DNA of 64,000 bases from an uncultured Flavobacteriales bacterium (lineage in GTDB: Bacteria; Bacteroidota; Bacteroidia; Flavobacteriales; BACL11): the NCBI GenBank assembly GCA_905612305.1, contig CAJQRK010000005.1, positions 27,861-91,860 on the forward strand. The letters are read 5' to 3'. This document shows, piece after piece, positions 1-64,000 of this stretch (positions within the stretch are counted from its first letter, which is position 1; each line of letters opens with the position of its first letter). Under the pieces are notes generated by a model. The model did not search any database and was not told the origin of the DNA. It saw only the letters and a list, made by a program, of their open reading frames with translations. A program made the translations under genes and the position numbers.

Positions 1-178
1 TATTAGTAAAGGTCATTGGCGTTTTTTCATTTGCTCTTAGTGCATTTACATTTACCTCATCCAATACTTTTCGCAGTGAAATACTGTCGCTAGGCTGCTG
101 AGCAAAGCCTATAAAAGGCAAAGCAAGCAGCACGGTCATAAAAGCTTCTGTGTTAAACATTTTTATTTTTGTTAACAT
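1..178 (-). CDS. TonB-dependent receptor, N-terminal fragment (truncated at window start)
   Basis: Reading from 178 leftwards gives MLTKIKMFNTEAFMTVLLALPFIGFAQQPSDSISLRKVLDEVNVNALRANEKTPMTFTN: signal peptide plus plug-domain start. Open to the window edge. An alternative start is at 160. Not in the supplied ORF track. Confidence 0.8.
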   Translation of the reverse strand, partial: MLTKIKMFNTEAFMTVLLALPFIGFAQQPSDSISLRKVLDEVNVNALRANEKTPMTFTN

Positions 179-181
179 TAT

Positions 182-204
182 CAGATAAGATGGGGTTTTA
201 TCTG
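182..204 (-). promoter_or_regulatory. Candidate expression-platform hairpin of the TPP riboswitch
   Basis: Perfect 7-bp inverted repeat CAGATAA / TTATCTG between the aptamer and the start codon; the minus-strand loop contains CCCC. Confidence 0.4.
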
Positions 205-227
205 TTTTATTTAATGTTACTCATTTT

Positions 228-292
228 CCTATTGTGAATTACCACATCAGGTTCAATGGGTGTGATCTCAGCCTTTCGGCACCCCTTTTAAG
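228..292 (-). promoter_or_regulatory. TPP (thiamine) riboswitch / THI element
   Basis: Minus strand reads GGGGTGCCGAAAGGCTGAGATCACACCCATTGAACCTGATGTGGTAATTC, with the conserved GGGGTGCC, GGCTGAGA, ACCC and GAACCTGAT blocks in order, upstream of the TonB receptor start. Confidence 0.93.
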
Positions 293-316
293 ATTTAACA
301 AAAATATAAATAGATT

Positions 317-814
317 TTAGATAATAGATATAAGAGAAGATATTTTTAAGATAGAATTTTCCGTTCTATTTTCTCCCTCTACTATAAAATAATCATGGCC
401 TAAATTTTCTAACTCCTGTTTGTAAATTTTAAAAAACTCCTGTCTATCATTTGGGTTTTCTCTTTGCTTGTCTGCCTGCCAAGGAATGTCAGGTTTGCAT
501 AAAAGATAAAAGCGTTTTTCTATTTTTTGTTTTTCAATTTGGGTTAAAATCCATTTATCACAACCTCCGTATTTGTACTTACTCCAAATTTTAATTGTGA
601 TTAAATCTGTGTCTAATAATTGAGAGCTGACTTCTGATTCTAATTGTCCTTGTGCAATGGATAGTAAATCATCTTTGATGTAACCTCTATCTAATGTATC
701 AATATAGGCTCGAGCAAATTCTTTAGTAAATGGAATATTGAAATGCTTAGATAATGCTTTGCAAAGAGTAGTTTTTCCACTACTTTCAGGGCCAGTTATA
801 ATTACTTTAAGCAT
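317..814 (-). CDS. NadR-like AAA-family ATPase/kinase
   Basis: P-loop GPESSGKTTLCKAL, then KEFARAYID and CKPDIPWQADKQRENPNDRQEFF, typical of the NadR kinase-like family; overlaps the start-proximal pnuC region. Confidence 0.8.
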   Translation of the reverse strand: MLKVIITGPESSGKTTLCKALSKHFNIPFTKEFARAYIDTLDRGYIKDDLLSIAQGQLESEVSSQLLDTDLITIKIWSKYKYGGCDKWILTQIEKQKIEKRFYLLCKPDIPWQADKQRENPNDRQEFFKIYKQELENLGHDYFIVEGENRTENSILKISSLISII

Positions 815-1403
815 CTATTTTTAGTCTCTTCATCCAAGAGAAATATCCGAAAATTGCAATAATGGCGTAGCTTATAAACAGTAAAGATGTAAGGTGAAGC
901 CCCATATTAAAATAGAGGTATGATGCAACTGCATCAATCACAATCCAATAAAGCCAATTCCCTAATATTTTTTTTGCAATCATATATGTTGCAAATACAC
1001 TAAATATGGCATTGAAGGAATCAACAATAGGCATTTTAGCATTAGTATAAGTAGCAAAATAGAAGCCCATTAAAAAAGTTAATATTGTTCCTGTTACTAA
1101 AATAAAAAGATGTTTACTAATACTCCACTCGATAATTTGTAAAGATTGTTCTTTTTTGTTCCAATGATAATAGCCGTAAAAAGCCATAAATAAATAAAAT
1201 ATTTGCAAGCCAGTTTGCGAGTATAGTTGTGCGAAAAGACAAATATAAATATAAAGTGATGCGCTAATTACGCCAGCACCCCAACACCAAATATTTTCCT
1301 TTGCTGCCAGTATTATATATAGGATGGAAAAAAAAACTGCAACACACTCAATAATGCTACAATTGAGATTTAGGTTATTTAAGAAAAGAGCTATTTCACT
1401 CAT
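807..1403 (-). CDS. pnuC: PnuC-family nicotinamide riboside (or PnuT-type thiamine) transporter
   Basis: Polytopic protein with ENIWCWGAGVISASLYIYICLFAQLYSQTGLQIFYLFMAFYGYYHW, a PnuC-family signature. Confidence 0.85.
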   Translation of the reverse strand: MSEIALFLNNLNLNCSIIECVAVFFSILYIILAAKENIWCWGAGVISASLYIYICLFAQLYSQTGLQIFYLFMAFYGYYHWNKKEQSLQIIEWSISKHLFILVTGTILTFLMGFYFATYTNAKMPIVDSFNAIFSVFATYMIAKKILGNWLYWIVIDAVASYLYFNMGLHLTSLLFISYAIIAIFGYFSWMKRLKIDA

Positions 1404-1426
1404 AAATCATCTCTTTGTGAAAATAC

Positions 1427-2164
1427 TTAGCAATTATGTACTGCGGCAGCTATTTCTATAATCAGACTCTCATCTTTTTCAATAGCATTACCTACAACAA
1501 TAATATCAGCTCCTGCTTTGCAATTAGCAATTGCTTTTTTACCACTGCCAATCCCACCTCCAATAATTATTGGGCAGTCCACTGAGTTCCTAACGTTTGC
1601 TATCATTTCTACTGAAATTGGATTTTTAGCTCCACTTCCCCCATCCATAAAGATAAGCTTTAGCCCCAGCATTTCTCCAGCCATGGCGGTACAAGCTGCC
1701 ACTGCATTTTTATCAGCCGGGATTGGAATAGTGTTACTCATATAAGATGCAGTAGTAGGTTTTCCGCTATCAATCAGCATATATCCAGTAGGCAGTACTT
1801 CCAATGAGGATTGTTTTAGAATAGGGGCTGTAATTACTTGCTTTCCAATTAACATATCTGCATTTCTTCCAGAAATTAAGGATAGGAAAAGTATTCCATC
1901 TGCTTTGTTGTTTACTTGCATTGTATCTCCAGGAAATAATACTACAGGAATATCGCAATTGGATTTTATAGTAGAGATGCAAGAGTCTAAACTGTCATTG
2001 GTAAGTAAAGAGCCTCCTACAAAAAAGAAATCAGTGTGTGCTAATTTTGCTTTTTCAATAGTACTAATTAAAGTATTGGCATCTTGCTTATCTGGGTCAA
2101 CTAAAATAGCAAAAAGTTTCTTTCCAGCTTTTTTGCTTTCAATTATGTGATTGTAAATATTCAT
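1427..2164 (-). CDS. Geranylgeranylglyceryl/heptaprenylglyceryl phosphate synthase family protein
   Basis: TIM-barrel protein with AILVDPDKQ, FFVGGSL, LFPGDTMQV, YMLIDSGKPT and PIIIGGGIGSGKKA. Start probably at 2164 (MNIYNHI) rather than 2188. Confidence 0.85.
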   Translation of the reverse strand: MNIYNHIIESKKAGKKLFAILVDPDKQDANTLISTIEKAKLAHTDFFFVGGSLLTNDSLDSCISTIKSNCDIPVVLFPGDTMQVNNKADGILFLSLISGRNADMLIGKQVITAPILKQSSLEVLPTGYMLIDSGKPTTASYMSNTIPIPADKNAVAACTAMAGEMLGLKLIFMDGGSGAKNPISVEMIANVRNSVDCPIIIGGGIGSGKKAIANCKAGADIIVVGNAIEKDESLIIEIAAAVHNC

Positions 2165-2168
2165 AATG

Positions 2169-2756
2169 TCATTTCTGTTTGCAAACATACACTAAATAGT
2201 GATTATGTATTTTTTGATAATTCAAGATTAATTGGGTGTTTCTGAATTCAGCCGTAATTTCCCCTTTTTCCAAGCTTTTAAATGGATGAAGTTTTATGTC
2301 AGCAATAAAATCGACTTCTCCTTTTTGGTACCATTTAAAAACAGCCTCCTTGCAGCACCAAATAAGTGTTGCTTTTTCAGCCGTTAAGCCTTTCAAGTTA
2401 TTTGTTGAAACAAATTTTGAAGAAACTCTTAGTGCTTTTTCTGATATTTCTTCAATATCTATACCTACTTGTTGTTGGCTTATAATGATAGCGACTAATC
2501 CTTTGGAGTGAGAAATTGAGATATAGCCCCCATTATTTAATTCAGGAGCGCCAAATGCATTGTAAGAAATTGAATAGTTAGGATTAATTTCATTCAGCAA
2601 TAAACGGCTTGCCTCCCATTCTTTTTTTCGTTTTTCAGTATTGAAATTAGCTGTATTTATTGTGTTAGATAATTGCAGTAATTCTTCTAGGGTTTCTGTG
2701 ATTTTCCAAATAGCAATAATGCAGTTTTGTGTAGTTGTGTTGCAAATAACTCCCAT
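2169..2756 (-). CDS. 4'-phosphopantetheinyl transferase superfamily protein
   Basis: ISISHSKGLVAIIIS, VGIDIEEIS and WCCKEAVFKW motifs of the Sfp/AcpT superfamily. Confidence 0.85.
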   Translation of the reverse strand: MGVICNTTTQNCIIAIWKITETLEELLQLSNTINTANFNTEKRKKEWEASRLLLNEINPNYSISYNAFGAPELNNGGYISISHSKGLVAIIISQQQVGIDIEEISEKALRVSSKFVSTNNLKGLTAEKATLIWCCKEAVFKWYQKGEVDFIADIKLHPFKSLEKGEITAEFRNTQLILNYQKIHNHYLVYVCKQK

Positions 2757-2793
2757 ATCTTAAATAATTGGGGGCTAAAATAATAATATTGGT

Positions 2794-2801
2794 TATCTTT
2801 G
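2794..2801 (+). promoter_or_regulatory. Bacteroidota-type -7 element (TAnnTTTG)
   Basis: TATCTTTG 21 nt before the probable ahcY ATG at 2822. Confidence 0.55.
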
Positions 2802-2821
2802 CAAACCTTAAAAAATTAAAA

Positions 2822-4129
2822 ATGGAAACGGAAACTATGAACTACAAAGTAAAAGATATCTCATTAGCAGAATGGGGAAGAAAAGAAATGACTTTGGCTG
2901 AGGCCGAAATGCCAGGATTAATGTCAATAAGAGAAGAGTTTGGTGATAGTAAACCGTTGGCTGGAGCTAGAATTGCAGGTTGTTTGCACATGACTATTCA
3001 GACTGCTGTATTAATTGAAACGTTAGTTCATTTAGGGGCTGAGGTTACTTGGTCGTCTTGTAATATATTTTCTACTCAGGATCAAGCGGCAGCTGCAATT
3101 GCAGTAAAAGGTGTTCCTGTCTTTGCCTGGAAAGGTTTAAGTGAAGAAGAATTTGATTGGTGTATTTTGCAAACCCTTACTGCATTTGAAGGTGGAAAAT
3201 CTTTGAATATGATCTTGGATGATGGTGGTGATTTAACCAATATGGTCTTTGATAGATTTCCGGAAATGGTTACTGATATTAAAGGGCTTTCAGAAGAAAC
3301 TACTACTGGAGTACACAGACTATATGAAAGAATGAAAAAAGGAACACTTTTAATGCCTGCTATTAATATTAACGATTCGGTTACCAAATCAAAATTTGAT
3401 AATAAATACGGCTGTAAAGAATCTTTAGTAGATGCTATCCGTAGAGCTACTGATGTGATGATGGCAGGAAAAGTTGCTATTGTTGCGGGTTACGGTGATG
3501 TAGGCAAGGGTTCTGCCGCTTCTTTAAGAGGCGCAGGCGCAAGAGTTGTCGTAACTGAAATTGATCCTATCTGTGCACTACAAGCTGCTATGGATGGTTT
3601 TGCAGTAAAAAGAATGGATGATGCGTGTAAAAATGCAGATATTATTGTAACAACTACAGGAAATAAAGACATTATTCAAGCGCGTCATTTTGAAACAATG
3701 AAAGACAAAACAATTGTGTGTAATATCGGTCATTTTGACAATGAAATTGATGTAACTTGGTTAAATGATAATTGGGGACATACTAAGGATACCGTAAAAC
3801 CTCAGGTTGACATATATACGATTGACGGTAAAGATATTATTCTGCTTGCAGAAGGTAGATTGGTAAATTTAGGTTGTGCAACTGGGCATCCTTCTTTTGT
3901 GATGTCAAATTCTTTTACTAACCAAGTATTGGCACAATTAGAATTGTGGAATAATACTAATAATTATAAAAATGAAGTTTATATGTTGCCTAAGCATTTA
4001 GATGAAAAAGTTGCTAGATTGCATCTTGCAAAAATTGGTGTTGAGTTAGAAACTTTACGTTCTGATCAAGCGGAATATATTGGAGTAAAAGTAGGAGGTC
4101 CTTACAAGCCAGAATACTATAGATACTAA
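2822..4129 (+). CDS. ahcY: Adenosylhomocysteinase
   Basis: [58 protein letters not shown], and C-terminal [16 protein letters not shown] opens at 2768 but the likely start is METETMNYK at 2822. Confidence 0.97.
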
Positions 4130-4190
4130 TTTTAGATATTTAGTGTTTATATAAAATGGCAGAGTCTAAAGCCCTGGCAATTGAACTTTT

Positions 4191-4619
4191 TTAATTATAA
4201 ATATGCATTTGACTTCCCTGCAAGCTCGAATGATACTGCTTAAGAGGAAGTAAGGCAGGAGCATTTGCGGCAGCACCATCTTGTTCTAGTAAAAACGCAG
4301 AAGTGCAACAGCCACAATAAGCAATTCCTGCATTAACAGAATCAATATGTGAACAAGCTAGTGAAGGCTCGTAACTACAATTTCTATCATATACTTTATA
4401 GTCGTCTCCCACCCCGTGATAAATGATGATTCCTTCAACTCCTTCTTCATTTAATAGAGGTACATCAAAAATGGAGTTGCCGGAAACTTGCAAATCGCTA
4501 TATTCTGGCAAGCTCAAATCTATAAGAATATTTACATAAACCTCTTCAATGTAATTGTCTTTTGAATTACAACTTGCAATTAATAGGCTAATACTAAAGA
4601 TGTAAATACTTGATTTCAT
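4191..4619 (-). CDS. Small Rieske-like lipoprotein
   Basis: Lipoprotein signal MKSSIYIFSISLLIASCNSK; YKVYDRNCSYEPSLACSHID...YCGCCTSAFLLEQDGAAANAPALLPLKQYHSSLQGSQMHIYN matches the Rieske-like fold pattern of a recurring Flavobacteriia family. Start set at internal Met. Confidence 0.6.
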   Translation of the reverse strand: MKSSIYIFSISLLIASCNSKDNYIEEVYVNILIDLSLPEYSDLQVSGNSIFDVPLLNEEGVEGIIIYHGVGDDYKVYDRNCSYEPSLACSHIDSVNAGIAYCGCCTSAFLLEQDGAAANAPALLPLKQYHSSLQGSQMHIYN

Positions 4620-4731
4620 GATTGCAATTTTACAAAAAAGAAATGGATTTATCATTCCTCGAGGTATGAAAATATTTATATCTTTACGACCTTCTAAAAT
4701 CAGAATTTACATTTAAACGAAACAGTATACC

Positions 4732-7700
4732 ATGTTGAGAAAAATTTACTTGATAGCGGCATTAGCATTAATATCAACCCTTGCTTTTGCACAAACAGGA
4801 ACCTTGAAAGGAGTGATATCAGACGCAATGAGTGGAGAGCCTATCCCGTTTGCAAATATTATCATTGAAAAGAATGGAAATCAATCAGCAGGAACTACTA
4901 CTGATTTTGATGGAAACTATATTATTAAACCAGTTGAGCCAGGGAATTATACCATTAAAGCTACATTTGTTGGTTATGGTACGGTTGAGGTTACTGGGGT
5001 TATTGTTTCCGCAAATAAAATTACTTTTCAGGACGTAAAATTGCAAGAGGGTATTGCAATTGGAGAAGTAAAGATTATTGCGTATAAAAAACCGTTATTG
5101 GATCAGGATAATCTTTCAGGAGAAACAAAAACAGCTGAAGAAATTGTTGCTTTGCCAACAAGATCTATAAATTCAATTGCAGCTACAACTGCTGGGATTT
5201 ACCAGCAAGATGAAGGGTCTGAGGTAAATGTCAGGGGATCAAGAGGAGACGCAACTGAATACTATGTTGATGGAATTAAGGTGAGAGGAAGTATGGGAGT
5301 GCCAACTTCAGGTATTGAACAAATCACTGTAATTACTGGTGGTTTACCTGCACAATATGGGGATGCAACTGGGGGTATTATCTCGGTAACCACTAAAGGG
5401 CCTTCTAATAAAATGTTTGGAGGTATTGAGTTTGAATCCTCTTCATTATTTGATGGTTACAACTACAATTTATTAGGATTTGCACTTTCTGGCCCTATTT
5501 TGAAAAAGCGTAATACAGATGGCTCAAAAGGAAGTTCAATAATTGGTTATTTCTTAGCAGGAGAATTCAGATCCGTTGACGATACTGACCCTTCAGCAAT
5601 TGGAAGGTGGAAGGTAAAAAACGATAAGCTAGAGTGGTTAAAAGATAATCCTTTTCAAGTAGCCCCAAATGCAACAGCAGGATTCTTAAGTACTTCTGAT
5701 TTTTTAACAGCAACAGATTTTGAGAATACGCAAGCAAAACAAAATGCACACAACAACAAATTTAACATATCAGGGAAATTAGATTTTAAACCAGGAAAGA
5801 ATACTTTTTTGTCTTTAGGAGGTAATTACTATACAAAAAAATCTCGTGATTTTTCAGCTTCTCGCTCAATGTTTTCATGGGAAGATAATAGAGAGACGAG
5901 CGAACAAACTTATCGTTTATTTGGGAAGCTAACACAAAAATTTGGCTCAGCAGAATCGAATGAGGAAAATAGTAGTTCGACTATTAAAAATGCCTTTTTT
6001 ACTTTACAAGCAGACTATACAAATAACAAATATACTTTTGGAGACGCAAACCATAAAGATAACATATTTAATTATGGCTATGTAGGCAAATTCACAACTC
6101 ATAAAGCGCCAACTTATGAGAATGGTAGCGCTGTTGATTCTACTTCTGGAACTATATATACGGGTAGAGTGTTAGGTGGTTGGGCTGATACTTTGTATGA
6201 ATATGCTCCTGGAGGGTTAAATATAGGCCTAGAAAATTATACAAATGCTTATTATGATATGTTTTCGGATTATGGGATGACCTCCTATATGGCTCCGTTT
6301 GGTATTGGAGATGCAAATGATGGAGTAATAAGAACAGCAGCAGATTTACAAGGACAAGGGTTGACGAATGGAGGCTCTCCAGCCTCGGTATATTCTCTTT
6401 TTAGTAATCACGGATCATGGTATGGCTATTCTGTTAAACAAGAAAATACCCAATTTGCTTTTAAGGCATCTGGTTCAGCTGATATAAAATCACATGAGTT
6501 CTCTTTTGGGTTTGAGTTTGAAGAAAGAAAAGATTACTATTGGCGATTTAATGCAGTATCAAATAGCACATCCCCATCTATATGGACATTAATGAGACAA
6601 CAAGCCAACAAGCATATAATGGAATTGGATTTAGCCAATCCTCATCCTGTTTTTGATATTCACGGTACATATCAAGATACGGTTAATTACGATCGTTTAA
6701 ATGCTGATTTAGATCCAAAAACTGGCAACCCAACTGGAGAATTTCAATCTTGGTTTGATAGAGAATTAAGGATCTCATTAGATAAAGACCCAAATGGAGT
6801 AGAGTTTATAGATATTGATTCCTATGATCCATCAACTTTCAGTTTAGATATGTTTAATGCTGATGAATTATTAAACAGTGGTTCGTCAATAGTTTATTAT
6901 TATGGATATGATATTTACGGTAACAAGACGAATACTCACAATACTTTAAAAGACTTCTTTAATTATGAGGATAATAATGGTAACAATACAAGAAATATAG
7001 CGCCATACAATCCTATATACCAAGCAGGATATATACAAGATAAATTTGCTATTGAAGATTTAATTTTTAATATTGGAGTAAGAGTAGATCGTTTTGATGC
7101 AAACCAAAAGGCGTTAAAAGATAAATTTTTACTTTATAATGCACATGATGCATCAGCAAACACAGATCTAATTAACTCTACAAATATTCCATCCACTATT
7201 GGTGATGATTATGTGGTGTATGTTGATGACATTTCTAATGCATCAACAATTGTTGGCTATAGAAATGGAAGTAATTGGTACAATGCAGATGGATTAGAAA
7301 TTTCTGATCCATCTTTATTGGCTGAGGCTGCTGGCGGAAAAATTGCACCTTACTTAACTGATCAATCGATTATTGATGATAGTCTTGGAAGAGTTAATAT
7401 TTCTGCATTTAAAGATTATAAGCCCGAAACAATTTTTATGCCAAGGATTGCTTTCTCTTTCCCAATTTCGGATGAGGCACAGTTCTTTGCGCATTATGAC
7501 GTATTAACACAAAGACCTCCAGAAGGAAATAGAATAGAACCAGTTGATTATTTATTTATGGAAGATAGAGTGGGGGCAACTTTAAATAATCCTGATCTAA
7601 AACCTGAGAGAACAGTTGATTATGAGCTAGGCTTTGCTAAAACATTGTCATTACGCTCTGCTTTAAAAATTTCTGCATTTTATAAAGAATTAAGAGACAT

Positions 7701-8484
7701 GATTCAAATAACAAATGTATTGTCGGCTTATCCTGCACAATACTATACTTATGGTAATATTGATTTTAGTACAGTAAAAGGGATGTCAGTTAATTATGAT
7801 TTAAGAAGAACTAATAATGTGCAAATGACCGCAAATTATACTTTGCAATTTGCGGATGGTACAGGTTCTAATGCAACATCAGGGCAGGATTTAGTGAATA
7901 CAGGTCAACCAAATCTAAGAACTACAATTCCACTTGCATACGATCAGCGACATGCAATTTCAGCATCAGTTGATTATCATTATGGTAATGGTAAAGACTA
8001 TAATGGTCCCGTATGGTTTAATTCCAAAGTATTCCAGAATTCTGGGGCTAATGTAATGATGTCAGCAGGTTCAGGAGTTCCTTATTCAAGGCAATCAAAT
8101 ATCACTCAAGAGGCTGCTTCAGGAATTAATGATCGCTCTACTTTAGAAGGAAGCCTAAATGGATCTCGCTTACCATGGCAATTCCGTGTAAATGCTAAAA
8201 TAAACAAAGAGTTCGAAATTAAATGGAGTGATAAAAAGAGCTCACATATTAATGTATATGTGCAAGTTCAAAATTTATTTGATGCTCGGAATATTATTAA
8301 TGTTTATCGTGCTACAGGAAACCCAGAGGATGATGGATATTTAACAGCAGCAGCTTCTCAAAATTCAATAGAATCTAGAAATGATGAAAATGCGTTTAGG
8401 TATTTATACTCATTAGCAGTTAATAATCCTGAACATTATAGTTTACCACGAATGTGGAGAGCCGGATTGAGTATTAAATTTTAA
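4732..8484 (+). CDS. TonB-dependent receptor with N-terminal carboxypeptidase-regulatory-like domain
   Basis: Signal peptide; GTLKGVISDAMSGEPIPFANIIIEKNGNQSAGTTTDFDGNYIIKPVEPGNYTIKATFVGYG; plug EVNVRGSRGDATEYYVDGIKVRG; C-terminal barrel ending SLPRMWRAGLSIKF. Confidence 0.93.
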   Translation: MLRKIYLIAALALISTLAFAQTGTLKGVISDAMSGEPIPFANIIIEKNGNQSAGTTTDFDGNYIIKPVEPGNYTIKATFVGYGTVEVTGVIVSANKITFQDVKLQEGIAIGEVKIIAYKKPLLDQDNLSGETKTAEEIVALPTRSINSIAATTAGIYQQDEGSEVNVRGSRGDATEYYVDGIKVRGSMGVPTSGIEQITVITGGLPAQYGDATGGIISVTTKGPSNKMFGGIEFESSSLFDGYNYNLLGFALSGPILKKRNTDGSKGSSIIGYFLAGEFRSVDDTDPSAIGRWKVKNDKLEWLKDNPFQVAPNATAGFLSTSDFLTATDFENTQAKQNAHNNKFNISGKLDFKPGKNTFLSLGGNYYTKKSRDFSASRSMFSWEDNRETSEQTYRLFGKLTQKFGSAESNEENSSSTIKNAFFTLQADYTNNKYTFGDANHKDNIFNYGYVGKFTTHKAPTYENGSAVDSTSGTIYTGRVLGGWADTLYEYAPGGLNIGLENYTNAYYDMFSDYGMTSYMAPFGIGDANDGVIRTAADLQGQGLTNGGSPASVYSLFSNHGSWYGYSVKQENTQFAFKASGSADIKSHEFSFGFEFEERKDYYWRFNAVSNSTSPSIWTLMRQQANKHIMELDLANPHPVFDIHGTYQDTVNYDRLNADLDPKTGNPTGEFQSWFDRELRISLDKDPNGVEFIDIDSYDPSTFSLDMFNADELLNSGSSIVYYYGYDIYGNKTNTHNTLKDFFNYEDNNGNNTRNIAPYNPIYQAGYIQDKFAIEDLIFNIGVRVDRFDANQKALKDKFLLYNAHDASANTDLINSTNIPSTIGDDYVVYVDDISNASTIVGYRNGSNWYNADGLEISDPSLLAEAAGGKIAPYLTDQSIIDDSLGRVNISAFKDYKPETIFMPRIAFSFPISDEAQFFAHYDVLTQRPPEGNRIEPVDYLFMEDRVGATLNNPDLKPERTVDYELGFAKTLSLRSALKISAFYKELRDMIQITNVLSAYPAQYYTYGNIDFSTVKGMSVNYDLRRTNNVQMTANYTLQFADGTGSNATSGQDLVNTGQPNLRTTIPLAYDQRHAISASVDYHYGNGKDYNGPVWFNSKVFQNSGANVMMSAGSGVPYSRQSNITQEAASGINDRSTLEGSLNGSRLPWQFRVNAKINKEFEIKWSDKKSSHINVYVQVQNLFDARNIINVYRATGNPEDDGYLTAAASQNSIESRNDENAFRYLYSLAVNNPEHYSLPRMWRAGLSIKF

Positions 8485-8513
8485 TAAAAGTAAGACAAGA
8501 AAACAGATTTTAT

Positions 8514-11500
8514 ATGAATAATAAAATAAAACAAATCGTAAGCCTTTCGTTAGTACTGCTAGCAGTTAGTGTTATGGCAAAAGAAAATGTATACAGCCCA
8601 GGCGCAACCTCTGTAGTAAACACTAAAGTTGCTGCGGGCTGTGATCCCTCTTCCTCACAAACAGATTTAGATGTAAATAATGTTAGAACTACAATAATGG
8701 GTGGTGGAGATATGTGGTGGAACTTATCTGATGCAAGGTATGAAATTCCAAAAGATGGAAATAGACATTCTTTATTTGCTGGAGCACTTTGGATTGGAGG
8801 TGTTGATGATGGAGGTCAATTAAAGGTTGCAGCTATGACCTACAGGCAAGGCGGTAATGATTTTTGGCCAGGCCCTTTGGATGAAGTGACTGCACTAATT
8901 ACTGCTAGCGAGTGTGCTCTATGGGATAAGCATTTTAAAATAACACGAGAAGAAGTGGAATTCCATGTCGATAATTATTTAGACCCTAATTATACAATGC
9001 CAGCATCAATTAAAAACTGGCCAGCTCACGGAAATTATAATAATCCTTTTGTTGGTTTTAGAAATCTTGCCCCCTTTTATTCCCCAACCGGCAATATTGA
9101 TTATGACCCAGAGAGTGGTGATTATCCTGATTATAATATTACAGGCACTAATGATAACGCTTCACTATTTGGCGATCAAACACTTTGGTGGGTATTTAAT
9201 GATAAAGGAAATATTCATACAGAAACTGAAGCAGAGCCATTAGGACTGGAGATTCATGCGCAGGCCTTTGGTTTTACATCTGACAATGAAGTGAATGATA
9301 TGACTTTTTACAATTATAAAATTATTAACCGTTCTACCACACCACTAAATGACACATATTTTGGGCAATGGGTAGATGCTGATTTAGGATTTTATTTGGA
9401 TGATTATGTAGGTTGTGATGTAGGTTTAGGACTTGGTTTTTGTTATAATGGTGATGCAGAAGATGAGGGGGCTGCAGGATATGGATTTAACCCACCTGCA
9501 ATTGGAGTAGATTTTTTCCAAGGGCCACTTGCAGATAAATTTGATGGGATTAATAATGATAACGATTTTGATACTCTTGGTTTTCCTATTATTGATGAAG
9601 GAACAAATGGAATAGATGATGATAATGATGGTCTAATTGATGAATTAGATGAGAGGGAGCAAATTATAATGTCAAAATTTGTATATTATAACAATGACTT
9701 CACTGTTACTGGAAATCCTGAAAACGGAACACATATATATAACTATTTAAGAGGTATCTGGAAAGATAATGTACCAATGACTTTTGGTGGTGATGGGCAT
9801 GGTGGAGGACAAGGCACAACACCAACTGAATGTAATTTTATGTTCCCTGGAACATCAGATGATCAATTCACAGGGCAAGAATGGACAGAAGTTACTGCTG
9901 GTAATGTCCCTGCAGACAGAAGGTTTATTCAATCTGCAGGCCCTTTCACTTTAGAGCCAGGCGCAGTAAATGAAATTACTACTGGTGTAGTTTGGGCTAG
10001 AGCTAAATCTGGTGGCCAAACAGCATCTATTGCTTTAGTGAAAACTTACGATAGAGAGGCGCAAGCGTTATTTGATAATAATTTTAACATTCTTAACGGG
10101 CCAGATGCTCCTGATTTACAAATACAAGAATTAGACAAGCAACTTGTATTCACGTTATCTAATAGTGGAATTTCTAATAACATTAATGAGTCTTACTCAG
10201 AGAAAGACCCTTATATTAAAAAGTCAATAAATGCAAATAGTCAATATTATGAATTTCAAGGGTATTTAGTGTATCAGTTGGCAAACGCTACTGTATCAGC
10301 AACTGATTTGACTGATCCTGACTTAGCTCGATTAATTTATAGAAGTGATATTAATGATGATGTAACAGGAATAGTTAACCAGTATTTAGATCCTTCATTA
10401 GGAGTGTACACCCCAATTGAAGAAGTGTCTTCTATATTAAACTCTGGAGTTGTTGGTTCTGTGGATAAAGGCATACAATTCTCTTTCCAAGTTTCAGATG
10501 ATAGGTTTGCTGCAGGAAACACACGATTAGTAAATCATAATACCTATTATTATATGTCTATGGCTTACGGCTACAATATGGCGGAGGAAAATGCATCTCC
10601 TTATGATGTAAATGCACCAGATTATGATGGAAGAAATCAGCCGTATATTTCAGGAAGAAAAAATATTCAGACATATTCTGCTATTCCTCATTTTACAGAG
10701 CCTGAAGCTGGAGGTACAACATTAAATGCTTCTTATGGTGATGGAGTGAAAATCACAAGAGTTGAAGGGCAAGGTAATGGAGGTAATAGTTTAGAATTAA
10801 CAAAAACAACGGTTGACGAAATTCTTGCCTCAAATGATCATAGGAGTTTGTACCCAGTCTATAAAGCAGGACAAGGACCAATTGAAATAACTGTTGTTGA
10901 CCCAGTTAAAATACCTGAGGGGGATTATGGCTTAAAACTTGAGGATCCTATTTTTACAGGAACTGCAATTACATCATACGGTAAATGGACTTTACTTGAT
11001 GAAGCAACTGGGGTAACAGTAGCTTCTGCAAATCAGAATATTGTTTTAGGTTCGGAAAAGTATATTACAGCTTTAGGATTAAATATAAAAATAAAACAAG
11101 CATTAAACCCTGGTACTGATCCAGATAATATTGCTGAAAACGGTTTGATTTCTGGGACTATTGAGTTTGAAGATCAAAATGATAGATGGCTAAGTGGTGT
11201 GGCTGATAGAGATGATGATAATGGATTTTTGTGGGGTTTAAATTGGATAAGAGCGGGGTCTCAGACTAATGACGATGACGCAAAAATGAGTGATTACAAT
11301 CAGAATGATGATCCAAATGGCGTCTATGAAGGAGCTGTTGTACAAACTAATGTTCTTTTTGGAGGACTGGAAAGTACAGGAGGTACGTGGGCACCTTATT
11401 CTTTTGCCTCAAATATGAATGACGGTCCTGGTTTTAGCAGTACCGTAACAAATAGTTATTCAAAGTTTGAAAACACCAATTCAGTTGATATTGTATTTAC

Positions 11501-12776
11501 AAATGATATGTCAAATTGGTCAAAAGTATGTGTAGTTGAGGCTCAGGATGATCCTGCACTAGCAATTGGGAACCAAGTAAAAATGGGATTAAGACAAAGT
11601 CCTTCATTAGATATTAATGGAGCTCTTGCAAATGATGGCACTATGGGAATGAGCTATTTCCCAGGTTACGCAATTGATGTAGAAACAGGAGAGCGTCTAA
11701 ATATCATTTTTTCAGAAGATTCTTGGTCAACTTCCGAAAACGGAAATGATATGCTTTGGAACCCTACTGATAAAATTGTCACCGATCAGTTTCCGCAATA
11801 CGATCCAAGTGCAGATCCTGGAGAACAATTTTCAGGAGGTAATTATTTATTAGGAGGCAAACATTTTATCTATATAGTCAAAGGAGAATCTTGGGTAAAA
11901 GGTATTGAAGATTATGTTAACGGAAATTTAATAGATGTTGGAAATTCACCAAATTATGATGAATGTGCATGGGTTTATGAAAAACTGGCTAATTATACAC
12001 CACTTTTAGTTGCTCAATTTGATGTATTTGAAAATATAACTTGGGTAGGAGTTCCGTTATTAGCTCCAGGTAGAACTTTACGAACGGACCCTAATGGGAT
12101 ACGAAATGATGCTACAGTTAAGTTAAGAGTTACAAAACCATATAAACAATATGAGACAGTTGATGATGACAAGTTTTTTAATAAAAACATGGCTCTGACT
12201 GCAGGGAATACTTATGTTGTAGCATATTTCAACTCATCCTTGACAAATCCGCAAGGATCATGGGGCGGACAAACAGTAACTCATGATGGAACTACATATG
12301 CACCTGGAGATGAATTTATAGCAACAACAACATCCTTCACGGGTAGCACTAAATCTAGAGTAATTGAACATACTGCCTTAAATGCGTTTAGCCCAATTTA
12401 TCGTTTTAATACGGATGATATTGTTGCTAATAAAGGTAATCTTCAGGTAGCTAAGGGGGCAATGGAAACGATTAAAGCCGTGCCTAACCCTTATTATGGT
12501 TATTCTTCTTATGAGGTGAATCAGTTAGACAACAGAGTTAAGATTACTAATTTACCACAGCGAGCAACAATTTCTATTTTTACCGTGAGTGGTACTTTGG
12601 TGCGTAAAATGAAAAAGGATGATGCAGTAACTTCTATTGATTGGGATTTGAAAAATGATTATGGAATTCCAATTGCAAGTGGGTTATATATTATTCATAT
12701 AAATGCTCCTGGTGTAGGAGAAAAAGTAATAAAATGGTTTGGTGCATTACGCCCGATTGATTTAGATACTTTCTAA
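8514..12776 (+). CDS. Large secreted/surface protein with T9SS-type-A-like or FlgD-like C-terminal domain
   Basis: Signal peptide MNNKIKQIVSLSLVLLAVSVMA; Asp-rich GIDDDNDGLIDELDERE; C-terminus AVPNPYYGYSSYEVNQLDNRVKITNLPQRATISIFTVSGTLVRKMKKDDAVTSIDWDLKNDYGIPIASGLYIIHINAPGVGEKVIKWFGALRPIDLDTF. Confidence 0.75.
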   Translation: MNNKIKQIVSLSLVLLAVSVMAKENVYSPGATSVVNTKVAAGCDPSSSQTDLDVNNVRTTIMGGGDMWWNLSDARYEIPKDGNRHSLFAGALWIGGVDDGGQLKVAAMTYRQGGNDFWPGPLDEVTALITASECALWDKHFKITREEVEFHVDNYLDPNYTMPASIKNWPAHGNYNNPFVGFRNLAPFYSPTGNIDYDPESGDYPDYNITGTNDNASLFGDQTLWWVFNDKGNIHTETEAEPLGLEIHAQAFGFTSDNEVNDMTFYNYKIINRSTTPLNDTYFGQWVDADLGFYLDDYVGCDVGLGLGFCYNGDAEDEGAAGYGFNPPAIGVDFFQGPLADKFDGINNDNDFDTLGFPIIDEGTNGIDDDNDGLIDELDEREQIIMSKFVYYNNDFTVTGNPENGTHIYNYLRGIWKDNVPMTFGGDGHGGGQGTTPTECNFMFPGTSDDQFTGQEWTEVTAGNVPADRRFIQSAGPFTLEPGAVNEITTGVVWARAKSGGQTASIALVKTYDREAQALFDNNFNILNGPDAPDLQIQELDKQLVFTLSNSGISNNINESYSEKDPYIKKSINANSQYYEFQGYLVYQLANATVSATDLTDPDLARLIYRSDINDDVTGIVNQYLDPSLGVYTPIEEVSSILNSGVVGSVDKGIQFSFQVSDDRFAAGNTRLVNHNTYYYMSMAYGYNMAEENASPYDVNAPDYDGRNQPYISGRKNIQTYSAIPHFTEPEAGGTTLNASYGDGVKITRVEGQGNGGNSLELTKTTVDEILASNDHRSLYPVYKAGQGPIEITVVDPVKIPEGDYGLKLEDPIFTGTAITSYGKWTLLDEATGVTVASANQNIVLGSEKYITALGLNIKIKQALNPGTDPDNIAENGLISGTIEFEDQNDRWLSGVADRDDDNGFLWGLNWIRAGSQTNDDDAKMSDYNQNDDPNGVYEGAVVQTNVLFGGLESTGGTWAPYSFASNMNDGPGFSSTVTNSYSKFENTNSVDIVFTNDMSNWSKVCVVEAQDDPALAIGNQVKMGLRQSPSLDINGALANDGTMGMSYFPGYAIDVETGERLNIIFSEDSWSTSENGNDMLWNPTDKIVTDQFPQYDPSADPGEQFSGGNYLLGGKHFIYIVKGESWVKGIEDYVNGNLIDVGNSPNYDECAWVYEKLANYTPLLVAQFDVFENITWVGVPLLAPGRTLRTDPNGIRNDATVKLRVTKPYKQYETVDDDKFFNKNMALTAGNTYVVAYFNSSLTNPQGSWGGQTVTHDGTTYAPGDEFIATTTSFTGSTKSRVIEHTALNAFSPIYRFNTDDIVANKGNLQVAKGAMETIKAVPNPYYGYSSYEVNQLDNRVKITNLPQRATISIFTVSGTLVRKMKKDDAVTSIDWDLKNDYGIPIASGLYIIHINAPGVGEKVIKWFGALRPIDLDTF

Positions 12777-12814
12777 AAATAAAAAAAGATTAGACGATTA
12801 TAAATATTATAGAT

Positions 12815-13879
12815 ATGAAACAAATTAATAACAGGATAAAAGTAATAGGACTTATTGCATTAATATTGCTTCCTCTTAATACTATATTTGCAGGAAATCC
12901 GCAAAGAGCAGGACAAGCTGGGGCTTCCGAATTGTTAATCAACCCATGGGCTAGAACTTCTGGATGGGCAGGTGCAAATATAGCAGGTGTAAGAGGACTG
13001 GAAGGAATTTATTCTAATGTTGCTGGCTTGGCATTTACTGAAAAAACAGAATTAATTTTCTCGCAAACTCAATGGTTAAAGATAGGTGATGATGCTGTAA
13101 GTAATATTAGTTCTTTTGGTTTCTCACAAAAAGTAGGAGAATCAGGAGTACTTGGTTTTTCTGTAATGAGTATGGATTTTGGCAAGATTGAAATTACTAC
13201 TACTGGTTCTCCTGATGGTGGTCTAGGAACATTTGCTCCTAAATTTATGAACATAGCACTCTCATATGCTAAGATTTTCTCTAACAGTATTTACGGAGGA
13301 ATGACTATTAAAATGATTTCTGAGCAAATTTCTAACGTAGGGGCTAATGGTGTCGCTTTGGACGCAGGTATTCAATATGTCACAGGAGAAAAAGATAATT
13401 TGAAGTTCGGTATTTCATTAAAGAATGTAGGGCCAAGGATGTCATTCTCTGGTGATGGACTTTCTTTTAGAGGTATTGTAGGCGATGCAGATGATTATAA
13501 AATGACGGTTGAGCAAAGGTCTTCTGAAGTTGAATTACCAGCATTATTAAATATTGGTATATCATACGATATTAATGTATTAAAACACAGAATAACAGGA
13601 GCTGGAACTTTTACATCAAACTCTTTTCAAAAGGATCAATATCGTTTAGGGTGTGAGTATTCCTACAAAGAATTGTTTATGCTACGAACCGGCTATACTT
13701 ATCAAGAGGGAGTCACAGATCCATCAACAAGAACAACTGCTTTAAGAGGTCCTTCAGCTGGATTTACTGTTGAGCTTCCAATGGGTAGCAATGGTACAAC
13801 TTTCGGTTTGGATTATTCTTACCGTCATACTGATCCTTTCCAAGGCTCACATACTATTGGGGCTACTATTAATTTATAA
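12815..13879 (+). CDS. PorV/PorQ family outer membrane protein
   Basis: AGNPQRAGQAGASELLINPWARTSGWAGANIAGVRGLEGIYSNVAGLAFTEKTELIFSQTQWL, and C-terminal GLDYSYRHTDPFQGSHTIGATINL. Confidence 0.85.
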   Translation: MKQINNRIKVIGLIALILLPLNTIFAGNPQRAGQAGASELLINPWARTSGWAGANIAGVRGLEGIYSNVAGLAFTEKTELIFSQTQWLKIGDDAVSNISSFGFSQKVGESGVLGFSVMSMDFGKIEITTTGSPDGGLGTFAPKFMNIALSYAKIFSNSIYGGMTIKMISEQISNVGANGVALDAGIQYVTGEKDNLKFGISLKNVGPRMSFSGDGLSFRGIVGDADDYKMTVEQRSSEVELPALLNIGISYDINVLKHRITGAGTFTSNSFQKDQYRLGCEYSYKELFMLRTGYTYQEGVTDPSTRTTALRGPSAGFTVELPMGSNGTTFGLDYSYRHTDPFQGSHTIGATINL

Positions 13880-13905
13880 AATAAAAACAAAACATATTAT
13901 GTTCA

Positions 13906-13929
13906 GAAAGGAAGGCAACTTCTTTTTTT
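13906..13929 (+). terminator. Candidate intrinsic terminator after the PorV-like gene
   Basis: AAAGGAAG-GCAA-CTTCTTTTTTT: 8-bp stem including one G-U pair, GCAA tetraloop, T tract. Confidence 0.5.
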
Positions 13930-13951
13930 GGCATTTATAAGCATAAGAATT

Positions 13952-14425
13952 ATGAGTACAATATATTTATCGCAAGAAGGATACAATAACTTAAAAGTAG
14001 AATTAAACGCTTTAAAATCTGTAGATCGCCCAAGAATAATTAATCAAATTGCGGAAGCAAGAGATAAGGGGGATTTGTCAGAAAACGCAGAATATGATGC
14101 AGCTAAAGAAGCGCAAGGGTTATTGGAAGCTAGGATTGCTAAATTAGAGAATGATGTGTCAAATGCACGTGTATTAGATAAATCAGAAATGGACACATCA
14201 TCCGTACATTTATTAACAAAAGTTACCATTAAGAATATGGCAAATGGCATGGAAATGACCTATGCTATTGTCTCTGAAACTGAAGCTGATTTGGCTGCAA
14301 AAAAGATTTCGGCTACCTCCCCTATAGGTAAAGGCTTATTAGGGAAATCTGTTGGGGAGATTACTGATATTGAAGTGCCAAATGGTATTATGCATTTTGA
14401 GATTATCAAAATAGAAAGACTATAG
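13952..14425 (+). CDS. greA: Transcription elongation factor GreA
   Basis: YLSQEGYNNLKVELNALKSVDRPRIINQIAEARDKGDLSENAEYDAAKEAQG; start at internal Met MSTIYLS. Confidence 0.97.
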   Translation: MSTIYLSQEGYNNLKVELNALKSVDRPRIINQIAEARDKGDLSENAEYDAAKEAQGLLEARIAKLENDVSNARVLDKSEMDTSSVHLLTKVTIKNMANGMEMTYAIVSETEADLAAKKISATSPIGKGLLGKSVGEITDIEVPNGIMHFEIIKIERL

Positions 14426-14817
14426 TGTCAAGTATTTTCTCTAAAATAGTGAGTGATGATATTCCTGCATATAAGGTTGCCGAGAATGAGAATCACTTAG
14501 CATTTTTGGATATTTTTCCTTTAGCAAAAGGGCACGTTTTAGTTATTCCTAAAAAGGAAATAGATTATATTTTTGATATTACTTCAGACGACTATTTAGA
14601 ACTTTGGAAATTTGCACAAAAAGTAGCTAAGGGTATGGATAAAGTAATTGAATGTGAAAGAATTGGAGTAGCTGTCATTGGTATTGAAGTCCCTCATGCT
14701 CACATTCATCTAGTGCCTCTCAATAATGTGTCTGATATTAATTTTGAGCGACCAAAACTGAAGTTTTCTGAAGATGAAATGAAAGTCATTTCCGATTTAA
14801 TTAAATCAGCTATTTAA
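14425..14817 (+). CDS. HIT family protein
   Basis: SSIFSKIVSDDIPAYKVAENENHLAFLDIFPLAKGHVLVIPKKE and HAHIHLVPL histidine triad; GTG start overlapping the greA stop. Confidence 0.94.
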   Translation: MSSIFSKIVSDDIPAYKVAENENHLAFLDIFPLAKGHVLVIPKKEIDYIFDITSDDYLELWKFAQKVAKGMDKVIECERIGVAVIGIEVPHAHIHLVPLNNVSDINFERPKLKFSEDEMKVISDLIKSAI

Positions 14818-15361
14818 GTTTATCAGGGTTATCTTTTAGAAAGGATCCCCAACCAGTATACTTCTTACCTGTTCCGCTAGGATTTCTTTGAAAATAATGA
14901 CAAACTGCAGCAGCCAATCCATCTGTTGCATCCAAGTGTTTAGGCATTTCATTAATGTTTAAAAGAGATTTCAACATGGCTGCAACCTGTTCTTTACTGG
15001 CAGTTCCCTTTCCAGTAATAGCCATCTTTATTTTTTTTGGTGCGTATTCAAATATAGGAACATCACGGTAAAGGGCTGCTGACATGGCTACTCCTTGTGC
15101 TCTTCCTAACTTTAACATGGATTGTACATTCTTACCAAAAAAAGGAGCCTCAACAGCCAATTCGTCTGGTTTGTACTCATCAACTAATTGCAATGTGCGT
15201 TCAAAGATTCGTTTTAACTTTAATTCATGAGAACTTAGTTTTGAAAGATGCAAAACCCCCATTTGAATAAGCTCCATTTGATTTTCTTTAATATGAATAA
15301 GTCCATATCCCATTATTGTGGTCCCAGGATCTATTCCTAATATGATTTTATCAGTCTGCAA
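14810..15361 (-). CDS. ruvC: Crossover junction endodeoxyribonuclease RuvC
   Basis: ILGIDPGTTIMGYGLI, AVEAPFFGKNVQSMLKLGRAQGVAMSAAL, PKHLDATDGLAAAVCHYFQ. Confidence 0.96.
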   Translation of the reverse strand: MQTDKIILGIDPGTTIMGYGLIHIKENQMELIQMGVLHLSKLSSHELKLKRIFERTLQLVDEYKPDELAVEAPFFGKNVQSMLKLGRAQGVAMSAALYRDVPIFEYAPKKIKMAITGKGTASKEQVAAMLKSLLNINEMPKHLDATDGLAAAVCHYFQRNPSGTGKKYTGWGSFLKDNPDKLK

Positions 15362-15365
15362 TTGT

Positions 15366-15373
15366 TATCTTTG
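15366..15373 (+). promoter_or_regulatory. Bacteroidota-type -7 element
   Basis: TATCTTTG upstream of the CDS at 15404. Confidence 0.4.
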
Positions 15374-15403
15374 TTTTGAATAATTGTACAACAAAACTAA
15401 GCA

Positions 15404-16387
15404 ATGCTAAGCAGAAAAACGATTGGCTTTCTATTAAAAATTGGAATTGTGGCTTTTGCCCTTTTCTTTTTGTATGAGCAACTTACTGCTAAAAGTAGTG
15501 TAGAACAATTTAATAGTGATGCAATTTTACAGCAGATTAAGCAGCACTATGGTGTACTTGTAGTTATTTTACTTATGATGTTCTTGAATTGGTTTTTGGA
15601 AGCATTAAAGTGGCGATTTTTAATTTCAAAGATTGAGGACATATCCATTAAGCGTTCCATTAGAGCAATTTTTTCGGGTATTACGGTTTCGGCTTTTACG
15701 CCCAATAGAGTTGGAGAATATGGAGGTAGAGTTTTTTGTTTGGAAAAAGCAGACAGGGGGCAAGCCGTTTTGATTACTATAATTGGGTCTATGGCACAAT
15801 TAGTAACTACTATTGTTTTTGGCTGTATTGGCTTATTGTTTTTGCCAAAATATAAGCCTGAGTTTTATAACATAGTAAACTCTATAGAGTTTGGTTATCC
15901 TATTTTAGTATTTTTATTGGTGTTACTGAGTGTATTGATTGTATTTCTATTTCTAAACGTATCTCTATTTTCCACGATACTTTCTAAGATTAAATTTTTA
16001 AGCAAATATGAGAAATACAATGAAGTCTTTTCTTTTTATACTTCAGTTGAATTAGCAAAAGTACTTTTGTATTCCGTTGTAAGATATGCCGTATTTACTA
16101 CTCAGTTTTTTATTTTATTGCAATTGTTTGAGGTTGACATTGTCTATGTTGATGCAATTGTCTTAAACATGACAATGCTTTTTGTTATTTCAATAATCCC
16201 TAATTATTTTCCTATTTTTGAAATTGCCCAAAGAGGTCTTGTCGCTATTTCTCTTTTTAGTTTGGTTGTAGTTGGTCAAGAGGTTGAAATATTTTCAGCT
16301 ACTTTTATTATGTGGGTTATTAACCTTTTATTGCCTGCACTTATAGGAACGGTATTTATTTTCACGCTTAAATTCTTTCGTAAATAA
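15404..16387 (+). CDS. Lysylphosphatidylglycerol synthase TM region / flippase-like family membrane protein
   Basis: Polytopic; WFLEALKWRFLI, AIFSGITVSAFTPNRVGEYGGRVFCLEKADRGQAV signature. Confidence 0.8.
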   Translation: MLSRKTIGFLLKIGIVAFALFFLYEQLTAKSSVEQFNSDAILQQIKQHYGVLVVILLMMFLNWFLEALKWRFLISKIEDISIKRSIRAIFSGITVSAFTPNRVGEYGGRVFCLEKADRGQAVLITIIGSMAQLVTTIVFGCIGLLFLPKYKPEFYNIVNSIEFGYPILVFLLVLLSVLIVFLFLNVSLFSTILSKIKFLSKYEKYNEVFSFYTSVELAKVLLYSVVRYAVFTTQFFILLQLFEVDIVYVDAIVLNMTMLFVISIIPNYFPIFEIAQRGLVAISLFSLVVVGQEVEIFSATFIMWVINLLLPALIGTVFIFTLKFFRK

Positions 16388-17499
16388 TGCTATTTTTTAT
16401 TACAATCATTGTTTTCATTGCTATGCTGTATGGATTTCAAATCTTAAAATACCGTATTGGTTGGGATAAAATAAAACCTCTAAATAGGCAAGTATACACG
16501 CCAAAAGTGAGTGTTGTGATTGCTATGCGCAATGAAGAATCAGAAATAATACGATTAATCAAGGATCTTAAAAAACAAATTTACCCTACTGATAAATTGG
16601 AGTTTATTTTAGTAAACGATCATTCCTCTGACGCAACATGGGAATTGTTACAACAATCTACAATGGATAATTTACGAATTGTAAATATGCCTGACGGGGA
16701 GTTTGGCAAAAAGAATGCAATTAAAAAAGCCGTAGCCTTATCAGTGGGAGAAATTATATTGGCTACTGATGCAGATTGTAGTTTTTCGGCAACTTGGGTG
16801 CAAATAATGGCTTCCTGTTTTTCTAATTCAAGCATAAAATTAGTGTCTGGCCCTGTAGGATTTTACAAACAGAAAGGGGTTTTTCAAAGCTTACAGGCGC
16901 TAGAGTTTACTTCATTAATTGGTAGTGGTGCTGGTGCAATTGGAATGGATAGCGCAATCTTTTGTAATGGGGCAAATATGGCTTATCGAAAAGATGTTTT
17001 TTTGGAGGTAAATAATTTTGAAAATGATACGGTAGTTAGTGGTGATGATGTTTTTTTATTGCATAATGTGAAAGAAAAATACCCTAAGGCTATTGCTTTT
17101 GCAAAAGATGAAAATGCTATTGTTATTACTGAGGGAACGCAAAGCATAAAAGCTTTTATTAACCAGAGAAAAAGATGGACTGCTAAGAGTAGTGGCTACA
17201 AAGATTGTGCAAGTATTTACACTAGTTTTTTGGTGTTGGTTACAAATTTAATTGGCTTGTTTTTAGTGGGATTACTTTTTTTTGATTTACATTATCTTTA
17301 TTATTTCATCTTTTATTTTGGAATAAAATTCTTAGCTGATTTATTTTTGTTGTATCCAGTGCTTAGGTTTTTCAAGCGTAAAGATTTAATAAAATGGATT
17401 CTTCCATTTGAGTTATTCTATTCTTTTTACATAGTTTTGACTGTTGCTTTGTCTTTTACAAAATCATTTGAATGGAAAGGAAGAACGCATAAAAAATAA
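16387..17499 (+). CDS. Glycosyltransferase family 2 protein
   Basis: PKVSVVIAMRNEESEIIRLIKDL, FILVNDHSSDATWELL, ILATDADCSFSATWV, QRKRWTAKSSGYKD, C-terminal TM helices. Confidence 0.93.
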   Translation: MLFFITIIVFIAMLYGFQILKYRIGWDKIKPLNRQVYTPKVSVVIAMRNEESEIIRLIKDLKKQIYPTDKLEFILVNDHSSDATWELLQQSTMDNLRIVNMPDGEFGKKNAIKKAVALSVGEIILATDADCSFSATWVQIMASCFSNSSIKLVSGPVGFYKQKGVFQSLQALEFTSLIGSGAGAIGMDSAIFCNGANMAYRKDVFLEVNNFENDTVVSGDDVFLLHNVKEKYPKAIAFAKDENAIVITEGTQSIKAFINQRKRWTAKSSGYKDCASIYTSFLVLVTNLIGLFLVGLLFFDLHYLYYFIFYFGIKFLADLFLLYPVLRFFKRKDLIKWILPFELFYSFYIVLTVALSFTKSFEWKGRTHKK

Positions 17500-18552
17500 A
17501 TGAAACCAACCTCATTAAATACATTAGCTTGGCAAAAGTTGAAACAAAATAAGTTGTCTTTTTCTGCTTTGGTTTTTATTATATTTTGTGTTTTTGTAGG
17601 GGTTTTTGCTGTGGCGCTCAGCCCTGATGATTCGCCAATGGCAAATCAAATGCACATTGAATTGGCAACCAAAAAACCTTTAACAAAGATTACTTTTCTG
17701 GAAATTCCTAAGCAAGTAATAAATGAAACCCCTTTTTTTGAAGGTCTGTTTTTTGGAAAATCTTCAGGATTTAAAAGAATCCCAATTGAAAAATATACAA
17801 TAACAGAAACAGGACTTTTATATTTTCCTTTTCAATCAGAGCTAGCAAAAACCCATAGTGGTGATTATAAAATCACAACTCAAACTTTTTGGCTCGGAAC
17901 AGATAAGTTCGGAAGGGATTTACTTAGCCGAATGTTGTATGGCATCCGAATATCTTTGTCTGTTGGTTTTATTGCTGTTTTCATATCATTAATAATAGGG
18001 ATTACTTTAGGGCTAACTGCTGGTTATTTTAGAGGGAGAACTGATGATGTTGTCATGTGGTTTGTAAATGTAATGTGGTCTATTCCTACTTTGCTTATGG
18101 TGATTGCCATTACCTTAGCGCTTGGAAAAGGTTTTTGGCAAGTGTTTATTGCTGTTGGTTTAACAATGTGGGTGGAAGTAGCCCGAATTGTTAGAGGCCA
18201 AGTTTTAGTTATCAGAGAACTGGAATATGTAGAGGCAGGAAAGGCATTGGCGTACAAATCGTTTAGAATAATTTTTAAGCATATATTGCCCAATGTAATT
18301 GGACCTGTTATTGTTATTTCGGCAGCTAATTTTGCAGCAGCAATTTTAATTGAGGCGGGGCTTTCCTTTTTAGGTATTGGCGCTCAACCTCCAATGCCGA
18401 GTTGGGGAGGAATGATTAAAGACCATTATGCTTATATCATTATGGATAAAGCGTATTTAGCAATTATCCCAGGCGTGGCAATTATGAGTTTGGTATTAGC
18501 TTTTATGTTGTTGGGCAATGGTTTGCGGGATGCGTTTGATGTTAAAAATTAA
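17500..18552 (+). CDS. ABC transporter permease, OppC/DppC-like
   Basis: TFWLGTDKFGRDLLSRMLYGIRISLSVGF, VEAGKALAYKSFRIIFKHILPNVIGPVIV, EAGLSFLGIGAQPPMPSWGGMI. Confidence 0.93.
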   Translation: MKPTSLNTLAWQKLKQNKLSFSALVFIIFCVFVGVFAVALSPDDSPMANQMHIELATKKPLTKITFLEIPKQVINETPFFEGLFFGKSSGFKRIPIEKYTITETGLLYFPFQSELAKTHSGDYKITTQTFWLGTDKFGRDLLSRMLYGIRISLSVGFIAVFISLIIGITLGLTAGYFRGRTDDVVMWFVNVMWSIPTLLMVIAITLALGKGFWQVFIAVGLTMWVEVARIVRGQVLVIRELEYVEAGKALAYKSFRIIFKHILPNVIGPVIVISAANFAAAILIEAGLSFLGIGAQPPMPSWGGMIKDHYAYIIMDKAYLAIIPGVAIMSLVLAFMLLGNGLRDAFDVKN

Positions 18553-18556
18553 AATT

Positions 18557-19057
18557 ATGGAATTGATATTTTCGGCACTTATAATTTTTTCTCTTAGATT
18601 GGCCGACCAGAGTTTGGGAACAATGAGAGCATTATTAGTTGCAAAGAATAAACCAATTTATGCGGCTCTTATTGGCTTAGTAGAATCTGCAATTTGGATA
18701 GTTGCTATCTCACAAGTAATAAAGGATATTGATGATCCCGTACTTATTGTTGCTTATGCTTCAGGTTTTGCAGCTGGAACTATTTTGGGCTCATATATTG
18801 AGCGTATTGTAGGAGTGGGGAATATTGTGGTACGCGTTTTTTCCCCGGCTAATTTACCTTCAGTGGCAGAAAAATTAAGAGATAATGGCCATGGAGTTAC
18901 TGTAATTGATGGACAAGGTAAAGATGGTCCCGTTAAAGTTTATTTGTGCATTATTCAAAGGAGAAAGTTAAAATCAGTACTTAAGATGATTGAGGAAATA
19001 AACCCTAAAGCTTATATTACTACAGATTTAGCGAACCCAACTTCTTTGAAGAAGTAA
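18557..19057 (+). CDS. DUF2179 / YitT- or UPF0316-like membrane protein
   Basis: MELIFSALIIFSLRLADQSLGTMRALLVAKNKPIYAALIGLVESAIWIVAISQVI, then a C-terminal DUF2179-like domain. Start set at internal Met. Confidence 0.75.
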   Translation: MELIFSALIIFSLRLADQSLGTMRALLVAKNKPIYAALIGLVESAIWIVAISQVIKDIDDPVLIVAYASGFAAGTILGSYIERIVGVGNIVVRVFSPANLPSVAEKLRDNGHGVTVIDGQGKDGPVKVYLCIIQRRKLKSVLKMIEEINPKAYITTDLANPTSLKK

Positions 19058-20401
19058 TTAAAAAACCAATAATCCTCCAATAAAAATAACCACTCCAATT
19101 AGTAGGAGTATTAAAGTATAAGGTAATATTTCTTTGACTTTTAATCCTGTAATCGCCAATAATGGTAATGCCCAAAAGGGCTGTAGCATATTAGTGATTT
19201 GGTCGCCATAAGCCAATGCCATTACACTTTTTGGAATACTTACGCCTAATTGTGTTGCTGCTTCAACAATTATTGGTCCTTGTACCGCCCATTGACCACC
19301 GCCACTAGGAACAAAGATATTTACAATAGCGGCACTTATAAAAGTAAATATTGGAAATGTAGTTTGATTAGAGATACTTACAAAAAAGTCAGACATAATC
19401 TGTACCATGCCAGAATGGTTCATAATTCCCATAATCCCAAAATAAAGCGGAAACTGTATTAGTATCCCTGAAGCGCCACTAATAGCTTTGTCTACTCCTT
19501 TCAAAAAATTATAAAAACTACTGTGCATCATAATTGCTAGCCCTAATAAAACAAGGTTAATGTAGTTTGGGGTAATAATATTTAGTGAGATGTTTTCAGG
19601 AAGTATAAATGCTTTGTAAAAAGTAAAAGCTAAGATAATACCACCAAAAATATAGGCCATAATTTTGGAATGATCTATTTTCTCTGCTCCTTTTATCTCT
19701 ACAGTCTCATTCTCTAATAAAGTTTGCATAGGTAAAGCGCTACCTTTACTTTTCTTTCCTAAATAATACATGGTTAGCGGCAAAACAATTAAAAGCACAA
19801 TACTTACGCTAATATTCATAGTAGAAAAGATGGTTTCTGCCTGAGAGATAACGCCCATTTTTTCTGCCAAAAAGTGGCCTTCTTCAGCAATTTTTATAGG
19901 TGCAGAGCCAGAGATTCCGCCATGCCAAACCATAAGCCCCGAATAACCTGAAGCACCAATTAGTGGGTAGTTGATTGGGATATTATTTTTGTTTGCATGT
20001 TCTCCAACTTTCCTAGCAAAAATTGCACCAAAAATAAGGCCTAAACCCCAGTTAAAGAGAGAAACGATTAGTGTAAAAAAAGTAACAATAGCAGCAGCAT
20101 TGGCCGTATTTTTACAAAAACTAGTTCCTTTTTCAATAAGTGAGTTAATTGGTTTTGTTAGTGCTAATACATGGCCAAGAACCAGCATCAGCATCATTTG
20201 AATAGCAAAAACCAGTAAGGGAGGATGCCAAATACCTTCTTCCCAATAAGATAAAAGCTGAAGAATATGAGATTCTTCGGCTTTTGGCTGCGTAATAAAT
20301 AGTGCTAAAATAAATGTGAAAAAAGTAAGTAAAACGGCTATACTAAAAGGTGCTGGCAAAAGCCCCTTAAATATCTTTTCAAACTTTTTTGCAATTGACA
20401 T
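19058..20401 (-). CDS. Short-chain fatty acid transporter (AtoE-like)
   Basis: LLPAPFSIAVLLTFFTFILALF, IVNIFVPSGGGQWAVQGPIIVEAA, YGDQITNMLQPFWALPLLAITGLKVKEILPYTL. Confidence 0.88.
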   Translation of the reverse strand: MSIAKKFEKIFKGLLPAPFSIAVLLTFFTFILALFITQPKAEESHILQLLSYWEEGIWHPPLLVFAIQMMLMLVLGHVLALTKPINSLIEKGTSFCKNTANAAAIVTFFTLIVSLFNWGLGLIFGAIFARKVGEHANKNNIPINYPLIGASGYSGLMVWHGGISGSAPIKIAEEGHFLAEKMGVISQAETIFSTMNISVSIVLLIVLPLTMYYLGKKSKGSALPMQTLLENETVEIKGAEKIDHSKIMAYIFGGIILAFTFYKAFILPENISLNIITPNYINLVLLGLAIMMHSSFYNFLKGVDKAISGASGILIQFPLYFGIMGIMNHSGMVQIMSDFFVSISNQTTFPIFTFISAAIVNIFVPSGGGQWAVQGPIIVEAATQLGVSIPKSVMALAYGDQITNMLQPFWALPLLAITGLKVKEILPYTLILLLIGVVIFIGGLLVF

Positions 20402-20403
20402 TT

Positions 20404-20757
20404 TTAAAATGGCAAATCGTCTTCTTTTGTTTCCGGAGCATTAAATACTGGAGCAGCTTCCATTTCAGAGCTTCCACCTCCTTGACCTTCAATTCTCCAC
20501 GCGTCAATGTTATGGAAGTATTTTCCGTTATATTCTCTGGATGATAAGTTAAAGGAAACTTCAACTTGATCTCCTTCATTATGATGGTTTAACATTTCAA
20601 TTTTGTCTTCTCCAAATAACTGAAAACAAACTTCTGGATTATATTGTGCGCCTGTATCAATCAAAAATGATTGTTTTTTCCATTCTTTGCCTGCTTTTGA
20701 TGTTCCGCTTTCTACACTTAATTTTCTGCTTAACTTTCCTTTTACTGATAAACTCAT
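20404..20757 (-). CDS. DUF3127 domain protein (OB-fold/SSB-like)
   Basis: MSLSVKGKLSRKLSVESGTSKAGKEWKKQSFLIDTG...ISSREYNGKYFHNIDAWRIEG-like body (NLSSREYNGKYFHNIDAWRIEG); C-terminal KEDDLPF. Confidence 0.8.
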   Translation of the reverse strand: MSLSVKGKLSRKLSVESGTSKAGKEWKKQSFLIDTGAQYNPEVCFQLFGEDKIEMLNHHNEGDQVEVSFNLSSREYNGKYFHNIDAWRIEGQGGGSSEMEAAPVFNAPETKEDDLPF

Positions 20758-20849
20758 CTTTTATATTTTAAATTAGGTGTACAAATTTAAATAAAAAATT
20801 TAGTAAAAAATCTTTAAAGCCCCTTTTATGTATGAATGTTAAAAAATAA

Positions 20850-20857
20850 TATCTTTG
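20850..20857 (+). promoter_or_regulatory. Bacteroidota-type -7 element for tRNA-Leu
   Basis: TATCTTTG 12 nt before the tRNA gene. Confidence 0.5.
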
Positions 20858-20869
20858 CCTCCCTTTTTA

Positions 20870-20951
20870 GCGGGTATGGCGGAATTGGTAGACGTGCTAG
20901 ACTTAGGATCTAGTGCCGTAAGGCGTGGGGGTTCGAGTCCCTTTACCCGCA
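20870..20951 (+). tRNA. tRNA-Leu (anticodon TAG)
   Basis: Acceptor GCGGGTA/TACCCGC, anticodon stem-loop CTAGA-CTTAGGA-TCTAG, T arm GGGGGTTCGAGTCCC-like, long variable arm GCCGTAAGGC. Confidence 0.97.
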
Positions 20952-20958
20952 CAAAATT

Positions 20959-20984
20959 AAGCAAGCGTTTTCGCTTGCTTTTTT
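20959..20984 (+). terminator. Intrinsic terminator after tRNA-Leu
   Basis: AAGCAAGCG-TTTT-CGCTTGCTTTTTT: perfect 9-bp stem plus T tract. Confidence 0.85.
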
Positions 20985-21021
20985 GTTGAAATATTCTTTT
21001 TAATTATCAGATAAATAAGTG

Positions 21022-21029
21022 TATTTTTG
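21022..21029 (+). promoter_or_regulatory. Bacteroidota-type -7 element for tig
   Basis: TATTTTTG upstream of the trigger factor gene. Confidence 0.5.
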
Positions 21030-21057
21030 CAACCCTTTTTAAAACAATAAATAAAAG

Positions 21058-22410
21058 ATGAATTTAATACAAAGCAAAGCAAAAGATTTAATGGCCACAA
21101 TTACAATTGATGTAGTGGAAAATGATTACACTGAAAAAGTTGATAAGGCATTGAAAGATTACCGTAAAACGGCTGTAATTCCTGGATTCAGAAAAGGAAA
21201 AACACCAATGGGAATTATCAATAAAAAACATAGAACTTCTGTTGTTGTTGAAGAGGTAAACAAATTAATTCAAGATGAATTGTACAAACACATCACTGAA
21301 CAAAAAGTAAGAGTGTTGGGGTCACCAATGCCCTTGAAAACAAGTGAAATTGACTGGGGAAATCAAGTTGAGTTTAAATTTGAATATGAAATTGCTTTAG
21401 CGCCAGAATTTGACGTAAAAATTACAAATAAGGATAAATTAAATATTTACAAGATTAAAGCAGATGCTAAATTAGTAGATGGCTACTGTATTGATATTGC
21501 AAAAAAATATGGTAAAATGAGCAATCCTGAAGTTTCAGAGGAGGGTGATTTGATTTTTTGTGCAATTAACCAACTAGATATTGAAGGCAATGTAATGAAA
21601 AAGGGATTACAAAATGAAGCAACTGTATCCATGGACCATATTGCTGATAAAAAAATACAAAAACAATTTGTTGGCGTGAAATCAGATCATGTTATTACTG
21701 TAAATATAATGAAGGCATTTACAAATCATGCGGATTTAGCAGCTATGTTAAGTGTTTCTCATGAAGTAATTCATAATTTAACATCAGAAGAATTTCAGTT
21801 TACGGTAAAAAATATTAATCGTTTGCAGCCTGCTGATTTGAATACTGAATTGTTTGACAAAGTATACGGAGCAGCTGTTGTGAAGGATGTAAAAGAATTC
21901 AAAGCAAAAGTTCAAGCAGAGGCTGAGGGGCAGTTTGTAGGAGAAAGCGACAGAATGCTTAAGAATGATGTAGTTACTTATTTTATTGAAAAACTAAAAC
22001 TACAAATGCCAAATGATTTTTTGAAAAGATGGTTGGTTCAAACTTCAGAGCAGCCTATTACCATGGAAATGCTTAATAATGAATATGATATGTATTCAAA
22101 AAGTTTGCAATGGCAGTTAATTGAGAATAAAATCTTAGAAAATTACGAGATTAAAGTAACTCAGGATGATGTAGTTGCACATGCTAAAAAACTAATTGGG
22201 ATGCAAATGAAGCAATATGGACAGCCCGAAGGTGATGATGCTCAATTGACCGAGATTGCTACTAATATCCTTAAAAATGAGGAAGAAAGAAAGAAGATTT
22301 ACGATAAAATTTTTGACGAAAGAACTTTAGCCGTTTACAAAGAAAACTTCAAATTAACTGAGAAAAGCATTTCTTATGATGATTTTGTTAAATTAGCATC
22401 AGAAAAATAA
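21058..22410 (+). CDS. tig: Trigger factor
   Basis: DYRKTAVIPGFRKGKTPMGIINKKH; followed by clpP and clpX in canonical order. Confidence 0.95.
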   Translation: MNLIQSKAKDLMATITIDVVENDYTEKVDKALKDYRKTAVIPGFRKGKTPMGIINKKHRTSVVVEEVNKLIQDELYKHITEQKVRVLGSPMPLKTSEIDWGNQVEFKFEYEIALAPEFDVKITNKDKLNIYKIKADAKLVDGYCIDIAKKYGKMSNPEVSEEGDLIFCAINQLDIEGNVMKKGLQNEATVSMDHIADKKIQKQFVGVKSDHVITVNIMKAFTNHADLAAMLSVSHEVIHNLTSEEFQFTVKNINRLQPADLNTELFDKVYGAAVVKDVKEFKAKVQAEAEGQFVGESDRMLKNDVVTYFIEKLKLQMPNDFLKRWLVQTSEQPITMEMLNNEYDMYSKSLQWQLIENKILENYEIKVTQDDVVAHAKKLIGMQMKQYGQPEGDDAQLTEIATNILKNEEERKKIYDKIFDERTLAVYKENFKLTEKSISYDDFVKLASEK

Positions 22411-22425
22411 TTAAAAAATAGAACC

Positions 22426-23100
22426 ATGGATTACGGAAAAGAATTTCAAAAATACGCAACAAAACATAGAGGGATAAGTAGTTTACACCTTAACGAATTT
22501 TCTTCAATGCACGGCAATTATATTTCACCTACCATTATTGAAGAAAGACAGATGAATGTTGCAAGTATGGATGTTTTTTCTCGTTTGATGATGGATAGAA
22601 TCATCTTTTTAGGAGTGCCTATTAATGATTATGTAGCAAATGTTATTCAAGCACAATTGTTGTTTTTGGAATCAGTAGATGCTCAAAAAGATATTTTGAT
22701 TTATTTAAACTCCCCAGGAGGAGGGGTGTATGCAGGGCTAGGAATTTACGATACTATACAATACATTACTCCTGATGTTTCTACCATTTGTACAGGGATG
22801 GCTGCTTCAATGGGTGCAGTATTACTTTGTGCTGGTGCAGCAGGAAAGCGTACAGCTTTAAAGCATTCTCGTGTAATGATTCACCAGCCTTTAGGAGGTG
22901 CGCAAGGGCAAGCTTCTGATATTGAAATTACTGCAAAGGAAATTCAAAAGTTGAAAAAGGAACTTTATGAAATTATTTCTGCTCATTCTGGAAAATCATA
23001 CGATGAAGTTTGGAAAGACAGTGATAGAGATTATTGGATGACAGCAGAAGAGGCAAAAGCATATGGTATGATTGATGAGGTGTTGGAAAGAAAAAAATAG
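22426..23100 (+). CDS. clpP: ATP-dependent Clp protease proteolytic subunit
   Basis: YLNSPGGGVYAGLGIYDTIQYI, CTGMAASMGAVLLCAGAAGKR, HSRVMIHQPLGGAQGQASDIEI. Confidence 0.98.
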   Translation: MDYGKEFQKYATKHRGISSLHLNEFSSMHGNYISPTIIEERQMNVASMDVFSRLMMDRIIFLGVPINDYVANVIQAQLLFLESVDAQKDILIYLNSPGGGVYAGLGIYDTIQYITPDVSTICTGMAASMGAVLLCAGAAGKRTALKHSRVMIHQPLGGAQGQASDIEITAKEIQKLKKELYEIISAHSGKSYDEVWKDSDRDYWMTAEEAKAYGMIDEVLERKK

Positions 23101-23103
23101 TAA

Positions 23104-24333
23104 ATGTCAGAAAACGAAAAAGTAGTATGTTCTTTTTGTGGGAAAAATAAGCAAGACACAAATATCCTAATTGCTGGTACATCTGCACATATTTGTGATG
23201 CTTGTATTGAGCAAGCACATGATATAGTTAAAGAAGATAGTATTTCTGAAACTACACTTTTACAAGATTTTACACTTTTAAAGCCAAAGGAAATTAAAGC
23301 TCATTTGGATGATTTTGTCATAGGTCAGGACGATGCTAAAAAAGTAATATCGGTTGCGGTTTATAACCATTACAAAAGAATTTTACAACCTGACACTACT
23401 GAAGATGATATTGAAGTTGAAAAGTCAAATATTATTATGGTGGGGCGTACCGGTACTGGGAAAACTTTACTTGCGCGTTCCATTGCAAAGCTATTAAAAG
23501 TACCTTTTTGTATTGCTGACGCTACTGTGCTTACTGAAGCGGGTTATGTTGGTGAGGATGTGGAAAATATTTTAACACGCCTTTTACAAGCAGCCGATTA
23601 TGATGTAGAACAAGCCAAAAGAGGTATTGTTTTTATTGATGAGATTGATAAAGTAGCGCGTAAAAGCGATAACCCATCTATTACCCGTGATGTAAGCGGA
23701 GAGGGAGTGCAACAAGCAATGTTAAAATTATTAGAAGGTACGATTGTTAATGTCCCACCACAAGGTGGGCGTAAGCATCCTGACCAAAAAATGATTGCAT
23801 TGGACACTAAAGATATTTTATTTATTAGCGGTGGGGCTTTTGATGGCATCGAACAACATATATCCAGCAGAATGAATACGCGTTCAATTGGTTTTAGGTC
23901 AGAACAAGAACATGATATTGATAAAGAAAACTTATTGCAATATATTTCTCCGCAGGATTTGAAATCATTTGGATTAATTCCTGAATTGATTGGGAGAATG
24001 CCAGTGGTTACACACTTAAACCCTTTAGATAGAGATGCCTTAAAATTAATCTTGACTGAACCTAAGAATGCATTAACTAAACAGTATCAGAAACTATTTG
24101 ACATGGATGGTGTTGGGCTTAGTTTTGATAAAAAAGCAATTGATATTATTGTTGATAAAGCAATGGAATTCAAGTTAGGCGCAAGAGGTCTGCGTTCAAT
24201 TTGTGAGGCAATTATGTTAGATGCTATGTTTGAGTTTCCTTCAGATAAAAGCAAGAAAGAGCTGAAGATTACAGCTGCTTATGTAAAAGCACAGCTGAAT
24301 AAAATTTCATTTACTAAATTAATGGTAGCTTAA
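23104..24333 (+). CDS. clpX: ATP-dependent Clp protease ATP-binding subunit ClpX
   Basis: Zinc finger CSFCGKNK...CDACI; Walker [28 protein letters not shown]. Confidence 0.98.
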
Positions 24334-25145
24334 GGAACTACTATATGATAAGTGTTTCCGTTTATTGTAACATCAAAATTGCAATCACACAATGAATCAC
24401 TATAATTAATGATTCTATCTGTATAACCATTTGGCGTTATTTTCGCTTTCCCGCTCTTAATTACACAAGACGGTAAACATCTAAAATCAACATTAAGCGT
24501 ATCAGTAATTTCCATAGTAAAAGCATTTCCATTAACAGCGTTACCACTTGCAGTTCCTGTTACCTTGTACTTATCATCAAATATGTTAAAAAAGGTTTTA
24601 CTGCCTTCAGTCCATTCTCTAAATCTTTCTGACTCCCAATTAATTGTACCGTCTGAAGTATTAATACTTGCATTATTTACATTAATAGTAAACCGCATAT
24701 TTTTAGAGACAATATCTCTCCCTTGATTTGTAACAATTCTTTCTCCTTGTACTAAATTGTTGTTTACATGATAATTATCAAAAGTAGCAGTCATTACTGA
24801 TAAAGAATCACGGTATTTTCCGGTATAAATAACAATTATCTTTCCTCTTTTGAGATTACTGTAACTAAGACAGTCAGGATTACCATTGCCATAATCAATT
24901 ATCATAGTATCTTGATCCGTAGTATTTATATTTATTAGAGTATAGCTTGGGCAATTTTTATTTATGTCATTATCCATAAAACCATCCTCTACAATTCTTC
25001 CAATGTCATTAAAAATTTTTTCAGCCATCAGATGATCTTTTGAGGCTTGTGTACTAGTTAATTCTGTAGTATTAATTACATCTTCATCTTTACAAGCGTA
25101 TAGTAGTATTGTTAAAAAGCTAAGGGCATATAGTATTTTCTTCAT
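24330..25145 (-). CDS. Conserved Bacteroidota lipoprotein of unknown function
   Basis: Lipobox [53 protein letters not shown] and C-terminal [23 protein letters not shown]. Confidence 0.7.
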
Positions 25146-25165
25146 TTTAATTTTTTTTTGTAAAT

Positions 25166-25672
25166 TTAGTTAATTTTCTCATAAGTGATAAAATCATAAT
25201 TGTACTTATGTTTCTCATCAGCTTTGTGTTCTGTTTTATTTACCTCTTTCCAATCAGAATTTAAGTTAGGGAAAAAAGTGTCGCCCTCAAAAGAATGATG
25301 TATTTCCGTAAGATAAATTTTATCTACTAAATTTTTCTCAAGAGCAATTTTGTAAATCTGACCTCCACCAATAATGAAAGGTTCTGTATCTCCATTTTGC
25401 TTTGCAATTTCTAGGGCAGTCTCTACGGAATTAACTACCACACAACCTTCAGCTATATAATTAGCTTGTCTTGTAATTACCACATTGGTTCTGTTGGGTA
25501 ATGGGCTGTATTTATGCGGAATAGATTCAAAGTTTTTTCGCCCCATTATTACATGATGTCCTAAAGTAGTTTCTTTGAAAAACTTCATATCTTTTGGTAA
25601 ATGCCAAATGAGGTCATTGTCTTTTCCAATCACACCATTTTCGGATACTGCTACTATTAGTGAAACTATCAT
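25166..25672 (-). CDS. folA: Dihydrofolate reductase
   Basis: SLIVAVSENGVIGKDNDLIWHLPKDMKFFKETTLGHHVIMGRKNFESIP, FIIGGGQIYKIAL. Confidence 0.96.
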   Translation of the reverse strand: MIVSLIVAVSENGVIGKDNDLIWHLPKDMKFFKETTLGHHVIMGRKNFESIPHKYSPLPNRTNVVITRQANYIAEGCVVVNSVETALEIAKQNGDTEPFIIGGGQIYKIALEKNLVDKIYLTEIHHSFEGDTFFPNLNSDWKEVNKTEHKADEKHKYNYDFITYEKIN

Positions 25673-25673
25673 T

Positions 25674-26777
25674 TTAACTTGTCTTTACTTTATATATAAC
25701 TCCTCTTTCTTCCAAATAATCTTTTACAAAGTTAAAATGTTCTCCTAAATATTCCGGAGGAGAAATCCCAATTTTATCATATTCTCCATTTACAACCAGA
25801 TTAGCAACTGCGGTACAGGTGAATCCTGTTGTGCGCGCCATGGAAATTATATCATCTTGAAAACGATCCAATAGATTATATTGATAGGTTACTGCCTTTC
25901 CATTTTCCGTTCCTTTGATGATAATACGCATTATGGTAAAATCCTTATCTCCTTTTTTCATTTCCCATTTTGGAAATAATAATTTAGCAGTCATATCCAC
26001 TGGGCGAATCATAGTTCCATTTATTTCAACTTCATTATAAGAGAAAAAACCACTTTCGCGCAATACTTTCAAATACTCCACGCAACCTGGGTAACGTAAA
26101 GTTTTTTCAATCATATTTGGCACATGAGCCATAGTTTTTATCAGACTTCTTAATCCATCCGAATTCCAGCTTTCCAAAGTTCCTATTTCATCAAATTCAA
26201 TTAGCTCTGTGTCTGATAAAGCTTCTTTAGTAATAGTGTGGCTATTTTGCACATAACGAGCGGGGCGAATGTATTCTTCAATTACATCAATTGGAGAAAA
26301 AACGGCTTGATACTCGTAAGGCCATTCTCTCTTTTCAGGCAAGCCACCCACCAAACATTCATAATCGTTAATTTCCATTTTTAAATCATGATGACCGAAA
26401 ATAATATTCCCCATTCCTGGCGCCACTCCACAATCCATTACAGCAACCACTCCTTTTTCTTTTGCTAATTCATCCAAACCAAAAGGATCTTCTGGATAAA
26501 AAGAAATATCTACAATGTTTTTTCCAGCTTCAATTACATCCTTCATCATTTTATACCCCATAAAACCAGGCACAGCTCCAACTACCAAATTAAACTCTTT
26601 TATAAGCTTGTGTAAAGTTGCAGTATTGGAAATATCAGCACAAACGGTATTGATGCCGGCTAACTTATCTAAGTTTTTCTGTAAAATATCTACTGAGGTT
26701 ACATTATGATTCTTAGCCAAATCTTTTGCCATCACTCCACCAACTAATCCTGCTCCTAAAACAATAATATTCGCCAT
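25674..26777 (-). CDS. Saccharopine dehydrogenase family protein
   Basis: [30 protein letters not shown] (Rossmann fold), DCGVAPGMGNIIFGHH, VGGLPEKREWPYEYQAVFSP. Confidence 0.88.
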   Translation of the reverse strand: MANIIVLGAGLVGGVMAKDLAKNHNVTSVDILQKNLDKLAGINTVCADISNTATLHKLIKEFNLVVGAVPGFMGYKMMKDVIEAGKNIVDISFYPEDPFGLDELAKEKGVVAVMDCGVAPGMGNIIFGHHDLKMEINDYECLVGGLPEKREWPYEYQAVFSPIDVIEEYIRPARYVQNSHTITKEALSDTELIEFDEIGTLESWNSDGLRSLIKTMAHVPNMIEKTLRYPGCVEYLKVLRESGFFSYNEVEINGTMIRPVDMTAKLLFPKWEMKKGDKDFTIMRIIIKGTENGKAVTYQYNLLDRFQDDIISMARTTGFTCTAVANLVVNGEYDKIGISPPEYLGEHFNFVKDYLEERGVIYKVKTS

Positions 26778-27571
26778 TATATTGCTACTTTTCCTTTAAT
26801 GTGTGGGTGAAATTCATAATCGATTAACTCAAAATCATCAATAGTGAAATCAAAAATACTTTTCACATTTGGGTTAATTTTCATATCAGGTAATTTCTTG
26901 CAATCTCTACTTAATTGTAATTCTGTTTGTTCAAAATGATTCGTATAAATATGTGCATCACCCAAAGTATGAATAAAATCTCCAACTTCTAAATTACAGA
27001 CTTGGGCTATCATCATTGTTAAAAGGGCATAAGATGCAATATTGAAAGGAACTCCCAAGAAGATGTCCGCACTTCTTTGGTAGAGTTGACAAGAAAGTTT
27101 GCCGTCTGCTACATAAAACTGAAAGAAAGCATGACAAGGAGGTAAAGCCATTAACTCAATTTCCCCTACATTCCAAGCACTTACAATAATTCTTCTACTA
27201 TCAGGGTTGTTTTTTAGTGTATCTACTACTTGAGTAATTTGATCAATGTGTTTTCCATCAGGTGCTGGCCAACTTCTCCATTGGTAACCGTAGACATGAC
27301 CTAAATTCCCATCTTCATCTGCCCATTCATCCCAAATACGAACTCCATTTTCTTTGAGATATTTAATATTGGTATCTCCCTTTAAAAACCAAAGTAGCTC
27401 GTGAATGATAGATTTTAAGTGTAGCTTCTTTGTTGTTATACACGGAAACCCTTCTGATAAATCGAAACGCATTTGGTGGCCAAAAACACTTTTAGTGCCT
27501 GTTCCTGTTCTATCTTTTTTTAGCGTGCCTTCTTTCATCACGCGTGTCATCAAATCTAAATATTGCCGCAT
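26777..27571 (-). CDS. thyA: Thymidylate synthase
   Basis: [68 protein letters not shown]. Confidence 0.98.
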
Positions 27572-27590
27572 TGTTTAGTTTATAGTTTTC

Positions 27591-29264
27591 TTAAATTAAC
27601 ATTCCTACAATTACAGCTGTAAATAAAGAGGCAAGGGTTCCTCCAATTAAAGCCAAAACTCCAAGTTTAGATAAATCCCCTCTTCTTTTTGGAGCCAGGG
27701 CTCCAATTCCTCCAATCTGTATTCCAATAGAAGCAAAGTTGGCAAAACCACACAATATATATGTGGCAATTATAATGGATCTTTGCTCTGCGAAATCTCC
27801 TGCATTTTTCATTTCCCCTAAGGACATATATCCAAAAAATTCGTTCAACACGGTTTTCTGTCCTAATAGTTCGCCTACTAAAAACATATCCTCCTTGCAG
27901 ACTCCCATAAGCCAAGCAATAGGAGCTCCAATGTATCCTAAAATCATGTTAAATGAAAGTTCAGGATATCTAGTGTTTATAGCAATCCAATCATTTAATG
28001 TAGTCCAATCTCCAACTTTAAAAAGTATAAAATTTGCCATAGACATCAGTGCAATGAACACCAGTAGCATAGCTCCAACATTTACCGCTAATCTGAGCCC
28101 ATCAGTTGTTCCTTGAGAAATTGCTTCTAATTCATTGCAAACCACATCTCCACTATTAACTTCTAATTTCGTTTCAAATTTTTCTTTTTCTGGCAACAAC
28201 ATTTTTGCTGCCACAATAGCTGCTGGCGCCGACATTACAGAAGCCATTATAAGGTGAACAGCAAATTCTTCCCCTAACATTCCAATAAAAGCAGCTAACA
28301 CTCCTCCGGCAATTGTTGCCATTCCTCCACTCATCAGGCACAACATTTCCGACATAGTCATCTTATCTAAATAAGGTTTCACTAATAAAGGGGCTTCTGT
28401 TTGACCGAGAAAAATATTGCCTGCAGCAGCCACACTTTCTGGTCCTGAAAGTTTTAAAGTTTTTTTCATTAGCCAAGCAAATCCGTAAACAATTCTTGGT
28501 AAAATTTTCCAATAATAAAATAAAGAAGTAAGAGCCGAAAAGAAAATTATTGTCGGCAAAACCTGAAATGCAAATACATATCCAAAAGAATCTGACTTAT
28601 CCATTAGGCCTCCAAATAGAAATTCAGATCCCTTATTTGTAAAATATATTATTTTTGCAAATCCCTTTGCAATAAAATTAAATAAATTAAAAACAAATGG
28701 CACTTTCAGAATAAGTATGGCAAATACTATTTGAATTCCTAATCCTTTGCCAACTAATACCCAGTCAATTCCCTTTCTATTTCTGCTAAATAAAAATGCG
28801 ATAAGTAAAAGAGAAATTATTCCAAGAATTCCTCTTAAAAGTGAAGTAATAGAAAATCCGGAAGTTGCTATTGTAGTGGGCTCAATATATTTCTTAAAAG
28901 CATAATTTCTATTATCGTCATTTAAAACTAATTTATTATCTTGTAATTTAACTTTATAAACTCGTATTTTATGATAATGTAATTCCTCAGTATTAGGTGG
29001 GCCGTAATGAAAAGTTAATGATAATACTACCGCATCAAATTCCCATCTTCCTTTTTCTTTTATCTTTTCTTTTTTTAACTCATATGAAAAAGTTCCGTCT
29101 TCATTTATTTGCATGAAATCCCCCTCAGATATTGTCTTCAGATTTTTGCCAGATTTAACTGTATCTGGAAGGATGTAATCATAATTCCATTTCCCAATAA
29201 TTTCTTGCGAATAAGAGAAAATAGACAGTGTGAAAAAAGTAATCAGTAAGAATATTTTTCTCAT
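27591..29264 (-). CDS. Concentrative (CNT/NupC-type) nucleoside transporter with N-terminal secreted lipocalin-like domain
   Basis: CNT core LSGPESVAAAGNIFLGQTEAPLLVKPYLDKMTMSEMLCLMSGGMATIAGGVLAAFIGML; N-terminal 130 aa is a signal peptide plus beta-rich EIIGKWNYDYILPD...GDFMQINEDGTFSYELKKEKIKEKGRWEF. Confidence 0.9.
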   Translation of the reverse strand: MRKIFLLITFFTLSIFSYSQEIIGKWNYDYILPDTVKSGKNLKTISEGDFMQINEDGTFSYELKKEKIKEKGRWEFDAVVLSLTFHYGPPNTEELHYHKIRVYKVKLQDNKLVLNDDNRNYAFKKYIEPTTIATSGFSITSLLRGILGIISLLLIAFLFSRNRKGIDWVLVGKGLGIQIVFAILILKVPFVFNLFNFIAKGFAKIIYFTNKGSEFLFGGLMDKSDSFGYVFAFQVLPTIIFFSALTSLFYYWKILPRIVYGFAWLMKKTLKLSGPESVAAAGNIFLGQTEAPLLVKPYLDKMTMSEMLCLMSGGMATIAGGVLAAFIGMLGEEFAVHLIMASVMSAPAAIVAAKMLLPEKEKFETKLEVNSGDVVCNELEAISQGTTDGLRLAVNVGAMLLVFIALMSMANFILFKVGDWTTLNDWIAINTRYPELSFNMILGYIGAPIAWLMGVCKEDMFLVGELLGQKTVLNEFFGYMSLGEMKNAGDFAEQRSIIIATYILCGFANFASIGIQIGGIGALAPKRRGDLSKLGVLALIGGTLASLFTAVIVGMLI

Positions 29265-29867
29265 TTAATTCTCATTTCGTTTTTTTATTTCATCTCTTAA
29301 TTCAGAGGCGTTTTCATAATCCTCCTCTTCAATGGCAATAACCAACATTTTCTTTAGTTTATCCAAACTGAAAGTATGGACCCCTTGCGGTTCATCCATT
29401 TTATCATCTTCTTCATCAAGTGAAAATAGATCGTCTTCCTCACGGGAGCTATTTACAATAATTCCGGCTCTGGCAAGAATATCCTCATAAGTAAATACAG
29501 GACAAGAATAACGAATTGCAAGAGCAATTGCATCAGAAGTTCTTGCATCTATTTTTACTTCCTCTTCGGTAACTTTATGTTTGCAATGGAAAGCAGCATG
29601 AAAAATTCCTTCAATCAAAGTGTGAATAACAACTTTCTGAATTGTGATATTATAGCTATCCCCAAAAGTTTTGAATAAATCATGCGTTAACGGACGGCCA
29701 GGTTCTTCGGTGCCGTCTAATGCAATAGCAATAGAACGAGCTTCACACCAGCCAATCACAATGGGCAATTGTCGCTTTCCTACAGTTTCGTTCAACAATA
29801 GTACATAGACATTGTTTTGTGAATCACTTTGGCGAATAGCCGCTATATTTAATTGAACAAGATCCAA
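29265..29867 (-). CDS. Bifunctional nuclease (DUF151) family protein with C-terminal UVR motif
   Basis: LPIVIGWCEARSIAIALDGTEEPGRPLTHDLF, DARTSDAIALAIRYSCPVFT; C-terminal LKKMLVIAIEEEDYENASELRDEIKK. Confidence 0.92.
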   Translation of the reverse strand: MDLVQLNIAAIRQSDSQNNVYVLLLNETVGKRQLPIVIGWCEARSIAIALDGTEEPGRPLTHDLFKTFGDSYNITIQKVVIHTLIEGIFHAAFHCKHKVTEEEVKIDARTSDAIALAIRYSCPVFTYEDILARAGIIVNSSREEDDLFSLDEEDDKMDEPQGVHTFSLDKLKKMLVIAIEEEDYENASELRDEIKKRNEN

Positions 29868-29869
29868 AT

Positions 29870-30817
29870 TTAGCTATTTAGTTTTTTAATTTCCTGAATT
29901 AATTTTGGTACAACTTCAAAAGCATCTCCTATAATTCCATAATCAGCCGCTTTAAAGAATGGTGCTTCTGGGTCGGTGTTAATGGCTACCATTACTTTTG
30001 ATGAATTTACGCCAGCCAAATGCTGTATAGCTCCTGAAATTCCAATAGCAATATAAAGATCAGCAGTTACTACCTTTCCGGTTTGCCCAACATGTTCAGC
30101 ATGTGGTCTCCATCCAATATCTGCTACTGGCTTGGAACAGGCTGTTGCCGCTCCTAAAACTTCTGCTAATTCTTCAATCATTCCCCAATTTTCAGGCCCT
30201 TTCAAACCTCTGCCACCTGAAATTACTATTTCAGCTTCCGAGAGGGAAATTTTACCGCTTGCTGTTTCTTGTCCTTGAATAGTGATAGCTCCTTTTTCAT
30301 TAGCAGATGAAGTTTCAATACTGCAACTGCCACCGGTTTCAATTAACTGATAAGAGTTAGGGGTAAAGCAAAGGATAGCTTTTTCAGTATTTATTGTAAT
30401 TAATTCAATTGCTTTTGATGAGAATGCTTTTCGCTTAACTGTAATGGGGGTAGTACTTTCTGCTAATGTAATTACATTACTTATTGCTCCCGCTTTTAGT
30501 TTTGCTGAAAGCCTTGGAGCAATCATTGTTGCTGTGTTTGTATTCGAAAATACAATAACACTAGCATTATTAGCTGCAGTAGCTATTGCATTTGTAGCGG
30601 CCTGGCTATCTCCTTTTTCTATTCCAGCACAAGTAATAACTTTTGAAGCACCATAGCCCCCTAATTTATTCAACTGCTCATCACTTACCTGTCCTAAAGA
30701 AATAGCAATAACATCTGTTCCTAATAGTTTAGCGGTTTCGCTTGCATAAGAAACCGCTTCAAAACTACTTTTTCTAAAATTTCCGCCCCAACTTTCGGTA
30801 TATACTAATACTGACAT
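29870..30817 (-). CDS. etfA: Electron transfer flavoprotein alpha subunit
   Basis: IVISGGRGLKGPENWGMIEELAEVLGAATACSKPVADIGWRPHAEHVGQTGKVVTADLYIAIGISGAIQHLAG. Confidence 0.97.
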   Translation of the reverse strand: MSVLVYTESWGGNFRKSSFEAVSYASETAKLLGTDVIAISLGQVSDEQLNKLGGYGASKVITCAGIEKGDSQAATNAIATAANNASVIVFSNTNTATMIAPRLSAKLKAGAISNVITLAESTTPITVKRKAFSSKAIELITINTEKAILCFTPNSYQLIETGGSCSIETSSANEKGAITIQGQETASGKISLSEAEIVISGGRGLKGPENWGMIEELAEVLGAATACSKPVADIGWRPHAEHVGQTGKVVTADLYIAIGISGAIQHLAGVNSSKVMVAINTDPEAPFFKAADYGIIGDAFEVVPKLIQEIKKLNS

Positions 30818-30836
30818 TTTTCTAATTTCTATTTAA

Positions 30837-31583
30837 TTAAATAACTTTTGCTTCATTGTGCAATAAACTTACTAATTCTGCAACATTATCGGATTCTACT
30901 AATTTACAAGCTCCTTTTTCTGCTGGTCTCTCAAAGCTAACTGAAGTTGTTAATTCCTCAGCTTCCTCCGCTTCGATAATCTCCAAGGGCTTTGTTCTTG
31001 CCTGCATAATCCCTCTCATGTTAGGAATTCGTAAGTCAGACTCTTCAACTAATCCTTTTTGACCTCCTATTACTAAAGGTAAATCAGCGGCTAAAGTTTC
31101 TTTTCCTCCATCAATTTCTCTAGTTAAAGTTGCAGATACTCCTGAGATGTCCATGCCATTACAAGCATTTACAAATGCTAATCCTAAAATTTCAGCAATC
31201 ATAGCGGGTACTGCGCCTCCGTTATAGTCCAAGGATTCTTTGCCAGCAATAATTAAATCAGCAGGATTTTCTTTTAAGTAGCTTGCAATTAAAGCAGCTG
31301 TTGAATAACTATCAGTAGCTACTTTATTAATTCTTATGGCACTATCGGCACCAATAGCTAATGCTTTTCTAATCACAGGTTCGGCAGTAGCATCACCAAC
31401 TGTAATTACTTTGACATTACCTCCGCTAGCTTCTTTCAATAGCATGGCTTTTGTTAAGCCAAATTCATCATTAGGGTTTATTACAAATTGGATTCCACTA
31501 TTATCAAATTTTGTATTATTTTGAGTAAAATTAATTTTTGAAGTAGTATCAGGAACACTACTTATGCAAACTACAATATTCAT
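30837..31583 (-). CDS. etfB: Electron transfer flavoprotein beta subunit
   Basis: VINPNDEFGLTKAMLLKEA, ADLIIAGKESLDYNGGAVPAMIAEILG, LPLVIGGQKGL. Confidence 0.96.
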   Translation of the reverse strand: MNIVVCISSVPDTTSKINFTQNNTKFDNSGIQFVINPNDEFGLTKAMLLKEASGGNVKVITVGDATAEPVIRKALAIGADSAIRINKVATDSYSTAALIASYLKENPADLIIAGKESLDYNGGAVPAMIAEILGLAFVNACNGMDISGVSATLTREIDGGKETLAADLPLVIGGQKGLVEESDLRIPNMRGIMQARTKPLEIIEAEEAEELTTSVSFERPAEKGACKLVESDNVAELVSLLHNEAKVI

Positions 31584-31709
31584 CTTTTTTTGATTTTATT
31601 AAATATGAGCAAATTTAATAAAATGCAATAAAACGGACCAGTTTTTATGAGTAAAAACAAGTGACTATATTAATTAAGGCAGGATCTTATGAGATTTGTA
31701 TAAAAATAC

Positions 31710-31717
31710 TATTTTTG
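31710..31717 (+). promoter_or_regulatory. Bacteroidota-type -7 element for the pyrophosphatase gene
   Basis: TATTTTTG upstream of the CDS at 31761. Confidence 0.45.
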
Positions 31718-31760
31718 CACACATTTTAAAAACAAAAATTAATTAACAAAAAATAAAAAA

Positions 31761-33947
31761 ATGGAAGAGATTTTAAGTCACATTATTGACTACTTACCTT
31801 TTTTTGGGTTACTTGCCTTAAGCTTTGTAATCTGGAAAAATGCGTGGGTATCTAAGCAAGATGAAGGGGATGAGAAAATGAAAAGGATAGCAAAGAATAT
31901 TGCTGACGGAGCAATGTCTTTCTTAAAAGCAGAATACAAAGTGCTATCTGTATTTGTATTTGCTGTTGCAATCCTTTTATATTTTAAAGGTAAAAGTGAT
32001 GTAAAAGAAATTGAAGGAGAAATCATACATATTTCAAGTGGAATGGTTGCATTGTCTTTTGTTGTGGGTGCTATTTGTTCTGCTCTTGCTGGTTTTATTG
32101 GAATGAAAGTTGCAACAAAAGCAAATGTTAGAACTACGCAGGCTGCCAAAACTTCATTAGGAAAAGCTTTGGAAGTAGCATTTTCTGGAGGTGCTGTAAT
32201 GGGACTTGGAGTTGTAGGATTAGGAGTATTAGGATTAAGTTCTTTATTATGGTTTTATGGAGACACATACCAAATGGTTATAGACGGTTCTGTAAATCAC
32301 TCTAATTTAGAAAAAGTATTAAATATATTAGCAGGATTCTCATTGGGAGCTTCTTCCATTGCATTATTTGCAAGAGTTGGTGGCGGTATCTATACTAAAG
32401 CTGCAGATGTTGGTGCTGACCTTGTTGGTAAAGTAGAAGCGGGAATTCCAGAAGATCATCCCTTAAACCCAGCAACAATTGCTGATAATGTAGGTGATAA
32501 TGTAGGTGATGTTGCCGGAATGGGAGCTGATTTATTTGAATCATATGTTGGTTCAATTATTGCAACTATGGTACTTGGCGCTACTTTAACTGGAGTTACA
32601 TTTCATGATGGGATGGGGGCCGTTTACTTACCATTAGTATTGGCTGCTGCCGGAATTATAATGTCAATTATTGGAACATTTTTTGTAAAAGTTAAAGATG
32701 GAGGATCTCCTCACAGAGCTTTAAATATTGGCGAGTTCGGATCAGCCGCACTTATGATTGTGGCTTCTTGGTTTATTATTAATGCTATGTTACCAGACAC
32801 ATTTATGGATGGAGAAACTTCTTATACTAACATGGGAGTATTTTATGCAACTATTACTGGTTTGGTAGCAGGATTATTAGTAGGTAAAGCAACTGAAATG
32901 TACACGGGTACAGGTACAAAAGCTGTAAATTCTATTGTAAAACAATCTGAAACAGGATCAGCGACAACTATTATTGCTGGTTTAGGTGTTGGCATGATGT
33001 CAACAGCTATTCCTATTTTATTAATTGCTACAGCTATTATAGTGTCTCACCATTTTGCTGGAATGTATGGTATTGCAATTGCTGCAGTAGGAATGCTTGC
33101 TAATACTGGTATTCAATTGGCTATAGATGCTTATGGACCAATTTCTGATAATGCTGGTGGTATTGCTGAAATGGCAGAACTTCCTTCTGAAGTTAGAGAA
33201 AGAACTGACAAATTAGATGCTGTAGGAAATACAACTGCTGCAATTGGTAAAGGATTTGCAATTGCATCCGCTGCACTTACAGCACTTGCTTTATTTGCTG
33301 CATTTATGAAAACTGCTGGAATTACAACAATTGATGTAGCTAACCCAGTTGTAATGGCTGGTTTATTAATTGGGGCAATGCTGCCATTTGTATTCTCTGC
33401 AATGGCAATGAATGCAGTTGGTAGAGCTGCAATGGCAATGATTGAAGAAGTGAGAAGGCAATTTAGAGATATTCCTGCACTTAAAGCAGCCTTAGAAGTA
33501 ATGAGAAAATATGATTCTGACATGAGCAAAGCTACTCCAGAAGACAGAGCTATATTTGATGCTGCTGATGGAGTTGCAGAATACGATAAATGTGTTGATA
33601 TTTCTACAAAAGCATCTATTAAAGAAATGGTAATGCCAGGGTTGCTTGCAATTATTGTTCCTGTTGCTATAGGTTTTGGTGGTGGAGCTGAAATGCTAGG
33701 AGGTTTACTTGCAGGAGTTACATCTTGTGGTGTGCTTATGGCAATTTTCCAATCCAATGCAGGTGGGGCTTGGGATAATGCTAAAAAAACAATTGAAGAA
33801 AAAGGAGGTAAAGGAACTGAAGCTCATAAAGCGTCAGTTGTTGGTGATACTGTTGGAGATCCATTTAAAGACACATCTGGCCCTTCATTAAATATATTAT
33901 TAAAATTAATCTCAGTTGTAGCTCTTGTAATTGCATCATCTTTATAA
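31761..33947 (+). CDS. hppA: Membrane-bound cation-translocating inorganic pyrophosphatase
   Basis: [103 protein letters not shown]. Confidence 0.97.
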
Positions 33948-33975
33948 ATAATACACTGAACAATAAATAAATATT

Positions 33976-34524
33976 ATGAAGACTATATTAAAATTATTAT
34001 ATGCAGTTATAATTACTGTATTACTAGTAAGTTGTGGAGGAAATGATAAAACTACTGATGGTCCTAAGCTTGAAAATGCATTAGTTAAAGATAGTAAAAT
34101 TACAGAAAGTCTAGAGAAAAAATCTGCACTTTATGGAAAAGCAGAGAGTTTTGACTTTAATTTCTCAAAAGGAGATAATTTTAAGAAATTCAATATTACA
34201 ATGATTGTTGTATCTGCAGATATGAATTGTACTGCAGAGGCTAAGTTATGTGAAGAAATATCTAGCTTTATTGGAGGCAATAAATTAGTTTTTAGTTCTT
34301 CAGAGGAATATGCTTTAAGAGAGGAAGAATCACCCGAATATAGAATGATGCAAAAAGGAACTATTGAGATTAATGATAATACTTATGGCGGAACTCTATA
34401 TTATAATGGAGACGGGAGTAATAAAGTATCAGCATGGTTTTATGGCAAGTTAATTTTCGAATTACCTGCAATAAAATCACTAAAAGGGGAGCCATTAATA
34501 ATCGAAATAAAAGGGAAGAAATAA
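33976..34524 (+). CDS. Hypothetical lipoprotein
   Basis: Lipobox VLLVSCGGNDK; no family recognised; closely follows hppA and ends before a terminator. Confidence 0.6.
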   Translation: MKTILKLLYAVIITVLLVSCGGNDKTTDGPKLENALVKDSKITESLEKKSALYGKAESFDFNFSKGDNFKKFNITMIVVSADMNCTAEAKLCEEISSFIGGNKLVFSSSEEYALREEESPEYRMMQKGTIEINDNTYGGTLYYNGDGSNKVSAWFYGKLIFELPAIKSLKGEPLIIEIKGKK

Positions 34525-34540
34525 TTTCAAATTATAATAA

Positions 34541-34570
34541 AAAAAGCCCCTCAGATGAGCGGCTTTTTTT
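34541..34570 (+). terminator. Intrinsic terminator
   Basis: AAAAGCC-c-CTCA-GA-TGAG-c-GGCTTTTTTTTT hairpin with T tract. Confidence 0.8.
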
Positions 34571-34591
34571 TTATTACTTATTATTAGATAA

Positions 34592-35206
34592 TTAGAATAA
34601 TCCATTTATTTCAGCATCTATCTTTTCAATAATTTTTCCTAAATCTTCTTCCTCATCTGCAAAATTCATATCATCAACATCAATAATCAAAATCTTACCT
34701 TTCGTGTATTCTCCAATCCACGCCTCATATCTTTCATTAAGTCTTGTTAGGTAATCTAAACGAATACTAGTTTCATATTCTCTCCCTCTTTTTTGGATTT
34801 GCCCTACAAGGGTAGGTACTGAAGCTCTTAAATAAATAAGTAAATCAGGAGATTTAATAAATCCATCCATTAAATTAAAAAATTCCATATAATTATCAAA
34901 ATCTCTTGAGCTCATTAATCCCATAGCATGTAAGTTGGGTGCGAAAATAAATGCATCTTCATATATTGTTCTGTCCTGAACATATTTTTCCCCACTTTCC
35001 CTTATATTAATAATTTGTCTAAATCTGCTGTTTAAAAAATAAACTTGTAGGTTGAACGACCACCTTTGCATGTCTTTATAAAAATCATTTAAGTAAGGGT
35101 TGTTTTCCACATCTTCATAATGCGCTTCCCATTTGTAATGTTTAGAAAGTTTAGTTGTTAAGGTTGTTTTTCCAGAACCAATATTTCCAGCAATTGCTAT
35201 GTGCAT
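34592..35206 (-). CDS. Deoxynucleoside kinase
   Basis: MHIAIAGNIGSGKTTLTTKLSKHYKW, QDRTIYEDAFIFAPNLHAMGLM, LLIYLRASVPTLVGQIQKRGREYE. Confidence 0.93.
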   Translation of the reverse strand: MHIAIAGNIGSGKTTLTTKLSKHYKWEAHYEDVENNPYLNDFYKDMQRWSFNLQVYFLNSRFRQIINIRESGEKYVQDRTIYEDAFIFAPNLHAMGLMSSRDFDNYMEFFNLMDGFIKSPDLLIYLRASVPTLVGQIQKRGREYETSIRLDYLTRLNERYEAWIGEYTKGKILIIDVDDMNFADEEEDLGKIIEKIDAEINGLF

Positions 35207-35290
35207 ATTTAAAATTTTCGTCTAAAGTAAAAAAAGATATCCTACCGTATGTGTAAAATGCAATTTAGCAAACTAATTTGTTGAAAACTT

Positions 35291-36802
35291 CTATAGGAGC
35301 GCTAGAATTTCATCTGCAATTTTACGGTCATTACTTAGTCTTGGCACTTTGTACTGTCCGCCTAATCGGTTATTTTGTTTCAACCATTTATAAAATTTAT
35401 TATTTTGAATGAGTATGATTTCGGGTGGATTTAGGATTAAGTTTTTAGTTCTTTTTGCTGCATAGTCTGAGTTTAGCTCTTTTAATTTATTATCGAGTTC
35501 TTGTTTGAAAAGCCGCATATCTTTTGGCGGTTTAGTAAATTCAATCAACCATTGATGTCCTCCAGAATCATTATCAATAAAAATAGGAGCTACAGTATAA
35601 TCTTTAATTGAAGCGTTATATTTGCTACATGCAGCCAATAAAGCACTATCCGTATTTTCAACCACTAATTCTTCCCCAAAAGTATTTAAGAAACTTTTGG
35701 TGCGCCCTATAATTTTTATCCGATACGGATTGGTTGCTGTAAAACGAACTACATCTCCAATTAAATACCGCCAAAGCCCTCCGTTGGTGCTTATTACTAA
35801 GGCGTAATCAATATTTAGCTGTACATCTTTTAAGGGTATTGCTTCACGAATTCCTTTTTTGTATTTTTTCATAGGGATAAATTCATAGAAGATGCCATAG
35901 TCCAACATTAATAATAAACCTTCTGATGGATTTTTGTCTTGTATTCCAATGAATCCTTCTGATGCATTGTAGCCTTCCAAATAATTCATTTTTTCAGAAG
36001 GAATAAGCGTTTTAAATTGAGATTTGTAAGGCTCAAAATTTATTCCACCATGCATATAGAGCTCTAGGTTTGGCCAAACTTCACTAATATTTTTTTTACC
36101 ACTTATGGTTAAAATACGCTTTAATAGGATTAACATCCAGGAGGGAACCCCTGTCAAATTTGTAATATTAGCTTTCACAGCTTGCCTAGCTATGCGTTCC
36201 AATTTACCTTCCCAATCTTCCATTAATGCAGTTTCAATATCAGGGATTCTATGATAATTTACCCAAAAAGGAAATTCATCTAAAAGGATTGCCGATAAAT
36301 CACCATCTTTATAATTCCCGGTTAATGATTTTTTAAGACTCCCTCCTAACATCAACCCCTTTCCATTATAGACATCCAAATTGCTAAAGTTGTTTCCGTA
36401 CAATGAGAGCATATCTTTTCCGCCCTTAAAATGACAATTTTTGAGAGAATCTTGAGTAATAGGGATGAATTTGCTTTGTGCATTTGTTGTCCCTGATGAT
36501 CTTGCAAACCATTTTATTTTTCCTGGCCAAAGTACATTTCGCTCTCCTTTTCTTGCTCTTTCAACAAATCCAGAAAACTCTTCATAGGTTCTAATTGGGA
36601 TATTCTTTGAAAAATGAGCGTAATCATTAATGGTGCTAAAATGATGCGCTTGGCCAAAAGCAGTATTTCTACCTTTTGAAATAAGAAAGTTAAATACTTT
36701 TTCCTGTGTCTTAATTGGCTTTTTGCAAAACTCATCAATATTTTTAATGCGTTTTTGCATCATAAATGAAAGAATAGAATTTTTAAGAGAAAGCTTGTTC
36801 AA
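35291..36802 (-). CDS. GH3 auxin-responsive promoter family protein (acyl-acid amido-synthetase fold)
   Basis: IKWFARSSGTTNAQSKFIPIT, NLELYMHGGINFEPY, YNASEGFIGIQD, GRTKSFLNTFGEELVVENTD. Start uncertain: TTG near 36802 or ATG near 36763. Confidence 0.88.
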   Translation of the reverse strand: MNKLSLKNSILSFMMQKRIKNIDEFCKKPIKTQEKVFNFLISKGRNTAFGQAHHFSTINDYAHFSKNIPIRTYEEFSGFVERARKGERNVLWPGKIKWFARSSGTTNAQSKFIPITQDSLKNCHFKGGKDMLSLYGNNFSNLDVYNGKGLMLGGSLKKSLTGNYKDGDLSAILLDEFPFWVNYHRIPDIETALMEDWEGKLERIARQAVKANITNLTGVPSWMLILLKRILTISGKKNISEVWPNLELYMHGGINFEPYKSQFKTLIPSEKMNYLEGYNASEGFIGIQDKNPSEGLLLMLDYGIFYEFIPMKKYKKGIREAIPLKDVQLNIDYALVISTNGGLWRYLIGDVVRFTATNPYRIKIIGRTKSFLNTFGEELVVENTDSALLAACSKYNASIKDYTVAPIFIDNDSGGHQWLIEFTKPPKDMRLFKQELDNKLKELNSDYAAKRTKNLILNPPEIILIQNNKFYKWLKQNNRLGGQYKVPRLSNDRKIADEILALL

Positions 36803-36839
36803 TTTTGGTATATTTAGGGTTTGAAAAATACAAAAAATT

Positions 36840-37661
36840 ATGTTGAGAGATACGCTTAAAAAAATGGATACAGAGCTTAAGAAGGAGGTGCAATACACCT
36901 TAGATATTCACGGGATTTCTCATAAGATGAATAATTATATTGGCACGCAAATAAAGATACATTGGAGTGGTGTTGTAATTTGTCAATGTGGAAAAAAAGC
37001 GGATAAGTTTTATCGTTCCGGATATTGCTATAAATGTTATTGGGAATCGCCTTTAGCCTCACAAAGTATTTTTAAACCAGAATTATGTACTGCACATTTG
37101 GGAATTGAAGAGAGAGACTTGGAATGGGAAAAAGAATTTCAAATTGCTCCTCATTATGTGTATTTAGCAAACTCAAGTGGTATTAAAGTTGGTATTACTA
37201 GAGGGTCTCAGGGAGTAGTGAGGTGGATGGATCAAGGAGCAAGTCAAGCAATATTATTAGCTGAAGTGCCTAATAGAAGGTTTTCAGGAGATATTGAAGT
37301 CTCTCTAAAGCGCTTTGTTGCTGATGTAACCAATTGGAGGAAAATGCTTTCAGGAATTCCTGAATCAGTTGATTTAGTAAAAATGAAGGGGGAACTTGCC
37401 GTACATGTCCCTAAAGAGTTGAAACAATATATCTTGCCTAATAATACAGTAACTGAGATTAGATACCCAGTAACACAATATCCAAAAAAAATAAAGAGTG
37501 TGAAATTAGAAAGGACCCCTATTATTGAAGGAGAATTGTTGGGCATCAAAGGGCAATACTTATTGTTGGATGAGGATAGAGTATTTAATATCCGATCGCA
37601 TGAAGGGTTTATCTCAACCTTTTCGCATCAAGAAATTGCTCAGCAAGGCTTGTTATTTTAA
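36840..37661 (+). CDS. DUF2797 family protein
   Basis: Zinc-ribbon-like CQCGKKADKFYRSGYCYKCYWESPLA; HYVYLANSSGIKVGITRGSQGVVRWMDQGASQAILLAEVPNRRFSGDIEVSLKRFVADVTNWRKML. Confidence 0.8.
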   Translation: MLRDTLKKMDTELKKEVQYTLDIHGISHKMNNYIGTQIKIHWSGVVICQCGKKADKFYRSGYCYKCYWESPLASQSIFKPELCTAHLGIEERDLEWEKEFQIAPHYVYLANSSGIKVGITRGSQGVVRWMDQGASQAILLAEVPNRRFSGDIEVSLKRFVADVTNWRKMLSGIPESVDLVKMKGELAVHVPKELKQYILPNNTVTEIRYPVTQYPKKIKSVKLERTPIIEGELLGIKGQYLLLDEDRVFNIRSHEGFISTFSHQEIAQQGLLF

Positions 37662-39413
37662 TTCCATAATAAAAGGAACTCTCGCCTGAATTCGATCTCC
37701 TTTAAGTAATTCTTTAATTGGCTCAGTCATTTGAGTTGTGAAGCCGAACTTAGATAGAATTAGATCAGAAATACTAGCCTCTCCACTCAGTTTTAAAGCT
37801 AGCTCAGTAAAAGGATCTTTCTTTTTAGGTAAAGATATAATTCTATAATTTTCAATCTTTGCTAAAGAAGCAGCAATATTAATTGCTTTTTCAATACCCC
37901 CATAGGAATCAATTAATCCAATTTCTTTAGCATCATAACCAGCCCATATTCTCCCTTGCCCAATTTCATCTACAGCACTAGTATTCATGCCCCTGCCTTC
38001 TCCGACCTTAGTAATGAAGCCAATATACATATCAGATACACCTTTTTGTAATTTATTTTTCTCAAAAGTTGATAGTGGCCTGTTTATACCCATATCAGCA
38101 TATTTACCTGTATTAACCGTATCAATGGTAATGCCTAATTTATTTTTATAAAATTTACTTAGGTTAGGAATCATCCCAAATACACCGATTGATCCTGTTA
38201 GTGTTGTCGGATTAGCCACTATACTGTCAGCAGCACAGGCAATATAATACCCTCCACTTGCAGCATAATCACCCATTGAAACAACTAAGGGTTTTTCAGC
38301 TTTTGCTAAAATAGTTTCTCGCCAAATTACATCTGATGCTAAGGCACTTCCACCTGGAGAGTTTATTCTAAGGACAATGGCTTTTACATTTTTATCTTCT
38401 CTGGCTTTTTTTATTGCTGCAGAAGTACTTATTGAACCTATACTTTTCTCATCACCTCTCCCTGAGTTAATAGAGCCTGTTGCGTAAATAATAGCAATTT
38501 TATTTCTACTAATTTCTTTCTTTTTGCCTTTTACGTGTGTGTATTTGCTTAAAGTTATAATCGATAATTTTTCTGATCCCGTTAAAGCTTTTAAGTTGTT
38601 TTCTAATTGATCTTGATACAAAAGCGCATCTACATACTTATAGTCAACACAAGATTTTGCATTTTCAAGAATTAAAGTATTAGCATGTTGCTGTACCTCT
38701 GTTAAAGTTAATCCCCTTTGATTAGCAATACTATCCATAATATTGTCTGCAAAAGAATTGAGCAATAATTGCATTTGTTCTCTATTAGCAACACTTATTT
38801 TATCTAAGATAAAGGGTTCAACGGCACCTTTGAATTTCCCATGACGTATTATCTGGACATCTACATCTAATTTCTCTAGTAAACCTTTATAGAACATAAT
38901 ACTTGCGGATAATCCTTTTATTTCTATTATGCCTTTAGGGTTTAAATATATCTTATTTGCTACTGATGAGAGATAATAAGCCGCTTGACTATATACTTCT
39001 GAGTAAGCAATTATGGGCTTTCCAGTTTGTTTAAATTCTAGTAGTTTATTTCTAATCTCTTCTGTTTGTGATATGCCTGCATTTACAAAAGAGGTGTTGA
39101 TATATATAGCTTTAATTTTCTCGTCTGTTTTTGCTTTTTCAATGTTATCTAACACTTGTTTTAAAGAGATAGTTTTAGCAATATCTCCTGAGAAGTTTAG
39201 GCCATCAAATGGATTTTCTGAGGTTCTTTCTACTACTGATGTCTCAGAAAGATTGATATTTAAAATACTATTTTCCTTAACGATAACTTCATCTTCATTA
39301 TTTATTGAGGAAATACTTAGGCTAATAATTCCAATAAAGAGTAACGTAATTACAATTACTGATAATACCATTCCAATAATGGTAGACAATACATTTTTAA
39401 AAAAGGATTTCAT
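37653..39413 (-). CDS. sppA: Signal peptide peptidase SppA (protease IV)
   Basis: N-terminal TM; LRINSPGGSALASDVIWRE; SMGDYAASGGYYIACAADSIVANPTTLTGSIGVFG. Confidence 0.95.
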   Translation of the reverse strand: MKSFFKNVLSTIIGMVLSVIVITLLFIGIISLSISSINNEDEVIVKENSILNINLSETSVVERTSENPFDGLNFSGDIAKTISLKQVLDNIEKAKTDEKIKAIYINTSFVNAGISQTEEIRNKLLEFKQTGKPIIAYSEVYSQAAYYLSSVANKIYLNPKGIIEIKGLSASIMFYKGLLEKLDVDVQIIRHGKFKGAVEPFILDKISVANREQMQLLLNSFADNIMDSIANQRGLTLTEVQQHANTLILENAKSCVDYKYVDALLYQDQLENNLKALTGSEKLSIITLSKYTHVKGKKKEISRNKIAIIYATGSINSGRGDEKSIGSISTSAAIKKAREDKNVKAIVLRINSPGGSALASDVIWRETILAKAEKPLVVSMGDYAASGGYYIACAADSIVANPTTLTGSIGVFGMIPNLSKFYKNKLGITIDTVNTGKYADMGINRPLSTFEKNKLQKGVSDMYIGFITKVGEGRGMNTSAVDEIGQGRIWAGYDAKEIGLIDSYGGIEKAINIAASLAKIENYRIISLPKKKDPFTELALKLSGEASISDLILSKFGFTTQMTEPIKELLKGDRIQARVPFIMELK

Positions 39414-39501
39414 ATAGGTATTTTTAGAATTGACAAAAATAAGAAATTTTAAAGAGACATTTTATAGTTTCTTCCTATATTTGATGACTTTAAAGTTAAA
39501 T

Positions 39502-39987
39502 ATGAATATAGTTTTTTTACAATTAGGAAGTAATTTGGGAGATAGAGAGTTGTTATTGCAGGGCGCCATTGTTGCTATTGAGGAAAGAGTAGGGGGATTG
39601 GTTATAAAATCAAAAGTGTATGAAAGTGTGCCTTGGAGAGTGGAGGGGCAAGAAAACTATTTAAATCAGATTTTAAAAGTAAAAACTGAACTTCAGGCGG
39701 ATGATGTGTTATCGATTATATTGGATATTGAAAAGAATTTAGGCAGGCTAAGACTGGAAAAATGGGGCGAACGCTTAATTGATATTGATATTATTTTTTA
39801 TAATGATTCTATTATTGAAACTGCAGAATTATGTGTTCCGCATAAGCACATGCATGAACGCATGTTTGTATTGACTCCACTACATAATATTGCGCCTGAA
39901 ATGATGCACCCAAAATATAATAAAACGGTAGATGAATTATTTCAAATCTGTACGGATAAAGAGCTGGTAATAGAATATGCAGTATAA
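39502..39987 (+). CDS. folK: 2-amino-4-hydroxy-6-hydroxymethyldihydropteridine diphosphokinase
   Basis: NIVFLQLGSNLGDRELLL, YLNQILKVKT, LGRLRLEKWGERLIDIDIIFY, PHKHMHERMFVLTPL. Start chosen at MNIVFLQ; 39484 is possible. Confidence 0.95.
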   Translation: MNIVFLQLGSNLGDRELLLQGAIVAIEERVGGLVIKSKVYESVPWRVEGQENYLNQILKVKTELQADDVLSIILDIEKNLGRLRLEKWGERLIDIDIIFYNDSIIETAELCVPHKHMHERMFVLTPLHNIAPEMMHPKYNKTVDELFQICTDKELVIEYAV

Positions 39988-40621
39988 ATTTGTAGTTATA
40001 GAAGGGAATATTGGTGCAGGTAAAACTACTTTGGCCACTATGCTGGCAAAGGACTATAATGCACGCTTAGTATTGGAAAATTTTAAGGAGAATCCTTTTT
40101 TGCCCAAATTTTATAAGGACCCTGAAAAACATGCCTTTCCATTGGAACTTTTTTTTATGGCAGAAAGGTATCATCAACTCAAAAAACAAAAAGAGCAAGA
40201 TTTATTTCAGCCGATTTCCATTGCTGATTATTTCTTTGTAAAGTCAAAGTTATTTGCCCAAAACAATTTGCAGAAAGATGAAAAACAGTTGTTTAATAGC
40301 TTGTTTGATATTATGCTTTCTTCTTTGCCAAAACCTGATTTGTTGGTGTACTTGTATGCTGATGTTAGTCGTTTACAATTGAACATTAAAAAAAGAGGAA
40401 GATGCTTTGAACAGAAAATTACAAATGAATATTTACAAAATATTCAAGATAGATATTTGGATTATTTGAGAAAGCAAACCTATTTTCCAGTTTTACTTCT
40501 TGATATATCTAATGTTGATTTTAAAGAAGATGAAAGAGTTTATGAAACAATTAGTGTCTTGCTAGACAAAACTTATGTGATAGGTGTGCATCAATTCAAC
40601 TTAGCTGAGCCAATGTTGTAA
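39977..40621 (+). CDS. Deoxynucleoside kinase (second paralog)
   Basis: MQYKFVVIEGNIGAGKTTLATMLAKDYNARLVLENFKENPFL, PDLLVYLYADVSRLQLNIKKRGRCFE. Confidence 0.93.
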   Translation: MQYKFVVIEGNIGAGKTTLATMLAKDYNARLVLENFKENPFLPKFYKDPEKHAFPLELFFMAERYHQLKKQKEQDLFQPISIADYFFVKSKLFAQNNLQKDEKQLFNSLFDIMLSSLPKPDLLVYLYADVSRLQLNIKKRGRCFEQKITNEYLQNIQDRYLDYLRKQTYFPVLLLDISNVDFKEDERVYETISVLLDKTYVIGVHQFNLAEPML

Positions 40622-41503
40622 ATCTTTTCCGATAAGCTTTTCTAGCGTTAATATATCTTCTTTATAAATTTTTTGAGTAAGTTGTTTGGATACTTCTTTA
40701 CTTAAAGGTTCGGCTTTTTTATAAGCTGATTTAAATAAGAATTGAATAATAAAAGCAGGTAGATAACTGCTGAATTGAATGTTTGGGATTAAATTATAAT
40801 ACCTGAGTTTCATTATTAGCCACCCAAATATTCCTTTAGGCGTTCCTGAAACATTTGCTTTTTTACTTGTGTCAGGAATAAAAGTGTTATCTACATTTAG
40901 GAATTCAAAAATCTCCTGAGATGTTTCAATAGGATTTCTTACAAGCTCTTCAAATAATAAAATTTTTATATTGTCTTTTGGGAATAAACTATAGTAGCGT
41001 TCCAATTGCTCGGAATAATAACCTTTGTTCTTATAGTAGTATAGCGTACTCCAATTTTCAGCTTTGCGTTCTTCTTGCTTGTTGAAAGCAATCTCAAAAT
41101 CAGAAATTGGTTCTCGGTCAGCTCTTCTAGCATGTAAAAAATTAGAATAAGCACGCTCAACAGGCTGTCTGAGTACAGCAATAATTTTTGTCTCAGGAAG
41201 ATATTTGCGAATTAATTGTGGGCAATCTTCATTAGAAATATAAGACGGAGAAGCCTCTCCAATCGCTTTTTCATTTTTTACAGCATCAAAAAGAGCGTAG
41301 TACTGATCAAAAGTAGTTATTTTTTTTGTTTTCCTGCCATGGACTTTAAAATCATTAGCTTTTTGAAAATTATTAAAAAACATTGGTTCTTTATTAGCAG
41401 TCATAAAGATATCTGGATGTTGCTTTAAGTAGGTGTATAATGAAGTAGTTGCTGCCTTCATAGCACCGATAATAATAAAGTTAGGATGGGTTTTTTGTTT
41501 CAT
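40601..41503 (-). CDS. Sulfotransferase domain protein
   Basis: NFIIIGAMKAATTSLYTYLKQHPDIFM (PAPS 5'-phosphosulfate loop), VLRQPVERAYSNFLHA. Confidence 0.93.
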   Translation of the reverse strand: MKQKTHPNFIIIGAMKAATTSLYTYLKQHPDIFMTANKEPMFFNNFQKANDFKVHGRKTKKITTFDQYYALFDAVKNEKAIGEASPSYISNEDCPQLIRKYLPETKIIAVLRQPVERAYSNFLHARRADREPISDFEIAFNKQEERKAENWSTLYYYKNKGYYSEQLERYYSLFPKDNIKILLFEELVRNPIETSQEIFEFLNVDNTFIPDTSKKANVSGTPKGIFGWLIMKLRYYNLIPNIQFSSYLPAFIIQFLFKSAYKKAEPLSKEVSKQLTQKIYKEDILTLEKLIGKDLQHWLS

Positions 41504-41504
41504 G

Positions 41505-41540
41505 ATAAAAAAATAAGCTCTTCTTTTGGAAGAGCTTATT
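41505..41540 (-). terminator. Intrinsic terminator on the minus strand, downstream of the CDS at 41565
   Basis: Perfect 12-bp stem AATAAGCTCTTC / GAAGAGCTTATT (41512-41523 and 41529-41540), followed by a T tract on the minus strand. Confidence 0.8.
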
Positions 41541-41564
41541 GTAGTTATATGTTAAGAGCCTTTT

Positions 41565-43229
41565 TTATTTTGTTAAAGCAATAAAAGATTTATTTGTTCG
41601 TAGGCTTACAAATTCTAAATCAATACTAGCTTCTGCTTTGTAGTTTGCATTTGCAGTAATAGCATTTTTTAAGTAGCCAATTGCATTATCATTATTTTCT
41701 GATCTGGCAGCGGCAATTGCATTTAAGTAATGACAAGCTGCAGTGCCCTCATTACAATTGATGTTGTTTTTTCCATTCATCAACTGAGCTAAAGCCGCAT
41801 TGTGCGATTTGCCATTTTTAAAGAATCTTGCCGCTTTTTTATATTCACCTTGTCTGATATCTAAAGTAGCTTGATTCAATTCAGAAGCATTAGCTTGATC
41901 AAATAATTTTTGTGCTTTTGCTAATTGCCCTCTTCTTGCAGCAACAATACCTTTGTTGTTAAGAATATCAGCTTGCGCACCTCCTAAAGCTTCTGCTTTT
42001 TCAAGATAAAGCATAGTTTCGCTTAAATCCCCGTCCGCCAAATGCATGCTAGCGATATTATTATATCCCCTCCAATCATTATGCAATTCAACTACTTTAT
42101 TGTAGATTCCTTCTTTTATAGTTGTGTTAGTAGCTAAAGTTGCTGAAAATAATAATTCTTTTACATCTAATACTTCAGGCGTAGTAGTTGATAAAGCAGC
42201 AATTTCTACGTCAGTTCTTTTTGATTCAAATGAACGAATTATAATAACTGCCTTTCTTAGTTGTGGTAATATATCATCCTCAAGGGCATCATAAATTTCA
42301 GCTAAGTCTCTAATTTGTTGTTCTCGTATTTCTACATCTTCTACTGCATTTACAATATTATTAATTCTTCTTTTGTCCTTAATGCCAGAAGCTTGAACTA
42401 AAGATTCGAATCCCTCCCAGTCTTCACCTAATGAAGTTTCAGTATATAGTTCATTGTTGCCTGCACCATCAACTTTTAAAGAACGTAATAATGTTTTTGT
42501 ATAGCTTAATGTGCTTTTCATTCTGTTATCAGACACATTATCATTTGTGTTTACTGATCCTTCTGGAGAAGCAAAAGATTTAATTTCAATAGAATGAGTT
42601 ATGTATCCATTTTTTACGAATTCTTTTAATTTTCTGATATTAGCATCACTTTTTTCAGTTGTTCTGATGTTAGATTGATTAACTAAAAAGTAGATAGTAG
42701 CAGTCTCTTCCAAAATTGTTTCATGCTCGTATCCGTGATTGGTGTTAGCAATATTTTCATTATCTAATACTCTTGTTGCCGTAGCAAGCACTCCATTAGC
42801 AATTGTTTTTGGCCCTAATACTTTTTCTTTCCCCTTTTCTTTAGCAGTAGCTCTTAATTCTAAAGTAGAATTCATCATATCGCTATTATATTCAATAGCA
42901 TCTTGATATTTAAAATTCCCACCTGTAGAATAAAAGATAGTTGCCTCTCCTCCAGTCGCTTCTTCACCTTGTATTGTTATTGTTTTAAAAGCAGTTTCTC
43001 CATTATTATATACAAGTACAGGAGTAAAATCAACAGTTACTTGTTTCGCGAAGTATTTTGCTGCAAATGAAGCATCTAATGATAATGCAACTTTACCACC
43101 ATGTGCTTGTAAAGTTGGCGGAGTAGTTGTAAAATTAACTGTCTCGTATTTACCAGCCATTTGATCTAGCCCGCAACCACTTAACATAAGTACTGCTACT
43201 ATTACATAAAAGATTTTTGAATTCCTCAT
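41565..43229 (-). CDS. Lipoprotein with OmpA-like domain and C-terminal TPR-like repeats
   Basis: Lipobox VLMLSGCGLDQ; THSIEIKSFASPEGSVNTNDNVSDNRMKSTLSYTKTLL (OmpA-like); YNNIASMHLADGDLSETMLYLEKAEALGGAQADILNNKGIVAARRGQLAKAQKLFDQA (TPR). Confidence 0.72.
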   Translation of the reverse strand: MRNSKIFYVIVAVLMLSGCGLDQMAGKYETVNFTTTPPTLQAHGGKVALSLDASFAAKYFAKQVTVDFTPVLVYNNGETAFKTITIQGEEATGGEATIFYSTGGNFKYQDAIEYNSDMMNSTLELRATAKEKGKEKVLGPKTIANGVLATATRVLDNENIANTNHGYEHETILEETATIYFLVNQSNIRTTEKSDANIRKLKEFVKNGYITHSIEIKSFASPEGSVNTNDNVSDNRMKSTLSYTKTLLRSLKVDGAGNNELYTETSLGEDWEGFESLVQASGIKDKRRINNIVNAVEDVEIREQQIRDLAEIYDALEDDILPQLRKAVIIIRSFESKRTDVEIAALSTTTPEVLDVKELLFSATLATNTTIKEGIYNKVVELHNDWRGYNNIASMHLADGDLSETMLYLEKAEALGGAQADILNNKGIVAARRGQLAKAQKLFDQANASELNQATLDIRQGEYKKAARFFKNGKSHNAALAQLMNGKNNINCNEGTAACHYLNAIAAARSENNDNAIGYLKNAITANANYKAEASIDLEFVSLRTNKSFIALTK

Positions 43230-43263
43230 TTATTTTGTTTTTTTGATTGGTCTATAATTGTCG

Positions 43264-43271
43264 CAAATGTA
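43264..43271 (-). promoter_or_regulatory. Bacteroidota-type -7 element
   Basis: Minus strand TACATTTG, 35 nt upstream of the lipoprotein start. Confidence 0.4.
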
Positions 43272-43383
43272 AAAAATATTAAAGCTTAATAGATGAAAAC
43301 GGGTTCTTTTTTCATATTAATTATTAGTAATTAAATAAAAAAGAAAACAATTGATTAGATTTGCTAAATTATTAATGAACCTC

Positions 43384-44274
43384 ATGAAAACGACAATCAG
43401 CTTATTTTTTCTTTTGATATTTTGTTCAAATACTATTATTGGACAAGAGAATTCAATATATGATGCAATTAAAGAAAAGCAAATTATTGACACTTCTTCT
43501 GCATTAGATATTTCAACATCTGAGGCATTGAATAATAATTTAGTAACATTTACACACATAAAGAAAAAATCTATTTCAAAGTTTTTTTTAAATAATTTAA
43601 GTTTAGGTGTTAGTTATGGAATTAGTGAATTTAAAGGAGATATTAAGCAGGATGGATTTAGTAATCCTGATAACATGAATATCGCATACAATTTTCGACT
43701 TACTAAGAAAATAAATAATTTAATTTCTATTTCTTCAGAAGTTTTATTTGGAGTTTTGAATGGAAGCAAAAAAAATGAAAGTTATTTAATTTCCGAGACA
43801 CAATCTACTGAAGCATATGATCCGTATGATCGCTATGAAAAATTAGGAGAAGACTTTACTGCTGATTTTTTTGAGCTTGATTTAATCACAAGCATTAATC
43901 TAGAGAGTGTCTTAAAGCATTATTATTCTAAATACTCAGACAATAATCGTTTTGATATTTGTTATAATATTGGGCTGGGTATTACATCTTTTAAGAGTAT
44001 TAAACGAAATAATGAATCTAATACTTATATATATGGTTATGGATATAAAGATTTAGAAGAAGAATACGAAAGTGCTAAAGCTTTTTTTGAGAGACCAAAA
44101 GCAAGAGTTATAAGTTATGGTTATAGTGTTAGTTATTTGATAAATTCTAGAATAAAATGTAAATTACTTTTTTTAGGAAAATTAGCTGATACAGATTTTT
44201 TAGATTCATCTTTAATGAATCAGCAAAATGATAAGTTTCGTCATATCTCTTTGGGTTTAGATTATGCATTCTAG
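43384..44274 (+). CDS. Predicted outer-membrane beta-barrel protein, unknown function
   Basis: Signal peptide MKTTISLFFLLIFCSNTIIGQ; alternating beta pattern SLGVSYGISEFKGDIKQ...; C-terminal HISLGLDYAF. Confidence 0.6.
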   Translation: MKTTISLFFLLIFCSNTIIGQENSIYDAIKEKQIIDTSSALDISTSEALNNNLVTFTHIKKKSISKFFLNNLSLGVSYGISEFKGDIKQDGFSNPDNMNIAYNFRLTKKINNLISISSEVLFGVLNGSKKNESYLISETQSTEAYDPYDRYEKLGEDFTADFFELDLITSINLESVLKHYYSKYSDNNRFDICYNIGLGITSFKSIKRNNESNTYIYGYGYKDLEEEYESAKAFFERPKARVISYGYSVSYLINSRIKCKLLFLGKLADTDFLDSSLMNQQNDKFRHISLGLDYAF

Positions 44275-44285
44275 ATGTTTGAATA

Positions 44286-44816
44286 TTAATGAGAGTTAAT
44301 TTTCTTCCATAATTCCCAGATAACAATTCCGAAAGTAACTGAAATATTTAAGGAATGTTTGGTTCCGAATTGGGGTATTTCAATCACCTCATTACACATA
44401 TTTATAACTTCTTGAGCAACTCCATTAACTTCATTACCCATAATAATTGCAATTTGTTTTTTTGGTAAGCTAATATCATTCAGCATGGTCGATTTATCAG
44501 CTTGTTCAACGCCAATAACGTGATAGCCTTCAGTTTTTAATTTTTTTACAGCATCAATAGTATTTTTAGAAAATTCCCATTTAACAGAAGCAGTTGCTCC
44601 TAGTGCAGATTTACGAATTTCTTTGTCAGGAGGAGTTGCTGTAATTCCACATAAGATAATATTTTCAATTAAAAACGCATCAGAAGTACGGAATATTGAA
44701 CCTACATTTATGGCACTTCTTACATTGTCAAGGACAATAGTGATGGGTGTTTTTGTAGCACGCTTAAACTCTTCAATATTTATTCTTTCTAATTCATTGT
44801 TTTTTAACTTTCTCAT
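44286..44816 (-). CDS. SpoU/TrmH-family RNA methyltransferase
   Basis: [75 protein letters not shown]. Confidence 0.95.
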
Positions 44817-44820
44817 CTCT

Positions 44821-44828
44821 TATATTTG
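44821..44828 (+). promoter_or_regulatory. Bacteroidota-type -7 element for mutS
   Basis: TATATTTG 23 nt before the TTG start of mutS. Confidence 0.5.
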
Positions 44829-44851
44829 TTGCGAAATTAAAGAATAAATTT

Positions 44852-47452
44852 TTGGCATTAAAGAATAAAAAAGAAAAAAAAATTACTCCCTTGATGGGGC
44901 AGTATAATGCAATAAAAACTAAGCATCCAGGGGCGTTGTTGTTGTTTAGGGTTGGCGATTTTTATGAAACTTTTGGTCAGGATGCTATAAAAGCATCAAG
45001 GATATTAGGCGTAGTGCTCACTGCTAGAAATAATGGTGATTCAAAGATTGAGTTAGCAGGTTTTCCACATCATTCCTTAGATACTTATTTACCTAAGTTG
45101 GTTAGGGCAGGAGAACGAGTTGCTATTTGTGATCAGTTAGAAGATCCGAAATCAGCAAAAGGAATTGTAAAAAGAGGTGTGACTGAATTGGTTACGCCAG
45201 GAGTTTCTTACAATGAATTAACTCTGGAAACAAAAAAGAATAACTTTTTGGCAGCTATTTTTTATGGCAAGAAAAATGTTGGGGTTTCTTTCTTGGATAT
45301 TTCAACTGGAGAGTTTTTAGTTGCGCAAGGTTGTGTTGGCTATATAGATAAGCTATTGCAAAGTTTGAGTCCTTCTGAGGTGATATATCAGAAAAATAAA
45401 AGACGAAAATTTGAAGAAGATTTTGGTACTTCATTTTATACATATCGCTTAGATGATTGGGCGTTTTCTGCAGATTATACCAATGAATTATTGCATAAAC
45501 AATTTGATACAAAATCCTTAAAAGGTTTTGGTATTTCTGAATTAGAAGCAGGAATTATTGCAGCTGGAGTTGCCTTGCATTATTTAAATGAAACACAGCA
45601 TAATCAAACCAAGCACATATTGGGAGTATCACGCATTGAAGAAGATAAATATGTGTGGATGGATCGTTTTACTATCAGAAATTTGGAATTATTTTACTCG
45701 CCAAATGAAGGGGCAAAAACATTGATTGATGTATTAGATGACACAAAATCGTCAATGGGAAGTAGGATGCTAAAAAGGTGGTTAGCCCTACCTCTTAAAA
45801 ACAAAAATCAAATAAGTGAACGTCATAATATAGTAGAACAAATTCTTACTGACGAAGAATTATCAGCTGTACTTTCAGATGAAATAAGCAAGATAGGAGA
45901 TTTAGAAAGATTGATTTCAAAAGTAGCAACTTTTCGGATAAACCCAAGAGAATGCTCCCGATTGAAAGATGCTTTAATTGCTTTGAAACCAATAAAAGAA
46001 ATTTGTATTACATCAGGAAAGGCATTAAAGAATCTTACTAATAAAATAAATACTTGTGACTTTATAAAAGATAGAATTGAAAGAGAACTAAGTGATAATC
46101 CTCCTATGCTTATGCATAAAGGAAATGTGATAAAACAGGGGGTAAATGCTGAATTAGATGACTTACGGTCTATCCAAAATTTAGGAAAAGAATATCTGGA
46201 TGAAATGTTGAAACGAGAGATTGAAAGAACAGGGATTACTTCTTTAAAAATATCATTTAATAATGTGTTTGGCTATTATTTGGAAGTGCGTAATCGCTTT
46301 AAAGATCAGGTGCCAGAACAGTGGATAAGAAAGCAAACCTTAGTAAGTGCTGAGCGTTATATTACGGAAGAATTAAAAGAATACGAACATAAGATATTAA
46401 GTGCTCAAGGAAAAATTTCGGAGATTGAAACTCGTTTGTTTGCTGACTTAATTGAGGCTATTTCAGTACATATTGAATCCATACAATTAAATGCTTTTGT
46501 GGTGTCGCAATTGGATTGCTTATTATCATTTTCAAGTATTGCAAAAAAGAATAATTATGCCAAACCTAGTGTAAATAATAGCGCAGATTTAGTGATAAAA
46601 CAATCTAGGCACCCAGTAATAGAACAGCAATTGGAAATGGGCGAGCCTTACATTCCTAATGATGTAACTTTAAATAGAGAAAAGCAACAAATAATGATGA
46701 TTACTGGACCGAATATGTCGGGTAAATCAGCCCTTTTAAGACAAACTGCTCTTATTGTTTTGATGGCACAAATAGGTAGTTTTGTTCCTGCAAAGTCAGC
46801 AGAAATTGGTTTGGTAGATAAGATATTTACGCGGGTAGGGGCCTCTGATAATATTTCAATGGGAGAATCTACTTTTATGGTAGAGATGAACGAAACGGCT
46901 AGTATATTGAATAATTTATCGGAAAATAGTTTAATACTTCTTGATGAGATAGGAAGAGGGACAAGTACTTATGACGGAGTCTCTATTGCATGGGCAATTG
47001 CTGAATATTTGCATGAGCACCCAACAAAATCAAAGACATTATTTGCAACCCATTATCATGAGCTGAATGAGATGACGGAGCTGTTTGATAGGATAAAGAA
47101 TTATAATGTATCGGTAAAAGAAAGTGGAAAAAATATCATTTTTATTAGAATCTTAAAAGAGGGAGGGAGTGAGCATAGTTTTGGAATACATGTTGCGAAA
47201 ATGGCAGGGATGCCAAAGCAAATTGTAAAAAAAGCAGAGAAAATTTTGAAACAATTAGAAGCATTGAGAGGAGCCTCAAAAAACACAAAAGTAATTACTG
47301 AGGAGGATGATATGCAATTGAGTTTTTTTAAGCTGGATGATCCTATTTTGGAAGAAATCAGAGATGACATAACTAATTTGGATATCAACACGTTAACACC
47401 TGTTGAAGCACTTATGAAATTGAATGAAATAAAAAAACTATTAGGAAAGTAG
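44852..47452 (+). CDS. mutS: DNA mismatch repair protein MutS
   Basis: [98 protein letters not shown] start. Confidence 0.98.
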
Positions 47453-47482
47453 TTTTTGATTTTGCTGTATTGAATATTTAGT

Positions 47483-47490
47483 TAAATTTG
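47483..47490 (+). promoter_or_regulatory. Bacteroidota-type -7 element for tRNA-Gly
   Basis: TAAATTTG 12 nt upstream of the tRNA. Confidence 0.45.
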
Positions 47491-47501
47491 CTGTCCTTAA
47501 T

Positions 47502-47573
47502 GCGAGTGTAGCTCAGGGGTAGAGCATCACCTTGCCAAGGTGGGGGTCGTGAGTTCGAATCTCATCACTCGCT
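47502..47573 (+). tRNA. tRNA-Gly (anticodon GCC)
   Basis: GCGAGTG/CACTCGC acceptor; anticodon arm CACCT-TGCCAAG-region with GCC; T arm GTGAGTTCGAATCTCAT. Confidence 0.97.
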
Positions 47574-47598
47574 CAAGAAAAGCCATTTAAACAACCCA

Positions 47599-47682
47599 GC
47601 CCGGGTGGTGGAATTGGTAGACACGTTGGACTTAAAATCCAATGAACGTAAGTTCGTACGGGTTCAAGTCCCGTCCCGGGTA
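47599..47682 (+). tRNA. tRNA-Leu (anticodon TAA)
   Basis: GCCCGGG/CCCGGGT acceptor; anticodon arm TTGGA-CTTAAAA-TCCAA; long variable arm; GGGTTCAAGTCCC T arm. Confidence 0.97.
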
Positions 47683-47687
47683 CATAG

Positions 47688-47720
47688 CGGGAGGTTATTG
47701 AAAGATAGCCTCTCGTTTTT
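47688..47720 (+). terminator. Intrinsic terminator after the tRNA pair
   Basis: CGGGAGGTTAT...ATAGCCTCTCGTTTTT: 11-bp stem with G-U pairs plus T tract. Confidence 0.75.
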
Positions 47721-47732
47721 GTTTCTGAGTTT

Positions 47733-48923
47733 TTACGTAATGATAGAATTTAATATTTTTGTTGTAGCTCCACTATTTTCTTGTATATAATTAATTCCAA
47801 TCGATTTATCAAAAGTTCTAAAAAAGTCAATAGCTGAAATTAGTTCTGTATAATTAGAAATTGAGATAGCTCCTTTCTGCTTTGTCAATTCTATTGCTTC
47901 ATTGAACTTTAGGTAGTTAGGCCCAAAAATAACAGGTAACCCAAAAGCAACTGCTTCTAAAATATTGTGTATTCCAACTCCAAAACCACCTCCAATATAA
48001 GCAGTATTTCCATACTGATAGATATTAGATAGGATACCAATACTGTCAATAATAAGCACATTACTATTACTGATATTTGTATTGTTTGCTTTTGAAAATA
48101 ATAAAGCATTAGTATTCCTTTGTAATGCGCTAATATGTTTTAGCTCATGTGGAGCAATAATGTAATTGTAATTAGGATTTTCCTTAATATATTTTACTAA
48201 AAGGACTTCATCTTTAGGCCAGGTACTACCGCAAATAATGGTGGTTTTGTTTTTGGAAAATCCTTCAATTAAAGGAATTCTTATTGCATTTTGAGTATTG
48301 GTAATAACGCTATCAAAACGGGTGTCGCCTGCAACAGTGCAGTTGGAAAAGCCAATATTTTTCAATAATTCTTTTGAGTTGTTATCCTGAACAAAAAAGT
48401 GACTTACGTTATTAAGTTGCTTTGCAAACCATTTGTGTCTGAAAAAAAATTGTTCCTTTCGGAAGATAGCAGATACACTATAAAAAGGGATATTTTTCTT
48501 TTTAAGCTCAGTCATATAATTGAACCAAAACTCATATTTTATAAATACTACTTTTATGGGTTTTACAATACTGATGAACCTTGTTGCATTTGCTTTAGTG
48601 TCAACCGGAAGGTAAAATATCCAATCAGCAACTTTGTAATTTTTACGGATTTCATATCCAGAAGGTGAGAAGAAAGTCAGTAATATTTTATGTTTAGGGT
48701 ATTTTTGTTTGTAGGCTTTAATAATAGGTTTCCCTTGTTCAAATTCCCCAAGTGATGCACAATGAAACCACACAATATTTTGTTCTTCTTTTATAGCTTT
48801 TGATAATCGCTTAAAAATATGTCTTCTGCCCTTAACCCATAGTTTGGCTTTGACATTAAAAAGTAATGCAAGATATATACCGAATAGATATAAATAGATG
48901 CTTATTTTGTACAAAATACGCAT
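47733..48923 (-). CDS. waaA: 3-deoxy-D-manno-octulosonic acid transferase
   Basis: VWFHCASLGEFEQGKPIIKAYKQKYPKHKILLTFFSPSGYE, ICGSTWPKDE, GNTAYIGGGFGVGIHNILEAVAFGLPVIFGPNYLKF. Confidence 0.95.
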   Translation of the reverse strand: MRILYKISIYLYLFGIYLALLFNVKAKLWVKGRRHIFKRLSKAIKEEQNIVWFHCASLGEFEQGKPIIKAYKQKYPKHKILLTFFSPSGYEIRKNYKVADWIFYLPVDTKANATRFISIVKPIKVVFIKYEFWFNYMTELKKKNIPFYSVSAIFRKEQFFFRHKWFAKQLNNVSHFFVQDNNSKELLKNIGFSNCTVAGDTRFDSVITNTQNAIRIPLIEGFSKNKTTIICGSTWPKDEVLLVKYIKENPNYNYIIAPHELKHISALQRNTNALLFSKANNTNISNSNVLIIDSIGILSNIYQYGNTAYIGGGFGVGIHNILEAVAFGLPVIFGPNYLKFNEAIELTKQKGAISISNYTELISAIDFFRTFDKSIGINYIQENSGATTKILNSIIT

Positions 48924-49696
48924 TAAAAGTAATGAAATTCCTCTTCATTTTTTCGGTGAATAGGGATAATTATTTCTACTTTAAAGCCAAGTAATTTGCC
49001 CCATGATTTAGAATCTGGGTAATATTCATTTTCTTTAAAATTATAGTCTCTTTGGTTTTTAGTATAAGCCATAGTATAATTTATACCGGCGCTCATCTGG
49101 AATTTTCCGTTTTTGCTATAATATTTATAATCTGCAGAGAACTTACTGCTAAGACCATTAGTAAAACGATCATAACCTTTCTTCATTTCCTCATTAAGCT
49201 GAGGTATATTTTGGTCTTTAGTGTCAATAAAAATTTGATGTTGCAAAAAACCTAGCCCAGTTGATAGATAAAAGCCACTTAAATTGTTGTGATTAAGATT
49301 ATGTAGATATGGGAAATATCGTGTTTTTGCGTTGTGCGCATGAATTGCATAGCCAATAAAAATATATGAAGAAAGACCTCGTTCCATCAGGTTTATATTT
49401 GCATAATGACCATCAGCTCCTATTAAAGCGCCAGTTGATGTAGTTATGTTTTTAAAAATAGTACTGTCTTTTATATTATCTCCAAAAAGATAATCCCCTT
49501 CAATTCCGTAAAACATATTGTTTTCTTTCTCAATTAAAAAAGAGAACCCAATGGACGAGTTGTCACCAAAGTATTTCGCTAAATCACCAATTGGTAATTG
49601 ATGAGTATATCCAAAAGTAAATATACTTTGTTTATTTTCTTGCGCAAAAGAAGTTGAAATAATTATAGTTAGAAATAGTGTAAACAGGCCCCTCAT
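48923..49696 (-). CDS. Predicted outer-membrane beta-barrel protein, unknown function
   Basis: Signal peptide MRGLFTLFLTIIISTSFAQ; beta-barrel-like alternation; abuts waaA. Confidence 0.55.
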   Translation of the reverse strand: MRGLFTLFLTIIISTSFAQENKQSIFTFGYTHQLPIGDLAKYFGDNSSIGFSFLIEKENNMFYGIEGDYLFGDNIKDSTIFKNITTSTGALIGADGHYANINLMERGLSSYIFIGYAIHAHNAKTRYFPYLHNLNHNNLSGFYLSTGLGFLQHQIFIDTKDQNIPQLNEEMKKGYDRFTNGLSSKFSADYKYYSKNGKFQMSAGINYTMAYTKNQRDYNFKENEYYPDSKSWGKLLGFKVEIIIPIHRKNEEEFHYF

Positions 49697-49771
49697 TTAT
49701 TTTTTTCAGATTTTCGTGCTAAAATACATTTTCAGTGGCTAATAAACGCAAATCATTGGCTAATAATTGTC

Positions 49772-49779
49772 TATATTTG
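49772..49779 (+). promoter_or_regulatory. Bacteroidota-type -7 element for rfbB
   Basis: TATATTTG 30 nt upstream of the rfbB ATG. Confidence 0.5.
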
Positions 49780-49809
49780 CTCCCCATTTCAAACTAAGGA
49801 AAAGAAAAG

Positions 49810-50859
49810 ATGAGTAAAACAATTTTAATAACAGGAGGTGCTGGTTTTATTGGCTCGCATGTAGTGCGATTATTTTCAAATAAATATCCTGATTACAAAA
49901 TAGTAAACTTGGATAAATTAACCTATGCTGGGAACTTAGAAAACCTTAGAGATATTGAGAATCATGCTAATTATATTTTTGAAAAAGGCGATATAGTAGA
50001 TGAAAGATACATTAAGGATTTATTTTCAAAATATAATTTTGATGGAGTAGTACATTTAGCTGCCGAAAGTCATGTTGACCGTTCAATTACAAACCCAATG
50101 GAGTTTATTATGACCAATGTAGTGGGAACGGTTAATCTGTTGAATGCAGCTAAAGATGCATGGAAAGGAAATGAGGACGGGAAATTATTTTATCATGTTT
50201 CAACTGATGAAGTGTATGGAAGTTTAGGAGATACAGGATTGTTTTTAGAAACGACATCATACGACCCTCAATCACCATATTCATCTTCAAAAGCTAGTTC
50301 TGACCATTTTGTGCGTGCTTATGGAAATACTTATGGCATGCCTTTTGTAATTTCAAATTGCTCCAACAATTATGGGCCAAATCAGTTTCCTGAAAAACTA
50401 TTACCTCTTTTTATAAATAATATCCGAAATGGAAAAGCATTGCCCGTTTATGGTGATGGAAAATTCACGCGTGATTGGCTGTATGTAGTAGATCATGCCA
50501 TTGCGATTGATAAAATTTATCATGAAGGCAGAAATGGAGAAACCTATAATATTGGCGGGTTTAACGAATGGACAAATATCGATTTGATAAAAGTATTGTG
50601 CAAGCAAATGGATATTGCTTTAGGCAATGCTGCTGGAACTGCTGAAAATCTTATCTCCTATGTAAAAGACCGACCAGGGCATGATAAACGTTATGCTATT
50701 GATGCCAATAAATTGAAAAATGAATTAGGCTGGGAACCATCTTTACAATTTGAAGAAGGATTGGTAAAAACTATTGCTTGGTATTTAGGGAATAAAGAAT
50801 GGATGGATAATATTACTTCAGGTGATTATCAAAATTACTACAAACAACAATACAGTTAA
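49810..50859 (+). CDS. rfbB: dTDP-glucose 4,6-dehydratase
   Basis: ILITGGAGFIGSHVVRLF, HLAAESHVDRSI, FYHVSTDEVYGSLG, YDPQSPYSSSKASSDHFVRAY. Confidence 0.96.
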   Translation: MSKTILITGGAGFIGSHVVRLFSNKYPDYKIVNLDKLTYAGNLENLRDIENHANYIFEKGDIVDERYIKDLFSKYNFDGVVHLAAESHVDRSITNPMEFIMTNVVGTVNLLNAAKDAWKGNEDGKLFYHVSTDEVYGSLGDTGLFLETTSYDPQSPYSSSKASSDHFVRAYGNTYGMPFVISNCSNNYGPNQFPEKLLPLFINNIRNGKALPVYGDGKFTRDWLYVVDHAIAIDKIYHEGRNGETYNIGGFNEWTNIDLIKVLCKQMDIALGNAAGTAENLISYVKDRPGHDKRYAIDANKLKNELGWEPSLQFEEGLVKTIAWYLGNKEWMDNITSGDYQNYYKQQYS

Positions 50860-51596
50860 TGTTAAAATGGTTTTCAAAAAAGAAAGAAGAGGACTGCACT
50901 CCTCTTGATTTTTCAGTATTGAAAACAGATATTCATTCCCATTTTATTCCAGGAATAGATGATGGCGCTCCTGACTTAGAAGCCTCAATTTATCTTATTA
51001 AAAAAATGCAGGAATTAGGCTACAAAAAAGTAATTACCAGCCCACATGTGATGAGTGATTTTTACAAAAACACTCCTGAAATAATATTAGAAGGACTTAC
51101 TGATGTGCGTGCAGAGCTGAAAAGGCAAAACATCAATATGGACATTGAAGCAGCTGCAGAATATTATATTGATTTTGATTTTGAACAGAAAATAGGCAAG
51201 GAGAAATTCTTAACTTTTGGGGATAATTATATTTTGGTAGAACTTTCATTTATGCAAGCACCAAACAACTTATTTGACATTATATTTAAACTCCAAATGG
51301 AGGATTATAAAGTAGTGCTGGCACACCCAGAGCGCTATGCTTATTATGTAGAAAAGGATTATGAAGAATTAGTGGCAAGAGGAGTGCTTTTGCAAATTAA
51401 TTTACTTTCATTAATTGGGTACTACTCTCCTAAAATACAACAAAAAACAAAAGGACTAATTGCTGAAAATCAAGTGAGTTTTGTTGGTACAGATTGCCAT
51501 AATATGAGCCATGCAGCATTATACGAAAAATGCCAGACTCAAAAAGACTGGCATGATTTGGTAAATAGCGGAAAACTATTAAACGCTACTTTATAA
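50859..51596 (+). CDS. CpsB/CapC-type tyrosine-protein phosphatase (PHP family)
   Basis: LKTDIHSHFIPGIDDGAPDLEASIYLIKKM, KVITSPHVM, VVLAHPERYAYY, FVGTDCHNM. Confidence 0.92.
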   Translation: MLKWFSKKKEEDCTPLDFSVLKTDIHSHFIPGIDDGAPDLEASIYLIKKMQELGYKKVITSPHVMSDFYKNTPEIILEGLTDVRAELKRQNINMDIEAAAEYYIDFDFEQKIGKEKFLTFGDNYILVELSFMQAPNNLFDIIFKLQMEDYKVVLAHPERYAYYVEKDYEELVARGVLLQINLLSLIGYYSPKIQQKTKGLIAENQVSFVGTDCHNMSHAALYEKCQTQKDWHDLVNSGKLLNATL

Positions 51597-52472
51597 ACTT
51601 GCACTTTGCGTTTCAAGTTGACGATCTACTTTGTTAAACAAACCTTGTAATACTTTTCCAGGACCTACCTCAGTAACTGAAGTTAATCCATCAGCTATCA
51701 TTTGTTGCATTATTTGCGTCCATAATACTGGTGCTGTTAATTGCTTTTTTAAGTTTTCTTTAATTTCTTTAGCATTAGTAATAGGTTTTGCTGTTACGTT
51801 TTGGTAAACAGGACAACTTCCTTCTGAAAAATTAGTTGAGTCAATGGCTTGCTCTAATTCTGCTTGTGCTGGTTCCATAAGTGGTGAGTGAAACGCACCG
51901 CCAACAGGAAGTTTAAGCGCTCTTCTGGCACCAGCTTCAGTAAGTTTTACGCAAGCAATATCAATCCCCTCATTACTCCCAGAAATTACCAATTGCCCAG
52001 GGCAATTATAGTTAGCAGGCACTACAATTTCATCAATTGCTGAACAGATATTTTCGACAACTTCATTTTCTAATCCTAGGATAGCGGCCATAGTTGAAGG
52101 ATTTTGTTCGCATGCTTTTTGCATAGCTATAGCCCTTTTTGACACCAATTTTAATCCATCTTCAAATGATAAAAAGCCAGCAGAAACTAAGGCTGAAAAT
52201 TCGCCCAAGGAATGCCCAGCAACCATTTTTGGCACAAAAGAAGCTCCTAATAATTTTGCTAAAATTACAGAATGTAAAAAGATAGCAGGTTGCGTTACTT
52301 TTGTTTTTTTTAGAGCTTCAGTATCTCCTCCAAACATAACATCTGTAATTGAGAATCCTAAAATTTTGTTTGCTTTATCAAATAATTGTTTAGCTCTTGC
52401 TGATGCTTCATAAAGGTCTTTTCCCATTCCAGGAAATTGCGCTCCTTGACCAGGAAATACATATGCTTTCAT
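51591..52472 (-). CDS. fabD: Malonyl CoA-acyl carrier protein transacylase
   Basis: AYVFPGQGAQFPGMGKDLYE, MVAGHSLGEFSALVSAG, GGAFHSPLMEPAQAEL. Confidence 0.97.
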   Translation of the reverse strand: MKAYVFPGQGAQFPGMGKDLYEASARAKQLFDKANKILGFSITDVMFGGDTEALKKTKVTQPAIFLHSVILAKLLGASFVPKMVAGHSLGEFSALVSAGFLSFEDGLKLVSKRAIAMQKACEQNPSTMAAILGLENEVVENICSAIDEIVVPANYNCPGQLVISGSNEGIDIACVKLTEAGARRALKLPVGGAFHSPLMEPAQAELEQAIDSTNFSEGSCPVYQNVTAKPITNAKEIKENLKKQLTAPVLWTQIMQQMIADGLTSVTEVGPGKVLQGLFNKVDRQLETQSASL

Positions 52473-52510
52473 ATAAAATATAGTTTTGAGTAACTAATAA
52501 CTAGCCTGTT

Positions 52511-53074
52511 TTATTTTATCAAATTCATAAATTCTGAACGCGTTTTTTCATCTTTTAAAAAGATGCCGGAAAAAGCTGAAGTTGTAGTTGAGGAATGTTG
52601 TTTTTGCACGCCTCTCATTTGCATGCAAAGGTGTTGTGCTTCTATTACAACCGCTACTCCTCTTGGGTTTAAGACGTCTTGCAAACAATCTTTTATTTGA
52701 TCTGTCAATCGCTCTTGCACTTGTAATCTTCTGGCAAATACATCTACAATTCTTGGTATTTTACTTAAACCTACAATGCACCCATTTGGGATATAGGCAA
52801 TGTGTGCTTTTCCAAAAAAAGGTAACATGTGGTGCTCGCATAAGGAGTATAGCTCAATATCTTTTACTACAACCATCTGGCTATAATCTTCTGAAAACAT
52901 GGCTGATTTTAAAATTTCAGCAGGATTTTGTTTGTAGCCATTGGTCAGAAAATCCATAGATTTGGCTACACGTTCAGGAGTTTTTAAAAGACCTTCTCTA
53001 TCAGGATTTTCGCCAAGTTCAGATAAAACCGATTTGATATTATCAGCTAGGTGTTTATTGTAAGTATCACTCAT
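52511..53074 (-). CDS. folE: GTP cyclohydrolase I
   Basis: [73 protein letters not shown]. Start at internal Met 53074. Confidence 0.96.
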
Positions 53075-53092
53075 TTTTTTATAAATATGGGG

Positions 53093-53100
53093 CAAATATA
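53093..53100 (-). promoter_or_regulatory. Minus-strand -7 element for folE
   Basis: CAAATATA on +, i.e. TATATTTG on -, 18 nt upstream of the folE start. Confidence 0.55.
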
Positions 53101-53116
53101 CTACCTTTTCTTTTGG

Positions 53117-53124
53117 TATATTTG
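53117..53124 (+). promoter_or_regulatory. Plus-strand -7 element for mqnB
   Basis: TATATTTG ending 4 nt before the mqnB ATG at 53129. Confidence 0.55.
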
Positions 53125-53128
53125 CCAA

Positions 53129-53704
53129 ATGAAGATACTATTGGTTGTGGCTACAAAATCAGAAATTTTTGAAGATAAATTCAAGCATTGTGATGTGATG
53201 GTTACCGGTGTAGGAATGGTGAACACTACTTTCTTTTTAACCAAGAGGTTGAGTAAAAGATCTTATGATTTAGTGATAAACATGGGTGTTGCCGGTTCTT
53301 TTTCTGATGAAATAAAAATAGGAGATGTGGTTGAAGTTATAGAAGATAATTTTTCAGAAATTGGTTTTGAAGATGGTAATAATTTTTCTAAATTCACTAA
53401 CTTTGGGATTGAAAATTCCTTCAAGGTTGACAAAAAAACAAATTTTAAAAAAGCAAAAGGAATTACTGTAAATACTGTTCATGGAAATAAAAAGACAATT
53501 ACTGAAATTATTAGCAGATTAAACCCAGATGTGGAAAGCATGGAAGGTGCAGCTTGTTTTATGGTGTGTAAAAAGTTTAAAATTCCTTGTATTCAGATTA
53601 GAGCTATTTCTAATAAAGTAGAAAAACGCAATCCAGAAAATTGGGATTTAGATTTGGCAATTTTAAACTTAAATACTGAAGTAGAAAAAATTATCGATTG
53701 CTGA
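53129..53704 (+). CDS. mqnB: Futalosine hydrolase
   Basis: [76 protein letters not shown]; overlaps mqnD. Start at internal Met. Confidence 0.93.
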
Positions 53705-54513
53705 TGAAACTAACTTTAGGTTTTTCACCCTGTCCAAACGATACTTTTATTTTTGACGCATTAGTTCATCATAAAATTGACACAGAAGGCTTAGAATTTG
53801 AAATAGTTTTTGCAGATGTTGAACAACTTAATCAGTGGGCTTTTCAGCAAAGATTGGATGTTACCAAACTATCCTATCACGCATTTACTTATTGTGTAAA
53901 TAATTACGCTCTTTTAGATAGCGGTTCAGCTTTAGGGAATAATTGTGGGCCACTGCTGATTAAAAAACCAGAAACGATTTTAACTTCTGAAAGTAAGATC
54001 GCAATTCCAGGAAAATATACTACAGCAAATATGTTGCTTGGTATAGCTTTCCCGGAATATCAAAATAAAGTAGAAGCCCTTTTTTCAGATATTGAAAATG
54101 ATGTGATTAAAGGAAAGGTAGATGCAGGACTTATCATTCATGAAAATAGATTTACTTATGAAGATAAAGGGTTAGAAAAGATAAAAGATTTAGGGGAGTT
54201 TTGGGAAGAAGAAAATCAGCTTCCTATCCCTTTAGGAGGAATTGTTGTTAAAAGAGCACTGCCCTTGGCAATTCAGAAAAAACTAGAAAGAGTGCTGAGA
54301 AAAAGTGTGGAATATGCTTTTGAAAACCCAAATAGTTCTACTGATTATGTGCAATTCAATGCTCAGGAAATGGAAAAGGAAGTGGTGGATGCACATATTA
54401 ATCTGTATGTGAATGATTTTTCTGTCTCCCTAGGGGTTGAGGGAAGAAAAGCAGTTGAAAAAGTATTTGAGAAGTTAAACAAATCAGCTAAAGAAGTTTT
54501 TATAGGAACGTAA
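53704..54513 (+). CDS. mqnD: 1,4-dihydroxy-6-naphthoate synthase
   Basis: LTLGFSPCPNDTFIFDALVHHKIDTEGLEFEIVFADVEQLNQWAF, LPIPLGGIVVKR. Confidence 0.95.
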   Translation: MKLTLGFSPCPNDTFIFDALVHHKIDTEGLEFEIVFADVEQLNQWAFQQRLDVTKLSYHAFTYCVNNYALLDSGSALGNNCGPLLIKKPETILTSESKIAIPGKYTTANMLLGIAFPEYQNKVEALFSDIENDVIKGKVDAGLIIHENRFTYEDKGLEKIKDLGEFWEEENQLPIPLGGIVVKRALPLAIQKKLERVLRKSVEYAFENPNSSTDYVQFNAQEMEKEVVDAHINLYVNDFSVSLGVEGRKAVEKVFEKLNKSAKEVFIGT

Positions 54514-54621
54514 TTATTGTTTCATAATTTTATTTGCAGTAAAAGTAAGGAAAGAAACATGAATATAAGTCTCTATATTTTATCAAGTAAGTATATTGAT
54601 TTATTTTCTTAAATTCGCAAA

Positions 54622-56379
54622 ATGAAAAGATGGCTATTTATACTAGTATATTTCCCTATTGTTATATCCGCTCAAAGCTTATACAATCCTCAAGATTTAT
54701 ATGACAGTTCAGGAGGCCTTTTTGATGAAGATTCTATTAGAAATATTCATTTAAATTTTAATAATCCAAATTACCATTTATATTTGGTCAATTCATGGTA
54801 TTATTCTCCAGATGAAAGGATTCCTGCCACATTAACATTAAATGGTACTGTTTATGATAGTGTAGGGGTAAGATATAAAGGTAATTCCACATTTTGTTTA
54901 CCTAATGATAATTCTAATCATAAAGTACCCTATAATATTGATTTCAATTATTTTATAGATAGTCAAAAAGTATTGGGATATAAAAAGATGAAGTTAGCTA
55001 ATGCGTGGATGGACCCTACTTTTGTCAAAGATATTACAGCAAGTAATATTTATAGAAATTACCTGCCTTCTGGTGAAGCAAATTTAGTAAAACTTCATTT
55101 GCAAGGTAATTATCTTGGTCTTTATGTAAATACAGAATCAATTAATAAACAATTCACAAAAAAACACTTTGATGAGAAATCAGGGCCACTTTTTAAATGT
55201 GATAATATTGATCGATTTTGTGATACTGCAAATGCCCCTTCCTCATATCCTCCTAGCTTAATATATCTTGGAAATGATAGTGCTTTATATTATAATAGCT
55301 ATGACATGAAATCAGATAATGGATGGGAGCAGCTAGTTAACCTAATAAAAGTTCTTGATTTAGATTTTCAAAATATAGATAGCGTCCTAAATGTCGATAG
55401 AACTCTTTGGGCATTTGCTGTAAATAGTGTAATTTCTAATTTAGATACTTATAACGGATATTATATCCATAATTATTATTTGTACCAAACTAAAGATGGT
55501 TTATTCCAAATGATTCCATGGGATTTAGACAATAGTTTTTCAGGAGCTATTATGGGATTCGATTATTTTAATCAATCTAATATCTATGAATATGATCCTT
55601 ATCATTATGGAGTTCCAGGTGATAGACCTCTCGCTGAGAAACTGCTTAATGATCCTTTTTACAGAAAACAATACACGGCTCATATGCGGACAATAATAAA
55701 CGAAGCATTAGATACTGCTGTAATTAGAAATCAAATCAACCAATTACAATCTTTAGCTCATAATGCTGCTGATGGTGATCAATGGAAAGGATTCTCTATG
55801 GCTCAATATTATAGTAATGTAGAATCTGCTATTTGGACGAACTGGGGTTTTGGAGGAATTATGTCGACTATTGACGCCAGAAAACAATATTTATTATCTC
55901 ATCCAGAGATTGCTTTATCACCCCCTACTATTTATGGGTTAAATATTACTAATAATTTAGTTACAGTAAATGCTATTAGCGCATCAACTTTGGAGTTAAT
56001 GGCAACCACAAGTGAGTATCATTCAAAATTTCAACCCTTTGTAATGTTAGATGATGGCACTAATGGTGATGTAATGGCGAATGATGGCATTTATTCATCA
56101 ACATTACCATTTCAATCTAGTGGGCTTGATATCAAGTTTTATATTAGAGCTCAAAATAATGACGCCATGGCTCTATTGCCCGAAAGAGCCGAATATGAAT
56201 TTTATACTTATTCTCTTGTCTCTGGTCTTTTTGAAGCGCCATCAACTACGCACAAACAACTTATAGGGATTACTGATTTATTAGGAAGGACAATTACTAA
56301 TCCTAAATCATTAACAAATACTCCTTTATTCTATATTTATGATGACGGAACGGTGGAGAAAAGGGTAATTATTAAGTAA
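54622..56379 (+). CDS. CotH-kinase-family protein with T9SS type A-like C-terminal sorting domain
   Basis: VRYKGNSTFCL, KKMKLANAWMDPTFVKDITASNIYRNYLPSGEANLVKLHLQGNYLGLYVNTESINKQFTKKHF, MIPWDLDNSFSG; C-terminal GITDLLGRTITNP...PLFYIYDDGTVEKRVIIK. Confidence 0.9.
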   Translation: MKRWLFILVYFPIVISAQSLYNPQDLYDSSGGLFDEDSIRNIHLNFNNPNYHLYLVNSWYYSPDERIPATLTLNGTVYDSVGVRYKGNSTFCLPNDNSNHKVPYNIDFNYFIDSQKVLGYKKMKLANAWMDPTFVKDITASNIYRNYLPSGEANLVKLHLQGNYLGLYVNTESINKQFTKKHFDEKSGPLFKCDNIDRFCDTANAPSSYPPSLIYLGNDSALYYNSYDMKSDNGWEQLVNLIKVLDLDFQNIDSVLNVDRTLWAFAVNSVISNLDTYNGYYIHNYYLYQTKDGLFQMIPWDLDNSFSGAIMGFDYFNQSNIYEYDPYHYGVPGDRPLAEKLLNDPFYRKQYTAHMRTIINEALDTAVIRNQINQLQSLAHNAADGDQWKGFSMAQYYSNVESAIWTNWGFGGIMSTIDARKQYLLSHPEIALSPPTIYGLNITNNLVTVNAISASTLELMATTSEYHSKFQPFVMLDDGTNGDVMANDGIYSSTLPFQSSGLDIKFYIRAQNNDAMALLPERAEYEFYTYSLVSGLFEAPSTTHKQLIGITDLLGRTITNPKSLTNTPLFYIYDDGTVEKRVIIK

Positions 56380-56438
56380 TAGTAAAGCATCTTTCAAATA
56401 AAAAATACTGTATATTTAGAGTCTAATTATATTTAAAA

Positions 56439-56840
56439 ATGAAAACATTAATAAACAAAAGTTATTACTATGCTCTCCTTTTTGGGTTGGTATTTGTCTT
56501 TACTTCATGTGAAAAAGCAGATAATAATGCCATTGTAAGTAATGATGCGCAACAAGCGCGTAAAGCATATACTGATAAAGCATATATTGAGATTGAAGTT
56601 AGCCCAATTGTAAAAACATCATGTTATTTTGTGCAATGGGACAAAATAATAATGACTCCAGTGTCTGGTTTTTTTGAGTATTATGATACAGAGAATAATT
56701 GGGTTGCCTCAATTGATTTTGGTGATGGAACTTGTGATCAGTGGGCAACTAAAAGTTGGGATGTAGATGCGTTTCCTGATTACCCTAATAGCAGTAAAGA
56801 TTTTTCAGTTTTTGATTATTCTGGCAAGAAAGATAAATAG
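56439..56840 (+). CDS. Small lipoprotein with DFGDGTCD motif
   Basis: Lipobox LVFVFTSCEKADN; GFFEYYDTENNWVASIDFGDGTCDQWATKSWD. Confidence 0.65.
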   Translation: MKTLINKSYYYALLFGLVFVFTSCEKADNNAIVSNDAQQARKAYTDKAYIEIEVSPIVKTSCYFVQWDKIIMTPVSGFFEYYDTENNWVASIDFGDGTCDQWATKSWDVDAFPDYPNSSKDFSVFDYSGKKDK

Positions 56841-56848
56841 AAATTGCC

Positions 56849-58009
56849 TTACCAGTTTGATTTTCCTTTCTTGTTAAATCGGTTATAATTACCGGTATTA
56901 TAGATTACATCTTGCCATTTTTTGTTATTTCCCCATTTTCCTTGCGCAGGACAAACCCTAGGTTTACTTTTGATAAAATAGAAGTTAAGAGATATTTCAT
57001 TAGTCGATCCTGCATTAGTGTAATTTAGTTTTGAAATAGTATAGTCATAACTATAACTAAATTCTAATCCTATACTTCTACTTGTCATTAGTCGGAATCT
57101 TATTATAGGAATGATTGATTCATTCTGAAATTTAACCTTTTTTTCATTGCTGTATCTACCTAACCGGTAAATACCCCCTACCTCTAATTGTATTTTATTG
57201 GCAAATGCTGTAGTAAAACCTATTTCATCTTTTTGTGTCATATTATTCCCTTGTCTTTCATGTTTAGCAAACACTTTCCAGAATTTTATAGATTTAGAAA
57301 CAAAATCAGGAAGCATACCAATGTGTTCTGTATGAATAGTGTATTTAAAAGGCAGTTTAGATGATGCATATTGGTTATTATAGAAAGATTCTATAGGCTC
57401 GTTCAGATGATGAAAGGCTAGACCTAGTAATGTCATATTTCCTTTGCTTTTTAGAGTGCGACCATGTTTTGTTAATATAAAACCTGCAGAAGCATCAAAG
57501 AATCTGTCATCAGTACGGTTAATTGGTAGAATAGCTCCTGTTTGTTCAAAGTAATGACCATAGCCATCCCATTGATCAGAAAAGATCAGATTATAATTAT
57601 TCAGCCTATTAAAGCTCATGACATTCTGTAAGGCCATACTTAAGAACATGTTTTTTTTAAATTGAAAATGAAAAGAAAATGGCACTACCCCTACATCATA
57701 AGATTTAAATACCTGGTTTTCTGTCTGATCTATTAAATAAAACCCTCCACTCCACACTATTTCTCCTCCTCCTATTTTTCTCTTCCTTATAGTTTTGCTT
57801 GCATTAAATTCAATAATATTTGAGTTAAAATATTCTGTTATGCCATTCCATTGGTTTCTTCTAAGTATAAGAAACCTATTATTGTTATCAAAGCCAGCAA
57901 ATGCTGGATTCATATACATCATATTTAAATCGATCTGTGAGAAAGAAGGGTCTTGAGCAAATGTTGTAGTGCAAATAAATAATATTCCAAGAATTAATCT
58001 TCTCCTCAT
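56849..58009 (-). CDS. PorP/SprF family type IX secretion membrane protein
   Basis: QDPSFSQIDLNMMYMNPAFAGFDNNNRFLILRRNQWNGI, and adjacency to a CHU_C-type giant protein. Confidence 0.92.
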   Translation of the reverse strand: MRRRLILGILFICTTTFAQDPSFSQIDLNMMYMNPAFAGFDNNNRFLILRRNQWNGITEYFNSNIIEFNASKTIRKRKIGGGEIVWSGGFYLIDQTENQVFKSYDVGVVPFSFHFQFKKNMFLSMALQNVMSFNRLNNYNLIFSDQWDGYGHYFEQTGAILPINRTDDRFFDASAGFILTKHGRTLKSKGNMTLLGLAFHHLNEPIESFYNNQYASSKLPFKYTIHTEHIGMLPDFVSKSIKFWKVFAKHERQGNNMTQKDEIGFTTAFANKIQLEVGGIYRLGRYSNEKKVKFQNESIIPIIRFRLMTSRSIGLEFSYSYDYTISKLNYTNAGSTNEISLNFYFIKSKPRVCPAQGKWGNNKKWQDVIYNTGNYNRFNKKGKSNW

Positions 58010-61000
58010 TATCGTATTAAGTATATAGGGCCACTCTTTTTATTGTCAATACCTTGCCATAATGTTTTGTCTGAGAATCTACCTTGAATCTTCCAGATAT
58101 ATGTGCCTTGCTGAACAGGTATCTCATTTACTTTTCCATCCCAACCTATTGCTGGAGAACCATACTCATTTAATTGATCAGTTTCAAATAATAAATTTCC
58201 CCATGTATCAAATATTTGCATTCTATATTCTTTTAGGGACCTTCCTTTTGGTAAGAATATTGAAGCCTCCCCACCATTAACATCAGGAGTTAGTGCATTA
58301 GGGATATAAAGCCCTCTGAAATAATCAACATCATGAGTTATACAGGTTGTGTCAACACATCCATATAATTTCTCTTCTAAGATTAGACAGACAGTAAAAT
58401 CTTTCCCTCCTTGATTAAGAGAGTTTGATTGATATTGATATTCAAAAAGATCTACATTCTCATGAAACTGTGGCCCTTGTGGCCCTATGGTATCTCCTTC
58501 TCCAGGAATCCATGTAAACCAGAAATCATCTACCGTAGCAAATACATTAGGGCTATATTCGCTTGCTATTGAACCCGTTCCATCAAATAAGTATAATCCA
58601 AAATCAATTTGTTCTGGAGGAAAGAATATATCAGCAACAGGAGTGGGGTATATAGTAATACTATCTCTAATGGTAAATTCATCATAACATAAGTTATCAG
58701 TGACAACTGATAAGATCGGACCATAATTTGTTATTATTCCATTTTGAGTAACATACGTATGAGTAGGAGGTACAAGTGGGATGTCTATTGTTCCATAAGT
58801 ATCCCCATCACCAAATATCCAACTATAACTCTCAATATATGATGACCCTCCATCATATAGCATATCATTAGGTATAGTAGATTGATCTGTAAAGTTTACA
58901 TCTACTGGCTCACATCCAGAATATATATCAGCAACAAATTGAGCTACCGGGTTAGGATATATATGTAATTTATAAATAGAATCAGATTCGCAGCGCTTGT
59001 TCTCTAGATGAATCATAAGGTCGTAAATTCCCGGATACTTGAAATTATATGGAGGTTCATAATTTATATTTGGAGGATTTACAGTATCTCCACCAAAATT
59101 ATCTAATATTATATATTGCCAAGAATTCACATCAGTATGCTGCGCTTCAAATTGATAAGATACATTTTCTCCACATTGATTTACAGGATCAAATGTTTCA
59201 GATATAAAGCTCATTCTTGGTATTGGATATATTCTAAAGGTATCTTCTTTAGAAGCCTTACATCCAAAACTAGTCTTTCTTGTTAGACTAATATTATATA
59301 ATCCAGGAGACCATTCAGGACTTTGTGCATAGAATATCCATTCTGGTAAAGCGGTGCTACTATTTAAAGGATTGTTATTAATGATCCATGCAGTATCATT
59401 AGGGTTTTCACCAACAAGATTATCATTAAACATACTACCTATAGCAAAGTGTGAGTTATTAAAGTCAGATGCTTTTAGAAAATCAAATTCACAGATTGGA
59501 GGTACGACAAAATCTACAATAGGTAAAGGATGAATCTCTATTGCTGGCACACCAACATCTGGAGATCGGAATGTATCTGTACAATAAGCTGAGTCAACTA
59601 CAATTAATGTTGCAGAAACATATGCCCCAATTGTATCAATTACTGTTGGATAATTATACATAGGATTCCAATCTACTGAGTTGGCAGAATTAGTTCCGTG
59701 ACTAAATTGCCAATTCCAATACCATAAACCAGTATCCGCTGCTGTAGATAGGTTATTGAATTGAACATATTCATTAGCACAAGCATTATCCCACTCAAAT
59801 TCTACATTTGGTTGATCATAAATAAATATAGAATCAGTTTTAAAATTAGAACACGAATTTTCATCTACAACAGTTAGAGAAATACTTTTCCATCCACCTG
59901 GATAGTAGAGTGTTGAGACAGTATCTGGGTGAGGAGGAAATCCTGGCCAGGTTATTCCTCCATGCCAATAACTTTGAGGGCTAGCAGTATTGCCTATATC
60001 ATTAAAATTCCAATTCCATATATATAATGGAGATCCATTACCATACGACTGGTTCATTATATATAAGGAGTCGTTTTGACATTTGACATCTCCTAAAGAG
60101 AAATCAGCAATAGGATTACAATATACTTCTACATAATTAATAATGCTATCTACACACCCATAATGATCTGTAGCAGTAAGTTTTACTTCATAATTATCAT
60201 TACAATCATCAAACCTAAAATTAGGATTCGTACTACTAGAATCCGATGGGTTTATCCATACACCTGTAAAGTTGTCAAGATTCCAATGGTATGTTGGATT
60301 AGGAGGAGAATTAATAATTATTGATGTATTAGTAAATGCTGTGATATCTCCTTCACACACAGTGTTTGTCTCAAAACTTGGTTTAGGTAATGCATAGATC
60401 TCAACACTTTCTTGGTGAGTATCAATGCAACCTCTTAATCCAGAGGTGATTTGATTATCAATCACAGTAAGTATAACTGTATATGTAGCTACAGAATCAT
60501 ATAAATATATTGGAGACTCTGCTGTATCACCTTGAGGAGGTATATTACCAAAATTCCATAGCCATGTAGCACTGCTCCCAGGGAATAAATTGCTTTGATT
60601 CACAAATTCAACGGAATCATTTATACACTCATTTTCAACCCAGAAATCAGCAAGAGGATTACATCTAACTATAGCATTAGTTGTAGAATTATCTTGACAT
60701 GTATTTCCGTCTTCTACAGTTAGTGAGACAGAATATGTATTACACACTATATATTCATGTTGATGGGGTGAGTTAGAGCTGTCTGATATTTGTAAATCCC
60801 CATAATCCCATGCATAAGTTAAATTAGTGTCACTCCCATAATATCTATTGAACTCAAAAGTGGTAGGAGTGTTATCACAGATTGTATCAGCAGTTAAGTT
60901 TACAATGGATGGGTTAGTATATACCTGTACAGGAGGCGTTATGCTGAATGGAAGAGAGAAACATCCAAAATTATCTCCAACAATAAGGGATTCAGTTTTA

Positions 61001-64000
61001 ATTCCAAAAGTATTGTAGATAAATCCTATGTCTGTAGATCCTGAATTTGAATTGACAAATTGTCCTAGGTCATGCATGTCCCATAGGCAACTATCTATTG
61101 AAGCTTGTGGAGTGGTTGTAAAAGAAGTGTTGGTATAATAAATAGCATTTCCATCACAATCATTATTTACTGTATATTCAGCCACAGGGATTGGTGTTAC
61201 AAGCACCTGATGTTTGATACTATCTACACATCCTTTATTGTCCTCTGCAATTAAAGTAACCCACCAATAACCTGCTGTATTGTAAACATGTGTCCCATTT
61301 TCTGACAACAATTGGGTTTGCATAATATAATTTGGATTATCAAAATACCACCACCAATCTAGAATTGGATGACCTCCATTTCCAGGAGATGAAGTATTTA
61401 TTAGCGTTGTTGTTTCATCAAGACAAGTAGTATCTGTTAGAAAGTCTGGATTTGGTAAATCATAAACGATTACATTTATGGTTGTATCTCCCTCACAGCT
61501 AATAGTAGGACTAATAATATTTACTACTTGTAGTGTAACAGAATGGCTTCCTGCAAATCCAAATGTATGCCATGTAATAGGGTCATTTGATGTAATTCCA
61601 TTAGGAGGAAAAGTCCATATAACTGAATCAATAGTTAATGCATTTGCTCCTATTGTAGCATCAAATTTCATCGAATCTCCAAAACATACAGGATCAGCTA
61701 CAAATTCCGCAACAGCACCAGGTACTACCATTATCTCTTGATGAGTGAAGGATATACAATCATTTGCATCCGTTACTGTTAAGTAAACATCAAAATTACC
61801 TGAAGTTTGGAATGTATGACCTATACCCCCTATATTTAAAAGTGTATCATTATTATCGTCAAAATCCCAATACCAAGTGGCAATTACTCCACCTCCTTGT
61901 TGTCCTGGTTGCGAACTATTTCCATTAAATACTGTAATGCCATCTCCTAAGCAGACTATGGAGTCAACTGTAAAATCAGCTATAGGAGGATCGTGTACTG
62001 TAATAGTCTTTGTTAAACTGTCATAACACTCGTCGATTGTGCTCCATATTTCTAATTTTATTTGATATTGTCCAGGTATTGTAAATATATGAGTTAAGTC
62101 AGTTGTATTCACACTATTTAATCCTACTTGTACAACGTTATTATTAATAGACCACCTTGTTAGACTACTATTAATATAACGTAATTGATTTGGTATTTGT
62201 TGAAGTGTAGATAAATCCTCAAAAGTAGTGGTATCGCCTAAACAGACATCATCAGATGTGAATGAAGCAACAGGGGTATGAAAGACATAGATTGTATCAG
62301 GTGCGCTACTAGAAAAATCTTGAGGATCAGGACCAAGTGAAGAAACCCCAATAATTTGATGTTTTACAAGATAAGCACCAGGTTGTGTGTATTCCCAGCA
62401 TACAGTATTGGTATCAAAGCTTGGAGTATGAATAAGTGTACGATCTGGAGTCCCTAATAAGTTATTTGGAGTTACACCATCCCAATCAAACCACCAATTG
62501 GTATAAGTAGTTGGAAATGGAGAATTTGATTGATCAAAAAAGCACACGGAATCACCTAAACATATATTACCTGGGGCTATCTTAACAAAATCAGAAGTAA
62601 CCTCATTAGTTATAATATAAAGTAGGCAACAATATTGTGCTGAATCACAATCATTATATCCAGTTACACAAATATCAAATAAACCAGTACCTATGTATGT
62701 ATGTTCAACAGGGTGAGTTGGATCTGACCAAGGTGTGTTATATGGAGGTGATGATGTAGTTGAGAGCCAATAGGAGAAAGGAGTTAGAATAGTTTGCCCA
62801 CCATCTCCCCAATCAATAACAAGAGAGTCGGTATTCACTGGAAATACAAATGCATTTAGATTCATTTCTAGGGGAAACATGGAAATCCCATAAGCACCAC
62901 TTGAAGTGTCACATGATATCAAGGTGTTTGATTGTTCTAATGTAAATTCAACTCTTGGACTAGGCCTTACTGATACTGTATCTGTAAGCGTATCATTCCC
63001 ACAGCAATTCTCTACAATTAATTTTATATAATAATCAAGATACCCTATTGGGTCTAATTGTCCTTGATTTCCTGTTAATAGTGTAGAAATACTAGATATA
63101 GAAGGGAATACTGGTATACTATCATTATCTAATACAGTACTCCAAATGATAGTTCCTGTTGTATCAAGTATTTGCCATGTATAATCCAGTATATATCCTG
63201 AACTTGCATTTCCAATAGTGGTATCAACATAAAACGGAGGATCAGTAATACAAATAGTATCTACAGTTTGAAAAGAACTTACAGGTATCTCTACTACATT
63301 AATCACTTGATTCATACTAGTGTCTAGACATCCATTATTTGACATAACTATATGGCCAATCGTATGAGAACCTGCGGTTGGCCAAGATGTGTTAAAGTTA
63401 CTAGTAGTATAACTATATAATTCTGGATATATCGTATTATCAATCACCCAGAAAGAACTATCTAATTGACCACCCAAAGTATCAAGAGTTGATGCTGTGT
63501 CACTAAAGTATATTATTGAATTAGTACATAAAGAATCTGGATAACAAGCATAATCATAATTAAAAGCAGCAACTGGATTTGGCCATATTGTTATTGGTAG
63601 AATTATAGAATCCTCACATCCATTCTGATCTATAATGGTTAGACTAACATCCCATATTCCTGAGGAAACATACACATATTCATGTGGACCTTGAGAACTG
63701 CTTGTATCATTGCCTGCATTTATATCACCAAAATCCCATTCCCAAGAGTTAAGTGGACTATATGAAGGATTTGAAGCATCTGTAAATAAGACACTATCAT
63801 TGTCACAAGTATTTGTTGTGCTAATTAAAGGTATTGGAATAGGGAATACAGTAATAGTATCTGAGATATAAGAATGATAACATCCTGTTCCAGGATCTCC
63901 TACAGTTAATTTAATGATATATATACTATCTACATCATGAGAGTAATTGGTTAAATTAAAGCTAGTGTCAGAAGGGTTAAGCGTGTAAATAGTATGTCTT
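58009..64000 (-). CDS. Giant PKD-repeat surface protein with gliding-motility-associated (CHU_C) C-terminal domain; 5' end outside window
   Basis: At least 18 repeats of the type PVASFTSDDVCLGDTTTFEDLS; C-terminus GLYIPNALTPDVNGGEASIFLPKGRSLKEYRMQIFDTWGNLLFETDQLNEYGSPAIGWDGKVNEIPVQQGTYIWKIQGRFSDKTLWQGIDNKKSGPIYLIR. The frame remains open past the listed GTG at 63675 (PIPLISTTNTCDNDSVLFTDASNPSYSPLNSWEWDFGDINAG...), so the gene is truncated. Confidence 0.93.
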   Translation of the reverse strand, partial: RHTIYTLNPSDTSFNLTNYSHDVDSIYIIKLTVGDPGTGCYHSYISDTITVFPIPIPLISTTNTCDNDSVLFTDASNPSYSPLNSWEWDFGDINAGNDTSSSQGPHEYVYVSSGIWDVSLTIIDQNGCEDSIILPITIWPNPVAAFNYDYACYPDSLCTNSIIYFSDTASTLDTLGGQLDSSFWVIDNTIYPELYSYTTSNFNTSWPTAGSHTIGHIVMSNNGCLDTSMNQVINVVEIPVSSFQTVDTICITDPPFYVDTTIGNASSGYILDYTWQILDTTGTIIWSTVLDNDSIPVFPSISSISTLLTGNQGQLDPIGYLDYYIKLIVENCCGNDTLTDTVSVRPSPRVEFTLEQSNTLISCDTSSGAYGISMFPLEMNLNAFVFPVNTDSLVIDWGDGGQTILTPFSYWLSTTSSPPYNTPWSDPTHPVEHTYIGTGLFDICVTGYNDCDSAQYCCLLYIITNEVTSDFVKIAPGNICLGDSVCFFDQSNSPFPTTYTNWWFDWDGVTPNNLLGTPDRTLIHTPSFDTNTVCWEYTQPGAYLVKHQIIGVSSLGPDPQDFSSSAPDTIYVFHTPVASFTSDDVCLGDTTTFEDLSTLQQIPNQLRYINSSLTRWSINNNVVQVGLNSVNTTDLTHIFTIPGQYQIKLEIWSTIDECYDSLTKTITVHDPPIADFTVDSIVCLGDGITVFNGNSSQPGQQGGGVIATWYWDFDDNNDTLLNIGGIGHTFQTSGNFDVYLTVTDANDCISFTHQEIMVVPGAVAEFVADPVCFGDSMKFDATIGANALTIDSVIWTFPPNGITSNDPITWHTFGFAGSHSVTLQVVNIISPTISCEGDTTINVIVYDLPNPDFLTDTTCLDETTTLINTSSPGNGGHPILDWWWYFDNPNYIMQTQLLSENGTHVYNTAGYWWVTLIAEDNKGCVDSIKHQVLVTPIPVAEYTVNNDCDGNAIYYTNTSFTTTPQASIDSCLWDMHDLGQFVNSNSGSTDIGFIYNTFGIKTESLIVGDNFGCFSLPFSITPPVQVYTNPSIVNLTADTICDNTPTTFEFNRYYGSDTNLTYAWDYGDLQISDSSNSPHQHEYIVCNTYSVSLTVEDGNTCQDNSTTNAIVRCNPLADFWVENECINDSVEFVNQSNLFPGSSATWLWNFGNIPPQGDTAESPIYLYDSVATYTVILTVIDNQITSGLRGCIDTHQESVEIYALPKPSFETNTVCEGDITAFTNTSIIINSPPNPTYHWNLDNFTGVWINPSDSSSTNPNFRFDDCNDNYEVKLTATDHYGCVDSIINYVEVYCNPIADFSLGDVKCQNDSLYIMNQSYGNGSPLYIWNWNFNDIGNTASPQSYWHGGITWPGFPPHPDTVSTLYYPGGWKSISLTVVDENSCSNFKTDSIFIYDQPNVEFEWDNACANEYVQFNNLSTAADTGLWYWNWQFSHGTNSANSVDWNPMYNYPTVIDTIGAYVSATLIVVDSAYCTDTFRSPDVGVPAIEIHPLPIVDFVVPPICEFDFLKASDFNNSHFAIGSMFNDNLVGENPNDTAWIINNNPLNSSTALPEWIFYAQSPEWSPGLYNISLTRKTSFGCKASKEDTFRIYPIPRMSFISETFDPVNQCGENVSYQFEAQHTDVNSWQYIILDNFGGDTVNPPNINYEPPYNFKYPGIYDLMIHLENKRCESDSIYKLHIYPNPVAQFVADIYSGCEPVDVNFTDQSTIPNDMLYDGGSSYIESYSWIFGDGDTYGTIDIPLVPPTHTYVTQNGIITNYGPILSVVTDNLCYDEFTIRDSITIYPTPVADIFFPPEQIDFGLYLFDGTGSIASEYSPNVFATVDDFWFTWIPGEGDTIGPQGPQFHENVDLFEYQYQSNSLNQGGKDFTVCLILEEKLYGCVDTTCITHDVDYFRGLYIPNALTPDVNGGEASIFLPKGRSLKEYRMQIFDTWGNLLFETDQLNEYGSPAIGWDGKVNEIPVQQGTYIWKIQGRFSDKTLWQGIDNKKSGPIYLIR

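Follow-up and report, generated by a model that had tools for sequence, protein, structure and literature searches.

The surface proteins PorU and PorZ keep their C-terminal domain, which docks on PorV and PorQ respectively (PMC5562754, PMC10202324), and a 2023 review proposed that such domains are spared cleavage through the protection of cognate PorV-like barrels (PMC10202324). Type A cargo of the T9SS is stated to share one shuttle, PorV, and type B cargo to have dedicated barrels, the gene for which is usually found directly downstream (PMC12618676, PMC9143113). The published pairs are PorU-PorV, PorZ-PorQ and a type B C-terminal domain (CTD) protein with PorP/SprF (PMC5562754, PMC9143113, PMC12618676). 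Here we describe a triad of genes encoding a TonB-dependent receptor (TBDR), a large secreted protein (BIG) and a PorV-like barrel (PORVL), contained in a 64,000-nucleotide stretch of DNA (the window) from a marine Flavobacteriales lineage represented by a 1.3-Mb draft genome (75% complete). The triad fits a third arrangement, in which a PorZ-like domain is combined with a dedicated PorV-family barrel encoded directly downstream. It looks like an undescribed alternative to SusC-SusD nutrient uptake, because it co-travels in most sampled Bacteroidia genomes and its relatives in sister classes adjoin sugar-digesting enzymes. No description of the triad was found in the literature searched, most subscription papers lying outside that search.

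Organisation of the triad locus

The three genes lie on the forward strand in the order TBDR (4732..8484, 1250 aa), BIG (8514..12776, 1420 aa) and PORVL (12815..13879, 354 aa), and the same-strand order and gaps of 29 nt (TBDR/BIG) and 38 nt (BIG/PORVL) given in an earlier sequence-only reading of this DNA are borne out by the coordinates in the ORF list and by family matches. The TBDR has a signal peptide followed by a CarboxypepD_reg-like domain, a plug and a beta-barrel, with the CarboxypepD_reg, Plug and TonB_dep_Rec models each above the Pfam cut-off, and it belongs to a specific orthologous family scoring ~1000-2000 bits with its HMM across triads. BIG has a signal peptide lacking a lipobox, an N-terminal region (~residues 43-530; 8640..10103, forward strand) that occurs alone in other, shorter proteins (separate matches in ORFs of 500-600 aa, covering only ~residues 46-526) and a T9SS-type, PorZ/PorU-like C-terminal Ig-like domain (~residues 1320-1420; 12471..12773, forward strand) which ends in the conserved tail KWFGALRPIDLDTF (12732..12773).

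Downstream of PORVL the sequence-only reading had placed a candidate terminator at 13906-13929. A hairpin is indeed present on the forward strand (~13899..13934; -13 kcal/mol, z -3.1), but it is absent from the consensus terminator scan and its U-run belongs to the stem, so that an end of transcription at this possible terminator is plausible rather than established. Beyond it, on the same strand, lie two conserved neighbours, greA (13952..14425, homologues in 96 loci), thought to be outside the module, and a HIT-family gene (14425..14817, homologues in 91 loci; family named from the sequence with no search), and both are usually found 3' of the triad in Bacteroidia loci. Ahead of the TBDR is a small divergent gene (4191-4655, reverse strand) that resembles Rieske-type ferredoxin subunits only weakly, below threshold; its homologues occur in 53 loci and usually adjoin ahcY. 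Elsewhere in the window (56849-63675, reverse strand) the gene for a protein of 1888 aa, which matches a type B T9SS sorting domain below threshold, lies directly before one of the PorP/SprF family (114 bits against a cut-off of 90.6), a textbook cargo-plus-shuttle pair.

The barrel and its large surface partner

PORVL falls within the PorV/PorQ family (NF033709, 143 bits, cut-off 90) but outside each of the equivalogs named in it, since it scored below the cut-offs for PorV (NF033710, 62.8 bits vs 250), PorQ (NF033711, 66.7 bits vs 220) and PorV2 (NF052325, 32.7 bits vs 325), and it forms a separate clade apart from canonical PorV. The AlphaFold2 model of the window sequence (pLDDT 84.8) has ~14 main strands, and its best solved match was PorV in the substrate-bound translocon (TM 0.70), followed by FadL and TodX. 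Looking for a separate canonical PorV, a check put forward with the sequence-only reading, revealed one on another contig of the window genome, directly after a PorU-like gene, and we therefore rejected PORVL as a replacement for PorV. The congener G013 (99% complete) has exactly two PorV-family genes, PorV (equivalog 500 bits) and PORVL, and is thus apparently without PorQ; PorQ is found alongside triads in other genomes, for example G025, G049 and G174. PorV, PorU and GldM represent the T9SS in the window genome. SprA was not found in this incomplete draft and is present in four near-complete relatives, which, with GldM in the window genome, led us to reject absence of the T9SS.

BIG matched no Pfam or NCBIfam family above cut-off and neither of the SusD models PF07980 and PF12771, and a phage origin was rejected in view of the lack of any PHROG match. 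Its fold was assessed using an AlphaFold2 model of a homologue (L121, residues 64-1263; pLDDT 83.7, pTM 0.69), according to which BIG is predicted to be a mostly beta-sandwich protein. The top solved match in Foldseek was PorZ, and a chain of the NucA-substrate-bound T9SS complex (8glk_D) aligned over 75 residues with a TM of 0.73. Nearly all remaining matches at E <= 0.001 were carbohydrate-active enzymes (dextran dextrinase, GH94 phosphorylases and GH116), aligned over ~280-490 columns with a low overall TM and at positions within the model that Foldseek does not give. A super-sandwich domain is common to the dextran dextrinase, GH94 and GH116 families.

The tail KWFGALRPIDLDTF is conserved in 184 Bacteroidia triad BIG proteins, the R and the first D each being kept in 183 and the last residue being F or Y in 177. 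BIG C-termini matched the PorZ or PorU model, weakly, in six of nine tested, the PorZ matches being confined to the CTD of BIG homologues and scoring 18.7-26.2 bits where the cut-off for full-length PorZ is 260, and the type A model TIGR04183 gave either 20-24 bits, around its cut-off of 23, or no match. For comparison, seven ordinary cargo proteins of the T9SS encoded in these loci reached 31-53 bits with the standard type A model; none of them matched PorZ and two matched PorU weakly. The suggestion of the sequence-only reading that PORVL is a private carrier or anchor is backed by this PorZ/PorU-like CTD and by the published barrel pairs. Mean-field DCA of 197 BIG-PORVL pairs gave top scores between the BIG C-terminus and PORVL that were no higher than those of either protein against a GreA control, and the test was therefore without power.

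Distribution, co-conservation and genomic context

BIG homologues, mostly full length, were present in 46 of 60 relatives and in 314 of the 396 Bacteroidia genomes sampled, which together with relatives in sister classes led us to reject a local oddity of one lineage. The families without BIG include two of the window's own order (f3 and f6). Eight genomes had neither GldM nor BIG and many had GldM without BIG, indicating that the T9SS is independent of BIG, whilst the six genomes with BIG but no GldM match were incomplete drafts or belonged to a family (f34) in which GldM scores lie near the threshold. The gene order of the triad is far beyond chance. Amongst the best 80 database loci, assigned by record title to Flavobacteriales, Bacteroidales, Chitinophagales and Sphingobacteriaceae, 75 BIG genes had room for neighbours, and the TBDR was immediately upstream in 71/75 and PORVL immediately downstream in 70/75; both together flanked BIG in 70/75, as well as in 18/19 Bacteroidia loci with room. 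Co-occurrence of the three families, a further check on the sequence-only reading, is hence near-constant in Bacteroidia. In 60 sampled Bacteroidia loci the proteins were on average 49% (TBDR), 50% (BIG), 55% (PORVL) and 60% (GreA) identical to those of the window. Values of 49-55% are high for surface proteins, which argues for an invariant rather than a diversifying ligand, and conservation of this core copy nearly to the level of GreA points to a ligand that is essential or invariant.

In several genomes there is an additional BIG gene with no adjacent TBDR or PORVL. A large sensor-like gene and a response-regulator gene, judged as such from their sequences, lie upstream of the triad in many Bacteroidales and related loci, and the same pair also accompanies certain orphan BIG genes that have neither TBDR nor PORVL (L067, L077, L082, L084, L094, L100, L117 and L132; also L066, L224 and L226). 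A congener (G008) encodes a 2145-aa protein with BIG-like segments and a different C-terminus, without TBDR or PORVL (L048:5927-12364), and the apparent start of a second copy lies 3' of it. Ahead of the TBDR, some loci of both Bacteroidia (L095, L105, L120, L122, L228 and L229) and sister classes (L197 and L198) have a D-3-phosphoglycerate dehydrogenase-like gene, a presence in both groups that hints at an ancient locus.

Genomes of sister classes contain many divergent BIG relatives, with up to 43 candidates listed per genome, only two per genome having been scored in the first survey. Both partners were adjacent in 12 of the 19 BIG genes in the sister-class loci fetched, most of the others being rearranged, and single complete genomes hold several triads (at least eight in G639) and 16 PorV-family genes. 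Across 23 non-orthologous sister-class triads the components co-diversified (TBDR-PORVL r 0.89, TBDR-CTD r 0.87, PORVL-CTD r 0.76; Mantel p 0.001), although operon neighbours co-diversify even without contact and these r values alone are therefore weak evidence of binding. Two sub-clades were separated in both the TBDR and the BIG C-terminus trees. In sub-clade (i) the end of BIG (...FAIIK) resembles that of ordinary type A cargo, and in sub-clade (ii), which includes the window and all Bacteroidia analysed here, it has an extra tail usually ending in LDxF or LDxY.

Triads of sub-clade (i) sit in polysaccharide-utilisation-like loci, starch-binding proteins included. Their neighbours encode GH16, GH3, GH2, GH5, GH26, GH92, GH106, GHL10, CBM9, CBM20 and CBM48/53 proteins, together with LacI regulators, sodium-solute symporters and many T9SS-tailed proteins. 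Individual triads adjoin GH2/GH16/GH3/CBM9 (L194), GH16/GH3/CBM9 (L209), GH16/GH3/GH5/CBM9 (L351), a CBM48/53 protein with LacI and an amylase (L208), GH26 (L211), GH92/GH106 (L346), CBM20 (L352) and GHL10 (L357). PPIC-type prolyl isomerase or related genes also adjoin triads of this glycan-linked sub-clade (L205, L207 and L211). The SusD models PF07980 and PF12771 had no match in two triad-rich genomes that are each at least 99% complete (G544 and G639), so that, as far as the coverage of those two models goes, glycan loci there appear to run without SusD; nor did they match in the window draft or its congeners G013 and G001. Paralogous triads inside glycan-degradation loci back the role in uptake raised by the sequence-only reading, in which the triad would act in transport. 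That reading's idea of a surface module is supported, but it missed the breadth of the triad, its division into two clades and the link to glycans.

In sister classes, sub-clade (ii) triads mostly adjoin housekeeping genes and genes for GWxTD-domain proteins, the latter lying directly 3' of PORVL in three loci (L203, L347 and L359). The window's copy is a syntenic core copy with greA-HIT downstream, and the D-3-phosphoglycerate dehydrogenase-like genes ahead of the TBDR in both groups suggest that sub-clade (ii) may be orthologous across classes. No glycan link was found among the neighbours of this sub-clade, one pectic lyase aside, and since it lies among housekeeping genes rather than glycan enzymes it may have a ligand other than a glycan.

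Proposed role and comparison with described systems

We consider the triad to be, more likely than not, an outer-membrane uptake complex that resembles SusC-SusD in its working and is differently built, with BIG exported by the T9SS and docked on PORVL. BIG would pass through Sec to the periplasm and then through the T9SS across the outer membrane, and its CTD would not be released, staying docked on PORVL, the dedicated PorV/PorQ-family barrel that would hold BIG at the cell surface. There BIG may capture a ligand and, as a lid or binding protein, pass it to the neighbouring TBDR, which would import it with TonB energy; we infer contacts of BIG with both PORVL and the TBDR, retention of the CTD and transport itself from gene content and order, breadth, co-diversification, folds, the PorZ/PorU-like CTD, the presence of a T9SS in the lineage and the glycan context of sub-clade (i).

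The triad might instead unite a mere secretion pair, with PORVL as dedicated shuttle and anchor and BIG as a surface adhesin or coat protein, and a TBDR that is only co-regulated. This parallels the published type B CTD proteins with downstream PorP/SprF (PMC12618676, PMC9143113) and would accommodate the few orphan BIG genes without a TBDR, but co-diversification of TBDR and PORVL is as tight as that of any pair, the TBDR is almost invariably the gene immediately upstream (71/75 loci) and paralogues occur in glycan loci, and we regard this explanation as unlikely. More doubtful by far is the idea of a PorZ-PorQ variant that would be accessory to the T9SS in attachment or processing and have no part in uptake. 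The PorZ-like BIG C-terminus and the apparent lack of PorQ in G013, with its two PorV-family genes, speak for it; against it, triads coexist with PorQ in other genomes such as G025, G049 and G174, and each sister-class genome may have many of them. We know of no TBDR role in T9SS attachment. We give the least credence to the idea that PORVL itself conducts a hydrophobic ligand in the manner of FadL, the TBDR and BIG serving as another route for this ligand or as a device to capture it, for although FadL and TodX come next after PorV among its structural matches, PorV is clearly closer in both sequence and fold, and paralogous triads adjoin polysaccharide enzymes rather than lipid genes.

Beyond an uptake complex at this locus, we see about an even chance that TonB-powered uptake machines of a second class, separate from SusC-SusD and spread through the phylum, are represented by the triad. 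In this class a T9SS-delivered binder would be held by its own PorV-family barrel; it would replace SusCD in the polysaccharide-utilisation loci of some lineages and persist in most Bacteroidia as an ancient core copy with a presumably invariant ligand. If so, a function would be found both for a surface protein of 1200-1500 aa that lacks a curated family and is kept by some four fifths of the Bacteroidia sampled, and for the clade of PorV-like barrels whose sole annotation is 'PorV/PorQ family'. The T9SS would then build nutrient importers besides secreting enzymes and adhesins, dedicated shuttle barrels would extend from type B to type-A-like cargo, and polysaccharide-utilisation loci in lineages without detectable SusD would be explained, so that genome-based prediction of glycan use in those lineages should include the triad.

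Like SusC-SusD (RagA-RagB), the triad joins a TonB-dependent receptor to a surface partner and has paralogues beside glycan enzymes, and its loci, like those of SusC-SusD, may include LacI or sensor regulators and surface glycan-binding proteins. Unlike SusD, BIG is not a lipoprotein, is two to three times larger, is of T9SS type and has a third, barrel partner, and unlike SusC the window TBDR had no SusC/RagA family match at E <= 1 (SusC model TIGR04056), with a glycan-linked TBDR paralogue also below that model's cut-off (54.7 bits vs 368). As in PorZ-PorQ and PorU-PorV, a surface protein would dock through a kept C-terminal domain on a PorV-family barrel (PMC5562754, PMC10202324), but BIG has no recognised sortase or lipopolysaccharide-delivery domain, is linked to a TBDR and has many paralogues. 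As with type B CTD proteins and PorP/SprF, the BIG gene is directly followed by that of its own 14-stranded barrel (PMC12618676, PMC9143113), whereas the BIG CTD is Ig-like and type-A-related and the barrel is of the PorV/PorQ family rather than PorP. The Bacteroidota BAM with BamG likewise combines a FadL-fold barrel with a large surface protein, the binding being known for BamG and supposed for PORVL; a BAM accessory was nevertheless rejected on family grounds, because PORVL is PorV-like and BamG belongs to FadL/Toluene_X (PMC12578637), and the triad shows no link to BamA.
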